Below, in pieces: positions 1 through 64,000 of a DNA stretch of 64,000 nucleotides (positions are counted from its first letter, which is position 1; every line of letters starts with the position of its first letter). The notes below the pieces were generated by a model. The model did not search any database, was not told the DNA's origin, and saw only the letters and a list, made by a program, of their open reading frames with translations. The stretch covers positions 1-64,000 of the forward strand of contig JBBJNV010000015.1 of assembly GCA_037721215.1 (NCBI GenBank), read 5' to 3'. A program made the translations under genes and the position numbers. Source of the DNA: Gemmatimonadaceae bacterium (GTDB taxonomy: Bacteria > Gemmatimonadota > Gemmatimonadetes > Gemmatimonadales > Gemmatimonadaceae).

Positions 1-14
1 AGGGAGAATCACCG

Positions 15-383
15 ATGGTAAGAATTCGTCTCCGTCGCGTAGGACGGAAAAAGTCGCCGGTATACCGGATAGTCGTCGCCGATTCGCAGAGTCCGCGCGA
101 CGGCAAGTTCATCGAGATCATCGGTCAGTACGCTCCCCGTCAGATGGAGGGCGGGCTGAACGTGAACGAAGAGCGCGCCAACTACTGGATGAGTGTCGGC
201 GCGCAGCCGAGTGATACAGTTCGCTCTCTGCTTCGGCGGGCGGGCGTGCTCAAGCGGCGGCACGAGAAGCGGCTCGGTCTCGCGTTGCAGCAGTCGGCGG
301 TGCCGCTGCCCGAGCGAAGCGAGGACGAAGAGCGCGCTCTGCACGCCACCGAGGCCCGCCCGGAAGAGTCCACCGCGGAATAA
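15..383 (+). CDS. rpsP: 30S ribosomal protein S16
   Basis: This is a small-subunit ribosomal protein that binds 16S rRNA and helps 30S assembly. The N-terminal 80 residues follow the S16 pattern closely: [13 protein letters not shown], then [21 protein letters not shown] and the [19 protein letters not shown] segment. At 122 residues it is longer than the common 80-90, and the extra C-terminal tail (about residues 88-122) is acidic and rich in Glu, Ser and Ala. The ATG at 15 has an AGGGAGA Shine-Dalgarno at positions 1-7. It opens the usual rpsP-rimM-trmD-rplS order, with rimM starting 3 bases after its stop. Confidence 0.97.
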
Positions 384-386
384 TGT

Positions 387-917
387 ATGGGAGCCCATGC
401 ATTTGCGGTCGTCGGGCTGATTCGCAATGCGCAGGGCATCCGCGGCGAGGTGGTGGTCGAACTGCTGACCGATGCGCCGGACGTGATATTCGCGTCCGGC
501 GCTCGTGTGTTGATGGGCGATGCCAGAGGAAATGTCCGCGACGAGACGCCGCCTCTCGTGGTCGGGTCGTCCCGTCCGTTCAAAGGGGGTCTGATGGTGG
601 CCTTCCAGGGAACGGCCGACCGGAATGCGGCCGAGCTTCTCAGGGGCCGGTACCTGCTCGTACCGTTCGCGGAGCTCACCCCGCCCGAGGACGACGAGAT
701 CTACCTGCATGATCTGCCGGGAATGCGGGTGGAGCTGGATAGCGGTGCGCACGTCGGCGACGTCAGATCATACTACGAGCTGCCTCAGGGGCTTACGCTT
801 GACGTCATGACGCCCGAAGGGAGTGTACTTGTGCCTTATCGAGCGGAGGTGATCGAAAGCACCGACTCAATCGCGAGGGTGATCGTGGTAAAAAGCGCCT
901 TGGGGCTCTTCGAATAG
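387..917 (+). CDS. rimM: 16S rRNA processing protein RimM
   Basis: RimM is a 30S maturation factor that binds the 30S head near ribosomal protein S19. The 176-residue protein starts with the typical segment FAVVGLIRNAQGIRGEVVVE, and the RimM domain runs to about residue 90. It is followed by a PRC-barrel domain with LHDLPGMRVELDSGAHVGDV and the conserved VLVPYRAEVIESTDSIARVI end. Its length is normal. It sits 3 bases behind rpsP and 4 bases before trmD, so the four ribosome-related genes are probably one transcript. Confidence 0.96.
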   Translation: MGAHAFAVVGLIRNAQGIRGEVVVELLTDAPDVIFASGARVLMGDARGNVRDETPPLVVGSSRPFKGGLMVAFQGTADRNAAELLRGRYLLVPFAELTPPEDDEIYLHDLPGMRVELDSGAHVGDVRSYYELPQGLTLDVMTPEGSVLVPYRAEVIESTDSIARVIVVKSALGLFE

Positions 918-921
918 CTCG

Positions 922-1587
922 ATGCCGCTTCGCATCAACATCATCACCATTTTTCCCGAGTTCTTCCATGCGCCGCTTGGGCTGAGCATTCCCGCCAGAG
1001 CGATGGCGGCCGGCAGCGTTGAATACAACATCGTGGATCTGCGTGACTACACGCACGACAGGCACCGCACGGTTGACGATGCACCGTATGGAGGCGGGGC
1101 GGGGATGGTGATGAAGCCCGGCCCCTTTTTTGAGGCGGTTGAAAACATCGGCGCGACTGCACCGATTCTGCTCCTGTCGCCCCGCGGCCGGGTGTTCTCT
1201 CACGCGGACGCGGTCCGTTATTCGTCTGGCAGCGAGTTGACGCTTTTGTGCGGTCACTACAAGGATGTCGATCAGCGCGTCGCCGACAATCTGGCGACGG
1301 AAGAAATTTCACTCGGCGATTTCGTACTCAGTGGTGGAGAGCCGGCGGCGCTGGCAATCGTCGACGCAACTGTGCGGCTGCTTCCAGGGGCGATGTCGGA
1401 CCTCGACAGCGCGAGGGCAGACTCTTTCTACGACAGGGGGATCAGTGCTCCGAGCTACACTCGTCCACCTGACTTCCGCGGGCTGGGAGTTCCGGAGGTG
1501 CTTCTTTCAGGGGACCATGCGAGAATTGCCCGATGGCGTCGAGAGGAAGGCGAACGTCTGACGCGCGACCGGCGCAGAGAGGGATAG
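922..1587 (+). CDS. trmD: tRNA (guanine-37-N1)-methyltransferase
   Basis: TrmD methylates G37 next to the anticodon with S-adenosylmethionine and prevents frameshifting. The SPOUT trefoil-knot landmarks are visible: INIITIFPEFF at the start, VDDAPYGGGAGMVMKPGP, SPRGRVF, LLCGHYKDVDQRV and LSGGEPAALAIVDATVRLLPG. The C-terminal helical part carries YTRPPDFRGLGVPEVLLSGDHARI, which is diagnostic. At 221 residues it is slightly short because the C-terminal tail ends soon after the last conserved helix. The ATG lies 4 bases after the rimM stop. Confidence 0.96.
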   Translation: MPLRINIITIFPEFFHAPLGLSIPARAMAAGSVEYNIVDLRDYTHDRHRTVDDAPYGGGAGMVMKPGPFFEAVENIGATAPILLLSPRGRVFSHADAVRYSSGSELTLLCGHYKDVDQRVADNLATEEISLGDFVLSGGEPAALAIVDATVRLLPGAMSDLDSARADSFYDRGISAPSYTRPPDFRGLGVPEVLLSGDHARIARWRREEGERLTRDRRREG

Positions 1588-1686
1588 CCTCCACCCGTAG
1601 CTCCCAAAGTGGCATAACTGTCCGTCTTCGGTTATTTTGCAATTCTACCCTATTTACCCCGGGCCGACGTCCGCCCTGAGCTTGAT

Positions 1687-2058
1687 ATGCACCCATTTAT
1701 TGAAACCCAGAAAGAGTGGCTACGTAGCGACGTACCAGCGTTCCGCGCCGGTGACACCGTGCGAGTGTCAGTCCGCGTGAAGGAAGGTGAAAAAGAGCGT
1801 CTTCAGGCGTTCGAGGGAGTCTGCCTCGCACGTCGTGGGAGTGGAATCAGTGCCACCTTTACGGTGCGGAAAATCTCGAGCGGTATCGGCGTCGAGCGCA
1901 TCTTTCCGACGCATAGCCCGATGATCGCGACGATAACGGTGGTTCGCAGAGGGCGCGTGCGGCGCGCCAAGCTTTACTACCTCCGTCACCTCACTGGCAA
2001 GGCAACCCGCATCAAGGAGCGGAAGGTGCGCGTTCAGACTCCGAGCTCCAACGCCTAA
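1687..2058 (+). CDS. rplS: 50S ribosomal protein L19
   Basis: L19 sits at the interface between the ribosomal subunits. The 123-residue sequence shows [28 protein letters not shown], the [21 protein letters not shown] segment and the basic [20 protein letters not shown] end, all family hallmarks. A 99-base gap (1588-1686) separates it from trmD, the largest in this run, so rplS could have its own promoter or leader, though I see no convincing -35/-10 pair there. No strong Shine-Dalgarno precedes the ATG. Confidence 0.97.
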
Positions 2059-2746
2059 GCCAGCTCATCGCAGGAAACGCTGGACGCATATCGAAAGGGA
2101 TCTCCGCGCTGAGCGGGGTCCCTTTCTCGCTGGCGTCGATGAGGTCGGCCGTGGACCGCTGGCGGGTCCGGTAATGGCCTGCGCGGTGATCATGCCCCCT
2201 GAAATGCGGGCGATTGCCGGTGTCGACGACTCCAAGAAGCTCACGCCCGATCAACGCACCCGGCTGGCGGTGCGGATTCGCGACAAGGCGCTCGCCTGTT
2301 CACTCGGTGCCGCATCGGTGTGTGAGATCGAGCGAATCAACATCTATCAGGCAAGCGTCCTGGCGATGACCCGGGCATTGGCCCGACTGCCGGTCCGCCC
2401 CGATCACGTGGTGATTGACGGAAAGACGATGCGCACGCTTTCAACCGTGCACACCGCGGTGGTGCATGGCGACGCACGCTGTTTCAGCATCGCATGCGCT
2501 TCGATCGTCGCCAAAGTTACGCGCGACCGGCTGATGGCGCGGCTGGCACGCCGCTATCCCGCCTACACCTGGGAGACAAACGTCGGATACACGACCCCCG
2601 CCCACATCCGCGGCCTCGCCACGCACGGCATCACGGCCCACCACCGCCGGACGTTCTTCAGGATAAGCCAGCTTGTTCTCGACTTCGACGCCGCGATCGC
2701 GGAGGAAACCGCCACCGTCACCAACGAGCTCGGGCTGAGCCCGTGA
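2057..2746 (+). CDS. rnhB: Ribonuclease HII (start codon unclear)
   Basis: RNase HII cuts the RNA strand of RNA-DNA hybrids and removes single ribonucleotides. Catalytic acidic motifs are all present: [12 protein letters not shown] (coded at 2132-2167), DDSKKL, IDGKTM and [13 protein letters not shown]. The odd point is the start. The frame is open from 1937, after a TAA at 1934, yet has no ATG, GTG or TTG before the ATG at 2174, which lies downstream of the essential DEVGRG motif. The family-like N-terminus ([11 protein letters not shown]) begins around 2075. The start given here is only a placeholder at the end of rplS; CTG 1994 and ATC 2090 are the in-frame rare options. The stop overlaps the purE GTG by 3 bases. 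Confidence 0.85.
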
Positions 2747-3246
2747 CGATTCGCGGCCCGCTCGTTGGCGTCATAATGGGGTCGAAGTCCGATTGGGAAA
2801 CGATGCGGCACGGGGTCGACACGCTCGAGGCGCTCGGGGTTCCGGTGGAAACCAGAATCGTGTCGGCCCACCGAACCCCCGATCTCCTGTTTGAGTATGC
2901 TGCTGGTGCCATCGGCCGTGGTCTCCAGGTCATAATCGCGGGGGCGGGAGGCGCTGCGCATCTGCCTGGAATGATCTCCGCCAAGACGACGCTGCCCGTG
3001 CTTGGCGTTCCCATCGAGTCCAGAGCGCTGGGAGGAATGGACTCTCTTCTCTCAATCGTGCAGATGCCGGCTGGCGTGCCGGTCGGTACGCTTGCCATTG
3101 GAAAAGCAGGGGCAATCAACGCCGCGCTGCTCGCGACCGCCATACTTGCCATTGCGCACACGGAATACCGCGCGGCGCTGGAGAGTTTCCGTACCGGCCA
3201 GACGCAGTCGGTGATCGATCAGTCAAACCCGGCTGCCGCGGAGTGA
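2743..3246 (+). CDS. purE: N5-carboxyaminoimidazole ribonucleotide mutase (PurE)
   Basis: Class I PurE moves the carboxyl group of N5-CAIR to give CAIR in purine synthesis, using the product of PurK. Landmarks are [14 protein letters not shown] near the N-terminus, [14 protein letters not shown], and [25 protein letters not shown]. The length (167 residues) is typical. I chose GTG at 2743 because it overlaps the rnhB stop and places the first conserved residues directly behind it; the open frame continues upstream but only as rnhB shadow. Its TGA overlaps the purK GTG in a GTGA, which implies translational coupling. Confidence 0.95.
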
Positions 3247-4337
3247 AGGTCGGGGTGCTGGGCGCTGGCCAGCTCGGTCAGATGCTCGCGCTCGCCGGAA
3301 TAAGACTGGGATTCGAATTTCGTTTCTTCTCTCCCGATCCTGACGCGCCCGCGGGCCGGATTGCCGAGCTCGTGATTGCCGACTACGAAAATCACGAGGC
3401 ACTCGCGCATTTCGCGGATGGGCTGGATGTCGCCACGTATGAATTCGAGAGCATCCCCTCGGAAGCGGTAAAAATCGTCAGTGCGACAACTCGTGTTTTC
3501 CCCCCGCTGAATGCCCTGGAGGTTGCGCAGGACAGGGCAATGGAAAAAAAGTGCTTCGAACGGCTTGGCATCCCCACCGCGCCGTTCGTGTCGGTCGATT
3601 CACTGGGCGAAGTGCGAGCCGCATTACAACACACCGGGATGCCCGCGGTTCTCAAGACAAGGCGTTTTGGCTATGACGGCAAAGGCCAGTTCGTCATCCG
3701 CAGACTTGAGGACATTGCCTCTGCGTGGGTAGCGCTCAAAGGCGCTCCGTCGATCGTCGAGTCGTTCGTCGGATTTTCCCGCGAACTCTCGTTGATATCC
3801 GTGCGCAGCGGCGAGGGCGCAACGGCGTTCTATCCACTGGTAGAGAATCACCACATCGAGGGCATCCTGCGCTCCTCGCTTGCTCCAGCGCCCGGCGTTT
3901 CAGCGCTGCTGCAAAAACTGGCCGTGGATTACGCCCGGCGTCTGCTCATCGACCTAGATTACGTCGGAGTGCTGGCAGTCGAGTTTTTTGAGAATGAGGG
4001 TGGGCTTATTGCAAACGAGATGGCCCCCCGCGTGCATAATACGGGTCACTGGACCATTGAAGGCGCGGACACAAGCCAGTTCGAGAATCATCTCCGCGCG
4101 ATCGCGGGGCTTGGACTGGGGTCTTCCGACATGGGGGGCGCGGCCGGGATGGTGAATGTGATTGGACGGGATCCTGACGTGCGGAAATTGTGTCTTATAG
4201 ATGACGTTCACGTCCATATGTATGGAAAGGTTGCCGCGCCGCGGCGCAAGCTCGGGCATATCACTGTCACGGCGGATGATATGGACGGGGTACGCAGCAG
4301 GGTGGCCGAGATCCGGAGAGTGCTGTCGAGCGTTTGA
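3243..4337 (+). CDS. purK: 5-(carboxyamino)imidazole ribonucleotide synthase (PurK)
   Basis: PurK is an ATP-grasp enzyme that carboxylates AIR with bicarbonate and ATP to N5-CAIR, the PurE substrate. The N-terminus has the nucleotide-binding-like [18 protein letters not shown]. The ATP-grasp core contains [19 protein letters not shown] and [14 protein letters not shown]. The C-terminal active site has [17 protein letters not shown]. Length 364 residues is normal. The GTG start overlaps the purE stop by 4 bases. Confidence 0.95.
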
Positions 4338-4360
4338 CTCGCAGAGAGTAAGCAGGTACT

Positions 4361-4837
4361 GTGGAGCGTCGTGACCCTCGCACGATCCAGGAGGATCCAA
4401 TTCAAAAGGTTCGTCGTGTTGCAGTACTGGGCCTGCTTCTGGCCGCTGCATGCAGCAGTCCGTCCCAGCCGCTCGCTACGACCGGGAACGTTTCCGGAGC
4501 GAGCGTACAGCCCGGTCGCGATTTTCAACTTGCCGTGGGCGCGGCGGCGCGGATCGAAGGAACGGCATCGCGTATAGTCTTTCGATTGGTCAAGGATGAC
4601 TCGAGGTGTCCGGCGGACGTCCAATGCGTCTGGGCAGGCAGCGCAAAGGTTGTGCTGACATTGCTGACGGAGGGACAGGCTGACAGGGAAATCGTCGTCA
4701 ACACTGGGGTCGAGCCGCGTTCCGCTTCACTCTCCGGATTTGTACTGCGACTAACGAGCCTCAGTCCGGTGCCTCGCGCGGGTTCGCCCATACCTGCAGG
4801 CAGCTATGTGGCCACGTTCGAGTTGACTGCCCCGTAG
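4361..4837 (+). CDS. Secreted lipoprotein of unknown function
   Basis: This looks like a lipoprotein: KVRRVAVLGLLLAAAC is a good signal peptide with a lipobox and a lipidation Cys. The mature part is about 125 residues and contains CPADVQCVWAGSAKVVL, a two-Cys segment that I have the impression recurs in secreted proteins of soil bacteria; no function is known to me. With GTG 4361 the signal peptide carries a 15-residue polar, charged extension. A perfect AGGAGG at 4389-4394 stands 5 bases before an in-frame ATT at 4400, which would give an ideal signal peptide start (see findings). It lies just after purK but probably belongs with the envelope genes downstream. Confidence 0.75.
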   Translation: MERRDPRTIQEDPIQKVRRVAVLGLLLAAACSSPSQPLATTGNVSGASVQPGRDFQLAVGAAARIEGTASRIVFRLVKDDSRCPADVQCVWAGSAKVVLTLLTEGQADREIVVNTGVEPRSASLSGFVLRLTSLSPVPRAGSPIPAGSYVATFELTAP

Positions 4838-4874
4838 CTCGGTAACGCACAGCAACTTTTCGGGGGATTCAAAC

Positions 4875-4915
4875 GTTATGGGGATTGGCGATGTCAGACC
4901 GCCATCACCCATAAC
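4875..4915 (+). promoter_or_regulatory. Two-part hairpin before the DUF4097 gene
   Basis: GTTATGGG (4875-4882) pairs perfectly with CCCATAAC (4908-4915). Inside it TGGCG (4886-4890) pairs with CGCCA (4900-4904), separated by a 3x3 internal loop, with a 9-base terminal loop. The structure ends 11 bases before the ATG at 4927 and has no U-run after it, so it is not a classical terminator. It could shape the leader of the downstream gene or be a protein-binding palindrome. Function is inferred only. Confidence 0.5.
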
Positions 4916-4926
4916 CCCGCCGGACA

Positions 4927-5745
4927 ATGCCGAACGCGAAATTGCTGGTACGTGCCCTGATCGTCATCGCCGCCATAACGCCGGCAGTCCGCGCAGAAGG
5001 GCAGAACGATGATGCGGCGTGGATTCGCCAGTGTCGTGACAACCGGTGGAATGACCGGCGTGCAACGCATTGCGAAGTTCGGGAAATGCGGGTACGGGCG
5101 CCTGGCGGGACAGTAAGAATGGAAGGGCTTCGCAACGGCGGAGTTTCTGTTACCGGGTGGGACCGGGACAGCATCGCCGTAACGACGCGCATCCGCGCGC
5201 AGGCGCGCTCGGATGCCGACGCAAGAGCCATCGCCAGCCAGGTGCGGATTACGGTAAACGGTGCCAGCATCAGCGCGACCGGCCCGAGATCAGATGGCGA
5301 TGAATCATGGTCAGCGTCGTTTATCGCATCTGTGCCGCGCCGATCCAATCTCAGGGTGGAAACCCGGAATGGCCCTGTCTCTGTTGCCGATGTCCGTGGC
5401 GATCTGAATGTCGAGACGCACAATGGTCCGCTCACGCTGAGAGATCTGGGTGGATCTGTCCACGCCCGTACAACCAACGGCCCCTTGAGCATTTCGCTAT
5501 CGGGCAATCGCTGGGACGGTTCGGGCTTGGACGCGCGTACCACAAACGGGCCGCTGACCCTCAGCATTCCTGACGGGTACTCGGCGCACCTCGAGGCGGG
5601 AACGACAAACGGACCGCTGAGCGTCGGCTTTCCAATTACCGTATCAGGCCGGATCAGCCGTCACGTTTCAGCGGATCTGGGTGCTGGCGGGGCAACCGTA
5701 AGAGCCGAGACCACGAACGGGCCACTGGCTATTCGCCGCAGATAA
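4927..5745 (+). CDS. Secreted DUF4097-type repeat protein (TxNGPL repeats)
   Basis: The protein (272 residues) has a signal peptide (hydrophobic core about residues 7-20, likely cleaved after VRA) and then a repetitive body typical of the DUF4097 beta-solenoid family. From residue 146 a T-x-NGP-(L/V) turn occurs six times, as TRNGPV, THNGPL, TTNGPL, TTNGPL, TTNGPL and TTNGPL, spaced 18-36 residues apart. Each probably marks one rung. Binding partner is unknown. It precedes an ECF sigma gene by 85 bases and has a paralogue with a different turn motif behind the anti-sigma gene, suggesting both belong to one envelope-sensing unit. No clear Shine-Dalgarno is seen. Confidence 0.85.
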   Translation: MPNAKLLVRALIVIAAITPAVRAEGQNDDAAWIRQCRDNRWNDRRATHCEVREMRVRAPGGTVRMEGLRNGGVSVTGWDRDSIAVTTRIRAQARSDADARAIASQVRITVNGASISATGPRSDGDESWSASFIASVPRRSNLRVETRNGPVSVADVRGDLNVETHNGPLTLRDLGGSVHARTTNGPLSISLSGNRWDGSGLDARTTNGPLTLSIPDGYSAHLEAGTTNGPLSVGFPITVSGRISRHVSADLGAGGATVRAETTNGPLAIRRR

Positions 5746-5830
5746 TTGGGCGGCCGTTCAAACCATCCGGTCCTCACGGCGATCTGAATTCTTACAAACG
5801 AGTGGCGAGACAAGGTTGGCATCTGCTCTG

Positions 5831-6385
5831 ATGGTGGAGTCATCTGCGCCCGTTGATGACTCCAAAGACGTGGCATTGGCTGCCAGCGGGGACAGGCGCG
5901 CCTTCGAGCGACTCTACCATCTGCATGTGAGCAGGGTATTTACGCTCTGCACACGCATGTGCGGGAGCAGGATCAGAGGCGAAGAGCTAACGCAGGATGT
6001 CTTCGTAAGGAGCTGGGAAAAATTGCCGCAGTTCAGAGGTGAGGCTGCGTTCTCGACATGGATTCACAGGATCGCCGTGAACATCGTGCTCACTGACCGA
6101 AAGCAGGAAGGGCGCGACAGAATGCGGCTCGTTGACGATGATATTGAAACTGGTGGATCGGGTTTCGGCGTGACTCCTGCTTTTTCTCCGGGTTATGGGG
6201 ACAGGATGGACCTCTCAGCGGCGATAGCGGGACTACCGCCGGGAGCAAGACAGATTTTCGTGCTTCACGACGTCGAAGGGTACAAGCACGAGGAGATCGC
6301 AAAGTTATGCGGGATAACATCGGGCGGCAGCAAGGCGCAGCTTCATCGGGCGCGGATGCTTTTAAGGGAGGCACTTTCACGATGA
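5831..6385 (+). CDS. ECF-type RNA polymerase sigma factor
   Basis: This alternative sigma factor has only regions 2 and 4. Region 2 shows FERLYHLHVSRVFTLCTRM, EELTQDVFVRSWEKLPQFRGEAAFSTWIHRIAVNIVLTDRK, a clear ECF pattern. Region 4 has LPPGARQIFVLHDVEGYKHEEIAKLCGITSGGSKAQLHRAR. The linker has an acidic stretch (VDDDIETGGSG). I prefer ATG 5831 (184 residues); a TTG at 5816 adds five residues. Its stop overlaps the ATG of the anti-sigma gene in an ATGA, so the two are translationally coupled and the downstream protein is its likely partner. Confidence 0.93.
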   Translation: MVESSAPVDDSKDVALAASGDRRAFERLYHLHVSRVFTLCTRMCGSRIRGEELTQDVFVRSWEKLPQFRGEAAFSTWIHRIAVNIVLTDRKQEGRDRMRLVDDDIETGGSGFGVTPAFSPGYGDRMDLSAAIAGLPPGARQIFVLHDVEGYKHEEIAKLCGITSGGSKAQLHRARMLLREALSR

Positions 6386-7158
6386 ATCACCAGCCTGGCA
6401 AATGCGCGGATATCGAGGCGAGGCTCGCCGAGTACTTCGAAGGGACGCTCGACGGGGCACAGCGATCTGTGGTGGATGCTCACGCTTCAGTCTGCCTGCC
6501 GTGTGGATCCCTGATTCGCGACATCGAAAGCATCAGGGAAGACGCGGTTTCGATGCCCGGCCTCACCCCATCGCGGGACCTCTGGACTGGAATCGAATCG
6601 CGGATCCAGTCACCGGTGGTCAGTATTCAGCCGAAGCCATCGATCCGCGCGGTCTCGCGCAGTTGGCTGGCCGCTGCAGCGATGCTGCTGGTCGCATCGA
6701 CTTCTGCAGTGACCTACCTCGCTACGTCCCGGTCGCTCGGCGAGGGCGGTCCAGCCACCGCAGGAGCGGTTGATAATCAGGTCGCGGCAACCATTGAGGA
6801 TGCGAGCTCCGCAGAGCCTGAAGATGCAGGGCGGCTCGCGGCATCGCCGCCGGCGGTCGCGCCGCGTTCAGATAAGGGAGGTGTGTTCGCAAGTTCCAGC
6901 AATGCGACCGAGCTTCCATATGACGGCGAAATACGGCGGTTGCAGTCTGCCCTCGTGGAAAGGAGAACGCAGCTGGACCCGGCGACCGTGGCCGTTGTGG
7001 AGGACAACCTGAAACTGATCGACGCTGCGGTGCGACAGGCGCGTGCCGCACTTGCCGGCGATCCAGCGAGCGGTTTCCTCAGTGAGCAGTTGAACAATGT
7101 GCTCGAGAAAAAAGTCGAGCTGCTTCGTACGGCCGCGCTGTTGCCGTCGCGATCGTAG
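6382..7158 (+). CDS. Membrane anti-sigma factor with zinc-finger domain
   Basis: The N-terminal 45 residues form a zf-HC2/ZAS-type domain with the H-x3-C-x2-C signature (His34, Cys38, Cys41) that binds ECF sigma factors. A single membrane segment follows at about residues 95-114 (SWLAAAAMLLVASTSAVTYLA). The C-terminal extracytoplasmic part (about 145 residues) has a low-complexity Ala/Ser/Pro stretch and then a helical segment containing RRLQSALVERRTQLDPATVAVVEDNLKLIDAAV. The ATG at 6382 overlaps the sigma gene stop; an upstream extension of the frame is sigma-gene shadow. It presumably holds the sigma factor at the membrane until an envelope signal arrives. Confidence 0.9.
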   Translation: MNHQPGKCADIEARLAEYFEGTLDGAQRSVVDAHASVCLPCGSLIRDIESIREDAVSMPGLTPSRDLWTGIESRIQSPVVSIQPKPSIRAVSRSWLAAAAMLLVASTSAVTYLATSRSLGEGGPATAGAVDNQVAATIEDASSAEPEDAGRLAASPPAVAPRSDKGGVFASSSNATELPYDGEIRRLQSALVERRTQLDPATVAVVEDNLKLIDAAVRQARAALAGDPASGFLSEQLNNVLEKKVELLRTAALLPSRS

Positions 7159-7182
7159 CCGGATTCACAGTTGACACATGCA

Positions 7183-8130
7183 ATGCAATCATCGTTGAAG
7201 GCTGTGATCGCCTCAGCAATCCTTTGCCTGAGCGCTCGCGTGGCGGAAGCTCAGAATGAGCGATACCTCACGCAGATCGATACCGTCGTGACATTGAGCA
7301 GCCAGGGCACGGTGGACGTCTCTCTGCTGTCGGGCAAGGTGAACATCATCGGTGGCAGCGGGTCACGGGTCAGAGTCCGTGCAGTAAGCGGTGGCGACAA
7401 TGTTCTGGAGTTCGACGCCAGCTCGACTCGGGTGAGGTTGAGAGTCGAGCATCATGGAGGTACGGGCGCGCGCTACCGGCCCCGGAGCCGGCGGAACGAT
7501 GGCGCTGAGTTCGACATCACTGTTCCTCAAGGGACGCGCGTCGTCGTCGAGGCACTTTCGGCACCGGTATCTGTTAGAGGCGTGAAGGGAGAGGTGAAAG
7601 TGGAAACCGTGAGCGGTTCCATTACTGTTGCGGATGCATCGCGCAAGGTGACGGTCGAGAGTGTTTCGGGCAGTCTCGACGTCGCCAGAGTTGTCGGCGA
7701 TGTCAGGGCCGAGACTGTGAGTGGGCAGCTCGGTATGGCGGCGGTTTCGGGAGAGATCGTGGGTGAGACCGTGAGCGGGCAAATCCGCATCACTGAGGCC
7801 AGATCCAAGTCGGTCCGCGCAGAGTCGGTGAGCGGGCGGGTGAGCTACGGTGGATCGTTCGACCCGGCCGGCAGCTACGATTTTTCATCTCACTCAGGAA
7901 GTCTTACGCTGAGCCTTCCCGCCAATGCGGGTGCGACGGTGAGGCTCGAGACTTTCAGCGGAAACGTGGATAGCGACTTTCCTGTCACGTTCGGCGCGAA
8001 TCAGTCGCGCGCCTCGAATGACAGCAAGTTCGAATTCACGATCGGGAATGGACGTTCAAGCGTCGCTGCCAAAACCTTCAGCGGCAATATCAGGATTCAG
8101 CGCGGTGCCAGCCGCAACCAGCCGGAGTAA
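7183..8130 (+). CDS. Secreted DUF4097-type repeat protein (xVSG repeats)
   Basis: This is a second DUF4097-like protein (315 residues from ATG 7183) with a signal peptide ending near VAEAQ. Its body repeats an E-(T/S)-V-S-G or T-F-S-G turn: ETVSGSITV, ESVSGSLDV, ETVSGQLGM, ETVSGQIRI, ESVSGRVSY, SHSGSLTL, ETFSGNVDS and KTFSGNIRI. This is the same solenoid architecture as the gene at 4927 but with VSG in place of NGPL. It follows the anti-sigma gene by 24 bases and is likely in the same transcript. A TTG at 7171 would add four residues. Confidence 0.85.
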   Translation: MQSSLKAVIASAILCLSARVAEAQNERYLTQIDTVVTLSSQGTVDVSLLSGKVNIIGGSGSRVRVRAVSGGDNVLEFDASSTRVRLRVEHHGGTGARYRPRSRRNDGAEFDITVPQGTRVVVEALSAPVSVRGVKGEVKVETVSGSITVADASRKVTVESVSGSLDVARVVGDVRAETVSGQLGMAAVSGEIVGETVSGQIRITEARSKSVRAESVSGRVSYGGSFDPAGSYDFSSHSGSLTLSLPANAGATVRLETFSGNVDSDFPVTFGANQSRASNDSKFEFTIGNGRSSVAAKTFSGNIRIQRGASRNQPE

Positions 8131-8179
8131 CTGCATTACGAAATCTTAATCAACACGCACGATGCTCCGGGGATAATTT

Positions 8180-9511
8180 GTGCGACGTGGAGTCGCATTC
8201 TTCTCGTTTCCCGGTATTCAATTGATTCGACGTTTGCTGGCAGCGTGCGCGCTCGCGTTGGCTTTGGCGGGTGGCTCGTCTGGTCTCGCAGCTCAACAAC
8301 CAGAGGCCGACCGGGGTCAGCTCCGGGTCTATATCGACTGCCAGTACGATGGATGCGATTTTGATTTCTTTCGCACCGAGATTCCCTTCGTCGACTACGT
8401 GCGTGACCGCCAGGACGCCGCGCTGAATGTCTTTATTACCCGACAGCGAACCGGCAGCGGTGGCAATGCCTTCACGCTGAATTTCATCGGCCAGAAGCAA
8501 CTGGCGGGCGGGACCGATACGCTCCAGGTTTCGACGGCTCAGGAGGCGACGGAGGATGAAATCAGGAGGGCGCTGGCAAGAAGTATTAAGCTTGGCCTCG
8601 TGCGTTATGTGGCCCGATCTCCGCTCGGTGAACGGCTCCAGGTAACGCTTCTCCCCGTGGCGGCCTCGACGGCCAGGCCAGCCGCGCAGGTGGCAAGCGA
8701 TCCGTGGAATTTCTGGGTTTTCAGGACACGAGCCAACGCGTTTCTCAACGGCGAAAAATCCCAGCGTTTCACAAATCTCAACGGATCGACATCCGCGAAC
8801 CGGACCACCGAGGCGTGGAAGCTGAACGCATCGCTTTTTGGAAACTACAGCGAGGGGAAATTCACCTTCAGCAACGGTACGCGATTTTCCAACTACTCGC
8901 ATTCCTACGGACTGAGTGAACTCATCGTCAAGAGCCTTGGTCCCCACTGGTCGGCGGGGCAACGTGCGTCCGCCAGCTCATCGACCTTTCTCAACCAGCG
9001 GCTTGCCGCGCGCTTCGCGCCTGCGCTGGAGTACAATGTTTTCCCGTATTCGGAATCGACTCGCCGACAGCTGACGTTCCTGTACACGGCGGGGATCAAC
9101 TCATTTACCTACGAAGACACGACCATTTTCGACAAGCTGTCGGAGGTGCGCCCCGACCAGTCATTGACCGCATCGCTCGGGCTTAAGCAGCCATGGGGCT
9201 CGGTGAGCACGTCGCTCGAAGCAGCCAACTATCTGGACGATTTCAGCAAGCGCCGTCTGGTGCTTTTCAACAGCCTTGACATACGAGTGTTCAAGGGCCT
9301 GAGCGTCAATCTGTTCACGAGTGCTGCGCTCGTTCGAGACCAGCTGTATCTGGTCAAGGGCGACCTCACCGATGAAGATATTCTCCTCCGGCAGCGCCAG
9401 CTGGCAACTTCATACCGCTATTTCCTCAGCGGAGGTTTCAGCTACACATTCGGCTCTGTGCTGAATAACGTCGTCAACACCCGATTCGACGGCGCGAACC
9501 AGAACTTCTGA
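8180..9511 (+). CDS. Probable outer-membrane beta-barrel protein
   Basis: The 443-residue protein begins with a signal peptide (RRLLAACALALALAGG, cleavage near LAAQQ). An N-terminal domain of about 140 residues (RVYIDCQYDGCDFDFFRTEIPFVDYVRDRQDA) contains two Cys residues and looks periplasmic. The remaining 270 residues alternate polar and aromatic positions and end with Phe (DGANQNF), as outer-membrane barrels do. I recognise it as a type of hypothetical protein but not a named family. The start is GTG 8180. It is the last gene of the sigma/anti-sigma/DUF4097 run and could be a regulated target or the anchoring partner. Confidence 0.7.
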   Translation: MRRGVAFFSFPGIQLIRRLLAACALALALAGGSSGLAAQQPEADRGQLRVYIDCQYDGCDFDFFRTEIPFVDYVRDRQDAALNVFITRQRTGSGGNAFTLNFIGQKQLAGGTDTLQVSTAQEATEDEIRRALARSIKLGLVRYVARSPLGERLQVTLLPVAASTARPAAQVASDPWNFWVFRTRANAFLNGEKSQRFTNLNGSTSANRTTEAWKLNASLFGNYSEGKFTFSNGTRFSNYSHSYGLSELIVKSLGPHWSAGQRASASSSTFLNQRLAARFAPALEYNVFPYSESTRRQLTFLYTAGINSFTYEDTTIFDKLSEVRPDQSLTASLGLKQPWGSVSTSLEAANYLDDFSKRRLVLFNSLDIRVFKGLSVNLFTSAALVRDQLYLVKGDLTDEDILLRQRQLATSYRYFLSGGFSYTFGSVLNNVVNTRFDGANQNF

Positions 9512-9565
9512 CCTCTGGCCCGGCTTTCGCTGAAGACGGCGAGCACCCACACCTCAGAGTGACAA

Positions 9566-9877
9566 GTGACAGACGAAGCCGACACGACTCCGGCAGTCAA
9601 GCATAACGAGAGCAAGAGCAGATTCGAGGCGAATATTGGCGGTGACCTGGCTGTTGCCAGTTATGTGCGCGATGGAGACCGAATGACTTTCAACCACACC
9701 AGCGTGCCCACACAACATGAGGGCCGTGGTATTGGCAACGCGTTGGCCCGGGAGGCGCTCGAGTTTGCGTCGCGGGAGAAAGTCAGCGTTGTACCGCAAT
9801 GCGAGTTCATCGCTGCGTACATCGAGAAACACCCTGAGTACCAGCCTCTGGTCAGCCAGGGTTCTTCGGGAACATAG
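9566..9877 (+). CDS. Small GNAT-like N-acetyltransferase
   Basis: This 103-residue protein matches the short GNAT group (YjdJ/NATD1-like, acetyl-CoA-binding core only). The diagnostic stretch is FNHTSVPTQHEGRGIGNALAREALEFA, where EGRGIG binds acetyl-CoA, followed by VVPQCEFIAAYIEKHPEY, the conserved end of the family. The start is GTG 9566. Substrate is unknown for the family. It precedes the methyltransferase gene by 24 bases on the same strand. Confidence 0.88.
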   Translation: MTDEADTTPAVKHNESKSRFEANIGGDLAVASYVRDGDRMTFNHTSVPTQHEGRGIGNALAREALEFASREKVSVVPQCEFIAAYIEKHPEYQPLVSQGSSGT

Positions 9878-9901
9878 CTTTACGTACCCGGCGCGTGTGA
9901 A

Positions 9902-10648
9902 GTGACTTTCGAGGATCACTTCTCAGCGAGAGCAGCGCTTTACGCGGCATACAGGCCTGGCTATCCGGAATCTCTTTTCGAGTATCTCGCTGGCCTTACG
10001 TCCCGCAACAATGTCGTTTGCGACTGCGCAACGGGAAGCGGGCAAGCTGCGATCGGCCTTAACCGGCATTTCGGGCGGGTTATCGCTATCGACGCCAGCC
10101 GGAGCCAGTTGCGGCATGCAGTCCGCGAAGGCGACGTTGCTTACGTGGCAGCCCGCGCCCAGGAGCTGCCGCTGAAGGCCGGATCGATCGATCTCATCAC
10201 CGTGGCCCAGGCCTTACACTGGTTTGATCTGGAACAGTTCTACCAGGAGGTTCGTCGCATTGTCGCTCCTGGTGGTGCGCTCGCGGTATGGGGATATGGC
10301 GACCCGGTGCTGGATCATCCGGCTCTGAACTCCATCGTGCACGCCTACAATCGCGGGACAGTAGAAGACTACTGGTTGCCGGAACGGATGATTCTCCTCG
10401 ACCAGTACTCGACCGTGCCATTTCCATTCCGGGAAGTGACTGTACCGTCGTTCACATTGACGTGCCGATGGACCCTTTCCGAACTTTGCGGCTATCTACG
10501 GACATGGTCGGCGACGGCTGCATACGTCGCGGCCCGGGGCGTTGATCCTGTTCTGCCAGTTGAGGCAGCACTGGCAAAACGCTGGGGGCCTCCGGAGACC
10601 CGGCAAACCGTGGAGTGGCCGCTATGCCTGCGCGTTGGCTACGCGTAA
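9902..10648 (+). CDS. Class I SAM-dependent methyltransferase
   Basis: The 248-residue protein begins FEDHFSARAALYAAYRPGYPESLFEYLA, a common start in Methyltransf_11-type enzymes of unknown substrate. Motif I is VVCDCATGSGQAAIGL (the more usual Asp-x-Gly-x-Gly is Asp-Cys-Ala-Thr-Gly-Ser-Gly here). Motif II is VIAIDASRSQL and motif III is IDLITVAQALHWFDLEQFYQEVRRIVAPGGALAVWGYGD. The C-terminal part ends with the WPLCLRVGYA found in these proteins. The start is GTG 9902. It is convergent with a broken methyltransferase gene that ends 4 bases further on. Confidence 0.9.
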   Translation: MTFEDHFSARAALYAAYRPGYPESLFEYLAGLTSRNNVVCDCATGSGQAAIGLNRHFGRVIAIDASRSQLRHAVREGDVAYVAARAQELPLKAGSIDLITVAQALHWFDLEQFYQEVRRIVAPGGALAVWGYGDPVLDHPALNSIVHAYNRGTVEDYWLPERMILLDQYSTVPFPFREVTVPSFTLTCRWTLSELCGYLRTWSATAAYVAARGVDPVLPVEAALAKRWGPPETRQTVEWPLCLRVGYA

Positions 10649-10652
10649 CGTT

Positions 10653-11082
10653 TCAGAGCCCGACCAGCTGCCCGCCGGGTTCGAGCTTTCTGTGTGCGCT
10701 TGCAAGATTCTGGCTCAGGGTAGCACGCGATTCAGCCAGGTTCGCGCCATTGATGTGGTGCATCACCAGGCTGAAAACAAGAACATCGATCGAGCCATCG
10801 GGAAACTTGTTCAAGTCGCGCGCATCATCAACGATCTTCTGGATCCGGGGATCGGTGATTGCGTCCATCATCTGTGGAGCGACATCGACGGCAATGACAC
10901 GAGCCGGCAACGAGGTATCGTAGGCGAAGCGCCCACCGTTTCCTACGTCGACTACCAGACGGCCCCTGACCAGCGGGTCCAGCTGTTGCCCTGCCTGCTC
11001 GTAAAATCATCTGCCACGATTCCGCAGACTTCTGATAATGCTGAGAGATATTGTCGAAGTGCTGCTGTTCGTGTGCCCGCAT
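10653..11082 (-). pseudogene. Frameshifted and C-terminally short methyltransferase
   Basis: Read on the minus strand, an ATG at 11082 opens MRAHEQQHFDNISQHYQKSAESWQMI, a typical methyltransferase start. One base too many in the TTTT run at about 11008-11013 shifts the frame. Dropping one T continues as YEQAGQQLDPLVRGRLVVDVGNGG, then VIAVDVAPQMMDAI and DVLVFSLVMHHI. The reading then stops at 10653 after RKLEPGGQLVGL, some 50-90 residues earlier than usual. So the gene has both a frameshift and a missing C-terminus. The frameshift could be a homopolymer sequencing error, but the early stop argues for a decaying gene. It faces the intact methyltransferase gene tail to tail. Confidence 0.7.
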
Positions 11083-11190
11083 TGCGTGCAGTATCGCGCC
11101 GCGGACGCGGGTTTGAACAGAATCGCCAATAGCCGCGCGCGTGGCGGGCGGCATTGTCTATCGCGTAAATTTCCCTCGCAGTATTCACCT

Positions 11191-11263
11191 GACCCGGTAG
11201 CTCAGCTGGTAGAGCAACGGACTTTTAATTCGTAGGTCGTGGGTTCGAGACCCACCCGGGTCA
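11191..11263 (+). tRNA. tRNA-Lys (anticodon TTT)
   Basis: The 73-base cloverleaf has acceptor GACCCGG/CCGGGTC, D stem GCTC/GAGC, anticodon stem ACGGA/TTCGT with loop CTTTTAA (anticodon TTT), and T stem GTGGG/CCCAC with loop TTCGAGA. The discriminator is A at 11263. CCA is not encoded (TTT follows), so it is added after transcription. It stands alone between the broken methyltransferase gene and the peptidase gene; I see no convincing promoter directly upstream. Confidence 0.97.
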
Positions 11264-11348
11264 TTTCTCAATCGCTGTCTCTAGTATGAACTCTCTCCAG
11301 GGCATCGAGTAAGGCATGTGGCCGATGCCAATCTCTAACCTCAAACAT

Positions 11349-12599
11349 ATGAAATCGCTTTCCATTGTCCTCGTGACGCTTACCCTTGCGGCAGTCTCCG
11401 CCCAGGCTCAGGAGATTGCGATCCCGCACCGCAATACCTCGGTGATGGCTGCCCTGGCGGCGATCAAAGCCGACAATGCGTGGACGCTGGATCAACAGCA
11501 ATCGATTTGCGAGATACCGGCGCCCCCGTTCAAGGAAGCAGTCAGGGCAGTTGAGTATCGCAAGAGATTCGAGAATCTCGGCTTCAAGAGCGTCAGAATC
11601 GACAGCGAAGGCAACGTGATTGCCGAACGGCCGGGTATTGGCAAGGGTCCGACGGTAATGATCATGGGCCACCTCGACACGGTGTTTCCGGAAGGAACCA
11701 ACGTTGCCGTTACCCGCACGGGCACAGTCATGAAAGGCCCGGGAATCGGGGACGATTGCCGCGGGCTCGCCGTTCTGCTGCAGGTGGCAAAATCGCTGAA
11801 CGTGGCGAAGGTGAGAACCGAAGGGACAATTTATTTCGTGGGAAATGTAGGCGAGGAGGGCGAGGGAAACCTTCGTGGCACCCGTCATCTGCTGCTGAAG
11901 GAATTTCCAGGTAAAATCGACTTTTTCATTTCCGTGGATGGAACGGGGCTCGGAGTGACCAGCAGAGCCGTGGGAAGTCACCGGTATCGCGTTACCTACC
12001 AGGGTCCCGGCGGTCACAGCTACGGGGCATTCGGAATGCCCAATCCGATCCATGCTCTTGGGCGAGCCATCGCCGGAATCTCGGAAATCAAGGTGCCGGC
12101 CTCGCCGAAGACGACGTTCAGTGTCGGAATTGTGGCGGGTGGTACGTCTGTCAACACGATCTCCCCGGTAGGCACCATGGACGTGGACATGCGCTCGGAG
12201 TCAGTCGCTGAGCTCGACCGCGTCGATGCCAGCATCCAGAAGGCGCTTCGCGCGGCGCTGACCAGTGAAAATGCCCGTTGGCCGGGGCGGCATCCGAGAA
12301 TCACGATGAAGATCGATACGATTGGAATCAGGCCTACCGGCGCGCAGTCGGATGGAGCTCCCATCGTCCGTGCCGCGCTCGCGGCAGGCAAAGCGCTTGG
12401 ATTTGGCGAGCCAACCAGCGCGAGCAGCACGGACGCCAATCTTCCGATCAGCATGGGGATTGCAGCGATAACTATCGATGGCGGCGGAAAAGGTATGGGA
12501 TCCCATTCACTTTCGGAGTCATACGACGACACCGACCGCGGGTACCTCGGCCCCCAGTGGGCTGCCCTGATCGTTGCCGCACTCGCCAGAGTGAGATGA
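11349..12599 (+). CDS. Secreted M20-family metallopeptidase
   Basis: This is an exported di-zinc exopeptidase of the M20/M25/M40 group (416 residues from ATG 11349). The signal peptide is MKSLSIVLVTLTLAAVSAQAQ. Metal and catalytic positions are visible in VMIMGHLDTVFPEG (His, Asp), GPGIGDDCRGLAVLL (bridging Asp), VGNVGEEGEGNLRG (catalytic Glu pair) and the C-terminal MGSHSLSES (last His). The dimerisation lid domain with GGHSYGAFGMPNPIHALG lies between. Substrate cannot be told. In-frame ATGs at 11316 and 11325 would put extra residues before the signal peptide and are less likely. Confidence 0.92.
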   Translation: MKSLSIVLVTLTLAAVSAQAQEIAIPHRNTSVMAALAAIKADNAWTLDQQQSICEIPAPPFKEAVRAVEYRKRFENLGFKSVRIDSEGNVIAERPGIGKGPTVMIMGHLDTVFPEGTNVAVTRTGTVMKGPGIGDDCRGLAVLLQVAKSLNVAKVRTEGTIYFVGNVGEEGEGNLRGTRHLLLKEFPGKIDFFISVDGTGLGVTSRAVGSHRYRVTYQGPGGHSYGAFGMPNPIHALGRAIAGISEIKVPASPKTTFSVGIVAGGTSVNTISPVGTMDVDMRSESVAELDRVDASIQKALRAALTSENARWPGRHPRITMKIDTIGIRPTGAQSDGAPIVRAALAAGKALGFGEPTSASSTDANLPISMGIAAITIDGGGKGMGSHSLSESYDDTDRGYLGPQWAALIVAALARVR

Positions 12600-12631
12600 G
12601 GGTTGCGTTCTGCCAGTTCGATCGTCATAAG

Positions 12632-12670
12632 AAGGGCGCCCCGCTTGCTGCGAGGCGCTTCATACATTTG
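12632..12670 (+). terminator. Possible terminator hairpin after the M20 gene
   Basis: GCGCC (12636-12640) pairs with GGCGC (12654-12658), extended inside by CGC/GCG (12642-12644 with 12650-12652) and closed by a 5-base loop. Outer AA/TT pairs add to the stem. What follows is CATACATTTG, only a weak U-run, so termination efficiency is uncertain. It lies 33 bases after the peptidase stop. Confidence 0.45.
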
Positions 12671-12704
12671 AATACCGGCCGAAAGGCCATCAGAGAGGTC
12701 AGTG

Positions 12705-13079
12705 ATGTTGGCAGTGATTTGTAGCCTGCGCAGTTTGACGGTGATCGCCGCGGTCGTCCTCCCCAGCGGGTGCCAGGCCTGGAAAGTGGACAACCGCCCC
12801 GCGCCGACGGTGATCGAGCAGGCAGGCAACAACAGAGTCGCGATAACGATGGACGACAGGCGCTGGGTGGTGCTGAACAATGCCCAGGTGCAAAGTGACA
12901 GCATTGTCGGAATGAGAGTTACCGGGAATACAGTCGGCATCGGACGTACGGCCCTGTCGCTTCCGCGCGTCCGTGCGATCGAAACCCGGCGGTTCAGTAT
13001 CACCCGGACGCTAGGGCTGGGAGTCGTCGCCTTGTTCATTCCAAGCCTCTACCGTTTCGCGATCATCGAGGAAGAATGA
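12705..13079 (+). CDS. Putative small lipoprotein
   Basis: The 124-residue product starts with LAVICSLRSLTVIAAVVLPSGC, a lipoprotein signal peptide ending in a lipobox with Cys. The mature part (VDNRPAPTVIEQAGNNRVAITMDDRRWVVLNNAQVQSDSIVGMRV) looks beta-rich and resembles small proteins that convert RNA polymerase- or Hfq-like SH3 folds, but I cannot name a family. A hydrophobic stretch near the C-terminus (TLGLGVVALFIPSLYRFAII) could be a membrane segment. ATG 12705 has GAGAGG at 12693-12698, a better spacing than the GTG at 12702. Confidence 0.7.
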   Translation: MLAVICSLRSLTVIAAVVLPSGCQAWKVDNRPAPTVIEQAGNNRVAITMDDRRWVVLNNAQVQSDSIVGMRVTGNTVGIGRTALSLPRVRAIETRRFSITRTLGLGVVALFIPSLYRFAIIEEE

Positions 13080-13211
13080 CAACGGATCTGGTTGGTTGAC
13101 TGGATTCGGATGCGCAGTCGGGGCGCGTCCTGATTACGCGGGAGTGGCGCATTCATCCAGACTTCCTGCAAGCACTGGCATGACGAACTACCCGCCAATT
13201 ACTTCAGCGCA

Positions 13212-13892
13212 ATGACTCGAAGATCCTGCCGACTGCTGGCGAGCGTGATACTGCTTTCCGGGTGCATACCGTTCCGCCAGCCCACGGCCACGCCGGTGAA
13301 TACCGTCGAGCTGCCCACCCTTGACGATGCTGCCGCCGACTCTCTGCTGGTCGATGTGCAGCGTCTCGACAGTACTCTCGTCGTCGATCTGCGGTACGCG
13401 ACCACAAACAATTTTACGGGCGCAGTGCTACCCGGGTACGAGGGCAACCGGGCGTATCTTCGCGCTGAAGCGGCCACCGCGCTGGCGCTGGTGAACGCGG
13501 ATCTGAAATCGCAAGGTTACACTCTCAGGGTGTTCGACGCCTATCGTCCCGTTCGTGCAAGCGAAGCGATGGTGGATTGGACGCAGCGCACCAACCGGCC
13601 GGACCTACTGCGGGATGGCTATATCGCAAGCCGAAGCCGTCACAACCTCGGCGCAGCCGTCGACGTCACACTCGTGAATACCGCATCAGGAACCGATGTC
13701 GATATGGGGACTCGTTACGACCTTTTCTCATACGCCGCTCACACCGCCAACGCGCGCGGGCATGTAGCTCGCAATCGTCAGCTGCTGAAGCGGGCGATGG
13801 AGCGACAGGGCTTCGAGAATTACGACAAGGAGTGGTGGCACTTCAGCTACTCGCTGGACGATCCGGCGCGGTTCGACAAAGTCGTCCGCTAG
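13212..13892 (+). CDS. D-Ala-D-Ala dipeptidase (VanX/DdpX family, M15D), lipoprotein
   Basis: This zinc dipeptidase cleaves D-Ala-D-Ala or related cell-wall dipeptides. The family signature SRHNLGAAVDVTL gives zinc ligands His144 and Asp151; KEWWHF gives catalytic Glu207 and ligand His210. DAYRPVRASEAM is the substrate-side Arg motif. A lipobox (SVILLSGC) at residues 12-18 makes it a lipoprotein, so it acts outside the inner membrane. That favours wall recycling (DdpX-like) over vancomycin resistance, and no vanH/vanA genes are nearby. It is a single gene between a small lipoprotein and the convergent kinase gene. Confidence 0.92.
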   Translation: MTRRSCRLLASVILLSGCIPFRQPTATPVNTVELPTLDDAAADSLLVDVQRLDSTLVVDLRYATTNNFTGAVLPGYEGNRAYLRAEAATALALVNADLKSQGYTLRVFDAYRPVRASEAMVDWTQRTNRPDLLRDGYIASRSRHNLGAAVDVTLVNTASGTDVDMGTRYDLFSYAAHTANARGHVARNRQLLKRAMERQGFENYDKEWWHFSYSLDDPARFDKVVR

Positions 13893-13919
13893 TCGTCCGG
13901 GGATTCACGTCGTCGTAAG

Positions 13920-15203
13920 CTAGCTGTCGCTCCCTGTTGCGTCGCGGGCGGCTTCCAGCGCAATGGCGTCCCGGGCGCGCCGGGCGGGAAGAGTGAATGC
14001 AAAGACACTCCCTTCCTCCGGAAACTCGGCCCAGGCCGTGCCGCCAAGCGACTGAGCGGTGTCGCGCACGATGCTCAGTCCCAATCCGGTCCCGTCGGCG
14101 CCTGTTCTGGCATCGTCGTGGGCACGAAAAAACCTCTCGAACAGACGCGCACGCTTCGCTTCCGGCACGCCCAAGCCGTTGTCGCGAACTTCGACCACAA
14201 CTGCTGACTCGCTGTCGGCACCGCTTACGCCTCCAGCGTCGACCGTCCGCCGCGCGCCGACCTCGACCCATCGTTCCGGTTTTGACATGTCGGAATATTT
14301 GATCGCATTCGCTACGAGATTCGTCAGGCACAGCTCCACCGCCGCGGCGTTGACCTCCACCTCCGGTAAGCTGCTCGAAATCCGCACCTCGACGTTCCTC
14401 GCCTGCGCGTTGTCGCGAAGCTGTCGCGCAACCTCGGCCGCGGCACGTGGCAGCGTGATGTGCCGCTGCTGTCGCACATCCGCGTCGAGCTGACTCAGCT
14501 CCATGAGGTTGTCAAGCACAGCCTGCATCCCCAGCACGTTACGGCCGATCACTGCGGTCAGCCGCTCCTTCTCGTCGGCGCTCAGCGAAGGAAGCTCCAG
14601 CACCGCCGCCGCACCGGTAATCGCGCCGAGCCTGTTCTTCAACTCGTGCGACAAGGTTCTGTTGAAGCCACGAAGGCGATTCTCCCGTTCATGGAGCCGC
14701 TCGCGCACGAGCGTGAGATAACGGGTGAGCGTCGCCTGCTGGATGAGAGCCACAGCGAGGTAGAGACGGTGCGCGCAGTTGAGCAGCTCGCTCCTGCTGC
14801 AGGGCTCTTCGATGTCGTCCACAATCCGACCCATGAACGCAAACAGAATTCCGCCGAACAGCTCATATTCTTTCAACACTTCGTATTCATCGAACTTCTG
14901 GTTGTAGCGAAGTTCGCCGAGCTCACGCGCCTTGGCGATTACCGGTGCATCCGTGATGACGATACTGTCGGGATTCTCGATGAATGCAGCTATTCCATGA
15001 ATCAGCAGCGGCACGTGGTCGAGCAGCTGATCAGTCGGAAATATCCGGTTAGGGTCCCCCTGAACCCGCGCAACGATGCGATCGAGCCATCGCCGCGTCA
15101 GATCGATACTGTCTTCCCGCATCCGACGCGCAAGCGTTGCAGCCAGCGGGCAGTTTTCCGTAATTTCGGCCGTCGGCGCAGCTCCCGCTTCGCCCCCCAT
15201 CAT
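13920..15203 (-). CDS. Soluble sensor histidine kinase with RsbRD-like N-terminus
   Basis: The 427-residue protein has no membrane segment. Residues 20-165 are helical and resemble the RsbRD/RsbT co-antagonist N-terminal domain (LARRMREDSIDLTRRWLDRIVARV). The HisKA box is NRTLSHELKNRLGAITGAAAV with phospho-acceptor His186. The ATPase domain has the N box (LCLTNLVANAIKYSD), G1 (VEVRDNGLGVP), F box (LFERFFRAHDDAR) and G2 (TGLGLSIV). The ATG overlaps the stop of the propeller protein gene by 4 bases, so the two are coupled. No response regulator is nearby, hence its partner is unknown. Confidence 0.9.
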   Translation of the reverse strand: MMGGEAGAAPTAEITENCPLAATLARRMREDSIDLTRRWLDRIVARVQGDPNRIFPTDQLLDHVPLLIHGIAAFIENPDSIVITDAPVIAKARELGELRYNQKFDEYEVLKEYELFGGILFAFMGRIVDDIEEPCSRSELLNCAHRLYLAVALIQQATLTRYLTLVRERLHERENRLRGFNRTLSHELKNRLGAITGAAAVLELPSLSADEKERLTAVIGRNVLGMQAVLDNLMELSQLDADVRQQRHITLPRAAAEVARQLRDNAQARNVEVRISSSLPEVEVNAAAVELCLTNLVANAIKYSDMSKPERWVEVGARRTVDAGGVSGADSESAVVVEVRDNGLGVPEAKRARLFERFFRAHDDARTGADGTGLGLSIVRDTAQSLGGTAWAEFPEEGSVFAFTLPARRARDAIALEAARDATGSDS

Positions 15204-18200
15204 CGCGTTGACGTTCCCCTGATTTCAGTGGTAGTCGGTACAATCGCGGCCAGCCCCGCAGACTGCAACAGGCCGTTGACGGCCGGCAGCAGCCTCATGG
15301 CGGAAGCAACCCGCCCCAGTTGAACGTCGAGCTGTGCCGAAAGATTCCGGAACACTTCCAGCGTCTGATCGGTAGGCCGAGCGTCCGAGCTCGAGGCAAC
15401 GCCGGCAAGCGCGGCGATCTTGTTGTTAAGTCTGATGGGATAGTTGAGCGGGTCCTGCCCCGACTGGTTTCGGACCTGATAAATCTGCGACTCCGCATCA
15501 GAAAGCTGGCTCACGAGTACCGATGATGACTGTCTGAAGGCGGCCGACTGTGCCGTCGGTATTTTCGCGCTGCGATCCGTCACTTGTGCCTTGATGCTGC
15601 GAATCTTTTTGACCGCGTCGTTTGCTTCGCTGGTACGGTTTCGGATGGCGAGCAGGAATGCGAACTGCTCGTCGAGCTCAGCCTGGCTTGCAGTCGACCG
15701 CGGATCTTTCATGAGCCGGAAAGTGCGAGTCTGCGGTGCGCCGCCCGCCCGCATTCGGACGGAATATGTACCAGGCACTGTAACCGGGCCCTGCGTTCCC
15801 CCAGCCCAGAGAATCATGTTTTCAAAAGTGGATGCGTCAGGGTGTCTGAGGTTCCACGCAAAGCTGTTGAGCCCCGCCTTGTTGGGGACCCTCGGAGGCA
15901 CAGGTGTGCGGCGCGGACCATCGTCCGAACCATCCTCACTTCGTAACTCCGCGCGGATCGATGAATCCGCCTTGACACCGGCGCGTTTGAGGCTGTCTGC
16001 GCGCGCGACTCGAACACTGTCCGCACGAACGGAGTCGCGCGCAACGACCGGATCCTGCGCGCTTGTAAATGTTCTGATTACTGCGCCCCGGGAATCCATG
16101 AAGTCGAGTGTCACGGGCTGATTGGCATTCCTGAGCCAGTAATAGACCACTGCCCCGGATGCCGGATTCTGACCCGACGGCTGGCCGCCGGCAGCACCGG
16201 TACCGCCGCCGCCGCCGAACGTAGCCCGGTAGGCATCTCGCGGCTTGAAGAGATGAGCCGCGCTGCGTGTGATTTCGGGACTCATCTGCCGCAACGCCGA
16301 GAGGTCGTCCATGATCCAGAACGACCGTCCGTGGGTACCGGCGACCAGATCACCCTCTTTTACGGCGATGTCGTGGACAGGGACTATCGGCAGATTCTTA
16401 CGGAGCGATTGCCATGAGACACCATCGTTGAAACTCACCCACACCCCTCGCTCGGTTCCCGCGTACAACAATCCCCGGCGTACCGGGTCTTCCCGCACGA
16501 CCCGTACGAATTCAGTCGCGTTGATGCCGCCTACAACCAGACGCCACGTCGCGCCGTAATCGTCCGTCGCGTAGATGTACGGCCGCATGTCGTCCATCTG
16601 AAAATGATTCGCGGCCACGTAAGCCTTGCCGGGAGCGTAGCGTGACGCCTCGATCATCGAGATGCGGCTCCACTCAGGTATTCCTGCAGGCGTGACATTC
16701 TTCCAGCTTCGACCGTTGTCGCGGGTAACATGAACAAGCCCATCATCAGATCCCGCCCAGATAATACCTTTTGTCCCCGGCGACTCGGCAATCGTGAACA
16801 CGGTGCCGTAATACTCCACCGAGGTCTGGTCTTTCGTGATCGGGCCACCGGACGGCCCAAGTGTCTTCGGATCGTTTCGCGTGAGGTCGCGGCTCATCGG
16901 CGTAAAGGTCTGCCCTTCGTTGGTGGATCTGAACACCACGCTGCTCCCGATATACATCGTCTTGGGATCATGCGGTGAGAGTACGATAGGGAAAGTCCAC
17001 TGAAAACGATACTTCGCGTCTGCAGCGTCGTGGCCCATCGGATTGTCGGGCCATGGATTGATGTTGCGCTCGAAACCCGTGCGGTGGTCATATCGCGACA
17101 GATATCCGCCGTAGGAACCCGCGTAGACGATGTTCGGATCGTCTGGCCGAACCGCTATGTACCCACTCTCGCCTCCGCCCACTTCATACCAGTCCGAAAT
17201 GTCGATGCCGCCGTTCGCGCGGCTTGGACCACAGAGCGTTGAATTGTCCTGCTGGGCCCCACAGACCTGATAGGGAAAATGATTTGTAGTTGTCACGTGG
17301 TAGAACTGCGCTGTCGCCTGGTCCTGCGCAGTCCACGTACGGCCGCCGTTGAACGAGACGTTCGCTCCTCCGTCATTGGCGTTGATCATCCGCGATGCGT
17401 CATCCGGCGCAATCCACAGGTCATGATTGTCGCTGTGGGGCACTGAGATGGGACGAAAGGTCTTACCGCCGTCGGTCGACCGATGCATTCCGACGTTGAG
17501 CGCGTAGACGGTAGCTGTATCCTTCGGGTCTGCGTAGATCCGCGTGTAGTACCAGGCGCGCTGACGAAGACTGCGGTCAGAGTTTATCCGCGCCCACGTT
17601 GCGCCTGCGTTCTCGGAGCGATACACGCCACCGGAGTCGGCTTCGATCAATGCCCAGAGCCGTCCTGGCCGGGCGGGTGATACAGTGATGGCAATTTTGC
17701 CGAGCACGCCGGCAGGAAGGCCGGCGTTGCGGCTGATGTCCTTCCAGGTCAGCCCAGCGTCGACCGATTTGAAGATGCCGCTGCCGGAGCCACCGGACAC
17801 GAGTTTCCATGGCGTCCGATGCGCGTGCCAGAAAGTGGCGTACAGGATGTTGGCGTTCGAGGGATCGAGGATGAGGTCGACCGCCCCGGCCGAGTCTCCC
17901 CGAAAAAGCAGTCGGCCCCAGGTTTTCCCGCCGTTGACAGTCTTGAAAACTCCGCGTTCGGGGTTTGGACCCCACACGTGCCCGAGAGCGGCAACGTAGG
18001 CAATATCCGGGTTCGTGGGATGGATGCGGACGCGACCGATCTGACGTGTGTCGCCAAGGCCGACGGAAGTCCAGGTCTTGCCGGCGTCGATCGACTTGAA
18101 AACTCCATCACCATGCGAAACGTTGCCGCGGATTGGTGTTTCGCCTGTGCCTGCGTAAACGATGTCGGGATTGGATTCGCTCACCGCGAGCGCTCCGACG

Positions 18201-18517
18201 GTTCCACCGAAGAATTTGTCGGTGACCGGCGCCCATGTCATGCCGCCGTCGACAGTCTTGAACACGCCGCCGCCGGTGGTTCCGGCATAGTATTCGTGCG
18301 GTCTCGCCCGCGATCCGGCCACCGCGACGGAGCGTCCGCCTCTGAACGGCCCGATCTCGCGCCATCGGAGTGCCGCGAAAGCCGACGTGTCGTAAGCCGC
18401 TGGGGCAATATCTGGCCGCTGACCCGGAGAAGCAGTCTGACTCCACAACGGATTCATTCCGGCAAAGACTGGAAACAGAAGTGCAGAAGCGAAGAAAAGG
18501 CGGATGATGAAGGTCAC
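15200..18517 (-). CDS. Large secreted BNR/sortilin-like beta-propeller protein
   Basis: The 1105-residue protein has a signal peptide and then a long array of propeller blades with Asp-box/BNR motifs, such as KTVDGGMTWAPV, KSIDAGKTWTSV, KTVNGGKTWGRL, KSVDAGLTWKDI and HVTRDNGRSWKNV. Recurring phrases like NPDIVYAGTGE are typical of the WD40/YVTN/BNR group often labelled glycosyl hydrolase or VPS10-like. The propeller ends near residue 745. The C-terminal 330 residues contain a highly charged linker (DSVRADSVRVARADSLKRAG) and a helical domain with ASQAELDEQFAFLLAIRNRTSEANDAV. Start is GTG 18517. No catalytic function can be assigned; it may bind proteins or process them in the periplasm. Confidence 0.88.
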   Translation of the reverse strand: MTFIIRLFFASALLFPVFAGMNPLWSQTASPGQRPDIAPAAYDTSAFAALRWREIGPFRGGRSVAVAGSRARPHEYYAGTTGGGVFKTVDGGMTWAPVTDKFFGGTVGALAVSESNPDIVYAGTGETPIRGNVSHGDGVFKSIDAGKTWTSVGLGDTRQIGRVRIHPTNPDIAYVAALGHVWGPNPERGVFKTVNGGKTWGRLLFRGDSAGAVDLILDPSNANILYATFWHAHRTPWKLVSGGSGSGIFKSVDAGLTWKDISRNAGLPAGVLGKIAITVSPARPGRLWALIEADSGGVYRSENAGATWARINSDRSLRQRAWYYTRIYADPKDTATVYALNVGMHRSTDGGKTFRPISVPHSDNHDLWIAPDDASRMINANDGGANVSFNGGRTWTAQDQATAQFYHVTTTNHFPYQVCGAQQDNSTLCGPSRANGGIDISDWYEVGGGESGYIAVRPDDPNIVYAGSYGGYLSRYDHRTGFERNINPWPDNPMGHDAADAKYRFQWTFPIVLSPHDPKTMYIGSSVVFRSTNEGQTFTPMSRDLTRNDPKTLGPSGGPITKDQTSVEYYGTVFTIAESPGTKGIIWAGSDDGLVHVTRDNGRSWKNVTPAGIPEWSRISMIEASRYAPGKAYVAANHFQMDDMRPYIYATDDYGATWRLVVGGINATEFVRVVREDPVRRGLLYAGTERGVWVSFNDGVSWQSLRKNLPIVPVHDIAVKEGDLVAGTHGRSFWIMDDLSALRQMSPEITRSAAHLFKPRDAYRATFGGGGGTGAAGGQPSGQNPASGAVVYYWLRNANQPVTLDFMDSRGAVIRTFTSAQDPVVARDSVRADSVRVARADSLKRAGVKADSSIRAELRSEDGSDDGPRRTPVPPRVPNKAGLNSFAWNLRHPDASTFENMILWAGGTQGPVTVPGTYSVRMRAGGAPQTRTFRLMKDPRSTASQAELDEQFAFLLAIRNRTSEANDAVKKIRSIKAQVTDRSAKIPTAQSAAFRQSSSVLVSQLSDAESQIYQVRNQSGQDPLNYPIRLNNKIAALAGVASSSDARPTDQTLEVFRNLSAQLDVQLGRVASAMRLLPAVNGLLQSAGLAAIVPTTTEIRGTSTR

Positions 18518-18646
18518 AGTTCCTGGGGTCGGGGGCGGCGTGTCATGGCACTATCTAGCGGTCGGGACCGATTGGCTGCAAGTGGATCAGCGCGAAGTCA
18601 CGCGATTTGCATCTGAGCCTTTCACACAACAACGGGAGAAAACCAG

Positions 18647-19000
18647 ATGCAGCTGCCGCCAGAAAGCTCCGAGCAGCGGAGCGAAATGCTCGACCCGCAC
18701 CGGAGGGAGGACAGACAGGACGCAGCGACAGAGATCGCGGGCCGGCTCGCACAGAAGGGACTCGATGTCGACTCGGACGAAGACTCGGCAGTCCTTGCCG
18801 ACCTGATGAGCGCCGTCGAGAGATTCGAGGCCGCGGTCATTTGGAGGGGAGGCGACCCGATGGTAAACATGCCGTCGTCAACCGATCCGGAGAACCGTGC
18901 TTACGTTCTTCCCGAACGAACCAGCGGCGAAACTCTCCAGGTTTATGCAGGCCGCGTTGACGATGCTGCGGCCGGGCTGGAAGGGCCGCGAATAGCATAG
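18647..19000 (+). CDS. Hypothetical 117-residue protein
   Basis: I do not recognise this protein. It is acidic and polar, with no signal peptide or membrane segment. A central segment (AGRLAQKGLDVDSDEDSAVLADLMSAVERFEAAVIWRGGDPMVN) looks helical; the following part is rich in Pro, Ser and Glu. The ATG at 18647 has GGGAG about 11 bases upstream. It is divergent from the propeller gene and ends 5 bases before the moaC stop on the other strand. Codon use looks like its neighbours, so it is probably real. Confidence 0.65.
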   Translation: MQLPPESSEQRSEMLDPHRREDRQDAATEIAGRLAQKGLDVDSDEDSAVLADLMSAVERFEAAVIWRGGDPMVNMPSSTDPENRAYVLPERTSGETLQVYAGRVDDAAAGLEGPRIA

Positions 19001-19005
19001 GGCAG

Positions 19006-19494
19006 TCAGGGCTGAAGCTCGGCCCGGCGCCAAGTGCCGGAACGGCCGCCACTTTTCTCGCTCAAGGCGATACCGGTGATCTCCATTCCGCGGTCGATTG
19101 CCTTCGCCATGTCGTAGATGGTGAGCAGGGCCGCCGTAGTTGCGACGAGCGCTTCCATCTCGACGCCCGTCCTGCCGATGGTTGCGGCGCGGGTTTCGAC
19201 CCGGATACCAGGCAGGGTATCGTCGAAGGCGAAGTCGAGCCCGATGTCGGTGAGGGCGATCGGGTGGCACAGCGGGATGGTATCCGATGTTCTTTTCGCG
19301 CCCATGATTCCCGCGATGCGTGCCACCGAAAGGACATCGCCTTTGGCCATTTGATTATTGCGGATTGCATCGAGCGTCGCCGGGCTCATACGAATTGCTC
19401 CTGCGGCCCTCGCGACGCGAACGGTCTCGGGCTTATCACTGATGTCCACCAGTCGCGCGCGACCAGTTTTGTCTGCGTGTGTCAAATCGCTCAC
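19006..19494 (-). CDS. moaC: Cyclic pyranopterin monophosphate synthase
   Basis: MoaC makes cyclic pyranopterin monophosphate, the first stable step of molybdenum cofactor synthesis, from the MoaA product. Landmarks are ARLVDISDKPETVRVARA, KGDVLSVARIAGIMGAKRTSDTIPLCHPI and GRTGVEMEALVATTAALLTIYDMAKAIDRGM, which carry the conserved active-site His, Glu, Asp and Lys. The end is a shortened EKSGGRSGTWRR. Length 162 is typical. Start GTG 19494 overlaps the holB stop in a GTGA. No other moa gene is in the window. Confidence 0.96.
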   Translation of the reverse strand: MSDLTHADKTGRARLVDISDKPETVRVARAAGAIRMSPATLDAIRNNQMAKGDVLSVARIAGIMGAKRTSDTIPLCHPIALTDIGLDFAFDDTLPGIRVETRAATIGRTGVEMEALVATTAALLTIYDMAKAIDRGMEITGIALSEKSGGRSGTWRRAELQP

Positions 19495-20564
19495 TGTAGC
19501 TCTGAAGCTATCTCGCGGAGGAGCCGGGAGGTGATGAGCATTGGATTGACGTTCCCGGCAGCGCGGATTCTGGCGCGCCCGACGGCATCGCTGGCGCGGG
19601 CTGCACCCAGCGCCGCCGGTTGATCGTCATCGAGCATTGCGCGGCGCATACGTTCGCCGAGCGCTACGACCAGCGCGTCGAGAATGTCGGTATAAGCACC
19701 GCGCGCGCCCGATGAGCCAACCGAAAGCGTAGTGGCGTGGAGTGCCGACCTTCGTGGCGAAACGGCGGCATCGATGAAGGCCCGTGCTGCTTTCATGGCG
19801 GATGCACGTGCCTCATCGCCGAGCAAGGTTCCCGGTGCGCCGGCAGCGAGTTGGATTCGATGCTCGACTGAGCTGGGATGGCCGGCTGTGTCCAGCGCTT
19901 TTTTCACCTCGGGATTGGACAGGAATGCGCGCGCAGCGGCTTCCGCCAGAAGCGGCACGCGAACCGGTATTACTCTCGATCGGATCGTTGGGAGAAGGGA
20001 GCCTGGCTCACTGGATGTAAGGATGATCGTCGTATTCGTTTGTGGCTCCTCGAGCAACTTGAGAAATGCGTTGGCCGCCTGATCGGCGCCTTCCTGCGAA
20101 ACCATCCTCTCGGCGTCACCGATAATGAAGACTTTTCGTCGTGCCATCGCTGGCGTCAGAGACGCCCGCTGTAGAATCGCCCGAACAGTGGCGACGTAGA
20201 TCCCGTGATTGCCGGGCGGGGCAGTGTACAATCCTCCTGTCTTCACCCGCGCAAGGATCGCCTCATGGATGTCCTCCTGGACATCGGAGACGTCAGGGTC
20301 GGCGTCCTTGAGCCGGGGACGGGGGAAGTACCAGTGGAGATCCGGATGTGTGAGATTGCGAGTATACTGGCAGTTCTGGCAGCTTCCGCATGGCCGCGGG
20401 GGATTGTCGCAGATTATCAGTTGCGCCAGCCATAAGGCGAGTCGCTGCTTGCCGATTCCGCGAGGCCCCTGCAGCAGAAGGCTCGCAGGCAGGCACCCGG
20501 CGTTGGCGCTGCGGGATAACTGATTACGAAGGTCTTCGTGGCCGTAGAGGTCAACGAGGGTCAT
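19491..20564 (-). CDS. holB: DNA polymerase III delta-prime subunit (HolB-like)
   Basis: This is a clamp-loader AAA+ ATPase-like subunit. The N-terminus has LYGHEDLRNQLSRS followed by LLLQGPRGIGKQRLALWLAQLIIC, a Walker A-like loop. A zinc-binding module is seen in CDNPPRPCGSCQNCQY. Walker B-like and sensor segments are KVFIIGDAERMVSQEGADQAANAFLKLLEEP and TTIILTSSEPGSLLPTIRSR. The remainder (to 357 residues) is helical. Start ATG 20564; moaC is coupled behind it. The divergent PfpI gene begins 68 bases away. Confidence 0.92.
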   Translation of the reverse strand: MTLVDLYGHEDLRNQLSRSANAGCLPASLLLQGPRGIGKQRLALWLAQLIICDNPPRPCGSCQNCQYTRNLTHPDLHWYFPRPRLKDADPDVSDVQEDIHEAILARVKTGGLYTAPPGNHGIYVATVRAILQRASLTPAMARRKVFIIGDAERMVSQEGADQAANAFLKLLEEPQTNTTIILTSSEPGSLLPTIRSRVIPVRVPLLAEAAARAFLSNPEVKKALDTAGHPSSVEHRIQLAAGAPGTLLGDEARASAMKAARAFIDAAVSPRRSALHATTLSVGSSGARGAYTDILDALVVALGERMRRAMLDDDQPAALGAARASDAVGRARIRAAGNVNPMLITSRLLREIASELQ

Positions 20565-20632
20565 GGCTCAATATGGCACGTTTTCTGACTTCACAGAACG
20601 AGTCACAGGTTCAATAACAGCCGGGAGTGGGG

Positions 20633-21256
20633 ATGGCCGGGGATCTTACAGGTCGGAAGGTCGCTGTGCTGGCGACTGATGGTGTTGAGCAGGTTGAATT
20701 GACGGCTCCGTGGCAGGCGCTCAAGGAGGCCAGGGCGGAAGCGTCGCTGGTGTCGTTGAAGGCGGCTGAGGTTCAAGGTTTCATCAATGGAGAGAAAGCC
20801 GACACATTTGTGGTGGACCGGGTAGTGACTGACGTCCGCGCAGGTGATTTCGATGCGCTCGTGATTCCCGGGGGTCAGCGCAGTACCGAGGCGTTGAGGG
20901 CCAATGCCGGTGCAGTTGATTTCGTGCGGGGATTCATGGAAGCGGACAAACCAGTCGCAGCGATTTGTCATGCGCCGCGCCTGCTGGTAGAAGCCGGGGC
21001 AGTGAAGGGACGGACACTCACATCGCACGCGGATCTGGCCGATGAGATCCGGGCCGCGGGGGGAGTCTGGGTCGACAAGCAGGCGCAGGTGGATCAGAAA
21101 CTTCTGACCAGCCGGCGGGCAGAGGATTTACCGGCTTTCTGCGCCAACCTGATCGCGTTGCTTGCATCGGCGATCGACGAACGCCGGCTCGACCGGATGG
21201 TGGAGCAAAGCTTTCCCGCCAGTGACCCGCTTCCGGGACCGATCTCTCCGCGATGA
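20633..21256 (+). CDS. DJ-1/PfpI-family protein with C-terminal SFPASDP tail
   Basis: The DJ-1/PfpI domain (residues 1-175) has GRKVAVLATDGVEQVELTAPW, DFDALVIPGGQRSTEAL and the nucleophile elbow AAICHAPRLLVEAG with the reactive Cys-His. This is close to the general-stress/glyoxalase-like PfpI group. Behind it, DRMVEQSFPASDPLPGP is a short motif that I recognise from separate small proteins and from tails of some PfpI proteins. ATG 20633 has GGGAG at 20623-20627 with good spacing; the GTG at 20627 would use part of that site. Enzyme activity cannot be told from the sequence. Confidence 0.9.
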   Translation: MAGDLTGRKVAVLATDGVEQVELTAPWQALKEARAEASLVSLKAAEVQGFINGEKADTFVVDRVVTDVRAGDFDALVIPGGQRSTEALRANAGAVDFVRGFMEADKPVAAICHAPRLLVEAGAVKGRTLTSHADLADEIRAAGGVWVDKQAQVDQKLLTSRRAEDLPAFCANLIALLASAIDERRLDRMVEQSFPASDPLPGPISPR

Positions 21257-21297
21257 GCCGGATCCGGACCTGATCCGGACTTTGAACGGCAAAGTAC

Positions 21298-21327
21298 TTG
21301 ACACGGATGCAGGTCTGAGCATATGAT
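21298..21327 (+). promoter_or_regulatory. Strong sigma-70-like promoter
   Basis: A perfect -35 TTGACA at 21298-21303 and a -10 TATGAT at 21322-21327 are separated by 18 bases. It is the best promoter match I can see in the window. The start of transcription would fall at about 21333-21335, which coincides with the ATG at 21334, so the downstream gene may be read from a leaderless or nearly leaderless transcript. Confidence 0.65.
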
Positions 21328-21333
21328 ACGCAA

Positions 21334-21951
21334 ATGACATCAGTCCGGCCGTTGCGGCCTCCCCCGCACCAGGACCCCCCCGCGCTTCACCACCGCGCGA
21401 TGGATAACCTTGCATTCATTCGAGATACAATGGAGGCAGCCGGCTCGTTCACGGCGGTCTCGGGATGGGGAATGGTGGCAATCGGATTGCTGGCCATCAT
21501 TGTAGCAGTCATTGCCGGTCGCGAACCAGCCCAGTTAGCCGCACTGAATGTCTGGCTCGCGTCTTCTTTCATGCCCCCTGTGATCATGCTATGGGCGATG
21601 GTGCGAAAGGCGCGGGCGGCACGCATGCCTTTGTTGTCGGGTCCGGGCCGCAAGTTCGTTCTCAGTTTTTCTCCGCCCATGCTCGTTGGCGCGCTTCTGA
21701 CGCTGGTTCTCTATCGCGCCGGATTTCTTGAAGCAATCCCCGGTGTCTGGCTATTGCTTTACGGAACAGCGGTCGTTGCCGGTGGAGCTTTTTCGGTGAA
21801 AATCGTCCCTGTCATGGGATTGTGCTTCATGGCCGCCGGCGCGGTCGCCCTGTTTGCGCCTTTGTCATGGCAGATGTGGATTCTCGGGGCGGCGTTCGGC
21901 GGACTGCATATCGGATTCGGCCTTCCCATTGCCCGGAGGCATGGTGGCTAA
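21334..21951 (+). CDS. Multi-pass membrane protein of unknown function
   Basis: The protein (205 residues from ATG 21334, or 183 from ATG 21400) has about five to six membrane segments, including VSGWGMVAIGLLAIIVAVIAG, AALNVWLASSFMPPVIMLWAMV, FSPPMLVGALLTLVLY and LCFMAAGAVALFAPLSW. I do not recognise a named family. Without the first 22 residues the N-terminus (MDNLAFIRDTMEAAGSFT) looks normal. The stop overlaps the start of the winged-helix regulator gene by 11 bases, so the two likely work as a pair: a membrane protein and its partner regulator. Confidence 0.8.
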   Translation: MTSVRPLRPPPHQDPPALHHRAMDNLAFIRDTMEAAGSFTAVSGWGMVAIGLLAIIVAVIAGREPAQLAALNVWLASSFMPPVIMLWAMVRKARAARMPLLSGPGRKFVLSFSPPMLVGALLTLVLYRAGFLEAIPGVWLLLYGTAVVAGGAFSVKIVPVMGLCFMAAGAVALFAPLSWQMWILGAAFGGLHIGFGLPIARRHGG

Positions 21952-22327
21952 GCATAGTGTCGCGCAGGACGATACCACTCGGCCGCCGAACCACATGAGG
22001 GGCGGTGTGTCACGCCGCGCTGCGAATAACACGGCGCTCGATCTCGACCGACTCATTCACGAAAGGATGCGGCTCGGAATCGTCAGCGCGCTGGCGGTGA
22101 ACGATTCGCTCAGCTTCAGTGACCTCAAGAAGCTGATGGGTACCACTGATGGAAATCTCAGCGTGCATGCCCGAAAGCTGGAAGAAGCGGAATACATTGC
22201 GTGCACAAAATCGTTCGAGGGGCGAATGCCGAAGACACAATACCGGCTGACCCAGGCCGGCCGTCGGGCACTCGAACGGTACCTCGATCACATGGAAGCC
22301 CTGATCCGCGTCACGCGGGATCGTTAG
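21941..22327 (+). CDS. Winged-helix transcriptional regulator
   Basis: The 128-residue protein has a single DNA-binding winged helix of the MarR/ArsR-like HTH_27 type: HERMRLGIVSALAVNDSLSFSDLKKLMGTTDGNLSVHARKLEEAEYI, then KSFEGRMPKTQYRLTQAGRRALERYLDHMEAL. The first 25 residues are polar and less conserved. ATG 21941 overlaps the membrane gene by 11 bases; GTG 21944 is also possible. It probably regulates its own operon, which starts at the strong promoter at 21298. uppS follows after 17 bases. Confidence 0.9.
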   Translation: MVAKHSVAQDDTTRPPNHMRGGVSRRAANNTALDLDRLIHERMRLGIVSALAVNDSLSFSDLKKLMGTTDGNLSVHARKLEEAEYIACTKSFEGRMPKTQYRLTQAGRRALERYLDHMEALIRVTRDR

Positions 22328-22344
22328 GCGACAACGAGACAGGG

Positions 22345-23076
22345 ATGACTGGACAAACGCCCCGTGGAATTCACGTAGCTATCATCATGGACGGCAACGG
22401 TCGCTGGGCAACTGGGCGTGGCCAGTTGCGCACGGCCGGGCATATAGCTGGGGCACGAACTGTTCGAAAGATCGTCGAAGCGGCGCCCGGTTGCGGAATC
22501 GGGGCGCTTACCCTCTATGCTTTCTCCGCGGACAACTGGCGGCGTCCTTCAAGAGAGGTCGCACTGCTCATGCGGCTCTTTCGAAGATACCTCATTTCTG
22601 AAGTTGCGCGATGCGTGACCAACGGTGTCAGGATGCGCATCATCGGAAGGCGCGATCGAATTCCGGCGGAGCTGCTGAGGGCAATCGTGAACGCCGAGCA
22701 GGCGACTCGAGCGGGACGCACTCTGGACCTGCGCATTGCTGTCGATTACTCCTCACGGGACGCCATTTTGCGGAGTGCTCGCCTGCTTGCTGCCCGCATG
22801 CCTGGCAGCCCAGACCAGGAGCGAGCCGAATTCGCGGAACTCCTTGCTCACGTAGATCATGGGGCAGGGGGGTCACGTGATGTCGACCTTCTGATTCGCA
22901 CCGGCGGCGAACAGCGTCTCAGCGATTTTCTGCTTTGGGAATGTGCCTACGCCGAGCTCCATTTTACACGGCGGATGTGGCCCGAGTTCTCTCCTGTTGA
23001 CCTGCTCGCGGCTGTCGAGGATTTTTATGCGCGCGAGCGACGTTTCGGGACGGTTCCTACTGCTGCCGCCGGCTGA
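22345..23076 (+). CDS. uppS: Undecaprenyl diphosphate synthase
   Basis: UppS is a cis-prenyltransferase that makes the C55 carrier for peptidoglycan and O-antigen. Landmarks are HVAIIMDGNGRWA with the catalytic Asp near residue 16, the conserved TLYAFSADNWRRP, and near the end LLIRTGGEQRLSDFLLWECAYAELHF. The sequence fits the family through to the end (243 residues). One odd residue: the substrate-side motif reads KIVEAAPGCGIGALT, where many homologues have slightly different residues. It may be co-transcribed with the membrane protein and regulator; a terminator follows. Confidence 0.95.
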   Translation: MTGQTPRGIHVAIIMDGNGRWATGRGQLRTAGHIAGARTVRKIVEAAPGCGIGALTLYAFSADNWRRPSREVALLMRLFRRYLISEVARCVTNGVRMRIIGRRDRIPAELLRAIVNAEQATRAGRTLDLRIAVDYSSRDAILRSARLLAARMPGSPDQERAEFAELLAHVDHGAGGSRDVDLLIRTGGEQRLSDFLLWECAYAELHFTRRMWPEFSPVDLLAAVEDFYARERRFGTVPTAAAG

Positions 23077-23149
23077 TCCCACCGGCGAGGTGATAGCGGC
23101 GAGCACGCAGGTTGGACAAGTGTGAGCAGTCGAATGCGCAATAACAACG

Positions 23150-23177
23150 GCCGCCGGAAGGCGGCTTTTCTTTTTCC
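23150..23177 (+). terminator. Rho-independent terminator after uppS
   Basis: GCCGCC (23150-23155) pairs with GGCGGC (23160-23165) through a GGAA tetraloop and is followed by TTTTCTTTTT. It lies 73 bases after the uppS stop and ends the transcript before the succinate dehydrogenase operon. Confidence 0.85.
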
Positions 23178-23253
23178 TTCCTGCGCTGGCTCTGCTGTGA
23201 TCTCCCGTCTACATTAGCCGCACCACTCACTCTTCCAAAAAAGGAAACGCCGC

Positions 23254-23469
23254 ATGCCGATAAAGGACGGGAAGCGCTACTGCGTCAATCATCCAGGCAG
23301 CCGAATGAATCGCACTGGTACCTTCAAGGCACTCGCGAATGTCGAGGGCACCGCTACAGAAGGCACCATCAACTCGGCTTCGGGGCTGGTGGTGATGCCA
23401 TTCGTATGTGACGAGTGCGGCTACCTCGAGCTGTACGTCGCCGACAAGACGCAGAACGAAAAGAAGTAG
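23254..23469 (+). CDS. Small CxxC protein at the head of the sdh operon
   Basis: This 71-residue protein has one CVNH near residue 10 and CDECG at about residue 52, so two Cys and one His pairs could bind zinc or an iron-sulfur cluster. I do not recognise a named family. ATG 23254 has an AAGGAAA site about 9 bases upstream. It ends 3 bases before the membrane subunit gene of succinate dehydrogenase, and is clearly in the same transcript. It may be a small subunit, an assembly factor or a zinc ribbon regulator; the sequence does not decide. Confidence 0.8.
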   Translation: MPIKDGKRYCVNHPGSRMNRTGTFKALANVEGTATEGTINSASGLVVMPFVCDECGYLELYVADKTQNEKK

Positions 23470-23472
23470 GCC

Positions 23473-24276
23473 GTGGGTGCAGAAGTAGTTCAGATCAGGC
23501 GTCGCGGTTGGGGCGAGACCGCTCGCCGCGATGCCTGGTGGATCCAGCCTGTCGTCGTATTTGTCGTTCTGTCGGGATTCCTCGGTTACGCGACGTGGGC
23601 GGCGTTCCAGAACGCGCACTACGAAGTCGGCAATTACCTGTCCCCGTTTTATTCGCCGCTGATCTTCGGTGACTCACCAGCGAGCTGGTTCGGTCCCAAG
23701 CCGGGGTGGTGGCCGGCACTGCTCCCGTTTTCGCCCGCGCTCCTGATACTGCCGTTTCCCGCCGGATTCCGCTTCACCTGCTACTACTACCGCGGCGCCT
23801 ACTACAAGGCATTCTGGTCAGACCCGCCAAGCTGCAGTGTCGGCGAGCCCCGCAAGGGATATCGCGGCGAGTCGTCTTTTCCACTTATCATCCAGAACGT
23901 TCACCGCTACTTCCTCTACTTCGCGCTCGTGTTCATCGTGTTCCTTGGCCACGATGCGTGGAAGTCGATGTGGTTCACCGATGCGGCCACCGGCGCATCG
24001 CGTTTTGGCGTCGGACTCGGCACACTGCTTCTCACGGCTAATGTCGTTTTACTGGGCGGCTACACACTGGGGTGTCACTCATTGAGGCATCTCGTCGGAG
24101 GTTATCGCGATCGGCTTTCTTCCGCGCCGGTAAGAAAAAAAGCATATGATTGCGCGAGCTGTCTCAATCGCGGGCACATGAACTGGGCGTGGTGCAGTCT
24201 CGTGATGGTCGCGTTCTGCGATTTGTACATCCGCATGCTGTCGATGGGCATCTGGCAGGACTGGAGGTTGTTCTAG
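23473..24276 (+). CDS. Succinate dehydrogenase membrane subunit, Sdh1-like
   Basis: The 267-residue protein has about five membrane segments and anchors the SdhAB pair. It is much longer than usual SdhC or SdhD and resembles the single large anchor subunit of actinobacterial Sdh1. Segments such as PAGFRFTCYYYRGAYYKAFW, RGESSFPLIIQNVHRYFLY and TLGCHSLRHLVGG, plus YDCASCLNRGHMNWAW, are strongly conserved-looking and rich in Cys and His. A mycobacterial Sdh1 structure, as I recall it, has a Rieske-type [2Fe-2S] cluster in this subunit. Whether the same ligands exist here needs alignment. The GTG at 23473 starts 3 bases after the small CxxC gene and the stop abuts the sdhA GTG. Confidence 0.85.
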   Translation: MGAEVVQIRRRGWGETARRDAWWIQPVVVFVVLSGFLGYATWAAFQNAHYEVGNYLSPFYSPLIFGDSPASWFGPKPGWWPALLPFSPALLILPFPAGFRFTCYYYRGAYYKAFWSDPPSCSVGEPRKGYRGESSFPLIIQNVHRYFLYFALVFIVFLGHDAWKSMWFTDAATGASRFGVGLGTLLLTANVVLLGGYTLGCHSLRHLVGGYRDRLSSAPVRKKAYDCASCLNRGHMNWAWCSLVMVAFCDLYIRMLSMGIWQDWRLF

Positions 24277-26100
24277 GTGGGGCGGTATGACACTCACCAG
24301 CACGATGTGCTCATCGTCGGCGCCGGGGGCGCGGGACTGCGCGCCGCAATTGCCGCTGCCGCCGCGGGTGTAAGAGTAGGACTTGTCTGCAAATCGCTGC
24401 TGGGCAAAGCGCATACGGTAATGGCCGAGGGTGGAGTTGCCGCCGCGCTGGCAAACGTCGATGACCGGGACAACTGGCGGGTGCACTTCGCCGACACCAT
24501 GCGTGGAGGCCAGTATCTCAACAACTGGCGGATGGCGGAGCTTCATGCGAAGGAAGCTCCTGCGCGCGTCAACGAGCTCGAAGCGTGGGGAGCAGTCTTC
24601 GACCGCACCACCGACGGGCGGATTCTTCAGCGCAATTTCGGGGGTCACAAGTACCCGCGACTGGCGCACGTGGGAGACCGCACCGGACTCGAGATGATCC
24701 GAACACTTCAGGACCACGCCGTCCACCTCGGTATCGACGTTCACATGGAATGCACGGTCATCTCACTCCTCAAGGATGGCGACCGCATTGCAGGCGCTCT
24801 TGCGTACGATCGCGACCGGGGACGATTCCGTGTGTTCCACGCGCCAGCGGTCGTCCTTGCCACCGGGGGAATCGGCAGGGCGTTTCATATCACGAGCAAC
24901 AGCTGGGAGTACACAGGCGACGGCCAGTCGCTTGCGTTCCAGGCGGGCGCTGCGCTCCAGGACATGGAGTTCGTGCAGTTTCATCCGACAGGCATGGTGT
25001 GGCCGCCAAGCGTGCGGGGGATTCTGGTTACCGAAGGCGTACGCGGAGAAGGCGGGATTCTCGTGAACAAGGACGGGCGCCGGTTCATGTTCGACGATAT
25101 TCCAGAGAACTATCGCTCGCAGACCGCGGATAGTGAGGAGGAAGGCTGGCGCTACGTGCAGGGTGACAAGAATGCGCGCCGGCCGCCGGAGTTGCTGACG
25201 CGCGATCATGTCGCTCGCTGTATTGTACGGGAAGTAAGGGAGGGACGCGGCAGCCCTCATGGCGGGGTATTTCTCGACATCTCCTGGATAAAATCAAAGA
25301 TCACCGACGCACCCGCACACATCCGGAAAAAACTGCCGAGCATGTATCACCAGTTCAAGCAGCTGGCGGACATCGATATTACATCGGAGCCGATGGAAGT
25401 TGGGCCGACGACCCATTACGTAATGGGCGGAATCAGGGTCGATGGTGATACGCAGATGTCCACCGTGCCGGGACTCTTTGCGGCAGGCGAATCAGCGGCC
25501 GGACTTCACGGCGCAAACCGCCTCGGGGGCAACTCGCTGTCCGATCTGATCGTCTTTGGCAAGCGCGCCGGTGAGTACGCGGCCCGGTACGCGTCGGACA
25601 ACGTTGCCGGGAACATAGACGCCGCTTCAGTGGAGGACACGGTTCAGCAGGCACTCGAACCATTTGGCCGAACCGGAAACGGCGCGGCCTCCGAAGGCCC
25701 GTATCAGGTGCAGCAGGAGCTGCAGGAGATGATGCAGGAGCATGTCGGCATCGTGCGCACTGAGAGCGAGATGAATAGCGCGCTGGAAAGCATAACCAGG
25801 CTGGCCGAGCGCGCGGCCAGGGTTCAGGTCAACGGCAACCGCGACTACAACCCGGGCTGGCACACTGCGCTCGATCTCTCCAATCTGCTCGCGGTTTCCG
25901 AGGCGGTGACTCTCTCGGCGCTCGAGCGCAAGGAAAGCCGCGGGGGGCACTTCAGGAACGACTACCCGGAAAAGGATCCTGCGTTTGCCGGATTCAACAT
26001 CCTGGTGCACAGAAATAACGATGGGTCGATGCGTATCTCACGCGAACCGATTCCCGAAATGCGGGACGACCTGAAGCAGATTATCGAGGAGAACAAGTAG
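24277..26100 (+). CDS. sdhA: Succinate dehydrogenase flavoprotein subunit
   Basis: SdhA oxidises succinate to fumarate with covalent FAD. The 607-residue protein has the N-terminal FAD site VLIVGAGGAGLRAAIAAAAAG and the FAD-attachment region GKAHTVMAEGGVAAAL. Substrate residues lie in FQFHPTGM-like EFVQFHPTGMVWPP and LVTEGVRGEGGILVNKDG. THYVMGGIRV and GLHGANRLGGNSLSDLIVFGKRAG complete the active site. Its GTG start follows the membrane gene stop directly, with GGAGG at 24263-24267 upstream. Confidence 0.96.
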   Translation: MGRYDTHQHDVLIVGAGGAGLRAAIAAAAAGVRVGLVCKSLLGKAHTVMAEGGVAAALANVDDRDNWRVHFADTMRGGQYLNNWRMAELHAKEAPARVNELEAWGAVFDRTTDGRILQRNFGGHKYPRLAHVGDRTGLEMIRTLQDHAVHLGIDVHMECTVISLLKDGDRIAGALAYDRDRGRFRVFHAPAVVLATGGIGRAFHITSNSWEYTGDGQSLAFQAGAALQDMEFVQFHPTGMVWPPSVRGILVTEGVRGEGGILVNKDGRRFMFDDIPENYRSQTADSEEEGWRYVQGDKNARRPPELLTRDHVARCIVREVREGRGSPHGGVFLDISWIKSKITDAPAHIRKKLPSMYHQFKQLADIDITSEPMEVGPTTHYVMGGIRVDGDTQMSTVPGLFAAGESAAGLHGANRLGGNSLSDLIVFGKRAGEYAARYASDNVAGNIDAASVEDTVQQALEPFGRTGNGAASEGPYQVQQELQEMMQEHVGIVRTESEMNSALESITRLAERAARVQVNGNRDYNPGWHTALDLSNLLAVSEAVTLSALERKESRGGHFRNDYPEKDPAFAGFNILVHRNNDGSMRISREPIPEMRDDLKQIIEENK

Positions 26101-26101
26101 C

Positions 26102-26947
26102 GTGACGGCACCGACGTCGGTTTCGCGCGATATCGTCGAGAGCGGGCAGCGCGCCGCCAGGCGGAGCGACTCGAGCGCCGGCAGCCAGACTCGCCAGGCA
26201 CGCTTTCGCGTGTGGCGCGGCGACTCGAGCGGCGGCAGGTTCGAAGATTATGAGACGCAGATATCGGAAGGTATGGTTGTGCTTGACGCGATTCATCAGA
26301 TTCAGGCCGAAAGCGCAAACGACCTTGCCGTGCGATGGAACTGCAAAGCGGGCAAGTGTGGATCATGTTCAGCCGAGGTGAACGGGATGCCGCGGTTGAT
26401 GTGCATGACGCGGCTCAATGATCTGGATCTGGAGCAACCGGTGACAGTGGAACCGATGCGCGCATTTCCTCCGCTCCGTGACCTGGTGACGGACGTGTCG
26501 TGGAATTTCGAAGTGAAAAAGCGCATCGCGAAATTCAAACCGCGCCCCCCCGATGCCGCCGATGGCACCTGGCGAATGGCGCAGGCGGACGTGGACCGGG
26601 TGCAGGAATTCCGGAAATGCATAGAGTGCTTCCTGTGCCAGGATGTGTGCCATGTGCTTCGGGACCACAGCAAGCATGATTCATTCATTGGTCCCCGGTT
26701 CCTCACCTACGTTGCGGCGCTCGAGATGCATCCGCTTGATACAGTCGTCCGCACCGCTGAGCTCAAGGAGGCGCACGGGATTGGCTACTGTAACATCACT
26801 AAATGCTGCACCAAGGTCTGCCCTGAAAACATCGCCATCACCGACAATGCGATCATTCCGCTCAAGGAGCGAGTGGTGGACGATCACTACGATCCGCTGA
26901 GCGCCCTGGTGCGGCTGTTCCGGCGAAAGCTGGCGCGAGACGACTAG
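26102..26947 (+). CDS. sdhB: Succinate dehydrogenase iron-sulfur subunit
   Basis: SdhB passes electrons from FAD to the membrane subunit. The [2Fe-2S] motif is CKAGKCGSCSAEVNGMPRLMC; the C-terminal ferredoxin-like region has CIECFLCQDVCHV and CNITKCCTKVCPENI for the other clusters. At 281 residues it carries an N-terminal extension of about 30 residues rich in Arg and Ser (SGQRAARRSDSSAGSQTRQ) not needed for the fold. Start is GTG 26102, one base after the sdhA stop, with GAGGAGA at 26087-26093. Confidence 0.95.
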   Translation: MTAPTSVSRDIVESGQRAARRSDSSAGSQTRQARFRVWRGDSSGGRFEDYETQISEGMVVLDAIHQIQAESANDLAVRWNCKAGKCGSCSAEVNGMPRLMCMTRLNDLDLEQPVTVEPMRAFPPLRDLVTDVSWNFEVKKRIAKFKPRPPDAADGTWRMAQADVDRVQEFRKCIECFLCQDVCHVLRDHSKHDSFIGPRFLTYVAALEMHPLDTVVRTAELKEAHGIGYCNITKCCTKVCPENIAITDNAIIPLKERVVDDHYDPLSALVRLFRRKLARDD

Positions 26948-26950
26948 TCA

Positions 26951-27454
26951 ATGTTCGAGCTGAAGCCCATCTCGCGGGATGCCATTCCGCGCGCAATTCA
27001 AAAGGCCGAGCGTTACCGTCTGCTGAATCAGTCGTGGGCCGCCGAGAGTATCTGCCTGGACATACTCGAAGTGGATCCCGACAATCAGCAGGTGCTGACG
27101 ATGCTCGTGTTGGCGCTGACCGATGTACAGGGCGGTGTGGCTCAATCCGGTATGAAGCGGGCAAGAGAATTCCTCGCCCGAATTCGCGACGACTATCAGC
27201 GGACGTATTACTCGGGAATGATTTCCGAGCGGCGTGGCCAGGTCCTGCTCGCACAGGGAGGAATGGGCTCGGGTTCCATGGCTTACGAGCTGCTGCGGGA
27301 AGCCATGGATTTGTATGAGAAAGCCGAGGCGATAAGACCTGAGGGGAACGATGATTCGCTGTTGCGCTGGAATACCTGCGCCCGGGTTCTGCATGCCAAC
27401 CGGCATCTCGCCCCCGGTGGTGACGGGGGTTACGAGCCATCGCTGGAGGAATGA
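26951..27454 (+). CDS. TPR-like helical protein of unknown function
   Basis: The 167-residue protein is soluble and helical. IQKAERYRLLNQSWAAESICLDILEVDPDNQQVLTMLVLAL is a clear TPR-like pair, and LLREAMDLYEKAEAIRPEGNDDSLLRWNTCARVL is another near the C-terminus. It starts 3 bases after the sdhB stop, so it is likely a co-transcribed fifth gene of the sdh operon, perhaps an assembly or interaction factor. No family name is offered. Confidence 0.8.
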   Translation: MFELKPISRDAIPRAIQKAERYRLLNQSWAAESICLDILEVDPDNQQVLTMLVLALTDVQGGVAQSGMKRAREFLARIRDDYQRTYYSGMISERRGQVLLAQGGMGSGSMAYELLREAMDLYEKAEAIRPEGNDDSLLRWNTCARVLHANRHLAPGGDGGYEPSLEE

Positions 27455-27484
27455 CACTCGGCGCTCCGCTAGCTTTACAGGAGG

Positions 27485-28909
27485 ATGACCAATACTGCGC
27501 TGCACTGGTTTCGCCGCGACCTCCGCCTTTCGGATAACGCCGCACTTGCTGCGGCCCTCTCGGCGAGCGAACGCGTCTACTGCGTGTTCGTATACGACAC
27601 CGAGATCCTCGACGAGCTGCCACGCCGAAATGACCGGCGGGTCGAATTTATCTGGCACAGTGTTTCTGAACTTGCGACTGCGCTCGAGGATGCTGGTGGA
27701 GGCCTCGTTGTTCTTCATGGGCGAGCCAGTGAAGAGATTCCCGCTCTTGCCGCCCGACTTGGCGTCGATTGCGTATACGCCAACAACGATTATGAGCCCG
27801 CGGCCATTCTGCGCGACGCTGTCGTCGAAGAGGCTTTGCGAAACAGCGGGATTGCTTTCCGGACGTACAAGGACCAGGTGATTTTCGAGAGGGATGAGTT
27901 GATGTCGCGCGAAGGGCGCCCGTTTACGGTATTCAACGGCTACAGGAAGACATGGTTGAAGGAACTGCCGATGGTGGATCTCGGGCCGCACGAATCGCGA
28001 TTGCCTCGAGGCCGTTTCGCTGGATCGTCCGACGCGCCTCCGCTGCCAAACCTCGAGAGTCTGGGATTCGAGACCACCAACCTGTTGTCCCTGGGTTTCA
28101 AGCCGGGCGAAAGGGGAGCGGCGGCCACCTTCGCTCAATTCGAGCCACGAATGAGCGATTACGGGGAAGCTCGCAATTATCCTGGACGTCCGGGGGTATC
28201 GTACCTCTCGGTTCATCTGCGATTCGGAACGATATCGGTCCGCACGCTGGCGAAGGCAGCGCTCACGGAGGGCAGCGAGGGCGCGCAGACCTGGCTGAGT
28301 GAGCTCACCTGGCGCGATTTCTATTTCAGCATATTGTTTCATTTCCCGCACGTGGTCGGCAACGCCTTCCGGCCGGAATTCGACGCCCTTGAATTTCCCA
28401 ATCGCAGGGATCACTTCGACGCATGGTGTAAAGGCCGCACCGGCTATCCGCTCGTTGACGCAGCAATGCGCCAACTCAACCACTCGGGCTACATGCACAA
28501 CCGATTGCGGATGGTGACTGCGTCATTCCTCGTCAAGGATCTGCATGTGGACTGGCGGTGGGGAGAACGCTACTTCGCTGACGAGCTCAATGATTTCGAT
28601 CTCGCCGCAAATAACGGCGGCTGGCAATGGTCGGCTTCCACGGGCAACGACGCGCAGCCATGGTTCCGGATTTTCAACCCTGTGCTCCAGTCCCGGAAGT
28701 TTGACGCTGACGGAAAGTTCATTCGCAAATATGTGCCCGAGCTGGCCGGGTGCGACGACAAGTCGATTCATGAACCATGGAAAATGAGCGAGGCCGAGCA
28801 GCGTACGGCCGGCGTCGTCATCGGCGTCGATTACCCTCAGCCGATTGTGGACCACGCGACTGCGCGCACGTCAACGCTGGAGATGTTTGCAAAAGTGAGA
28901 GACCAATGA
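27485..28909 (+). CDS. phr: Deoxyribodipyrimidine photolyase (cryptochrome/photolyase family)
   Basis: The enzyme repairs UV pyrimidine dimers with light and FAD. The 474-residue protein starts with ALHWFRRDLRLSDNAAL, the antenna-binding domain, and contains SYLSVHLRFGTIS. The FAD/DNA domain has GEGAQTWLSELTWRDFYF-type and DAAMRQLNHSGYMHNRLRMVTASFLVKDLHVDWRWGERYFADELNDFDLAANNGGWQWSASTG, a diagnostic block with the electron-transfer Trp residues. The ATG is abutted directly by AGGAGG (27479-27484), an unusually tight spacing, but no other start fits. Confidence 0.95.
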   Translation: MTNTALHWFRRDLRLSDNAALAAALSASERVYCVFVYDTEILDELPRRNDRRVEFIWHSVSELATALEDAGGGLVVLHGRASEEIPALAARLGVDCVYANNDYEPAAILRDAVVEEALRNSGIAFRTYKDQVIFERDELMSREGRPFTVFNGYRKTWLKELPMVDLGPHESRLPRGRFAGSSDAPPLPNLESLGFETTNLLSLGFKPGERGAAATFAQFEPRMSDYGEARNYPGRPGVSYLSVHLRFGTISVRTLAKAALTEGSEGAQTWLSELTWRDFYFSILFHFPHVVGNAFRPEFDALEFPNRRDHFDAWCKGRTGYPLVDAAMRQLNHSGYMHNRLRMVTASFLVKDLHVDWRWGERYFADELNDFDLAANNGGWQWSASTGNDAQPWFRIFNPVLQSRKFDADGKFIRKYVPELAGCDDKSIHEPWKMSEAEQRTAGVVIGVDYPQPIVDHATARTSTLEMFAKVRDQ

Positions 28910-30141
28910 CCGTCAACAGGCAGCCCCTCGTGGCAACGAACGATTCATCACGCGCAGAGGATTACGCGCACACTCCACCAGGCCGTGGTTTCGGCAGGCG
29001 CTCCCTGCTGATCGCAATGGCTTTTGCCGCCGCCTCCTGCAGTTCCAGCTCCGAAATGGTCGCGCCACCCGCGGCGACGGTTGTGCTGCGCGCCGAGGAA
29101 GTCGTGCGTGGTCTCGTGAATCCGGTTTACCTCACAGCGACATCGGGCGACTCGCGGGTATTCATCGTCGAACAGCCTGGCCGGATCCGGATTGTCAGAA
29201 ACGGTCAGCTGGTGGCAACCCCTTTTCTCGATATCACGAGCCGGGTGTCCAGCGGTGGGGAGCGAGGTCTGCTCAGTGTCGCGTTCCACCCCCAGTACCG
29301 AAGCAATGGCCATCTCTTCGTCAACTTCACCAATCTTTCCGGTAACACGCGAATCGAGCGATTTACCGTCTCGACGAATCCTGATGTCGTCAGTGCCTCG
29401 TCGTCAAAGCTCATACTCGAGATCGCCCAGCCCGCAGCCAATCACAACGGTGGTCTGAACCTGTTCGGTCCCGACGGTATGCTCTACATCGGGATGGGCG
29501 ACGGTGGCGGTGCCGGCGATCCATTCGGCAATGGGCAAAACAGGAACGCATTGCTCGGCGCAATGCTCAGAATCGACATCGATCGCGGTGACCCTTACGC
29601 AATTCCACCTGACAACCCGTTTGTTGGCCAGCCCGGCGCGCGAGGCGAGATATGGGCAATCGGGCTCCGCAACCCGTGGCGGTTCGCGTTCGATCGCCAG
29701 GCATCGCTTCTTTACGTCGCGGACGTCGGGCAGGGGCGGCTCGAGGAAGTCGACGTGGTTCCTTCCAGCCGCCCTGGCGTGAACTATGGATGGAATGTCA
29801 TGGAAGGATCGGCCTGCTACAATGCTGCCAGTTGCAACCGCCAGGGCCTCGAGCTTCCTGCGCTCGAGTATGATCATACAGGCGGAGCGTGTTCGGTCAC
29901 CGGTGGTTTCATCTACCGTGGCACTCTCATACCTGAGATCGACGGCCAATATTTCTACTCTGATTTCTGTGCTGGATGGGTACGCAGCTTTCGCTACGCC
30001 GGCGGTTCGGTGCTCGACAGACGCGAGTGGAATATGGGCGACGTCGGATCTGTAACGTCGTTTGGTGAGGATTCGTCGGGCGAGCTGTACATCGTATCGG
30101 CCAATGGCCGCGTCTATCGCATCGTCAGAGCTGCCCCTTAA
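28906..30141 (+). CDS. PQQ-dependent sugar dehydrogenase-like lipoprotein
   Basis: The protein belongs to the soluble aldose sugar/glucose-sorbosone dehydrogenase propeller family. Landmarks are VEQPGRIRIVRNGQL, GERGLLSVAFHPQYRSNGHLFVNFT, AANHNGGLNLFGPDGMLYIGMGDGGGAGDP, IWAIGLRNPWRFAFD and LYVADVGQGRLEEVDVV. The N-terminus (FGRRSLLIAMAFAAASC) gives a lipobox, so the mature protein sits on the membrane outside. The ATG at 28906 overlaps the photolyase stop in an ATGA. Substrate is not known, and PQQ synthesis genes are not in the window. Confidence 0.93.
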   Translation: MTVNRQPLVATNDSSRAEDYAHTPPGRGFGRRSLLIAMAFAAASCSSSSEMVAPPAATVVLRAEEVVRGLVNPVYLTATSGDSRVFIVEQPGRIRIVRNGQLVATPFLDITSRVSSGGERGLLSVAFHPQYRSNGHLFVNFTNLSGNTRIERFTVSTNPDVVSASSSKLILEIAQPAANHNGGLNLFGPDGMLYIGMGDGGGAGDPFGNGQNRNALLGAMLRIDIDRGDPYAIPPDNPFVGQPGARGEIWAIGLRNPWRFAFDRQASLLYVADVGQGRLEEVDVVPSSRPGVNYGWNVMEGSACYNAASCNRQGLELPALEYDHTGGACSVTGGFIYRGTLIPEIDGQYFYSDFCAGWVRSFRYAGGSVLDRREWNMGDVGSVTSFGEDSSGELYIVSANGRVYRIVRAAP

Positions 30142-30187
30142 GTCTGGCGCGCCGTTCCGTCTGCGCGTACACTGACTGATGCAGGTC

Positions 30188-30214
30188 ATCGCCGGCTTTC
30201 GAACCACCGGCGAT
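30188..30214 (+). promoter_or_regulatory. Hairpin just before the Ser/Thr kinase gene
   Basis: ATCGCCGG (30188-30195) pairs perfectly with CCGGCGAT (30207-30214) through an 11-base loop. It ends 11 bases before the ATG at 30226 and lies next to the likely ribosome site ACGGGGG (30217-30223). There is no U-run, so it is more likely a leader structure or operator than a terminator. Confidence 0.45.
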
Positions 30215-30225
30215 AGACGGGGGCA

Positions 30226-32715
30226 ATGCAATCCATGGATTTGCGCGAACGGCTGCAGTCGGTTCTGGGCACTGCATACGTACTCGACCAGGAGTTGCAG
30301 GGCGGCGGAATGTCGCGCGTCTTTGTCGCGACCGATACTTCGCTGAGCCGCAAAGTCGTCATCAAGGTCCTGCCTCCGGACCTGGCGGCGGGCGTCAAGG
30401 TCGAGCGGTTCAGGAGGGAAATACAGTTTCTCGCGCGGCTTCAGCACGCGCACATCGTACCGATCCTCTCGGCCGGTGGGAGCGCTGACCTTCAGTTCTA
30501 CGTGATGCCATTCATGGATGGCGAATCACTGCGCGAACGCATGTCGGGGCATGAGGGCCTGCCCCTTGCCGAGGCTCTGCGAATACTGCGTGAAGTTGCG
30601 TCCGCACTGGCTTTCGCACACTCGCACTCGGTGGTGCATCGCGACATCAAGCCCGACAATGTTCTGCTCTCTGGCGGTGCGGCAATGGTGACCGACTTCG
30701 GTGTCGCAAAGGCACTATCCGCATCGACATCCGAGTCGAACGTCAGTGGCCTCACTTCGCTTGGCATGGCACTCGGCACACCCGCGTACATCGCGCCCGA
30801 GCAGGCAACAGCCGATCCTCACACAGATCATCGCGCGGATATCTACTCGTTCGGCGCGATGGCGTATGAGATGCTGAGCGGAAAGCCGCCCTTCGCCGCG
30901 CGCTCACCGCAGGCAATGCTGGCGGCGCACGTTACAGAAACGCCGATACCGATTTCGCTGAAGCGTGCGAGCCTGTCTCCGCGGTTGTCGGAACTCGTGA
31001 TGGAGTGCCTCGCGAAACAGCCAGCCGATCGTCCGCAAACCGCCGTCGATCTGATCGCGCGTCTGGACAGTATGTCGGTTGTTTCCGAACCGCGGGTCAC
31101 TCCCCTGGCAACAGCACCGGTAATGCCTCATCCACAGGGTGTGGGTTTGGATGTCACCGACATTGACGGGCAGCAGTCACCGTCGCGGCCCCGCTTCATC
31201 ACTATACGGCGGCGGTATGTCGTCGCAGCGATTCTTATCGCCATCGCTGCATTTGGCTCGGCGCGCGCAAGGTCGAACGCCGTCATTGTCGCCGGGAAGG
31301 ATACGGTTGAGGCGGTTGTCACGCCCGCCGCGATTGCCCGTGACCGGAAATCGATTGCGGTTCTTCCTCTGGTGAACGTCAGGGGTGCGGCCGAAGACGA
31401 ATATTTTTCGGATGGAATGACCGACGAGCTGTCGAGCGCGTTGAGCCGGATGCCGGGACTTCGCGTCGCTTCGCGCACGTCGGCTTTCGCTTTCAAAGGT
31501 GTAAAGGGAGACGCACGCGAGATCGGCCGGAAACTGAACGTCGGCACGTTGCTCGAAGGCACCGTTCGCCGCGACGGTAATCGTCTTCGCGTCCAGGTGC
31601 AGCTCACCAACGCAGTCGACGGGCTCAGCATCTGGGGACAGAGCTATGAGCGGACAATCAAAGATGTTTTCGCTGTACAGGACTCGATTTCGCGCGCGGT
31701 CGTCGATGCCTTGCAGCTCGAACTGACGCGTATGGACGAAGTCCGGCTTTCCCAACGCGGTACCGACGAGATTGAAGCCAATGATCTCTTCCACAAGGGT
31801 CGCTTCCTTGTAAATCGGAATTCGGAGCCGGATATCAGGAAGGGCCTCGAGTTTTATCGGCAGGCGCTCGAGAAGGATCCGGATTATTCACGGGCGTGGG
31901 CCGGCGTTGCCTTTGCCTGGATTGCACTGGCCGATGACTTCGTTGCTCCGCGCGATGCATACCCAACCGCGAAGCTGGCTGCCGGTCGCGCAATCCGCAG
32001 TGACTCGACACTGGCCGAGGCAAGGGCGGCACTCGGTGCTGTGCACCTGTGGTTCGACTGGGACTTCAATGCTGCGTCGCGCGAGCTCAAGGAGGCAATC
32101 CGGCTCGAGCCAAATGGGGTTTACGCATACAGATACTACGGCAATCTTTTAAAGGCGGCTGGAAGATTCGACTCGGCGATGGTCGTTATTCGGAAGGCCC
32201 AATCTCTGGAGCCGCTCTCCGCCGGGCGTACCGTGTCAGTTGCGCTGATGCATACGAGCCGGGGCGAGTACGACCTGGCAATACGCGAATCGAAACGCGC
32301 CATTGAGTTGAATCCGAACTATGCCGATGCGTTTCTCAGTCTCGGAAATGCGTTGCTCGAGCAGGGTAAAGTGAACGAAGCAATCGACGCATTCCGCCGA
32401 GCGCCCCAAATGGGGAATCGAATGCGTTCGGCCATTTCAAGCGCGGAAGCGGCGCGCGGGAATCGACAGGCTGCGGCCGCAATTCTGAAACAGCTGGAGA
32501 AAAAGTCAGCAACCAGCTATGTGGGTGCAGAGGCGATTGCGGCTGTGCATTTTCGGCTTGGCAACCGTGACGCAGGCTTTGCCTGGCTCGAGCGTGCTTA
32601 CGAGGCCCGGAGCGCATACATGGTCCTGCTGCTGTCCGACCGCCGATGGGACCTTGTGCGGCGTGATGCGCGTTTCAGTACGCTCGTCAGGAAGGTCGGC
32701 TTAGAGCGCTTCTGA
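30226..32715 (+). CDS. Membrane Ser/Thr protein kinase with TolB-N-like and TPR domains
   Basis: This 829-residue regulatory protein has an N-terminal Hanks-type kinase (about residues 15-280) with the glycine loop LQGGGMSRVFVATD, Lys47, HRDIKPDN (His138-Arg-Asp) and TDFGVAKAL (DFG 157-159). One membrane segment follows near residue 330 (RYVVAAILIAIAAFGSA). The external part begins with KSIAVLPLVNVRGAAEDEYFSDGMTDELSSALSRM, a FlgO/TolB-N-like domain seen behind kinases and adenylate cyclases. Its C-terminal 350 residues are TPR repeats. Ligand and targets are unknown. Its end overlaps the opposite DoxX gene by 29 bases. Confidence 0.92.
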   Translation: MQSMDLRERLQSVLGTAYVLDQELQGGGMSRVFVATDTSLSRKVVIKVLPPDLAAGVKVERFRREIQFLARLQHAHIVPILSAGGSADLQFYVMPFMDGESLRERMSGHEGLPLAEALRILREVASALAFAHSHSVVHRDIKPDNVLLSGGAAMVTDFGVAKALSASTSESNVSGLTSLGMALGTPAYIAPEQATADPHTDHRADIYSFGAMAYEMLSGKPPFAARSPQAMLAAHVTETPIPISLKRASLSPRLSELVMECLAKQPADRPQTAVDLIARLDSMSVVSEPRVTPLATAPVMPHPQGVGLDVTDIDGQQSPSRPRFITIRRRYVVAAILIAIAAFGSARARSNAVIVAGKDTVEAVVTPAAIARDRKSIAVLPLVNVRGAAEDEYFSDGMTDELSSALSRMPGLRVASRTSAFAFKGVKGDAREIGRKLNVGTLLEGTVRRDGNRLRVQVQLTNAVDGLSIWGQSYERTIKDVFAVQDSISRAVVDALQLELTRMDEVRLSQRGTDEIEANDLFHKGRFLVNRNSEPDIRKGLEFYRQALEKDPDYSRAWAGVAFAWIALADDFVAPRDAYPTAKLAAGRAIRSDSTLAEARAALGAVHLWFDWDFNAASRELKEAIRLEPNGVYAYRYYGNLLKAAGRFDSAMVVIRKAQSLEPLSAGRTVSVALMHTSRGEYDLAIRESKRAIELNPNYADAFLSLGNALLEQGKVNEAIDAFRRAPQMGNRMRSAISSAEAARGNRQAAAAILKQLEKKSATSYVGAEAIAAVHFRLGNRDAGFAWLERAYEARSAYMVLLLSDRRWDLVRRDARFSTLVRKVGLERF

Positions 32716-33061
32716 AAACCCAGACAATAAGCAGCGGCTGGAGCGGAAGTCGCAACCACAGAAGTGCCTTCCGAACCGGCGAAACCGCGCTCGACAATCC
32801 ATCCACCAGCATCTGCACATTCGCGGGGAACACTGCGATGAGAAGGAGTATAAGACCAATGGCCGCCCATCTTCGAACAGGCCGCACCAGCAACCCCGCG
32901 CCACCCGTCATCTCGAGGACACCTGTGGCATACACCAGCTCGATCTGGTACGGAATCCATGAGGGCATGATGGCGGCGTAACTCATTGGGGCAACGAAAT
33001 GCATCGTTCCGGCAACGATGAAAATAGCCGCCAGGACCAGAAGACTTCGGGGCGAGTGCAT
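32687..33061 (-). CDS. DoxX-like membrane protein
   Basis: The 124-residue protein has four membrane segments and the pattern of the DoxX/DoxD-like family: MHSPRSLLVLAAIFIVAGTMHFVAP at the start, YATGVLEMTGGAGLLVRPVRRWAAIGLILLLIAVFPANVQML in the middle. I chose ATG 33061; an ATG at 33097 adds 12 charged residues. It runs tail to tail into the kinase gene, overlapping its last 29 bases, and is divergent from the glycoside-hydrolase-like gene by 84 bases. Confidence 0.85.
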   Translation of the reverse strand: MHSPRSLLVLAAIFIVAGTMHFVAPMSYAAIMPSWIPYQIELVYATGVLEMTGGAGLLVRPVRRWAAIGLILLLIAVFPANVQMLVDGLSSAVSPVRKALLWLRLPLQPLLIVWVFRSALSRPS

Positions 33062-33145
33062 TCTCCATAATAGTTGTTTCGAATAGCTGCACCACACCCG
33101 CGGAGGTGCAGCGGCTGCTTTTCATAATTTCACCGGGATCTGGCT

Positions 33146-34456
33146 TTGAAGCTTTCGCCCAACATCCTTGCCGTTTCTCTTCCGCTGCTTTTCGGAATGC
33201 AGTCAGCGCACCTTCGCGCGGCAAAGACTGAAGGTGCGTCGCCGGAGGTGAACTCCCGTCTCACCCAGACGGCGCAATCCGACAAAATTTTTCAGCAGAC
33301 CGCGGGCGAGGCACGAGCTCTCTGGGTGACGAGGTTCGACTATGACTCGGAAGCGAAGATCGGCCGTATCATGGAGACAGCCGCGCGCGCGAACTTCAAC
33401 ATCATCTACTTTCAGGCGCGCGCGGCCGGCGACGCGTATTACAGATCGTCTATTGAGCCGTGCGCCACTCTCCTCTGCGGCAGGCTCGGGGGGACGCCGG
33501 CCTACGATCCGCTTGAGGTTGCGGTCCGGGAAGGCCACCGCCACGGGCTTGAGGTGCATGCATACCTGAATGCACTGACCGCGCGGCCGGCAGGCATCGA
33601 AGGGCAATGCAGAGCGATTCCGCAGCCGGATTCCGGTAACCCGCGGCATGTGCTGCTGGATCATCCCGAATGGGTGATGAGTGACCGAACCGGCAGGCGG
33701 CTGCCATGCCCGAACAGCGAAGAGTATGTCTGGCTGTCGCCGGCGTACCCTGAGGTGCGCACGAGGCTCGCGGCGGTGGCTGCAGATATTGCCAGGCGAT
33801 ATGCAATCGATGGAATCCATCTCGACCGTATCCGTTACCCCGGCCCGGCCTGGTCGCACGACTCGGCGAGCCGGGCCGGATTTGGGCGAGATCCGGCGTT
33901 GAATCGCGCTGACTGGCTCAAGTTCCGCATCGGACTTGTGAATCAGATGGTGCGCGAAACCCACGATAGTGTAACAGCTGTGGATCCGGAGCTCGTGATG
34001 TCGGCGGCGGTATGGGGAATCTATGACGACATCTGGAAGTGGCGCACTTTGTCGGGCGCGAAGGATCTGATGCAGGACAGCCGGGCCTGGGCGCGAGATG
34101 GTTATATGGATGTGCTGGTGCCGATGACATACTCGAAGATCAAGAGCGTTCGGTGTGCCCGCATCGACTGGAACTGCATGCTCGATGAGCACCTCGCGGG
34201 GGATGATGCGGACACAGGACGGCACATGTACATCGGAATCGACGCCAGCAAAGGTGCGAACGAAATACTCAAGCAGGTGCGACTCGCGCGCAGTCGCGGG
34301 GTTACCGGGATGGCAATCTTCTCATTCAGGGATGCGGATAATGCGCGCGTCTGGCCGCTGCTGAAGGCGGGTCCATTCGCGTTGCCGGCTGCCGTGCCCG
34401 CAATGCCCTGGAAGGATGAATCGCTGCCTGACCAGGCTGAACCTTCGCGGGATTAG
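33146..34456 (+). CDS. GHL10-type secreted glycoside hydrolase-like protein
   Basis: The 436-residue protein starts with a weak signal peptide (NILAVSLPLLFGMQSAHLRAA) and then a TIM-barrel of the GHL10 family often found in peptidoglycan or polysaccharide-active enzymes: ARALWVTRFDYDSEAKIGRIMETAARANFNIIYFQARAAGDAYYRS, EGHRHGLEVHAYLNALTA, WLSPAYPEVRTRLAAVAADIARRYAIDGIHLDRIRYPG. The Asp/Arg of GIHLDRIRYPG and later Asp residues are the likely active site. The start is TTG 33146. It ends 23 bases before the lipid kinase gene. Confidence 0.9.
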   Translation: MKLSPNILAVSLPLLFGMQSAHLRAAKTEGASPEVNSRLTQTAQSDKIFQQTAGEARALWVTRFDYDSEAKIGRIMETAARANFNIIYFQARAAGDAYYRSSIEPCATLLCGRLGGTPAYDPLEVAVREGHRHGLEVHAYLNALTARPAGIEGQCRAIPQPDSGNPRHVLLDHPEWVMSDRTGRRLPCPNSEEYVWLSPAYPEVRTRLAAVAADIARRYAIDGIHLDRIRYPGPAWSHDSASRAGFGRDPALNRADWLKFRIGLVNQMVRETHDSVTAVDPELVMSAAVWGIYDDIWKWRTLSGAKDLMQDSRAWARDGYMDVLVPMTYSKIKSVRCARIDWNCMLDEHLAGDDADTGRHMYIGIDASKGANEILKQVRLARSRGVTGMAIFSFRDADNARVWPLLKAGPFALPAAVPAMPWKDESLPDQAEPSRD

Positions 34457-34479
34457 CAACGGCACTCGGTGGCGCTTCG

Positions 34480-35388
34480 ATGATTGAGCGTGTATGTGTA
34501 ATCCTGAACCCTGCGGCGGGCCGGAGGCGAGGTGCGCGCATGCTGCCGCAGGTGCGTACGGCTTTCAGCGGCGTGGGAGTAGGCGACATTTTCGTGACGC
34601 GCTCGGCCGGCGAAGAGCGCGACCTGGCGACGCGGGCAATACGCTCGGGATTCACTACGATTGTGGCGGTTGGCGGGGACGGCACGAGCAGCAACATTGC
34701 AAACGCGATTCTCTCTGACGGAAGCGACATCAGGATCGGAATCCTGCCGGCGGGGACGGGCAACGACTTTGCCAAGACCCTCGGTACAGCTCGCATAGGC
34801 ATTCAGGAGATCGCCCGCCTCTCGAAGGAATATTCCGAGATTCGCGTGGACGCTGGGAGAATTGAGAACACCTGGTTTCTCAATTCGTGCGGATTCGGGT
34901 TTGACGTTGCGGTTATCGAGCGAGTGGCACGGTCCAGGCGGCTGCGTGGCAATGCCGTGTACATTGCTGCGGCACTGCAGAACCTGATGCGTTACCGCGG
35001 GCTGGATATCGAAGTAGCCGGCAGTACGGCTCGAAGGCACATGATGCTCGTGATCGCCAACTCGCCACGCTTCGGGGGCGCGTTCACGATCGCGCCAGGT
35101 GCGTCGGTGGTCGATGGCCAACTCGAAGCGATTTCCATTCTGGATGTTGCCGTGCACCGCAGGATTGCGTTGCTGGCAGCGGCTTCCCGGGGAGCGCACG
35201 GGAGTTTCCGCGAAGTGACGACCAGCACATCTGCTGCCTTTGAGGTCAGGTTTACCGAGCCTCCATCCTACCAGGCCGATGGAGAGATTCACCATGCGAC
35301 GTCACGCGCACTGAACATCTCCTGCTCTCCGCAGGCACTTCGTGTGCTTACCGGAGCATCGGGTCTCGCGACACGAGCCGGCAGGTGA
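34480..35388 (+). CDS. Diacylglycerol kinase-family lipid kinase
   Basis: The 302-residue protein matches the YegS/BmrU/DagK group. Landmarks are VILNPAAGRRRGARM, the ATP motif VAVGGDGTSSNIANAIL, the substrate motif ILPAGTGNDFAKTLG, and NSCGFGFDVAVIERV with later MMLVIANSPRFGGAFTIAPGASVVDGQLEAISI. It phosphorylates a lipid, probably diacylglycerol or a related lipid; substrate is not decided by the sequence. Start ATG 34480 is 23 bases after the hydrolase gene. Confidence 0.93.
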   Translation: MIERVCVILNPAAGRRRGARMLPQVRTAFSGVGVGDIFVTRSAGEERDLATRAIRSGFTTIVAVGGDGTSSNIANAILSDGSDIRIGILPAGTGNDFAKTLGTARIGIQEIARLSKEYSEIRVDAGRIENTWFLNSCGFGFDVAVIERVARSRRLRGNAVYIAAALQNLMRYRGLDIEVAGSTARRHMMLVIANSPRFGGAFTIAPGASVVDGQLEAISILDVAVHRRIALLAAASRGAHGSFREVTTSTSAAFEVRFTEPPSYQADGEIHHATSRALNISCSPQALRVLTGASGLATRAGR

Positions 35389-35401
35389 TTGATTTTCCCA
35401 G

Positions 35402-35427
35402 GGCGGCGCCGCGTTTGTAGCGCCGTC
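35402..35427 (+). other. Hairpin between lipid kinase and amidohydrolase genes
   Basis: GGCGGCGC (35402-35409) pairs with GCGCCGTC (35420-35427) with one G-T pair and a 10-base loop. Neither side has a clear U-run, so a terminator role is doubtful. It lies 14 bases after the lipid kinase stop and 38 bases before the amidohydrolase start. Confidence 0.35.
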
Positions 35428-35464
35428 TGCTTAGTCCGGCGTTAACCAGTCAACAATTTTACCA

Positions 35465-36835
35465 GTGAGCCCCATGTACAGAGACGACATCGAGAAGCTT
35501 GCGCGAATGTTCAGGCGTCACCGCGTGTTGTTGACAATGGCCACCGCAGTCGTGCTCGCGTCGACATCCGTCGCTTCAGGCCAGCAGCAAGCCGCGCCCA
35601 CAACCGTTCTCCGTGCCGCGCGGATGATCGACGGCACTGGAGCCGGCCCGGTTGCGAACGCGGTGATCGTCGTTACGGGCGACCGGATCGTCGCTGTCGG
35701 GACGACTGCATCCGTACGGATTCCGGCCGGAGCGCGTGTCATTAATCTGGGCGATGCCACGCTTTTGCCGGGGTTCATCGACACGCACACGCACATCATC
35801 GGGCGTACGCTTGGCGACCCGATGGCCGATCTGGCGGTCGTAAAGGATCACCGTTCTTACGGCGCGATCATTGGTGTGGCGAACGCCGAGAAGACATTGA
35901 TGGCGGGCTTTACGACGATTCGCGTCGTAGGGTCGGGTGACTTCGATGATATCGCTTTGCGACAGGCAATCGATGACGGACGGATACCCGGGCCGCGGAT
36001 GCAAAGCGCCGGACATTCGCTTGGCATTACCGGAGGCCATTGTGATGAGAACGGATTTCGGCCCGGGCTGCTGGAAATGGGAGTAAAGGAAGGCGTCGCC
36101 AACGGCGCCGAAGAGGTACGGGCGTCAGTGAGATACCAGGTGAAGTACGGGGCGGACGTTATCAAGACCTGTGCGACGGGAGGCGTTCTGTCCGAGGGAG
36201 ACGCGGTCGGTGCAACGCAGTACACGTACGAGGAGATGAAGGCGATGGTGGATGAGGCCGGGAAGCTGGAACGCAAGGTTGCCGCGCATGCGCATGGGAC
36301 CGAGGGCATCAAGATAGCAACGCGGGCTGGAGTTGCCTCGATCGAGCACGGGTCTTTTCTCGACGCCGAGGGGGCGAGGATGATGGCGCAGCGCGGCACG
36401 TATCTGGTGCCGACGCTGATGGCGGGCGAAGCTGTTGATCGCTTTGCTCGCAACGGCGTTCTCAAGGGCCTTCGGGCGGAGAAGGCGATTGCCGCGGCGG
36501 CAGCGATGAGGAAAGGAATCCGGCTTGCTGCCGCCAATCGGGTTCCGATTGCGTTCGGAACGGATGCTGGGGTGATCCCTCATGGAACGAATGCACGCGA
36601 GTTCTGGCTGATGGTGGACTGGGGCGGGCTGACTCCGCTGGCCGCGCTCAAAACGGGGGCGATGAATGCGGCCCGGCTTCTGGGGTGGGAGGCGCGCGTT
36701 GGGTCGCTCGCTGTCGGCAAACTGGCTGATATTGTGGCGGTTCCGGGGGACCCTCTCAGTGACATCCGGAGCACGGAGCGGGTGGCATTCGTGATGAGAG
36801 GCGGCGTGGTCTACAAGGGGGAGAGCGCTCGCTGA
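35465..36835 (+). CDS. Secreted amidohydrolase (imidazolonepropionase-like)
   Basis: The 456-residue metal hydrolase has a signal peptide in its first 45 residues (VLLTMATAVVLASTSVASG) and then the composite amidohydrolase fold: LLPGFIDTHTHI gives the first metal His pair, VIKTCATGGVLSEGDAVG carries the catalytic Lys region, and KVAAHAHGTEGIKIATRAGVASIEHGSFLD the next His residues. FGTDAGVIPHGTNAREFW holds the last metal Asp. This subgroup is often called Xaa-Pro dipeptidase or prolidase-like; substrate is unknown. GTG 35465 and ATG 35474 are alternatives; ATG 35507 would also give a normal signal peptide. Confidence 0.92.
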   Translation: MSPMYRDDIEKLARMFRRHRVLLTMATAVVLASTSVASGQQQAAPTTVLRAARMIDGTGAGPVANAVIVVTGDRIVAVGTTASVRIPAGARVINLGDATLLPGFIDTHTHIIGRTLGDPMADLAVVKDHRSYGAIIGVANAEKTLMAGFTTIRVVGSGDFDDIALRQAIDDGRIPGPRMQSAGHSLGITGGHCDENGFRPGLLEMGVKEGVANGAEEVRASVRYQVKYGADVIKTCATGGVLSEGDAVGATQYTYEEMKAMVDEAGKLERKVAAHAHGTEGIKIATRAGVASIEHGSFLDAEGARMMAQRGTYLVPTLMAGEAVDRFARNGVLKGLRAEKAIAAAAAMRKGIRLAAANRVPIAFGTDAGVIPHGTNAREFWLMVDWGGLTPLAALKTGAMNAARLLGWEARVGSLAVGKLADIVAVPGDPLSDIRSTERVAFVMRGGVVYKGESAR

Positions 36836-36887
36836 GCAACTTGCAACGGGTGAAAGATCACAGTAAATCCAGTCAGTCGATAGTAAC

Positions 36888-36921
36888 AAAAGACGGGCGC
36901 TCCCTCACGGAAGCGCCCGTC
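36888..36921 (-). terminator. Terminator for tRNA-Asn
   Basis: On the minus strand a 10-base perfect stem (36921-36912 with 36901-36892, GACGGGCGCT and its partner) with a 10-base loop is followed by TTTT (complement of 36888-36891). It lies 30 bases downstream of the tRNA and is a good intrinsic terminator. On the plus strand the same stem lacks a U-run, so it is weaker for the amidohydrolase gene. Confidence 0.75.
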
Positions 36922-36951
36922 CTGACAATATTCACTGGAGCCGCGTCTGAG

Positions 36952-37024
36952 CTCCCGAGGAGGGACTTGAACCCCCGACCCGGTGATTAACAGTCACCTG
37001 CTCTACCACCTGAGCTACTCGGGA
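36952..37024 (-). tRNA. tRNA-Asn (anticodon GTT)
   Basis: On the minus strand a 73-base cloverleaf has acceptor TCCCGAG/CTCGGGA, D stem GCTC/GAGC, anticodon stem GGTGA/TCACC with loop CTGTTAA (anticodon GTT) and T stem GGGGG/CCCTC with one G-T pair. Discriminator is G. CCA is not encoded. It has its own promoter-like element upstream and a terminator downstream, so it is a single-gene unit. Confidence 0.97.
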
Positions 37025-37035
37025 ATGGTCTCGGA

Positions 37036-37064
37036 AAACTAGGGTACGAGGATAGCTAAATCAA
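37036..37064 (-). promoter_or_regulatory. Probable promoter of tRNA-Asn
   Basis: On the minus strand TTGATT (37064-37059) and TAGTTT (37041-37036) are separated by 17 bases. The -10 element ends 11 bases before the mature 5' end of the tRNA. Both boxes are only fair matches to consensus, but spacing and position are right. Confidence 0.45.
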
Positions 37065-37132
37065 CCGCGAGTGCGCTCGCAGCCAGCGTTTTCGCACCAG
37101 TTCAGTAGATTCATTCGTGACCAACCAAAGCC

Positions 37133-37936
37133 ATGCCTGACCTGTCTCCCTCCCCGCACAGAACCACTGCGCTCGTGACCGGCGCTTCAATGGGCATCGG
37201 ACTCGAGCTTGCGCGACAATTCGCGATCCACGGCCACGATCTCATTCTCGTGGCCCGCCATCGAGAGACCCTCGAGACCGTCTCCAAAATGCTAGAGGCA
37301 CAGCACGGCGTTTCTGCAACTGTCATGGTCGCCGATCTGTCCGATCCGAATGCACCGGCGGCGCTGTTCGATGAGGTCCGGAATTCAGCCATTCATATCG
37401 ATTTCCTGATCAACAATGCGGGTTTCGGTCTTGGAGGAGAATTCAGCAATACCGACGGCAAGCGGGAGCTCGACATGATTCAGGTCAATATCGCGGCTCT
37501 AACTCACCTGACGAAGCTGTTTCTCCCTGGAATGCTGGAGCGCCGTGCAGGAGGAATAATGCAGGTTGCATCCACAGCAGCATTCCAGCCCGGCCCGCTG
37601 ATGGCGGTTTACTATGCAACAAAGGCCTACGTTCTCAGTTTTTCACAGGCGCTATCAGAGGAACTGCGCGGCACTGGAGTAACGGTGACTGCGTTATGTC
37701 CCGGCCCCACGGCAACCAACTTTGCCGACACGGCGCGGATGTCGAACTCCAGGCTTTTCGTGCACGCGGGCCTGGCGAGCGCGAGCGAGGTTGCCCGGTA
37801 TGGCTATGCAGCCACGATGCGCGGAAAGAGAATCGCCATCCCTTCAGTTCGCGACAGAGTGATGGTCCAGCTGGTTCGACTGACTCCCAGGGCAATGGTC
37901 ACGCGGATCGTCAAGGCGATCCAGCAGAACCGCTAA
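37133..37936 (+). CDS. Short-chain dehydrogenase/reductase
   Basis: The 267-residue oxidoreductase has the Rossmann motif TTALVTGASMGIGLELARQFA, the NNAGFGLGG motif and the catalytic Ser/Tyr/Lys in VASTAAFQPGPLMAVYYATKAYVLSFSQALSEEL. It resembles the DltE-like/YqjQ classical SDR group. The C-terminal basic part (RVMVQLVRLTPRAMVTRIVKAIQ) may touch the membrane. Substrate is unknown. Its stop overlaps the end of uvrA on the other strand by 4 bases. Confidence 0.93.
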   Translation: MPDLSPSPHRTTALVTGASMGIGLELARQFAIHGHDLILVARHRETLETVSKMLEAQHGVSATVMVADLSDPNAPAALFDEVRNSAIHIDFLINNAGFGLGGEFSNTDGKRELDMIQVNIAALTHLTKLFLPGMLERRAGGIMQVASTAAFQPGPLMAVYYATKAYVLSFSQALSEELRGTGVTVTALCPGPTATNFADTARMSNSRLFVHAGLASASEVARYGYAATMRGKRIAIPSVRDRVMVQLVRLTPRAMVTRIVKAIQQNR

Positions 37937-40770
37937 CGTGCCAGCGCCAGGCGCTCCTCGGCCGGCACTGGGAGGGCGGTTTTTTTCAACAGGGGGGCAA
38001 GCCACCTTCCGGTGTGCGACTCGGGCACAGCGGCGACCGCTTCAGGCCGGCCCATTGCAACCAGCTTACCTCCGCCGACGCCGCCTTCCGGGCCGAGGTC
38101 GATTACCCAGTCGGCGAGCTTTATCACTTCAAGGTTGTGCTCGATCAACAGCAGCGTGTGGCCCTGATCGATCAGCCGGTCGATCACTTCCGCCAACTTG
38201 CGGATGTCATCGAGATGGAGGCCAGTTGTCGGCTCATCCATGATATATAGTTTGCGCCCGCGCTTTCTCGTCGAAAGAGACAACTCCCGCGCAATCTTCA
38301 CACGTTGGGCTTCGCCACCGGAAAGATTTGTGGCGGGCTGGCCAAGTCGCAGATAACCGAGCCCCACCTGCTGGAGCTGCCAAAGCGCCTGACCGAGTTT
38401 TTCTTCACGCGGGAAGAATCGGATTGCCTGATCGACCGTCAGCTCCAGCACCTGGGCGATGTTCCGCCCGCTGACTTTGACATCGAGAACCTCCGGCTTG
38501 TACCTCGCTCCACCACATGCATCGCAGGGTACATGCACGTCGGCCATGAAAACCATTTCGACTTCGATCGACCCTGCGCCTTCACACTCTTCGCAACGGC
38601 CGCCCACGACGTTGAAGCTGAACGTGCCAGGCAAATACTTGCGCTGGCGGGCGAGCGGGGCGTCGGCGAAGATGCACCGGATCTGGTCAAATGCCTTGAT
38701 GTACGTCACCGGGTTCGACCGGGGCGAGCGGCCAATCGGGCTCTGGTCGATCATCACGACCTCGTCGATTCCCTCGCAGCCGGTGATGCTCGAGAACGCA
38801 CCCACCGATTCGCCCAGGTGCCGCTTGGCGCTGTGTCCACCATTGAGATGGGTTTCGAGTGCGCGGTACAGCACGTCATGCACGAGCGTGCTTTTTCCAG
38901 AGCCCGATACGCCCGTGACAACCGTGAGTGCGCCGAGGGGCACGCGGATGCTGACGTCCTGAAGGTTATGCTCGGTGGCCCCGGAGAGCGTTATCCACCG
39001 CGGGCCCGTTCTTCTGCGTTCGGCGGGCAGGGGGATCTCCTTTGCACCCGTGAGATACTGACCTGTCAGCGGGCTCTCGTTGATTCGTGAAATGGGGCCG
39101 GAGAAAACAATCCTGCCCCCATGCTCCCCGCTCCCCGGGCCAAGCTCCACCATGTAATCGGCTGCCTCGATTGCGGCAGGATCATGCTCGACCACGAGTA
39201 CCGTATTGCCAGCATCCCTGAGCCGCTGCAGCAGGCCGAGTAGTCGGCTCATGTCCCGGGAATGCAATCCAATCGAGGGTTCGTCGAGGACATAGAGCGT
39301 ATCGACCAGTTGCGAACCGAGCGAGTTGGCCAGACCGATTCGCTGAGCCTCGCCGCCCGACAGTGTCCGTGTCGCGCGGTTGAGCGATAGATAATCGAGG
39401 CCCACATCGCGGAGGAAACGAACGCGGTCTCGTGCTTCGCGCAGAATCGCGTCGGCGATGTGTTGCTCGAACTGCGACAGCGACAGTGCATCGAGCCAGG
39501 CACTCAACGAACCAATCGACATTCCGGCAACTTCGGCGATGGTGCGGTCGGCGACACGAACGTTCAATGCCGCTGGCTTGAGCTTCGAGCCCATGCACAC
39601 CGCACATGGCTGCGCCGTCTGATACTGCCGCAGAAAAATACGGATGTACTGCTTGTACTTCTTTTCCTCGAGCTCGTGCAGAAAGGGCACGATTCCCTTG
39701 TAACCGCGCGTCTTCGAATTGAGGAGAAACTCATGCTGATCTTCAGAAAGATCCTGCCAGGCACGGTCCATCGGAATTTTTTCGCGGCGCGCATAATCGG
39801 CGAGGGCGCGGCGCTTGTTGTCATACCGCGGTTTTGTCCACGGATCGATGGCGCCATCGCGGAGAGTGCGCGACGGGTCGGGTACGATGAGTGTCAGATC
39901 GTACTCAAGCGTAGCGCCGAACCCGTTGCACTTTTCGCATGCGCCGCGGGGATTGTTGAACGAGAACAGTTGCGGAGAGGGGGAGGGCGCCTGCGTTCCG
40001 TCGTAAGGACACTCGAACCGTTCAGTAAAGCGCAGCTGCTCGTCGTTATCCGCGAGAATTATGACGCACTCGCCATCTCCGTCGGCGAAGGCCGTGCCTA
40101 CCGCGTCACTCAGACGGCCGGCGACCACATCAGAAACGGCCAGCCGGTCGACTACCACCAGCACCGCCGGAGACGCGGCAAGATCGATGCGCTCAGCGTC
40201 GACATCATCGAGATGTATCACTCGCTTGTCAACGCTGACCCTCAGGAACCCCTGTGCACGCAGATTTTCGGCGACCACTTTGTGTGTAACCAGCGCCGAA
40301 ATCCTGAGCGGGAACGCTACGTGAAACCTGGTTCCCGCCGGAAGTTTGAGCACGGTGTCGGATACTGACTGAACCGTGTCGGGTTTAAGCTCGCCCCCGC
40401 AAAGTTGACAGTGGGTGTGTCCTACGCGGGCCCAGAGCAACCGCAGGTAGTCGTAGATTTCCGTGGCGGTTCCGACCGTCGAGCGGGATGTCCTCGTTGG
40501 ATTCCGCTGCTCGATGGCGACGGCAGGTGAGAGACCGTCGATCGAATCGACATCGGGTTTCTCCATCCTTTCCAGAAATTGCCTGGCGTAGGCTGAAAGC
40601 GATTCGACGTATCGGCGCTGGCCTTCGGCGTAGATGGTGTCGAATGCGAGGGAAGACTTGCCCGAGCCGGACGGGCCGGTAATGACGGTGAGTGTGCGTC
40701 TCGGGATTTCGAGATCGAACCCCTTCAAATTGTGTTGTCGGGCGCCGCGGATGACTATGCTGTCCTTCAC
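37933..40770 (-). CDS. uvrA: Excinuclease ABC subunit A
   Basis: UvrA finds bulky DNA damage in nucleotide excision repair together with UvrB. The 945-residue protein has both ABC ATPase halves: the first Walker A is VITGPSGSGKSSLAFDTIYAEGQRRY and the second VVTGVSGSGKSTLVHDVLY. Both signature motifs (TLSGGEAQRIGLANSLG and NLSGGEAQRVKIARELS) are present, as are zinc-finger Cys pairs (CEKCNGFGATLEYDL, and CEECEGAGSIEVEMVFMADVHVPCDACGGARY). Length is normal. Start ATG 40770. Confidence 0.98.
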   Translation of the reverse strand: MKDSIVIRGARQHNLKGFDLEIPRRTLTVITGPSGSGKSSLAFDTIYAEGQRRYVESLSAYARQFLERMEKPDVDSIDGLSPAVAIEQRNPTRTSRSTVGTATEIYDYLRLLWARVGHTHCQLCGGELKPDTVQSVSDTVLKLPAGTRFHVAFPLRISALVTHKVVAENLRAQGFLRVSVDKRVIHLDDVDAERIDLAASPAVLVVVDRLAVSDVVAGRLSDAVGTAFADGDGECVIILADNDEQLRFTERFECPYDGTQAPSPSPQLFSFNNPRGACEKCNGFGATLEYDLTLIVPDPSRTLRDGAIDPWTKPRYDNKRRALADYARREKIPMDRAWQDLSEDQHEFLLNSKTRGYKGIVPFLHELEEKKYKQYIRIFLRQYQTAQPCAVCMGSKLKPAALNVRVADRTIAEVAGMSIGSLSAWLDALSLSQFEQHIADAILREARDRVRFLRDVGLDYLSLNRATRTLSGGEAQRIGLANSLGSQLVDTLYVLDEPSIGLHSRDMSRLLGLLQRLRDAGNTVLVVEHDPAAIEAADYMVELGPGSGEHGGRIVFSGPISRINESPLTGQYLTGAKEIPLPAERRRTGPRWITLSGATEHNLQDVSIRVPLGALTVVTGVSGSGKSTLVHDVLYRALETHLNGGHSAKRHLGESVGAFSSITGCEGIDEVVMIDQSPIGRSPRSNPVTYIKAFDQIRCIFADAPLARQRKYLPGTFSFNVVGGRCEECEGAGSIEVEMVFMADVHVPCDACGGARYKPEVLDVKVSGRNIAQVLELTVDQAIRFFPREEKLGQALWQLQQVGLGYLRLGQPATNLSGGEAQRVKIARELSLSTRKRGRKLYIMDEPTTGLHLDDIRKLAEVIDRLIDQGHTLLLIEHNLEVIKLADWVIDLGPEGGVGGGKLVAMGRPEAVAAVPESHTGRWLAPLLKKTALPVPAEERLALAR

Positions 40771-40881
40771 ATTGTCAATCTATCGCGTGTTCAGGGCTAA
40801 CAGTGTTGGGCCGATACGGCACGTTGCAGCGGCGACAAATCCGGTCGACACAACAAACCGGAAGTACAAATTGGTGCCTTG

Positions 40882-41142
40882 TCAGATACGCCGAACGAGG
40901 CGCCCAATGAGGAGAAGGACGATGGCGCCAAGAGTCGCAAGGGCGACCGATCTGAAATCGAAGGTACCGGCGTTCACTGCACCCCATCCAAACCTTGTTC
41001 CGACGAAGCCGCCGATGAAAGCCCCGATGATGCCAAGAAGTATGGTGATGATACAGCCCGAAGGGTCCCGCCCTGGCACCAGGAACTTGGCCAGTGTTCC
41101 AGCTACCAGGCCAAGCAGAATCCAGTAGAGCCAGAGCGGCAA
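40882..41142 (-). CDS. GlsB/YeaQ/YmgE-family small membrane protein
   Basis: The 86-residue protein has three membrane segments with the family pattern LYWILLGLVAGTLAKFLVPGRDPSGCIITILLGIIGAFIGGFVGT and a last helix ATLGAIVLLLIGRLVRRI. Members respond to general or envelope stress, function unclear. Start is TTG 41142 with GGAGGG upstream. It follows a second gene of the same family (41178-41444) by 35 bases, so the pair looks like an old tandem duplication. Confidence 0.9.
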   Translation of the reverse strand: MPLWLYWILLGLVAGTLAKFLVPGRDPSGCIITILLGIIGAFIGGFVGTRFGWGAVNAGTFDFRSVALATLGAIVLLLIGRLVRRI

Positions 41143-41177
41143 GCTAACCCTCCGTCACCCTTATGAAGCGAAAAGCG

Positions 41178-41444
41178 TTACGGAACGCGGCTTCGGCCGC
41201 GTGTGGTCATGCGGTAGATCCAGAGGAGAATCAGGGCGCCGACAATCGATAGCAGAAGACTCTGCCACGAGAATCCCTGAAGACCCGTGCCCAGCAAAGT
41301 GCTGCCGAGGAAACCGCCAATGACGGCACCGACAATTCCGATGATCATCGTGACGATGATTCCGCCAGGGTCGTTGCCCGGCATAACTGCCTTGGCGATC
41401 GCACCGGCGATCAAACCAAGAACGATCCATGCGAGAATACTCAT
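41178..41444 (-). CDS. GlsB/YeaQ/YmgE-family small membrane protein (second copy)
   Basis: The 88-residue protein (from ATG 41444, GGAGGAG upstream) reads SILAWIVLGLIAGAIAKAVMPGNDPGGIIVTMIIGIVGAVIGGFLGS with a last helix SLLLSIVGALILLWIYRMTTRGR. It is the same family as the gene behind it, with the conserved P-G-x-DP-x-G turn. A longer open frame continues upstream to 41702 but has no family similarity. The two genes are probably one stress-regulated transcript, divergent from the PP2C phosphatase gene. Confidence 0.9.
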   Translation of the reverse strand: MSILAWIVLGLIAGAIAKAVMPGNDPGGIIVTMIIGIVGAVIGGFLGSTLLGTGLQGFSWQSLLLSIVGALILLWIYRMTTRGRSRVP

Positions 41445-41762
41445 TTCTCCTCCGAAGGGTGGTTGGCAATCAGAAATCTGGATTGCAAGACTGAGGGAAG
41501 TGCAACCTGCGTACCACTCCCAGACCGCCAGGGCTTGGTGCCCGCTGTGGGTACCATACCGCTCAATAGCGCGTCCCGCAACCCTGGAGAGCAATACGGG
41601 GTTGTGAGCCCGGATGTTGCAAATCGCCCGCGCCTCGCCGCGCGCGGTTCTGCGCTTGCCGCTTCCCCAGGCTCTGCGGTAACTTGGTTCACTCAAACCC
41701 AATTACAAGCGAGATCATTCCTTGATTCCTTCTTGCCCGCCACAGGCGGGGAGTGCGCGTTA
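41445..41762. other. Divergent intergenic region before PP2C gene
   Basis: This 318-base stretch lies between the divergent GlsB-like and phosphatase genes and must hold both promoters. I see no strong -35/-10 pair. An open frame runs through it in the phosphatase frame, but its translation looks random. The only clear structure is the hairpin at 41736-41750. Confidence 0.4.
41736..41753 (+). promoter_or_regulatory. Hairpin overlapping the ribosome site of the PP2C gene
   Basis: CCCGCC (41736-41741) pairs with GGCGGG (41745-41750) across an ACA loop; the 3' arm runs into GAG (41751-41753), so the GGGGAG ribosome site (41748-41753) is half inside the stem. The gene starts at GTG 41763. Such a small stable stem could limit translation, though a function is inferred. 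Confidence 0.4.
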
Positions 41763-42557
41763 GTGCATCTGGCCGTTTCAGCACAAACAGATACGGGCAA
41801 ACTGCGAAAGGGGAACGAGGACAACCTCTACGTAAGCGCAAATGAGTATCGCGGCCTGTTCATAGTCGCCGATGGAATGGGTGGCCACGCCGCTGGTGAA
41901 GTGGCGAGCCAGATGGCCGTCGACTTCATCTCGAGCGAGCTCTCCGATCTCAATGATCTTGCGGCGGAGGGGTCGGGCCCCCGGTTATCCGACACGCTCC
42001 GGTCGGCCAATCGCAAGGTTTTCGAGCGAACCAGACGTGAGCTCGAGAAGACCGGGATGGGGAGCACTGCATCGGCGTTGCTTATCTCGGATTCGAGATA
42101 TCTGATTGGGCACGTAGGCGACTCGCGAATCTACCTGGTCCGCGATGGCGCGATGCGCCAGCTGACGCGCGATCATTCGCTGGTTCAGGAACAGGTCGAC
42201 GCAGGTCTGATCACTGCCGAGCAGGCCCGGCATCATCCTCAAAGCAACGTCATCACGTGCTGCATAGGGATGAGCAGCGACATCGAGCCGGACATACTGA
42301 CCGGCGAAACGCATGTCGGCGACGTTTTTCTATTGGCCAGTGACGGGCTAACCGGGATGGTGGAAGACCGCCGCCTCCAGCAGCTGCTTCAGTCGCGCGC
42401 TGAACCAGAGCGGATCGTGAGAGCGATGATCTCCGACGCGAACAACAATGGCGGCATCGACAACATTACCGCCATCGTGGTGAAGGTCATCACTGCGGAT
42501 ACTCGGTTTGTTACAGGAGACGTCACACCGGTCCCCCAGGGCCGGGTGCATGGCTGA
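41763..42557 (+). CDS. PP2C-family Ser/Thr protein phosphatase
   Basis: The 264-residue phosphatase removes phosphate from Ser/Thr residues, likely opposing Hanks-type kinases such as that at 30226. PP2C motifs with metal-binding Asp residues are all visible: DTGKLRKGNEDNLYV, FIVADGMGGHAAGEVAS, GSTASALLISDSRYLIGHVGDSRIYLVRDG, LLASDGLTGMV and DNITAIVVKV. GTG 41763 gives the family-typical N-terminus HLAVSAQTDTGKLRKGNEDN. Its stop overlaps the start of a 66-residue gene. Confidence 0.93.
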   Translation: MHLAVSAQTDTGKLRKGNEDNLYVSANEYRGLFIVADGMGGHAAGEVASQMAVDFISSELSDLNDLAAEGSGPRLSDTLRSANRKVFERTRRELEKTGMGSTASALLISDSRYLIGHVGDSRIYLVRDGAMRQLTRDHSLVQEQVDAGLITAEQARHHPQSNVITCCIGMSSDIEPDILTGETHVGDVFLLASDGLTGMVEDRRLQQLLQSRAEPERIVRAMISDANNNGGIDNITAIVVKVITADTRFVTGDVTPVPQGRVHG

Positions 42558-42750
42558 TGAAGCGGCAAATGAAGTTTCCGATTGCGTTTCCGGGGTCGCA
42601 GAACTGTACCTCGGGAATATCCTGTATGCTCTCGAACTGGCAGCAATGGGCCTCGACGAACAGCAGAAACCGGCCGATGCTGCATTCTACAGGGGCATTG
42701 CCCGCAAGCTTGCCGAAGCGCGGGGCAGGGACTCCGGTAAACGGGCATAG
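42550..42750 (+). CDS. Small hypothetical protein behind PP2C
   Basis: The 66-residue protein (ADEAANEVSDCVSGVAELYLGNILYALELAAMGLDEQQKPADAAFYRGIARKLAEARGR) is helical and acidic, with no known family. Its ATG at 42550 overlaps the PP2C gene by 8 bases, so it is likely translationally coupled to it. It might be a regulator or partner of the phosphatase, but nothing in the sequence shows that. Confidence 0.55.
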   Translation: MADEAANEVSDCVSGVAELYLGNILYALELAAMGLDEQQKPADAAFYRGIARKLAEARGRDSGKRA

Positions 42751-42815
42751 GACTCGCAACACGCAATAGCGCCGTCGTGTCAGCCGGCATTTCTCACCTC
42801 GAGTCGGAGCATCGT

Positions 42816-43940
42816 ATGGCAACTGCTACTCTTCCTGACGCCGAAACTGCCCCAGACACGTTCCCCATCAATGGCACCGACTACGTGGAGTTCTACGTAG
42901 GGAACGCGAAGCAGGCCAGTCATTTTTATCACGGGGCCTTCGGTTTCGATGTCGTCGCCTACAGAGGGCCGGAGACAGGTGTGCGCGACAGAGCGAGTTA
43001 CCTGCTACAGCAGGACAAGGTGCGCATCGTCCTGACGACGTCCATAAAATCGGGAGGGCCGATCGCCGATCATGTCCACCGCCATGGCGATGGAGTGAAG
43101 GACATTGCCCTATGGGTGGACGATACGCGAATGGCGTTCAAGCTTGCCGTCGACCGTGGTGCGTTGCCGGTTCGGGTGCCTGAGGTAATGCAGGATGAGA
43201 ACGGCGAGATCGTGATTGCCGCCATTCGCACTTACGGTGACACCATTCACAGCCTGGTGGAGCGACGCAACTATCGCGGTCTGTTCATGCCCGGTTACGT
43301 GGCAGTGGAGTCGCCACGTCAGTCGGCGCAGGTAGGACTCAAGTACATCGACCACTGTGTCGGCAACGTCGAGCTAGGGGCGATGAACCAATGGGTAGGG
43401 TATTACGCCAATGTGCTGGGATTCACCCAGCTCATATCGTTCGACGACAAGGCCATTTCGACCGAGTATTCGGCTCTGATGTCGAAGGTGGTGGCAAATG
43501 GTAACGGGCGGATAAAGTTTCCGCTGAATGAGCCGGCTGAAGGCAAGAAGAAATCTCAGATCGACGAGTATCTCGAATTTTATGAGGGCCCCGGTGTTCA
43601 GCACATCGCCATCGCTACCGACGACATCATCTCTACTGTGACCCAGCTGCGGGCGCGGGGTGTCGAGTTCCTGCGTGTGCCGGCGACGTACTACGACAGC
43701 GTGCTCGACCGTGTCGGCCATATAGATGAGGACATTGGTCCGCTTCGCGAACTGGGAGTCCTCGTTGACCGGGACGACGAAGGATATCTGCTTCAGATTT
43801 TCACGAAACCGGTCGAGGACAGGCCAACCGTTTTTTACGAGATAATCCAGCGAAAGGGCGCAAAGAGCTTTGGTGCCGGCAACTTCAAGGCGTTGTTCGA
43901 GGCGATTGAGCGCGAACAGGCACTCCGCGGAAATCTGTGA
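42816..43940 (+). CDS. hppD: 4-hydroxyphenylpyruvate dioxygenase
   Basis: HPPD turns 4-hydroxyphenylpyruvate into homogentisate with O2 and non-haem iron. The two-barrel VOC fold is visible: N-terminal DYVEFYVGNAKQASHFYHGAFGFDVVAYRGPETG, and C-terminal LKYIDHCVGNVELGAMNQWVGYYANVLGF. Iron ligands are the His in YIDHCVG, the His in GPGVQHIAIATDDI and the Glu in VFYEIIQRKG. ATG 42816 has GGAG upstream and is preferred over GTG 42777. Homogentisate dioxygenase follows after 38 bases. Confidence 0.96.
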   Translation: MATATLPDAETAPDTFPINGTDYVEFYVGNAKQASHFYHGAFGFDVVAYRGPETGVRDRASYLLQQDKVRIVLTTSIKSGGPIADHVHRHGDGVKDIALWVDDTRMAFKLAVDRGALPVRVPEVMQDENGEIVIAAIRTYGDTIHSLVERRNYRGLFMPGYVAVESPRQSAQVGLKYIDHCVGNVELGAMNQWVGYYANVLGFTQLISFDDKAISTEYSALMSKVVANGNGRIKFPLNEPAEGKKKSQIDEYLEFYEGPGVQHIAIATDDIISTVTQLRARGVEFLRVPATYYDSVLDRVGHIDEDIGPLRELGVLVDRDDEGYLLQIFTKPVEDRPTVFYEIIQRKGAKSFGAGNFKALFEAIEREQALRGNL

Positions 43941-43978
43941 TCGCGTGCCCGACGACATACAACTGAGGAACAACTGAG

Positions 43979-45172
43979 ATGCCACACTATCACACGCTCG
44001 GGTCGATACCACGGAAGCGGCACATTGCGTTCCGCAAGCCGGACGGAGGACTCTACGCCGAGGAGTTGATGGGCCACGAGGGATTTACGGGCACATCGTC
44101 GCTCCTCTACCATGTTTACCCACCGACGACCGTCAAGTCGGTTCGCCGGGTAACCGAAATGAAGTACGTGGCAGATCCTGACCAGACGCTTCATCACCGC
44201 CACTTCCTGACGTCGCGTGTAAAGCCCGGCGGAAGCGCGACGCTCGACCGGATGCCGCTGTTGTTCAATCAGGACATTGCGATGCTGTATGTCGAGCCGG
44301 ACAAACAGGACGAGCACTTTTATCGTAATGCGCAGGCCGACGAGCTTGTCTACGTTGCCAAGGGCGCCGGCGTGCTCGAGTCAGTGTACGGCGACCTTCC
44401 TTATGGCGAAGGCGATTATCTGGTAATCCACCGTGGGATCCTGCATCGTTACCGCATCGATGTGAGCACGGAGCAAACCAAGCTCCTGGTAATGGAAAGC
44501 CGGGGTCATGTGCGGTCCCCGAAGCGGTATCGCAATGAGTTCGGACAGCTGGTCGAGGGGGCGCCGTATTCCGAACGCGATATCAGGCGCCCTCTAGAGC
44601 TGCGGTCACATGACGAAAAGGGAGACTTCCCACTTCTCGTAAAACAATACGACGGAATCAACGAGCTGGTGCTCGATCATCACCCGTTCGACGTCGTCGG
44701 CTGGGACGGTTATTTCTACCCCTGGGCGTTCAACATCCGCGACTTCGAGCCGATCGTCGGCCGGGTTCACCAGCCGCCGCCGGTTCACCAGACATTTCAG
44801 GGCGACGGGTTCGTCGTCTGTTCATTCTGCCCGCGGCCCTACGACTTTCACCCCGAAGCGGTACCGGCGCCCTACAATCACAGCAACGTCGACTCGGACG
44901 AAGTGCTGTATTACGCATCGAGCGAGTTCATGAGCCGGAAGGGCATCGAGTTTGGCAGCATCACGCATCATCCCGATGGCATTCCGCATGGCCCGCATCC
45001 AGGACGCGCGGAGGCGAGTGTGGGAGCCAAATACACAGAAGAGCTGGCGGTGATGATGGACAGCTTCCGTCCGCTGAAGGTTGCGAAAGCGGCGATGTCG
45101 ATCGAGGATCCGGATTATCACAAGTCGTGGCTGGATATTCAACATGAGCAGTTCAGTCCACCGTCGAGCTGA
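43979..45172 (+). CDS. hmgA: Homogentisate 1,2-dioxygenase
   Basis: HmgA cleaves homogentisate to maleylacetoacetate, the next step after HPPD. The 397-residue cupin enzyme starts PHYHTLGSIPRKRHIAFRKPDGGLYAEELMG and has QADELVYVAKGAGVLESVYGDLPYGEGDYLVIHRG. Iron-binding residues are in SITHHPDGIPHGPHPGRAEASVGAKYTEELAVMMDSF. It is the shorter, bacterial form. A GAGGAAC site precedes the ATG. Confidence 0.95.
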   Translation: MPHYHTLGSIPRKRHIAFRKPDGGLYAEELMGHEGFTGTSSLLYHVYPPTTVKSVRRVTEMKYVADPDQTLHHRHFLTSRVKPGGSATLDRMPLLFNQDIAMLYVEPDKQDEHFYRNAQADELVYVAKGAGVLESVYGDLPYGEGDYLVIHRGILHRYRIDVSTEQTKLLVMESRGHVRSPKRYRNEFGQLVEGAPYSERDIRRPLELRSHDEKGDFPLLVKQYDGINELVLDHHPFDVVGWDGYFYPWAFNIRDFEPIVGRVHQPPPVHQTFQGDGFVVCSFCPRPYDFHPEAVPAPYNHSNVDSDEVLYYASSEFMSRKGIEFGSITHHPDGIPHGPHPGRAEASVGAKYTEELAVMMDSFRPLKVAKAAMSIEDPDYHKSWLDIQHEQFSPPSS

Positions 45173-45221
45173 GCTCCACTCCGCACGGTAGTCGGCACCA
45201 CACGAGACGGCGGCTGCCTCA

Positions 45222-47252
<2,031 letters not shown>

Positions 47253-47395
47253 GCACTGACGCAGCCGAGTCGCGCCGCCTCTCCCGCCGCGACCGGGAAT
47301 CGACGCTGAGCATGCCCGTGGTTTTCAGCGGGACCACCTCGGTCACCTTCCGCGCCGGGTAATACAGCAGAAAGAACCTGCTTGTCGTAGCCGGC

Positions 47396-48628
47396 TCACG
47401 CGGCTGCGTCAAGGATCGCCCTGACCCTAGCGGGCGACACTTCGGCCGGCCGGGCAACAAACACTCGCAGCCAGCGCGCGCTGCGATAGAGATCTTCGGA
47501 CAGTGCCGGGAGATTCATCGTTCCCGGCCAGCCACCACCAGTAAGCCGTTCCACCCTGCCATCGCGGCGGCGGACGGGAATGTCCAGTCCCAACATCTGA
47601 GTTTTGGCGGGGAAGTCGAGCAGTGCCTCACCCGGTGCCAGCCCGGCGTCATTCGCGATTTCGTCCTCGGCCAGCCGCGTTCGCTCACGATCGGTGGCGA
47701 TCCACTCGCCGAACCCGTCGCCCAGTGTGCTGGCGGGCCATTCGAGCGCGCGCTTGTATAGGCGCCTGCTTCGCAGCGCGTCGAGCAGTGAAGACGGGTG
47801 CGCATGCTCGAGCCGGTGCAGCAGCCCTTCGTCGGTATACGACACGAGCAACGCGGCGTCCACGGCTCCGCCTCGGAGCGCGTCATCCACCATCCTCTTG
47901 TACATCGCGGTCGCGCTGCGTACCGCGTGATGCCAGTACACGTTCCGGTACATCTGGTATTTGGCGAAAAGCAGCGACTCGAGCGCCGAAAGCCCCTTCT
48001 CGTGGACGCCAAGCACAGTCTTACCGGTGTCGGGATCGTTGAGAATCACCATCGAGTTGGTGAGGCGGTCAACATCTATTTCGCCGTATGGCACGCCGCA
48101 CATGAATGCGTCGCGCTTGAGATACTCGATTTGGTCGAGATCGAGGGAGCCGGAGATAAGTCCCTGCAAGGGACTGGAGCTCGTGCCGCGGATGAGCTCG
48201 AAAACACGTTCGGGCGCGTCGGCACCAATTGCCTGACGCAGAATCGAGGCTATCGTCCCCGAGGTTATGAGTGGCCTCGCAACATCTTCGTGGTGGAGCT
48301 GGCCGATCTCTTCGAGGGCGTGCGAAAACGGGTAGTGTCCGACATCGTGCAGGAGGGCTGCCGCGCGAACCACCGTCTGTTCTTCGGTCGCGCTGCCAGT
48401 GCTGCCGTCCTCCTCAGCCAACAGCGCGAGTGCGCCACGCGACAAATGATACGCGCCGAGTGCGTGCTCGAAGCGGGAGTGAGTCGCCCCCGGGTAAACG
48501 AGATACGCGAGGCCAAGCTGTCGGACGTAACGCAGGCGCTGAAAAATATCCGTGTCGATGAGGCTGAGAGTCAGCTCATCGACACGGATGTTGTTCCAGA
48601 GAGGGTCGCGCAGAATTTCAAATCGCAT
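47396..48628 (-). CDS. HD-domain phosphohydrolase
   Basis: The 410-residue protein matches the dGTPase-like HD superfamily (COG1078 type). The HD motif is VRAAALLHDVGHYPFSHALEEIGQLHHEDV, and the earlier segment QRLRYVRQLGLAYLVYPGATHSRFEHALGAYHLS is diagnostic. The interior has LDLDQIEYLKRDAFMCGVPYGEIDVDRLTNSM. Substrate may be a nucleotide, not proven. A 143-base gap (47253-47395) separates its end from the convergent acetoacetyl-CoA synthetase gene; I see nothing clear there. pckA lies 15 bases behind. Confidence 0.93.
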   Translation of the reverse strand: MRFEILRDPLWNNIRVDELTLSLIDTDIFQRLRYVRQLGLAYLVYPGATHSRFEHALGAYHLSRGALALLAEEDGSTGSATEEQTVVRAAALLHDVGHYPFSHALEEIGQLHHEDVARPLITSGTIASILRQAIGADAPERVFELIRGTSSSPLQGLISGSLDLDQIEYLKRDAFMCGVPYGEIDVDRLTNSMVILNDPDTGKTVLGVHEKGLSALESLLFAKYQMYRNVYWHHAVRSATAMYKRMVDDALRGGAVDAALLVSYTDEGLLHRLEHAHPSSLLDALRSRRLYKRALEWPASTLGDGFGEWIATDRERTRLAEDEIANDAGLAPGEALLDFPAKTQMLGLDIPVRRRDGRVERLTGGGWPGTMNLPALSEDLYRSARWLRVFVARPAEVSPARVRAILDAAA

Positions 48629-48643
48629 GCGCGACGGGCTCTG

Positions 48644-50266
48644 CTATTCCTTCGGACCCGCGTTTTTGATCGCTTCTCCCGCACTGCTGAATCTCTCGAA
48701 GTTCGCGCGAAACATTCCGGCCAGCTTTTTCGCTTGCGCATCGTAAGCGGCTGGATCGCTCCATGTGTCACGGGTTTTCAGGATCGATGGCGGAACATCC
48801 GGAACGGCCGTCGGTACCGCGAGACCAAAAACAGGATCGAGCTCGTCAGGCGTACCGTCGAGGGAGCCGGATAGCGCGGCCCGGACCATCGCGCGTGTGT
48901 AGCTGAGCTTCATCCGCTTGCCGACGCCGTATGCGCCACCGCTCCACCCCGTGTTCACAAGCCAGACTTTCGACTTGTGTTCCCTCAGCAGATCGCCGAG
49001 CATGTCGGCGTACTTCGTCGGCGGCCAGACGAGAAAGACAGCTCCGAAGCAGGCGCTGAAAGTCGCCTGTGGCTCGGTCACTCCACGCTCGGTGCCGGCG
49101 ACCTTTGCCGTATACCCGGAGAGGAAATAGTACATCGCCTGTTCCGGGGTGAGGCGCGCAATCGGAGGGAGAACCCCAAATGCATCGGCAGTGAGGAAGA
49201 TGACATTCCTCGGGTGCCCACCGCGGCCATCAGGCACGTTGTTGGGGATGTAGCTGAGCGGATAGGAAGCGCGCGTGTTCTCGGTGATAGATTGATCGTC
49301 GAATTTCACCTGTTTTGTCGTCGGGTCGAGTACGACGTTCTCGAGAATGGTGCCGAACATCTGCGTCGTCCGGTAAATGTCAGGCTCGCTCTCCGGGGAG
49401 AGGTTGATCACCTTGGCGTAGCAACCGCCTTCAAAATTGAACACCCCATTTTTCGACCACCCGTGCTCGTCGTCGCCAATGAGAGACCTCTCCGGATCGG
49501 CGGAAAGCGTAGTCTTGCCGGTGCCTGACAGGCCGAAGAACAATGCCGTCTCTCCATCGCTGCCGGTATTGGCCGAGCAATGCATCGAAAGCAACCCGTC
49601 TTTCGGCAGCAGGTAATTCATCACCGTGAACATGGATTTCTTCAGCTCGCCCGCGTAGCGCGTACCGCCGATCAGGATCGTCCGTTCCGCAATGTGAAGG
49701 ACGATGAATGTTCCGGTGCGGGTTCCGTGACGCGACGGGTCGGCCTGGAATTCCGGAGCGTGCAGAACGGTGAAATTGGGGTCGAAAGTCGGAAGATCAG
49801 TCAGTTCCGGCCTGATGAACATGTTGCGCACAAATGCCATGTGCCAGGCATTCGGGGACACATAGCGAACCGACAGCCTGTGCGAAGAATCTGCGCCGCA
49901 GTAGAGATCCTCGACAAACAGCTCGTCGCGACTGTCGAGGTGCACGCGCACATCCGCCAGCAACGCCTCGTAATGGTCTGGCGAAATCGGCTGATTGACC
50001 TTGCCCCATTCGACGTCGTTCTCCGATGACGGCTCGCGGACGACGAACTTGTCGTTCGGAGAACGCCCGGTATGGGGCGACGTCACCGCGACAAAGGGCC
50101 CCATCGCTGCAAACTCGCCCTCTCCGCGTCTCGAGGCAGCCTGCATCAGCTCAGGCGAGATCAGGTTCCAGTGCACCTCGCCCGACGGCTTCAATCCCTG
50201 GCGGCCAAGTCCGACATTGCTCTCACGAACCGCGGAAGCAGGTTCCATTTTCAGCTCAGTTGCCAT
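48644..50266 (-). CDS. pckA: Phosphoenolpyruvate carboxykinase (ATP)
   Basis: PckA makes phosphoenolpyruvate from oxaloacetate with ATP, the entry step of gluconeogenesis. The 540-residue enzyme has the kinase-1a loop FFGLSGTGKTTLSADPERSLIGDDEHGW, and GGCYAKVINLSPESEPDIYRT. Other landmarks are RNMFIRPEL and the N-terminal VTSPHTGRSPNDKFVVRE. Length is normal. GAGGAG precedes the ATG at 50266. Lying next to the malic enzyme gene on the same strand suggests joint control of the C3/C4 node. Confidence 0.96.
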   Translation of the reverse strand: MATELKMEPASAVRESNVGLGRQGLKPSGEVHWNLISPELMQAASRRGEGEFAAMGPFVAVTSPHTGRSPNDKFVVREPSSENDVEWGKVNQPISPDHYEALLADVRVHLDSRDELFVEDLYCGADSSHRLSVRYVSPNAWHMAFVRNMFIRPELTDLPTFDPNFTVLHAPEFQADPSRHGTRTGTFIVLHIAERTILIGGTRYAGELKKSMFTVMNYLLPKDGLLSMHCSANTGSDGETALFFGLSGTGKTTLSADPERSLIGDDEHGWSKNGVFNFEGGCYAKVINLSPESEPDIYRTTQMFGTILENVVLDPTTKQVKFDDQSITENTRASYPLSYIPNNVPDGRGGHPRNVIFLTADAFGVLPPIARLTPEQAMYYFLSGYTAKVAGTERGVTEPQATFSACFGAVFLVWPPTKYADMLGDLLREHKSKVWLVNTGWSGGAYGVGKRMKLSYTRAMVRAALSGSLDGTPDELDPVFGLAVPTAVPDVPPSILKTRDTWSDPAAYDAQAKKLAGMFRANFERFSSAGEAIKNAGPKE

Positions 50267-50302
50267 GTGCGCTACTCCTCTTCTGCAAATAAGTTTTTGG
50301 GA

Positions 50303-52573
50303 TCAAAGCTCACGGCTGCGACCGCCGCTCGTGCGCTCCTGCGCGTCCATCACTGCAACTGCCGCCATGTTGACGATGTCCTGCACGTCGGCTCCCCGCT
50401 CGAGCACATGCACCGGCCGGTTCATTCCGACAAGAATGGGGCCGATAGCGGCCGCTCCCCCCAGGTGATTGAGCAACTTGTACGCAATGTTGCCTGCGCT
50501 CAGGTTTGGAAATATCAGAACGTTGGCCCGCTCGCTGAGTGAGCTGAAAGGATATGCCGACTTCAGGAGGTCTTCATCGAGCGCGGTGTCGGCCTGCATC
50601 TCTCCATCCACGACAATCGACGGATCCAGCTCGCGCAACAACTGCACCGCCCGAGCCATTTTCTCCGTCTCAGGGTGCCTTACAGATCCGAAGTTGGAGA
50701 AAGAAAGCATCGCGATTCGCGGCGTGATCCCGAAAGTACGAACGATCCGGCCAGCCGAGTATGCGATCTGCGCAAGCTGCTCGGCGGACGGATCGATATT
50801 GACTGTCGTATCCCCGCAAAAGATAACATGTTTATCAAATACGAGCATGTAGAGGCCGCTCACGACTTCGGCCCGTGGATGCGGTCCGATCACCTGGAGC
50901 GCCGGGCGGATGGTTTCCGGATAGTGCATGTTCACGCCCGATACGAGCGCGTCGGCGTCGCCGCACGCAACCATGACAGATCCGAAGTAGTTGCCATTGA
51001 AAAGAAGCTGGTGCGCTTCGCCATGGCTGAGTCCCTTGCGCTGGCGGCGCCGCCACAGGTAGTCGGCGTAAGCATCGCGGCGTGTTGACGTCGCTGGATC
51101 CTCGATCGCGATGTCGGCAAGCGGTATCGAGCTCTCCCGTGCTATCCGCCTGATCGACTCGGGATTGCCCAGCAGAACCGGGAAGGCAATTCCTTCATCG
51201 ACGAGCATCTGCGCGGCGCGGATGACTTTCGGCTCTTCTCCCTCCGGGAACACCACCCGCTTCGGGTCTCGCACCGCACGGTTGATGATGCCGCGGATGA
51301 TTCCGCGCGCGCGTCCAAGCCGGACCTCGAGCTTCTCGCGGTAGTCGTCGAGATCGATGAACTCCTTAGTCACTCCTGTCGCCACCGCCGCCCACGCCAC
51401 AGCGGGCGCGACCCAAAGCAGAATCCGCGGATCGAAGGGGAACGGAATGAGGTAGTCGGGACCAAACCTCACCGAGCGCAAACCGTAGAGGCGCGAGACG
51501 CTTTCCGGAACGTCCTCCTTCGCGAGAAGTGCGAGTGCGCGCGTGGCTGCCATCTTCATGGCTTCATTCACCTCGGTGGCGCGCACGTCCAGCGCACCGC
51601 GGAAGATGAAAGGGAACCCAAGCACGTTGTTCACCTGGTTTGGATAGTCGGACCGGCCGGTGGCGACAATTGCGTCGGGCCGCACCTGGCGGACGATATC
51701 CGGCAGAATTTCGGGCTCGGGATTCGCGAGCGCGAACACTATCGGGCGGTTCGCCATTCTCGCGATCATCTCTCCCGTCACGGCTCCGGCTACCGACAGC
51801 CCGACGAACACGTCCGCGTCGACCAGAGCATCGGCGATACTGCGTGCTGTCGTTTCGCTTGCGAACCGCGCCTTGTAACGATCCATTTCGCCCGGCCGGC
51901 CGGCATAGACGACACCCTGCCGATCGGTGAGGAGGATGTTCTCGCGGCGAACGCCGAGTCTCACGTAATGCTCGGCCGTGGAAATCGCTGCGGCGCCCGC
52001 CCCCGAGAAAACGCATCTGACCGTCGCGATATCCCTGCCCGTCAACTCGAGAGCGTTGATCAGTGCAGCCCCGGAGATGATCGCGGTTCCATGCTGGTCG
52101 TCGTGAAAGACGGGGATGTTCATCGTCTCCCGCAGCTTCTCCTCGATGTAGAAGCAATCGGGTGCGCGGATATCTTCGAGATTTATCCCGCCGACCGTAG
52201 GCTCCAACAGCTGACAGAACCGGATGACGTCGTCGGGATTCTCAGACCCGACTTCCAGATCGAATACATCGAGATCTGCGAACTGCTTGAACAGATTCGC
52301 CTTGCCTTCCATCACCGGTTTGGACGCCAGCGCGCCAATATTGCCGAGTCCGAGCACTGCAGTGCCGTTGGTGACTACGGCAACGAGATTTCCGCGGGCG
52401 GTGTACTTGTAGACATCCTCCGGATTGTCTCGAATTTCAAGACATGGCGCCGCAACACCGGGCGAGTATGCAAGCGCCAGGTCACGCTGGTTGTTGAGAG
52501 GCTTGGTAGGGACGACGGCGATTTTTCCGGGCCGTCCCGACGAGTGATAATCGAGGGCGTCTTGACGCTTCAT
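50303..52573 (-). CDS. maeB: NADP-malic enzyme fused to phosphotransacetylase-like domain
   Basis: The 756-residue protein is the MaeB-type malic enzyme, making pyruvate from malate with NADP. The N-terminal enzyme domain has [51 protein letters not shown] and the NADP motif [19 protein letters not shown]. The C-terminal 330 residues are a PTA-like domain ([25 protein letters not shown]), with [23 protein letters not shown]; this half is regulatory rather than active in known MaeB. Start ATG 52573. pckA follows after 36 bases. Confidence 0.95.
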
Positions 52574-52642
52574 GATACCGCAACTTACGGGCAGTCATTG
52601 AGTTTGGGCACCGCTCGCCAGCCGCCAGCGCCGCTGACGCCG

Positions 52643-53467
52643 CTAACGCCGCTGCGCCAGCCGTACGAAGAAACCGACGAGTGCAAGCGCACCCGAAACG
52701 GCGATAATGGCCGGTCCGGACGGCAGGTCGAACGGGACGGATAACGTGAAGCCGAGAACGCCCGCAAGCAACGCCGACATAACTGACCAGAAAAACGTCC
52801 CGCCCATGGTTCGTGAAACGAGCAACCCCGTGACCGCCGGCAACACGAGGAAATTGAATACGAGCATCACGCCGGCAAACTGCATCGCGAACGCAATCAC
52901 CAGGCCGAGCGTGAGGTACAGGAACAGATTCCAGAATCCGGCGCGGAAGCCCAGAGTGCTAGCGGTCTCGCGATCAAAAGAAACGAAAAGAAACTCCTTA
53001 TAGAAAATTATGTGCGCGAGCAGAACTGGAATGGCGACAGCCAGCAGCACAATCGTGTCCCCACGGGTTATCCCCAGGATGTTGCCATGGAGGAACAAGT
53101 CATGCGCCTCCCCCGCGGCGGCCTTGGAGATAAGCAGGATGCCGGCGGCGCCCGCCACAGCGTATGTGACGCCGATCGTTGCATCGGGCGGAATGCGCCC
53201 GCGTCCGCTGCCGGAACCGAAGAACAGTACTCCCGCGAGTGTGACCATCAGCGAAACCGCGATTGGATGCGTGGTGAGGCCCATGGCGAAGCCCTGGCCG
53301 GCCAGCCAGAGCGCGAGGGCAATGCCGGCAGACGAAAGCTCGGCGAGCGCGGCACCGACAAACACAATGCGCCGAAGAACGACATACACACCGAGCACGC
53401 TGCATGCTGCCGCAATCACCAGGGTCCCGTAGAGCGATTCCCGAAAGAGCAGAACGGTGTCAATCAA
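52643..53467 (-). CDS. znuB: Zn/Mn ABC transporter permease
   Basis: The 274-residue protein has eight or nine membrane segments and the ABC-3 (metal) permease pattern: VLRRIVFVGAALAELSSAGIALALWL near the start and RETASTLGFRAGFWNLFLYLTLGLVIAFAMQFAGVMLVFNFLVLPAVTGLL later, where the coupling and pore residues lie. Metal type (Zn or Mn) cannot be settled from this. Start TTG 53467 overlaps the end of the ATPase gene by 8 bases; the three transporter genes are one unit. Confidence 0.93.
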   Translation of the reverse strand: MIDTVLLFRESLYGTLVIAAACSVLGVYVVLRRIVFVGAALAELSSAGIALALWLAGQGFAMGLTTHPIAVSLMVTLAGVLFFGSGSGRGRIPPDATIGVTYAVAGAAGILLISKAAAGEAHDLFLHGNILGITRGDTIVLLAVAIPVLLAHIIFYKEFLFVSFDRETASTLGFRAGFWNLFLYLTLGLVIAFAMQFAGVMLVFNFLVLPAVTGLLVSRTMGGTFFWSVMSALLAGVLGFTLSVPFDLPSGPAIIAVSGALALVGFFVRLAQRR

Positions 53468-54281
53468 TTGCTGCGCTCACCGCCATATCCGCTCGAGGCG
53501 GAGACGCGCCCGGAGGTGGAGCTTCCGGCGCCAGTGGCTCGCGCCTGGCGACAACGATGCGGTGGCCGTTCACGCAGTCTACGTCCACCGGAATACCATA
53601 CATGTCGCTCAGCACTGATGACGACATGATCTCGCCTACCGTACCAATTCTGAACCCACCGTTCATCACCAGCGCTATCCGCTCGACGTAGTTCGCCACT
53701 TCATTCAAGGCGTGACTCACCATCAGCACCGTCAGTCCGTCGCGTTCGTGGAGCTGTCGGACAAGTCCGAGGATCTGCGTAGTGGAAACGAGGTCCATGC
53801 CGTTGGTTGGCTCGTCCAGAATGAGAACATTGGGATCGCCTACCAGCGCCCGCGCGATGAGCGTGCGCTGTTTCTGTCCTCCCGAAAGCGCGTTCAAGGG
53901 TTGTTCGGCGAGCTCCAGAATCCCCACGTGTTCCAGCGCCGCGTGAGCAAGGTCACGATCCTTTCGGCCGGGCCTTCTGCCAAGTCCGACTCGGTCGTAG
54001 CGGCCCATCATGACAACGTCCTGCACTTTGAGTGGAAAGTTATAGTCCACCTGATCCCTCTGGGGGACGTATCCGTAGCGCAATCCCGGCGCGTGGGTTA
54101 CGGTGCCGCCAATGGGGTTCAGCGATTTCAGGATCGCACGCAGGATTGTTGTCTTGCCGGAGCCGTTCGGCCCGACGATCCCGAGAAAATCACCCTCGGG
54201 AATCGAAAATGTCAGCTTCGAAAGGATGACGCGACGCCCGTAGCCTAATGTCGCGTTGTCGAACGACACTAGGGCCGTCAC
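53460..54281 (-). CDS. znuC: Zn/Mn ABC transporter ATP-binding protein
   Basis: The 273-residue ATPase has Walker A GIVGPNGSGKTTILRAIL, the signature LSGGQKQRTLIARAL, Walker B VLILDEPTNGMDL and the switch His in MVSHALNEV. A Q-loop is in YVPQRDQVDYNFPL, typical of metal ABC-3 systems. Start GTG 54281 overlaps the stop of the binding-protein gene in a GTGA. The C-terminal tail (about 30 residues) is Ala/Pro-rich and not conserved. Confidence 0.94.
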   Translation of the reverse strand: MTALVSFDNATLGYGRRVILSKLTFSIPEGDFLGIVGPNGSGKTTILRAILKSLNPIGGTVTHAPGLRYGYVPQRDQVDYNFPLKVQDVVMMGRYDRVGLGRRPGRKDRDLAHAALEHVGILELAEQPLNALSGGQKQRTLIARALVGDPNVLILDEPTNGMDLVSTTQILGLVRQLHERDGLTVLMVSHALNEVANYVERIALVMNGGFRIGTVGEIMSSSVLSDMYGIPVDVDCVNGHRIVVARREPLAPEAPPPGASPPRADMAVSAAID

Positions 54282-55198
54282 CGGACTGCCGCCGCCACCT
54301 GCTGAATGTCCGAGCTGAGGAGCTGTACGTAGTCGTTGATGCCTTTCGCTCCGCCGACCGAGGGGGGCAGCATCAGCACTTTGATGCCGGTTTTGCGGGC
54401 GACGAAATCAGCGGTCTTCCGGTCGTAGAACGGCTCCATGATGATCGCCTTTGCTCCCGTGCGCTTGATGGTCTGGATCAGGCCGGCAATGTGCGACGGC
54501 GAAGGTGGAACGCCAGGCTTTGGCTCGATGAACCCGACGATGTTCATGCGGGTGAACTGGGCGAAGTACCTCCAGCTCGTGTGCCACGCGACGACTGGCT
54601 TTCCCGCGATAATAGCGAGAGCCGGTTTCCAGGTACGCTGGGCGGCGTCGAGCTTACCTTCGAAAGCGCGCGTGTTGGCGGAGTACGCCGCCGCGTTCTT
54701 CGGATCCAAGTCGCTGAATCGCTTCTGGAACAGGCGTGCAATGCGCCGCCCGTTTTCGGGGTGAAGCCAGTAATGCGGATTGCCAAGTGCGTGAACGTCG
54801 CCCTGACTTCGGTCGACGTCTCCTGCAGGCACATCCAGCAGGGGGACAGCCGAAGACACATCTACATATCCGACAGAGCCAGGCCGGATCTTCGGATTGC
54901 GCGCGCCGTCGAGCAGGAGTGGCATCCATCCAACTTCAAGGCCGAGGCCGACGAACGCCCACACATCGGCATTCCGAAGCTGGAGAACGAAGCTCGGCTT
55001 CGCTTCAACGAAATGCGGGTCCTGGTATCCCTCGCTGACATGGCGTGTCGTGACCATTCTTCCGCCTACTTCCGAGGCGATTTCCGCAAGGTCAGAGGTG
55101 CTGGTTACAACCTTCAGCTGGGCGCTTGCGGTATTACCGGTGATAGCGATCGCCAACACGGCGACCAGCCATCCGCGCATGAAAAATTGTCTTTTCAT
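54278..55198 (-). CDS. znuA: Zn/Mn ABC transporter substrate-binding protein
   Basis: The 306-residue protein is secreted (signal peptide GWLVAVLAIAITGNTASAQ) and belongs to the cluster A-I metal-binding family. LKVVTSTSDLAEIASEVGG starts the mature part; likely metal ligands are in YQDPHFVEAKPSF, GNPHYWLHPENG and VVAWHTSWRYF with a later Asp/Glu. It lacks the long His/Asp loop of classical ZnuA, so Mn or Fe uptake is also possible. The ATG at 55198 has a GGAG site; the porin gene is 30 bases upstream. Confidence 0.92.
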   Translation of the reverse strand: MKRQFFMRGWLVAVLAIAITGNTASAQLKVVTSTSDLAEIASEVGGRMVTTRHVSEGYQDPHFVEAKPSFVLQLRNADVWAFVGLGLEVGWMPLLLDGARNPKIRPGSVGYVDVSSAVPLLDVPAGDVDRSQGDVHALGNPHYWLHPENGRRIARLFQKRFSDLDPKNAAAYSANTRAFEGKLDAAQRTWKPALAIIAGKPVVAWHTSWRYFAQFTRMNIVGFIEPKPGVPPSPSHIAGLIQTIKRTGAKAIIMEPFYDRKTADFVARKTGIKVLMLPPSVGGAKGINDYVQLLSSDIQQVAAAVR

Positions 55199-55228
55199 TT
55201 TATTACTGCTCCAGAGAATGGGTAGAAA

Positions 55229-56554
55229 TCAGAACGGATGTGGGCGGTGCGGGCCAACGGCAAACGTGCTTTGCAACAGGATCCTGTTGACTCCCTTACG
55301 CTCGCCTGCGGCGAACTGTCGCTCAAATCCAAGCACGAACTTCGAGAACTCACTCGGGAAGAACTGGAGGTAGCCCGATGCCGCGGTGAGGGTTTTCTCT
55401 CCTGAACCGGCGTCAGCGAGCGCGTCCTGTACCCAGTCATACCGGGCTCCCAGATACGTGCGACGGGATAGCTGATAGCGCGAAAAAAGGTAAGCGCCAT
55501 TTGCATTGCGGGTGGGTCCGGAGAATTCTGCCGATTGAACCTCGCGGCGCAGGTCATCGTCCCACTGATTTATCTGTCGCATCACTTCGGCCTGCACGAT
55601 GAAAGATTTGTACAATCCCCGCTGCAGCGGTCGCCACCGGTACGTCAGGTCCGCGCCAATGAGGCTTTGACGTGCATTGACTGCGTTCACCTCGACTGCG
55701 AATTGACAGTCAATTGCCAGATCGCAGCTTGCTGGCTGCGCTCTTCTGCCAGTGGCAGCGCTTCCAGAAAGCTCGAGATTCGTGGATTCAGAGAGGTCCC
55801 AGTAGTTACGAAGCCGCGCCGAAACCCCGAGTCCGGCCAGGCTGCGATTCGCCGCTTCCGCCGCAATCAGGTCTCCTTCCGGCTCACCGATCTGGTTCAC
55901 GCCCGTCAGTTGAAGTTCCTGATAGAATCCCAAAGGAGCGAATACTCTGCTCAGCCACAGCCCCGTACCTTTTAAACCTTCGGGCCCGAGAAACTGCTGA
56001 ATCACATGGGGATACTCGATAGCCTGAAGTTCCGCCCTATGCGTTGTGTTCTGCTTTCCGAACGGCATGTGAAAGCGACCGATCCTGGCGGCGATCTGTT
56101 TTGGTAGCGCGGTTGCGGTGATGTATGCTTCTTCGACCGCAATTCCTTCGAGGTCGGATATCCCAAGGATGAAATCCGCGCGGAAATACGGGTCGACGGC
56201 AGAGCTGAGCGCGAGCTCGATTTCGCGGATGTCGACTCTCTTTCCGCTCTCCTGAGTGCTGCCCTTGGGCGAGAAATCACCGATGACCTCGCCAATAGCG
56301 CTGATGTCGGGCATCAATCGCGGATTCGATGGTCCTCCGCGAGCCGGGACTGTCGGGGAGTCGGGAGACGAAGAGCCGGGGTTCGCTGCTCCAGCCTCGA
56401 GCTCGCGGACGATGGCGATTGAATCGGCACGCGCAATGCTGTCCGCTCGTGCGACAGAATCACGCGCTGGAGTCGGTCTTGGTTGAGGCGTCTGCGCTTG
56501 AAGCACCGTGGGTGCAACAATGGCAAACGCGCAGAGGAAAAAACGTCCTCGCAT
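55229..56554 (-). CDS. Porin-like outer-membrane protein linked to metal transport
   Basis: The 441-residue protein has a signal peptide (FFLCAFAIVAPTVLQAQ), then a charged linker with the repeat ADSIARADSIA, and a long barrel region. PYFRADFILGISDLEGIAVEEAYITATALPKQIAARIGRFHMPFGKQNTTHRAELQ is typical of phosphate-selective-porin-like (O/P) proteins, and WVQDALADAGSGEKTLTAASGYLQFFPSEFSKFVLGFERQF is the usual end. As the first gene before the binding protein, transporter ATPase and permease, it likely passes the metal across the outer membrane; that is inference from position. Confidence 0.85.
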   Translation of the reverse strand: MRGRFFLCAFAIVAPTVLQAQTPQPRPTPARDSVARADSIARADSIAIVRELEAGAANPGSSSPDSPTVPARGGPSNPRLMPDISAIGEVIGDFSPKGSTQESGKRVDIREIELALSSAVDPYFRADFILGISDLEGIAVEEAYITATALPKQIAARIGRFHMPFGKQNTTHRAELQAIEYPHVIQQFLGPEGLKGTGLWLSRVFAPLGFYQELQLTGVNQIGEPEGDLIAAEAANRSLAGLGVSARLRNYWDLSESTNLELSGSAATGRRAQPASCDLAIDCQFAVEVNAVNARQSLIGADLTYRWRPLQRGLYKSFIVQAEVMRQINQWDDDLRREVQSAEFSGPTRNANGAYLFSRYQLSRRTYLGARYDWVQDALADAGSGEKTLTAASGYLQFFPSEFSKFVLGFERQFAAGERKGVNRILLQSTFAVGPHRPHPF

Positions 56555-56669
56555 TTGTCCTTCCGTATGTGATTGTTATTCCGTTGTGCGCACGACGGTT
56601 GAGTCGAACGCATGGCGCATTGGAGGCGACTCAGCCAGCGTAGCCGCGGATGGCCAGCGGCGAGAGTGG

Positions 56670-57023
56670 CTATACGGAAGCGGGAGGAGCGCGGGGTCGG
56701 GAGTCTGTCTGCGGCTCGAGGCCGGCAAACGATATGTGCGCAGGCACGCGCAGACGCGAGGCGCGGTCAAGTGATACGCCCTGTTGTCGTCCAGGCTCGG
56801 AGGAGGCAAGGAGCTGGCGTGCGAGACAAGCGGTGCAGTTCGCGTCGTCATGCGCGTGGTGCAGCCCTGTGCCCGTGGATTCCACATGCGCGTCAGCGCT
56901 TGCGCCAAGTCGTCCTTCCAGTATGGGCGCGAACGCAAGCACGATCTGCGCGACAGCGAAAAACAGCATCGCCGGACGCCAGAACACGCGCGGAAGGGAT
57001 CGAGATGAAGGCACGAAGGTCAT
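56670..57023 (-). CDS. Small secreted His/Cys-rich protein
   Basis: The 117-residue protein has an N-terminal membrane segment or signal (AMLFFAVAQIVLAFAPILEG) and then GASADAHVESTGTGLHHAHDDANCTACLARQLL. This cluster of five His plus a CxxC looks metal-binding and recalls DUF2946-type proteins, although I cannot confirm membership. It lies 115 bases upstream of the porin gene in the same direction, next to the Zn/Mn transport unit. A role in metal uptake or sensing is suggested by position. Confidence 0.7.
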   Translation of the reverse strand: MTFVPSSRSLPRVFWRPAMLFFAVAQIVLAFAPILEGRLGASADAHVESTGTGLHHAHDDANCTACLARQLLASSEPGRQQGVSLDRASRLRVPAHISFAGLEPQTDSRPRAPPASV

Positions 57024-57086
57024 ACCCGCCGAAGTCTACACCCGTTCCGATCGGGTCGCGAGCAACCTTTCAAACAAAAAGATCGA

Positions 57087-58001
57087 TCAGGTTTCGACAT
57101 ACCCGCGCAATCGCTCGAGCATTGCACGGTCGGTGACATCGGGCTCGACCTTCGGAGTTTCGATGACCTTGGCGATGCGCGCCAGATGCGCGTCGTTCAT
57201 GATTCGACGGAAGGCCGATTCTCCAATGGCTCCCTCTGCAATCAATTCGTGCCGATCGCGCCGCGAGCCCAGTGGAGTCTTCGAGTCGTTGAGATGCATC
57301 ATCCGGAGTCGCTCGTAGCCGACGACATTGCTGAATCGGGTCCATACGGCGTCGTAATCGTTGCTGATGTCGTACCCGGCGGCAAAGATGTGGCAGGTGT
57401 CCACGCAGACACCCACTCGTGACCGGTACTGGGCCGGGACCGCTTCGATGATTTCCGCCATCTCCTCGAAACTGGCGCCGAGAGCGGTGCCGCTCCCAGC
57501 GGTGGTTTCAAGTAGTACGATCGTCTGCCCCGGCACCCGCTCGAGGGCAACCCCGATTGCCTCGGCGTTCCGCGCGATTCCGCTCGCACGATCGTCCATG
57601 AAATTACCGGGATGAGAAACGAGATAGTTGAGCTTGAGCGCTTCGCATCGATTCAGCTCGGCGGCGAAGGAATCCAGCGATTTCGCGCGAAGGAGGGGGT
57701 CCGGTGATGCAAGGTTGATCAGATAGCTGTCGTGAGCGCACGTTTCGGCAACCAGGGTCTCGGCGAGCGCAGCGACGAAGTCCGTGCACTCACCGGGCTC
57801 ACAGTCCCGCTCGGCCCAGCGATTTGCCATCTTGGTGAAAACCTGCATCGCGGTGGCGCCAACGGCGCTAGCTCGCGGAGGTGCGAGGCGGGTTCCTCCA
57901 GCGATGGATATGTGAGCGCCAAGTGGTGCCGCCGCGGCCGTGGGATCGTCTGCCTTTGAGGTGCGCCCCGCTCTGCTACCGGCTTTTCTAGCGCGAGCCA
58001 C
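57087..58001 (-). CDS. nfo: Endonuclease IV
   Basis: Nfo is a zinc AP endonuclease for abasic sites in base excision repair. The 304-residue protein has LGAHISIAGGTRLAPPRASAVGATAMQVFTK, VSHPGNFMDDR, LLETTAGSGTALGASFEEMAEII, VCVDTCHIFAAGYDI and MHLNDSKTPLGSRRDRHELIAEGAIG, covering all zinc sites. Start: GTG 58001 lies 14 bases inside the end of the EnvC-like gene; an ATG at 58079 would add 26 residues that are only shadow. The N-terminal 30 residues are basic and Ala-rich. Confidence 0.94.
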   Translation of the reverse strand: MARARKAGSRAGRTSKADDPTAAAAPLGAHISIAGGTRLAPPRASAVGATAMQVFTKMANRWAERDCEPGECTDFVAALAETLVAETCAHDSYLINLASPDPLLRAKSLDSFAAELNRCEALKLNYLVSHPGNFMDDRASGIARNAEAIGVALERVPGQTIVLLETTAGSGTALGASFEEMAEIIEAVPAQYRSRVGVCVDTCHIFAAGYDISNDYDAVWTRFSNVVGYERLRMMHLNDSKTPLGSRRDRHELIAEGAIGESAFRRIMNDAHLARIAKVIETPKVEPDVTDRAMLERLRGYVET

Positions 58002-59190
58002 GCAACCAGGTAAGCGGATCGACCGCCGGTCCCCCGCGCCGGATTTCGAAGTGCAGATGTGGCGGGAGAGACGGATCATTGGCGCCTATCGTTCCGAGAA
58101 TCTGCCCCTTGGCAATGCGTGCTCCCTTGCTGACCGCCATCCGGTTGAGCGAGCCGTAAACGGAGTAATCGCCCCCGCCATGCTCGAGGATGACCGTGTT
58201 CCCGTATGTTCCCATGACATCGGCAAGCACTACCTCCCCACTCGAAACGGATTTTACTTCCGTGCCCGTGCCCGCGGCGATGCCGATTCCATTCCACCGC
58301 GTTGTCGTGTTGTTCGCATTGACGACTCTCCCAAATCGATAGATGATCGAGCCTTCGAGCGGCCAGTCGAGACGACCCAGATCACTGGTTCGGATGGTGC
58401 TTGGAGCCGATGGCCTGGCATTCGGGCGCGATGCCGCGCGTCGGCGCGCCGCCTCGAAGCTGGCGATAACACTATTCAGTCGGGCCTCGCTGCGCGCGAG
58501 TTGGGCGAGGCGGCCCTTGGCTTTTTTCGCATCCTGCCTAACGCGCACGAGGCTTCTTTCGCGTGAGGTTTCCAATATTTCGAGACGCTCGGCCTCACGT
58601 GATTTTTCGCCCCGGTTCTGCGCGACTCCACTCTGAAGTGAAATGAGCTGGCGGCGCTGTCCGATGATCATCGTTCTCAGCTGATCGACTCGGCGCACCA
58701 CCGCGCGATCGCGTTGTGCCAGGATATGCAGATACTTGTACCGCGCCACGAGATCGCCAAACGTTTTCGCCGAGAGCATCACCTCGAATGTAAAAAGCGG
58801 TCCGCGTTTGTAGATCTCCACGAGGCGTTTCTGGAGCACGGCACGCTTGAGCTGAACCTCGTCCTGCGCGCGAACAAGGTTCGCCGTCGTATTCTCCACT
58901 TCCCCATTCAGAGTGGTGAGCTGCTGATCGAGGGAACGGACGACTCGCACGGTGGCATTGTGCTGCCGATTGATGTTATCCACCTCTTCCGAGATATCGT
59001 GGGCTCTCGTCTGAAGACCCTTCATCCGGCGCTGCAGCTCGTCGCGCTCCCGCTTGATGCGCGCAAGCTCCTGTTGCTGAGTCCGGATTCTGGCATCACC
59101 CGACTCTTGAGCCGCCAGCGCCGCTCCGGCGAATAACATCATGCCGAGAACGAGCGCGCCGGATTTCAGATTCGGCGTAGGTGACTCCAT
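57988..59190 (-). CDS. EnvC-like murein hydrolase activator (degenerate LytM)
   Basis: The 400-residue protein has a signal peptide (SGALVLGMMLFAGAALA), then a long coiled coil (about residues 30-260) and a C-terminal LytM/M23 domain. Key metal positions are lost: RWNGIGIAAGTGTEV stands where active enzymes have His-x-Gly-x-Asp, and YSVYGSLNR replaces the Tyr-x-His pair, matching E. coli EnvC; only the final PHLHFEIRRGG is kept. So it should activate amidases rather than cut itself. It follows ftsX with a 25-base overlap at ATG 59190, as expected for an FtsEX-controlled activator. Confidence 0.9.
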   Translation of the reverse strand: MESPTPNLKSGALVLGMMLFAGAALAAQESGDARIRTQQQELARIKRERDELQRRMKGLQTRAHDISEEVDNINRQHNATVRVVRSLDQQLTTLNGEVENTTANLVRAQDEVQLKRAVLQKRLVEIYKRGPLFTFEVMLSAKTFGDLVARYKYLHILAQRDRAVVRRVDQLRTMIIGQRRQLISLQSGVAQNRGEKSREAERLEILETSRERSLVRVRQDAKKAKGRLAQLARSEARLNSVIASFEAARRRAASRPNARPSAPSTIRTSDLGRLDWPLEGSIIYRFGRVVNANNTTTRWNGIGIAAGTGTEVKSVSSGEVVLADVMGTYGNTVILEHGGGDYSVYGSLNRMAVSKGARIAKGQILGTIGANDPSLPPHLHFEIRRGGPAVDPLTWLRGSR

Positions 59191-60011
59191 ACAGAAGTTG
59201 CACTTCCCGCAACACCGATCAACGCGCCGCTCAGGATTCCGAGCAGCACAAGGCGTATATCGAAGAAGACAAGCTCCATGAAGCGCTGGTCGATCGCTCG
59301 ATATGCTAGCCACGTAAGCAACAGCGCGAGCAGACCCCCCACAATTCCCTTGGCGAACCCGTCGATCAGAAAGGGTGCCCGTATGAACGAGTCCGTGGCT
59401 CCCACCAATCGCATAATGGAGATCTCCCGCTCGCGCGCCAGAACTGAAACACGGATTGTCGCGCCGATGATGATGATCGAGACTGCCGCGAACGCCAGGC
59501 CCAGGCCCAGCCCCGTGCCAGCGGCGATAGTGCGAAGCTGATGCAGCTTCTCCACCCATTCCTCTCCGTATCGCACGTCGTCCACGAACTGATACGATTT
59601 GACGCGTTCCGCTACCTCCCTGACTGTGGCAGGGTCGCGCAGACCTGCGCGGAGATGCACGTCCAGAGATGCGGGAAGCATTGCTTCCTCGAACACGTCG
59701 GTGAACTCGCCGAGGTCTTCTCGCGCGCGTGCAAGTGCACCTTCCTGAGTGACATACTCTACTTTCGCCACCTCGGGAAATGCACGGATGTCGCCCATCG
59801 CAGTCGCGATGGCATCCGCTGGAGTGCCATCAGAAACAAATGCGCGAACCTCTACACGTTCCTCCACTCCGCGTAAGGCGTGACGGATATTGAGCGCGAC
59901 GAGTGCGAAAAGTCCGAACGCAAACAGAGAGAAGGCGATCGTTGTGACGCCGAGCAGGCTCAGCAATGGAGCCCGGCGCGATGCATTGACGGCTTCGCGA
60001 ACCGCCAGCAC
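59166..60011 (-). CDS. ftsX: Cell division ABC transporter permease FtsX
   Basis: FtsX with FtsE controls peptidoglycan hydrolases at the septum. The 281-residue protein has the first membrane helix (LLGVTTIAFSLFAFGLFALVALNI), an extracellular loop (about residues 45-155, including EEAMLPASLDVHLRAGL), and three helices at the end (GLGLGLAFAAVSIIIIGATIRVSV, IVGGLLALLLTWLAY, LGILSGALIGVAGS). AREREISIMRLVGATDSFIRAPFLIDG is the family signature. Start GTG 60011 follows the ftsE stop directly. Confidence 0.95.
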   Translation of the reverse strand: MLAVREAVNASRRAPLLSLLGVTTIAFSLFAFGLFALVALNIRHALRGVEERVEVRAFVSDGTPADAIATAMGDIRAFPEVAKVEYVTQEGALARAREDLGEFTDVFEEAMLPASLDVHLRAGLRDPATVREVAERVKSYQFVDDVRYGEEWVEKLHQLRTIAAGTGLGLGLAFAAVSIIIIGATIRVSVLAREREISIMRLVGATDSFIRAPFLIDGFAKGIVGGLLALLLTWLAYRAIDQRFMELVFFDIRLVLLGILSGALIGVAGSATSVWSHLRRI

Positions 60012-60779
60012 TTACTGTCTTGCCGCGGGAAGTGGCGGCCAGTTGCCTTCGTTCGGACCGCCGATGGCAGGCTGCCCAAGTAGCGGCGTGTACCGCGTTT
60101 CCGGCGGCGGGGTTTCCGCGGAATCGAAGACTACTCTTCCGTGATTCAACTCAATCGTTCGGCCGCCCTCGGCTTTTCGCACCATTTCGAGATCGTGAGT
60201 TGCCATGATTACCGAGGTGCCGGTGGCGTTGATCTCGCGTAGAAGCTGAAAAACGCTTCGGGTTGCACGCTCGTCGAGGTTACCCGTTGGCTCGTCAGCA
60301 AGAAGAAAATAGGGATCGTTGACGAGTGCGCGGGCGATCGCCACGCGCTGCTGCTCGCCGCCGGAAAGCTGGCGGGGACGTTGAGTCGCCTTGGACGACA
60401 GACCAACCTGCGTCAGCACCCTTCCCACGCGCGCCGGGATAGTCGACGGTGATGCACCGGTTACTTCAAGCGCAAACGCCACGTTCTGCTCGGCAGTCCT
60501 GTCTTCCAGCAGCCGAAAATCCTGGAAGATGATTCCAAGCTTCCGGCGCAGTTGCGAGATCTCGGTGCGCCGTGCGGTGTTGCCATGGACCTCGTTGACC
60601 CAGACGTCGCCGTGACTTGGCTTTTCCTCCATGTACAGCAGCTTGAGGATGGTTGTCTTTCCCGAGCCGCTGGGCCCGATGAGAAATACGAACTCTCCGC
60701 GCCGTACCTGGAAATTGACGTGGCTGAGCGCGACACGCGTGTGCGTGTACTCCTTGGCGACGTCTTCCAGTCTTATCAT
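60012..60779 (-). CDS. ftsE: Cell division ATP-binding protein FtsE
   Basis: The 255-residue ATPase drives FtsX. It has Walker A VFLIGPSGSGKTTILKLLYMEE, the FtsE-typical Q-loop region LGIIFQDFRLLEDRTAEQNVAFAL, signature QLSGGEQQRVAIARALVNDP and Walker B FLLADEPTGNLDERATRSVFQLLREI, followed by switch His in MATHDLEMVRK. A C-terminal tail of about 35 residues is extra. It starts 8 bases after the sulfur-amino-acid enzyme gene, so the division genes may be read through from the regulatory chain upstream. Confidence 0.96.
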   Translation of the reverse strand: MIRLEDVAKEYTHTRVALSHVNFQVRRGEFVFLIGPSGSGKTTILKLLYMEEKPSHGDVWVNEVHGNTARRTEISQLRRKLGIIFQDFRLLEDRTAEQNVAFALEVTGASPSTIPARVGRVLTQVGLSSKATQRPRQLSGGEQQRVAIARALVNDPYFLLADEPTGNLDERATRSVFQLLREINATGTSVIMATHDLEMVRKAEGGRTIELNHGRVVFDSAETPPPETRYTPLLGQPAIGGPNEGNWPPLPAARQ

Positions 60780-60787
60780 TATCTCTG

Positions 60788-61957
60788 CTACCTCTTAAGC
60801 GCCTGTTCGATATCGGCGATGATGTCATCCGCATTCTCGATGCCGATGCTGAGCCTCAGAAATCCATCCGGGATGCCGATGGCGGCGCGTTCCTCGCTCG
60901 TCATGTGGGCATGCGAGCTGTAACGCGGCTCACTCACAAGCGTGTCCACGCCGCCGAGGCTCGCGGCGTAGGTGATCATTTTTACGCTGCGAACGAAGCT
61001 GTCGGCCGCAGCGGCACCGCCGCTCAGCTCGATTGCCAACAGACCCCCGAATCCGTCCAGCATTTTTTTCGCGACACCGTGGTCCGGATGGGCGGGCAGT
61101 CCCGCGTAATGCACCTTGCTGATCTCCGGTCGCGCGGACGACCACTGCGCGACGCGCATTGCATTCTCGTTCGAGCGCCTGACGCGGACATCCAGCGTCT
61201 TGAGGCCGCGCTCGAGCAGCCAGCAGGCGAATGGGTCAGGCGCCTGGCCCCATACGATCATCTTGCGCCGGACTTCGTCTATATAGGACGCGGTGCCGGC
61301 GACGACGCCACACAGAATGTCGTGATGCCCATTGAGATATTTGGTAGCAGAATGAATGACGACCTCGGCGCCGTGCTCCATTGGCCGGGCGTTGATCGGG
61401 CTCGCGAGGGTGGAATCCACAACAAGTGCGACACCCTTGAGCTTTGCAAGGATTGCTGGCTGTGTAAGATCCAGCACACGACCTGTCGGGTTTACCGGAG
61501 ATTCCACGAAAATCGCCCGCGTGTTCTGCCGGATGGTGTTTCGCCAGACCCGGCGCTCGTCGGGGTCCGCGAAGCTGACCTCGATGCCCATGGACGCAAA
61601 CTCTTCCGTAAACAGCCGCCTGGTACCGCCGTAAATCCACGCGCTCGAGAGCAGGTGATCACCAGGCCGCAGGAGTGCCAGCATCGCGCAGGCGGTTGCT
61701 CCCATACCGCTCGACAAAACCAGCGCCGCTTCTGCCCCTTCCAGCATTGCGATCCGCTTCTGAACGACTGTTTCGTTGGGCGTATTACCGTATCGCGTGT
61801 AAAGCAGCCCGTCAGCAGTACCAAAAGGCTGGGCGTAGTTGACCGACTGGATGAGTGGCTGTGCAACAGGATCACCCGCAGCCCGGTGTTCCGATCCACC
61901 ATGCACCGCAATCGTGGAGCGTCCTCGCACGGGAGGCTTGGCCCTGGGCGCCATCAC
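60788..61957 (-). CDS. PLP-dependent Cys/Met metabolism enzyme
   Basis: The 389-residue protein is of the trans-sulfuration family (cystathionine synthase, cystathionine lyase or methionine gamma-lyase). STIAVHGGSEHRAAGDPVAQPLIQSVNYAQP is the N-terminus, YTRYGNTPNETVVQKRIAMLEGAEAALVLSSGMGATA the active-site entry, and the PLP Lys is in VVIHSATKYLNGHHDI. YAASLGGVDTLVSEPRYSSHAHM and GFLRLSIGIENADDIIADI end the protein. Which reaction it does cannot be told. GTG 61957 (or ATG 61954) overlaps the upstream gene by 4 bases. It is the last gene of the overlapping chain before ftsE. Confidence 0.92.
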   Translation of the reverse strand: MMAPRAKPPVRGRSTIAVHGGSEHRAAGDPVAQPLIQSVNYAQPFGTADGLLYTRYGNTPNETVVQKRIAMLEGAEAALVLSSGMGATACAMLALLRPGDHLLSSAWIYGGTRRLFTEEFASMGIEVSFADPDERRVWRNTIRQNTRAIFVESPVNPTGRVLDLTQPAILAKLKGVALVVDSTLASPINARPMEHGAEVVIHSATKYLNGHHDILCGVVAGTASYIDEVRRKMIVWGQAPDPFACWLLERGLKTLDVRVRRSNENAMRVAQWSSARPEISKVHYAGLPAHPDHGVAKKMLDGFGGLLAIELSGGAAAADSFVRSVKMITYAASLGGVDTLVSEPRYSSHAHMTSEERAAIGIPDGFLRLSIGIENADDIIADIEQALKR

Positions 61958-62292
61958 CCTACCTGGCGATTGTTCGGGGTATCGAGATCGGGTTTGATCA
62001 CGGTCACGGACTCCGATACTGCGACCCCGGCGATGTCGCGCAAAATGGCGCTGCCCTCTGCAATCGTGTCATCAATAATCAGGATCGCAAGGTCCTGTCG
62101 TCGCGGGCCGACCACCCACACCAGCTCGCCGTTGTCGATGAGACGAACTCTCGCCTCCGAAGCTCGCAGGCGAATCATCGGACCACGCTCGGCATCGCCC
62201 CGACAGGTGGATATGTATTCGACGACGTTCAGGCTGGGCCGATAGTTCCTGCCCATGCTGATCCGCACATCCGGAAGCCGAAGGTGCTTCAC
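61954..62292 (-). CDS. Unknown 112-residue protein in the STAS/ATPase chain
   Basis: I do not recognise this protein. From GTG 62292 it reads KHLRLPDVRISMGRNYRPS, then VVEYISTCRGDAERGPMIRLRASEARVRLIDNGELVWVVGPRRQDLAILIIDDTIAEGSAILRDIAG, which looks like a small beta-rich fold. It has no membrane segment. Its start overlaps the STAS/winged-helix gene and its stop overlaps the PLP enzyme gene, each by 4 bases, so it is translated with them. The coding frame is well supported by the overlaps and by codon bias. Confidence 0.75.
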   Translation of the reverse strand: MKHLRLPDVRISMGRNYRPSLNVVEYISTCRGDAERGPMIRLRASEARVRLIDNGELVWVVGPRRQDLAILIIDDTIAEGSAILRDIAGVAVSESVTVIKPDLDTPNNRQVG

Positions 62293-62921
62293 GAAACTTC
62301 CATCCCCCGACCGGGGGTGCCGGCAGCCGTCGCATTGAACATGGCTGCCGGAGGAACACGACCGGCGTATCCGCTTCGGATTGCGATGTACCCGCTCTCC
62401 TGCCGGATCACCAGGCGGCGCTGCCAGAGCGTCTCCAGCATCCGGGCGGCAAGCTCGTGCGGCATGCCGGTGGCATCCGCGACGTCGGATGCGTGAGCGA
62501 TGCCGAGTCTTCCGATCGTGTCCCACGCTCGCCGCTGGTCACCGTCGACGTTACCGACGAGCTGCACCACGCCGCCTTCCAGCTGCGTCACCAGCGCCAG
62601 GTCGTGACGTTCGAGAACTGCCTCGATTGCATCCATGTGCGACTCGCTCATCCCGTAAAACACGAAATACACTTCGCGGCGCGGAAGGTCCAGGCTTACA
62701 TACTGAAGCAGCAGTTTCGCTACGATCTCATCTGCGCATGAGAAATCGAGAAGGCCCACGTGAGAAAAATCGAGGACAGCCAGCGCCTTGTCGCCGATTT
62801 CGTCCAGATGGTGTTCGATACCGATTCTGACGGCAGCCCCGGTGGGCCGTGTAACGAGGTTCGAATAGAGATCGCAGACGCTTCGCCTGAGAACTGTGCT
62901 GACATCGATGTGGCTGATCAA
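62289..62921 (-). CDS. STAS-like protein with winged-helix C-terminus
   Basis: The 210-residue protein has an N-terminal STAS-like domain: AVLDFSHVGLLDFSCADEIVAKLLLQYV has the strand-helix pattern of anti-sigma antagonist or DUF4325 proteins. The C-terminal half (about residues 130-190) is a winged-helix domain with AWDTIGRLGIAHASDVADATGMPHELAARMLETLWQRRLVIRQESGYIAI. The candidate phosphorylation Ser is in DFSHVG or LLDFSCAD. A TTG start at 62921 overlaps the stop of the STAS/ATPase gene. It pairs naturally with that neighbour as a partner-switch module that ends in DNA binding. Confidence 0.8.
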   Translation of the reverse strand: MISHIDVSTVLRRSVCDLYSNLVTRPTGAAVRIGIEHHLDEIGDKALAVLDFSHVGLLDFSCADEIVAKLLLQYVSLDLPRREVYFVFYGMSESHMDAIEAVLERHDLALVTQLEGGVVQLVGNVDGDQRRAWDTIGRLGIAHASDVADATGMPHELAARMLETLWQRRLVIRQESGYIAIRSGYAGRVPPAAMFNATAAGTPGRGMEVS

Positions 62922-63802
62922 GGCAGTCCTATCCTTTCAGGAATCGTAATCTGAACCTGGGCGCCGGGGAAAAATGGCAATCCTTCGCCAAGAGGCACAC
63001 CCTGGCCCCACTCTGGCACAATCGCGATGCGTGCCGTGCCGCTTCGCACGCTCATCATCCCGTCCCATTTGCCGGTGAACTTGCGAACGCCTGCCAGGCC
63101 CTGTCCCCGCCCTGGATCCCGAAACCGGGTGGCTCCCTTGATCACCGTCTCCTCGAGGGCCTTGCCGTCGTCCCATACGTCGCTGGCACGCGCACCCTGA
63201 GACTGTTCCAGCGATTTCCGAAATCCCATGCCTGCGTCGCAGACGGCGATCACTACGACCCATCTGCCCAGCCGTTGCTGAAACTTGTAGGCGTGTACGG
63301 AAACCCACCCTCCGTAACCGGCATGCTCGATGACGTTCTGGCAGATTTCCGACAGCACCATCGTAAACCGCATGGTGACACTCGCCTCAAGGTTCAATTT
63401 TTCCTGGAGGATTGCCTGGGCACGATGCTGAATGTTGTCGACTACGGTGTGAACGTCCTCGGTGCCGTTGATCGGCGTAACCTCGAGCAGCACACTGTTT
63501 TCAGATTTGCTTCGCCGCGGCACCCTTCCGGAAATTTCGTAGAGGGAATCTGCATAGGTGAAAAAGCTTGCTTTCGACCAGTAGGATGCCGTGTCCTCGG
63601 CTTCCGGAACCGTCAACCCCGGCCGTTCGAGACGCGTCTGGGCCAGCGAGAGCAGTGCAGTGAAGCCGAAAGGCGACGCCCAGCGTGTACGCCTTGCGTC
63701 GAGGAGGATTTTTTCTTCAGGAGGCAGCAGTGCTACCTGAGCGAAGATCTGTTCAAATGACTGGTCGTCGAGTGACGGGGGAACGTTGATAATGGTCGTC
63801 AC
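62918..63802 (-). CDS. STAS-like plus GHKL ATPase protein
   Basis: The 294-residue protein begins with a STAS-like domain (INVPPSLDDQSFEQIFAQVALLPPEEKILLDARRTRWASPFGFTALLSLAQ). The C-terminal half is a GHKL/HATPase_c domain with N box LSEICQNVIEHAGYGGW, G1 VCDAGMGFRKSLEQ and G2 DPGRGQGLAGVRKF. This is the fold of RsbW-like anti-sigma kinases, but fused to a STAS part. GTG 63802 overlaps the upstream kinase stop in a GTGA. Together with the next gene it looks like a phosphorylation switch; the target is unknown. Confidence 0.85.
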   Translation of the reverse strand: MTTIINVPPSLDDQSFEQIFAQVALLPPEEKILLDARRTRWASPFGFTALLSLAQTRLERPGLTVPEAEDTASYWSKASFFTYADSLYEISGRVPRRSKSENSVLLEVTPINGTEDVHTVVDNIQHRAQAILQEKLNLEASVTMRFTMVLSEICQNVIEHAGYGGWVSVHAYKFQQRLGRWVVVIAVCDAGMGFRKSLEQSQGARASDVWDDGKALEETVIKGATRFRDPGRGQGLAGVRKFTGKWDGMMSVRSGTARIAIVPEWGQGVPLGEGLPFFPGAQVQITIPERIGLP

Positions 63803-64000
63803 CTGATGCTCAGTTCTCCCCGGAGGTGTTGCGCGAGACCCGTGGCCCCGCGATGATCGACGTTACGCGCCGCGGCTGCCGACGCAGCGCCCATTGCGGC
63901 TTCGAGACTGTCGCCAGCCAGCATGCGCGAGAAATATGTCGCGCCCCACACGTCGCCGCACCCCGTTGGATCGCCGCCACCGAGATCGCGAGTGGGTGCC
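63799..64000 (-). CDS. PfkB-family carbohydrate/nucleoside kinase, C-terminal part
   Basis: Only the last 66 residues fall in the window; the gene continues past 64000. The signature GGGDPTGCGDVWGATYF is the second PfkB motif (Asp-Thr/Pro-x-Gly-x-Gly-Asp) with the catalytic Asp, and it is followed by LEAAMGAASAAAARNVDHRGATGLAQHL, the typical family end. Substrate cannot be told. The stop overlaps the GTG of the STAS/ATPase gene by 4 bases, making it the first visible member of the overlapping chain. Confidence 0.8.
   Translation of the reverse strand, partial: APTRDLGGGDPTGCGDVWGATYFSRMLAGDSLEAAMGAASAAAARNVDHRGATGLAQHLRGELSIR

Follow-up and report, generated by a model that had tools for sequence, protein, structure and literature searches.

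The 64,000 nucleotides of Gemmatimonadaceae DNA analysed here (contig JBBJNV010000015.1, positions 1 to 64,000; hereafter the window) end in a chain of overlapping minus-strand genes, among them a GHKL ATPase with a STAS domain and a second STAS protein with a winged helix. A sequence-only reading of the window proposed that these two form a partner switch that acts on transcription directly, without a sigma factor, that is tied to metabolism, and that has no described counterpart. The question raised by this locus is whether the two proteins are such a switch, and on what it acts.

The gene block

The genes, in their order of transcription, are:

63799..64000, minus strand: G, PfkB-family kinase, 3′ part (PF00294, 9.4e-8, residues 180-312)
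62918..63802, minus strand: F, predicted STAS-GHKL protein kinase of 294 aa, CapK-like, with a SpoIIAB-like kinase domain (HATPase_c, 2.4e-7)
62289..62921, minus strand: E, STAS-winged-helix protein of 210 aa, CapS-like (AF2 fold; CapS profile match)
61954..62292, minus strand: D, double-psi-barrel-like protein of 112 aa (Molydop_binding)
60788..61957, minus strand: C, PLP enzyme of the Cys/Met metabolism family (Cys_Met_Meta_PP, 2.5e-121)
60012..60779, minus strand: FtsE, downstream neighbour (TIGR02673, 277.8 bits, above the cut-off)
59166..60011, minus strand: FtsX-like permease, downstream neighbour (281-aa ORF adjoining FtsE)

With the contig beyond the window included, the order of the block is LepA, a glycosyltransferase-9-like gene, ROK kinase, PfkB, F, E, D, C, FtsE and FtsX. 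The five overlapping genes that had been read from the sequence are all present, with 4-bp overlaps measured for D/C (61954-61957), E/D (62289-62292), F/E (62918-62921) and PfkB/F (63799-63802). The PfkB gene is merely cut by the window end and continues to contig position about 64776 (L009:7800-8777). FtsE follows C in most loci of families f1-f3, and the FtsE-FtsX order is kept in the loci of these families. An endonuclease-IV-like gene, named by reading its sequence, is located downstream of the FtsEX block at 57087-58079 on the minus strand.

The kinase and its STAS partner

The AF2 model of F has a pLDDT of 90.1. The best solved-structure match of its GHKL part is SpoIIAB (Z 13.9 over 135 residues, rmsd 2.7), and histidine kinases score a Z of at most 9.8. 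The reading of RsbW-like N, G1 and G2 boxes in this protein was borne out by the HATPase_c match and by the boxes themselves, which are invariant in 41 sequences (N box E152/Q155/N156/H160; G1 D189-G191-G193; G2 R232-G233-G235). An E-x-x-x-N in the N box is typical of GHKL serine kinases, e.g., SpoIIAB. A PADLOC match of F to DrmA (7.7e-9) was rejected, as it spans only the shared GHKL fold. The N-terminal STAS domain is recognized as STAS_2 in 14/40 members (best 1.2e-5), and its fold resembles that of TM1442, an anti-sigma antagonist (Z 9.8). The alignment has P-[YFNA]-G in place of the phosphosite serine of this domain, and thus the STAS domain of F is probably structural or sensory.

E was modelled with a pLDDT of 89.8, and it does combine a STAS part with a DNA-binding-type end, as had been claimed: the STAS domain resembles RsbR/RsbS and the winged helix (wHTH) resembles MarR folds, with Z about 9.5. 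Ser61 lies within a D-x-S-C-A-D-E motif at the position of the SpoIIAA/CapS phosphosite and is invariant (41/41). A sequence profile of E detects both domains of CapS in the crystal structures 9z71 (3.3e-9) and 9z72 (1.5e-7). When the E model was searched with Foldseek, no match over the whole length was confident; the CapS structures were reached by sequence profile only. The STAS-like family DUF4325 (PF14213) is related in part. At 24.7 bits in Brocadia and 34.4 bits in a Spirochaete, orthologues of E exceed its 23-bit cut-off, but E of the window falls below it, with no match at E <= 1, and matches among the E proteins of the class are weak (5/35, best E 0.0089).

Homology to CapK and CapS

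CapK and CapS are controllers of immune operons in Enterobacter and Vibrio (Chambers et al., EMBO J, June 2026; PDB 9z71-9z73; PMC13373217). CapK is activated by ssDNA and phosphorylates Ser54 of CapS, a STAS-wHTH repressor; the CapS dimer then comes apart and the immune operon is derepressed, so that the pair acts on transcription directly, without a sigma factor (PMC13373217). By sequence, F and E are homologues of CapK and CapS, and the claim that no system of this composition had been described does not hold. A literature search for a STAS plus winged-helix partner switch under that description found none; CapKS is the match.

The likeness includes gene order and residues. In both cases a STAS-GHKL gene is followed by a STAS-wHTH gene, and the homology of E extends across both CapS domains. 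We aligned F and E with Enterobacter CapK (WP_001567866.1) and CapS (WP_001567865.1), at about 20% identity. CapK E214, N218 and H222 are invariant in F (E214/N218 41/41), as are CapS S54, which corresponds to Ser61, and E58 in E. A kinase-STAS switch formed by F and E is well supported. There are also differences. F starts at the STAS domain and does not have the N-terminal HTH of CapK, the deletion of which had no effect (PMC13373217). The aromatic residue that senses ssDNA, W68 in CapK and F54 in VapK (PMC13373217), falls in a column that in F is mostly Ser/Thr/Gln/Val, with Tyr in 2/41, in an alignment of about 20% identity; the residues give no support to an ssDNA input mode as in CapK. 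The DNA contacts of CapS (N145, K151 and the wing G169-G170) correspond to variable or gapped columns in the E proteins of Gemmatimonadota. Lastly, CapK/CapS lie beside an immune operon in 348/443 published cases (PMC13373217), but the neighbours of F and E are LepA, ROK, PfkB, the PLP enzyme and FtsEX, with no immune cargo, in a core chromosomal operon and not in mobile loci.

Conservation in Gemmatimonadota

F was found in 93/94 near-complete genomes of the nearest relatives, in 144/148 near-complete genomes of the class, as a single copy, and in 275/287 of the phylum sample, where there is nearly always one full-length copy. No near-complete genome that lacks F has a full E, apart from two (G164 and G278) in which E is at a contig end and F is off the edge. 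Three F-less genomes (G107, G218 and G220) have partial matches only, of about 24-26 bits. Second, more distant F-like matches exist in some Gemmatimonadota (G077:C1:897784-898512, G126:C35:16952-17338) and are perhaps separate CapK-like copies.

Gene order was checked for separation in close relatives and none was found: F and E are adjacent in 40/41 loci (families f1-f9), mostly with a 4-bp overlap. PfkB is upstream of F in 38/41 loci; in L072, L073 and L077, F has no PfkB gene next to it. The order LepA-ROK-PfkB-F-E is kept across the class, and its conservation is far beyond chance.

The genes downstream of E are less constant. D, which had been called a protein of unknown kind, is a real gene whose Molydop_binding domain (double-psi barrel) was matched in 9/9 members (best 3.1e-7). 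D is restricted to family f1 in our sample and absent from sampled f2-f9. In nearly all f1-f3 loci, and in part of f7 and f8, C is the gene after E or D; other families have in its place a gene resembling penicillin amidase, one resembling Mrp, or a different gene (names by sequence reading). Since D occurs only in f1 and the C position is variable, the unit is F plus E, with PfkB as the usual companion. The proposed tie to metabolism is proximity alone, with C non-adjacent in several families. The exact reaction of C cannot be named from the Cys_Met_Meta_PP match, and no NCBIfam equivalog was above cut-off.

F and E in other phyla

In a genome scan, F also turned up in Spirochaetota, Nitrospirota, Planctomycetota (Brocadiales and others), Nitrospinota and delta-proteobacterial MAGs, and E is present in 32/40 genomes of other phyla that have F. 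Among 78 Nitrospirota genomes, 11 have both, two have E only, one has F only and 64 have neither (Fisher 1.2e-10, relatedness ignored). E directly follows F in Spirochaetes and is usually 0.6-5.5 kb downstream of F in Nitrospirota and relatives. F/E-type pairs are also located on a Cytobacillus plasmid and on Nostoc plasmids, one of which has GHKL and DUF4325 fused.

In five loci of Nitrospirota and relatives (L117, L130, L138, L139 and L163), restriction-modification genes with strong PADLOC scores lie between F and E. Orthologues of the pair in Nitrospirota, Brocadiales and others often flank such genes, and the kinase and the repressor are placed as if bracketing a cargo site. A small gene of about 80-95 aa with the pattern AKYLVV.A..G...EVNHF.S...A...F.EI recurs in restriction-modification-bearing loci, mostly just upstream of E (L138:11598-11876, L139:10393-10632, L141:9120-9392, L162:9219-9500, L117:5831-6109). 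In one Nitrospirota locus a gene resembling the endonuclease-IV-like gene of the window sits between F and E (L160:8239-9141, minus strand), which may be coincidence.

In a quick kinase tree, a single clade (SH-aLRT 100) unites the 41 sequences of the window's class with L155, the one locus labelled Gemmatimonadota in the genome scan, which places the class in that phylum; branching within this clade tracks the families. The Nitrospirota-like group mixes phyla, and the positions of the long-branched CapK, Cytobacillus and Nostoc-fusion sequences are uncertain. No order of the core pair versus the defence controller could be derived from this tree.

Winged-helix decay and the output of the proposed switch

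The two domains of E are conserved to different degrees. In the class, mean pairwise identity is 46% in the STAS domain vs. 26% in the wHTH, and in the Nitrospirota group it is 76% vs. 67%. The median net charge of the wHTH is −1 in the window's class and +6 in the Nitrospirota group. In all three genomes of one genus (g30), E is 121 aa long and stops after the STAS domain, with the wHTH absent, and in a group of f2 loci (L050, L055, L178, L179, L181-L184) E is 143-152 aa long and the wHTH is truncated. F and the SCADE motif are retained in these g30 and f2 loci.

We consider it probable that F/E is a phospho-switch related to CapK/CapS and a core module, with its output via the STAS domain of E and DNA binding that is lineage-specific at best. 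F would be a serine kinase whose own STAS domain could not be phosphorylated at the usual site. It would bind the STAS domain of E and phosphorylate Ser61, and this would break the E dimer or a contact of E with a partner. The output would be either DNA binding, perhaps kept in some species, or a VapS-like protein partner; the constant part would go through the E STAS domain, with DNA binding by the wHTH lineage-specific at best. In this class F/E would be a single-copy, vertically inherited core module of the LepA-ROK-PfkB-F-E operon that does not control immune genes. Gene order, co-loss, the conserved residues of the catalytic site and the phosphosite, and the homology to CapKS are observed; the phosphorylation, the dimer break and the identities of the output and the input signal are what we infer here. 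A stronger form is proposed tentatively, at somewhat under an even chance: Gemmatimonadota may have a core, vertically inherited switch akin to the kinase-repressor pair of mobile immune loci, in which the output that is conserved is a protein-protein interaction rather than DNA binding, and in which the repressor is losing its DNA-binding domain while the phosphosite and the kinase are invariant.

Such a switch connects a newly described regulator of phage defence with a gene pair that is core across a class of a little-studied phylum, and the module extends to Nitrospirota, Planctomycetota, Spirochaetota and Cyanobacteriota. E proteins with a full, a decayed or a missing winged helix are natural test cases for a change of output in STAS-kinase switches.

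E may alternatively act just as CapS does, binding DNA to repress its own operon (PfkB to FtsEX) until F relieves the repression upon DNA damage or another signal, with the operator and the contacts changed. The characterized homologues work in this way (PMC13373217), E holds a confident MarR-like fold, and orthologues of E in Nitrospirota, Brocadiales and others have a conserved, basic wHTH. Within the window's genus the wHTH has 59% identity, dN 0.32 and dS about 1.5, which indicates purifying selection and some remaining constraint; together with the confident fold, this suggests that DNA binding may persist in that genus. We find this reading unlikely. The CapS contacts are not retained, the charge is neutral, and the wHTH is absent or truncated in two lineages that keep F and the E STAS domain. 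A search of the regions upstream of F and E in Nitrospirota for a common operator gave no k-mer or dyad that stood out clearly from shuffled sequence, and CapS-type TTAA palindromes are rare in the Nitrospirota loci. The initial proposal of a partner switch acting directly on transcription therefore stands in part. The RsbW/SpoIIAB-like kinase, the STAS partner and the CapK/CapS precedent (PMC13373217) support the switch, and its descent makes direct control of transcription plausible; as the conserved output such control is not supported, and it is not conserved across the Gemmatimonadota class.

VapK/VapS/VapC offers a different precedent. VapK is a STAS-GHKL kinase without an HTH, like F, and the STAS domain of VapS binds a protein target, holding VapC (PMC13373217); some E proteins here likewise consist of a STAS domain only. 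E could then sequester or activate PfkB or the PLP enzyme, which we rate as rather unlikely. The frequent position of PfkB upstream of F fits a protein target, as does a MAG contig that joins the E STAS domain and the PLP enzyme in one reading frame, but PfkB is absent beside F in three loci, the PLP gene is non-adjacent in several families, and the MAG with that fusion is mixed and has a second, unfused copy. A Pfam scan of the operon proteins found no PIN domain as in the VapC toxin. Given the mixed MAG and its unfused copy, we rejected the E-PLP fusion as a firm feature; the fused contig (L187, G270:C137) and the contig of the same MAG with the genes separate (L186) possibly reflect a deletion or an assembly mixture.

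Improbable, in our estimate, is a classical RsbW-RsbV switch, with F as anti-sigma factor, E as anti-anti-sigma factor and the output through an unlinked sigma factor. F shares the GHKL serine-kinase fold with SpoIIAB and RsbW and is closest to the former, and E, like SpoIIAA and RsbV, is a STAS substrate candidate with a conserved serine at the matching place. Unlike those systems, F has a fused STAS domain and E has a wHTH, as in CapKS, no sigma factor or PP2C gene was recognized among the genes of the conserved operon, and searches of the window's own genome with PF14213 and SpoIIE found no partner phosphatase in that operon. A distinct RsbW-like gene, close to a SpoIIE-type PP2C gene, occurs in the genome as well. 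Unrelated genes can share a dense operon, so F and E might be housekeeping neighbours with no functional link; this is very improbable given their co-loss and their co-occurrence where unlinked, and no computed result favours it.

Phosphatase genes do exist elsewhere in the genome. A PP2C-type Ser/Thr phosphatase gene at 41463-42557 on the plus strand is unlinked to F/E. Together with the RsbW-like gene (G000:C9:121837-122142) and the SpoIIE-type gene (G000:C9:123168-123740), it is a possible source of a phosphatase for E.
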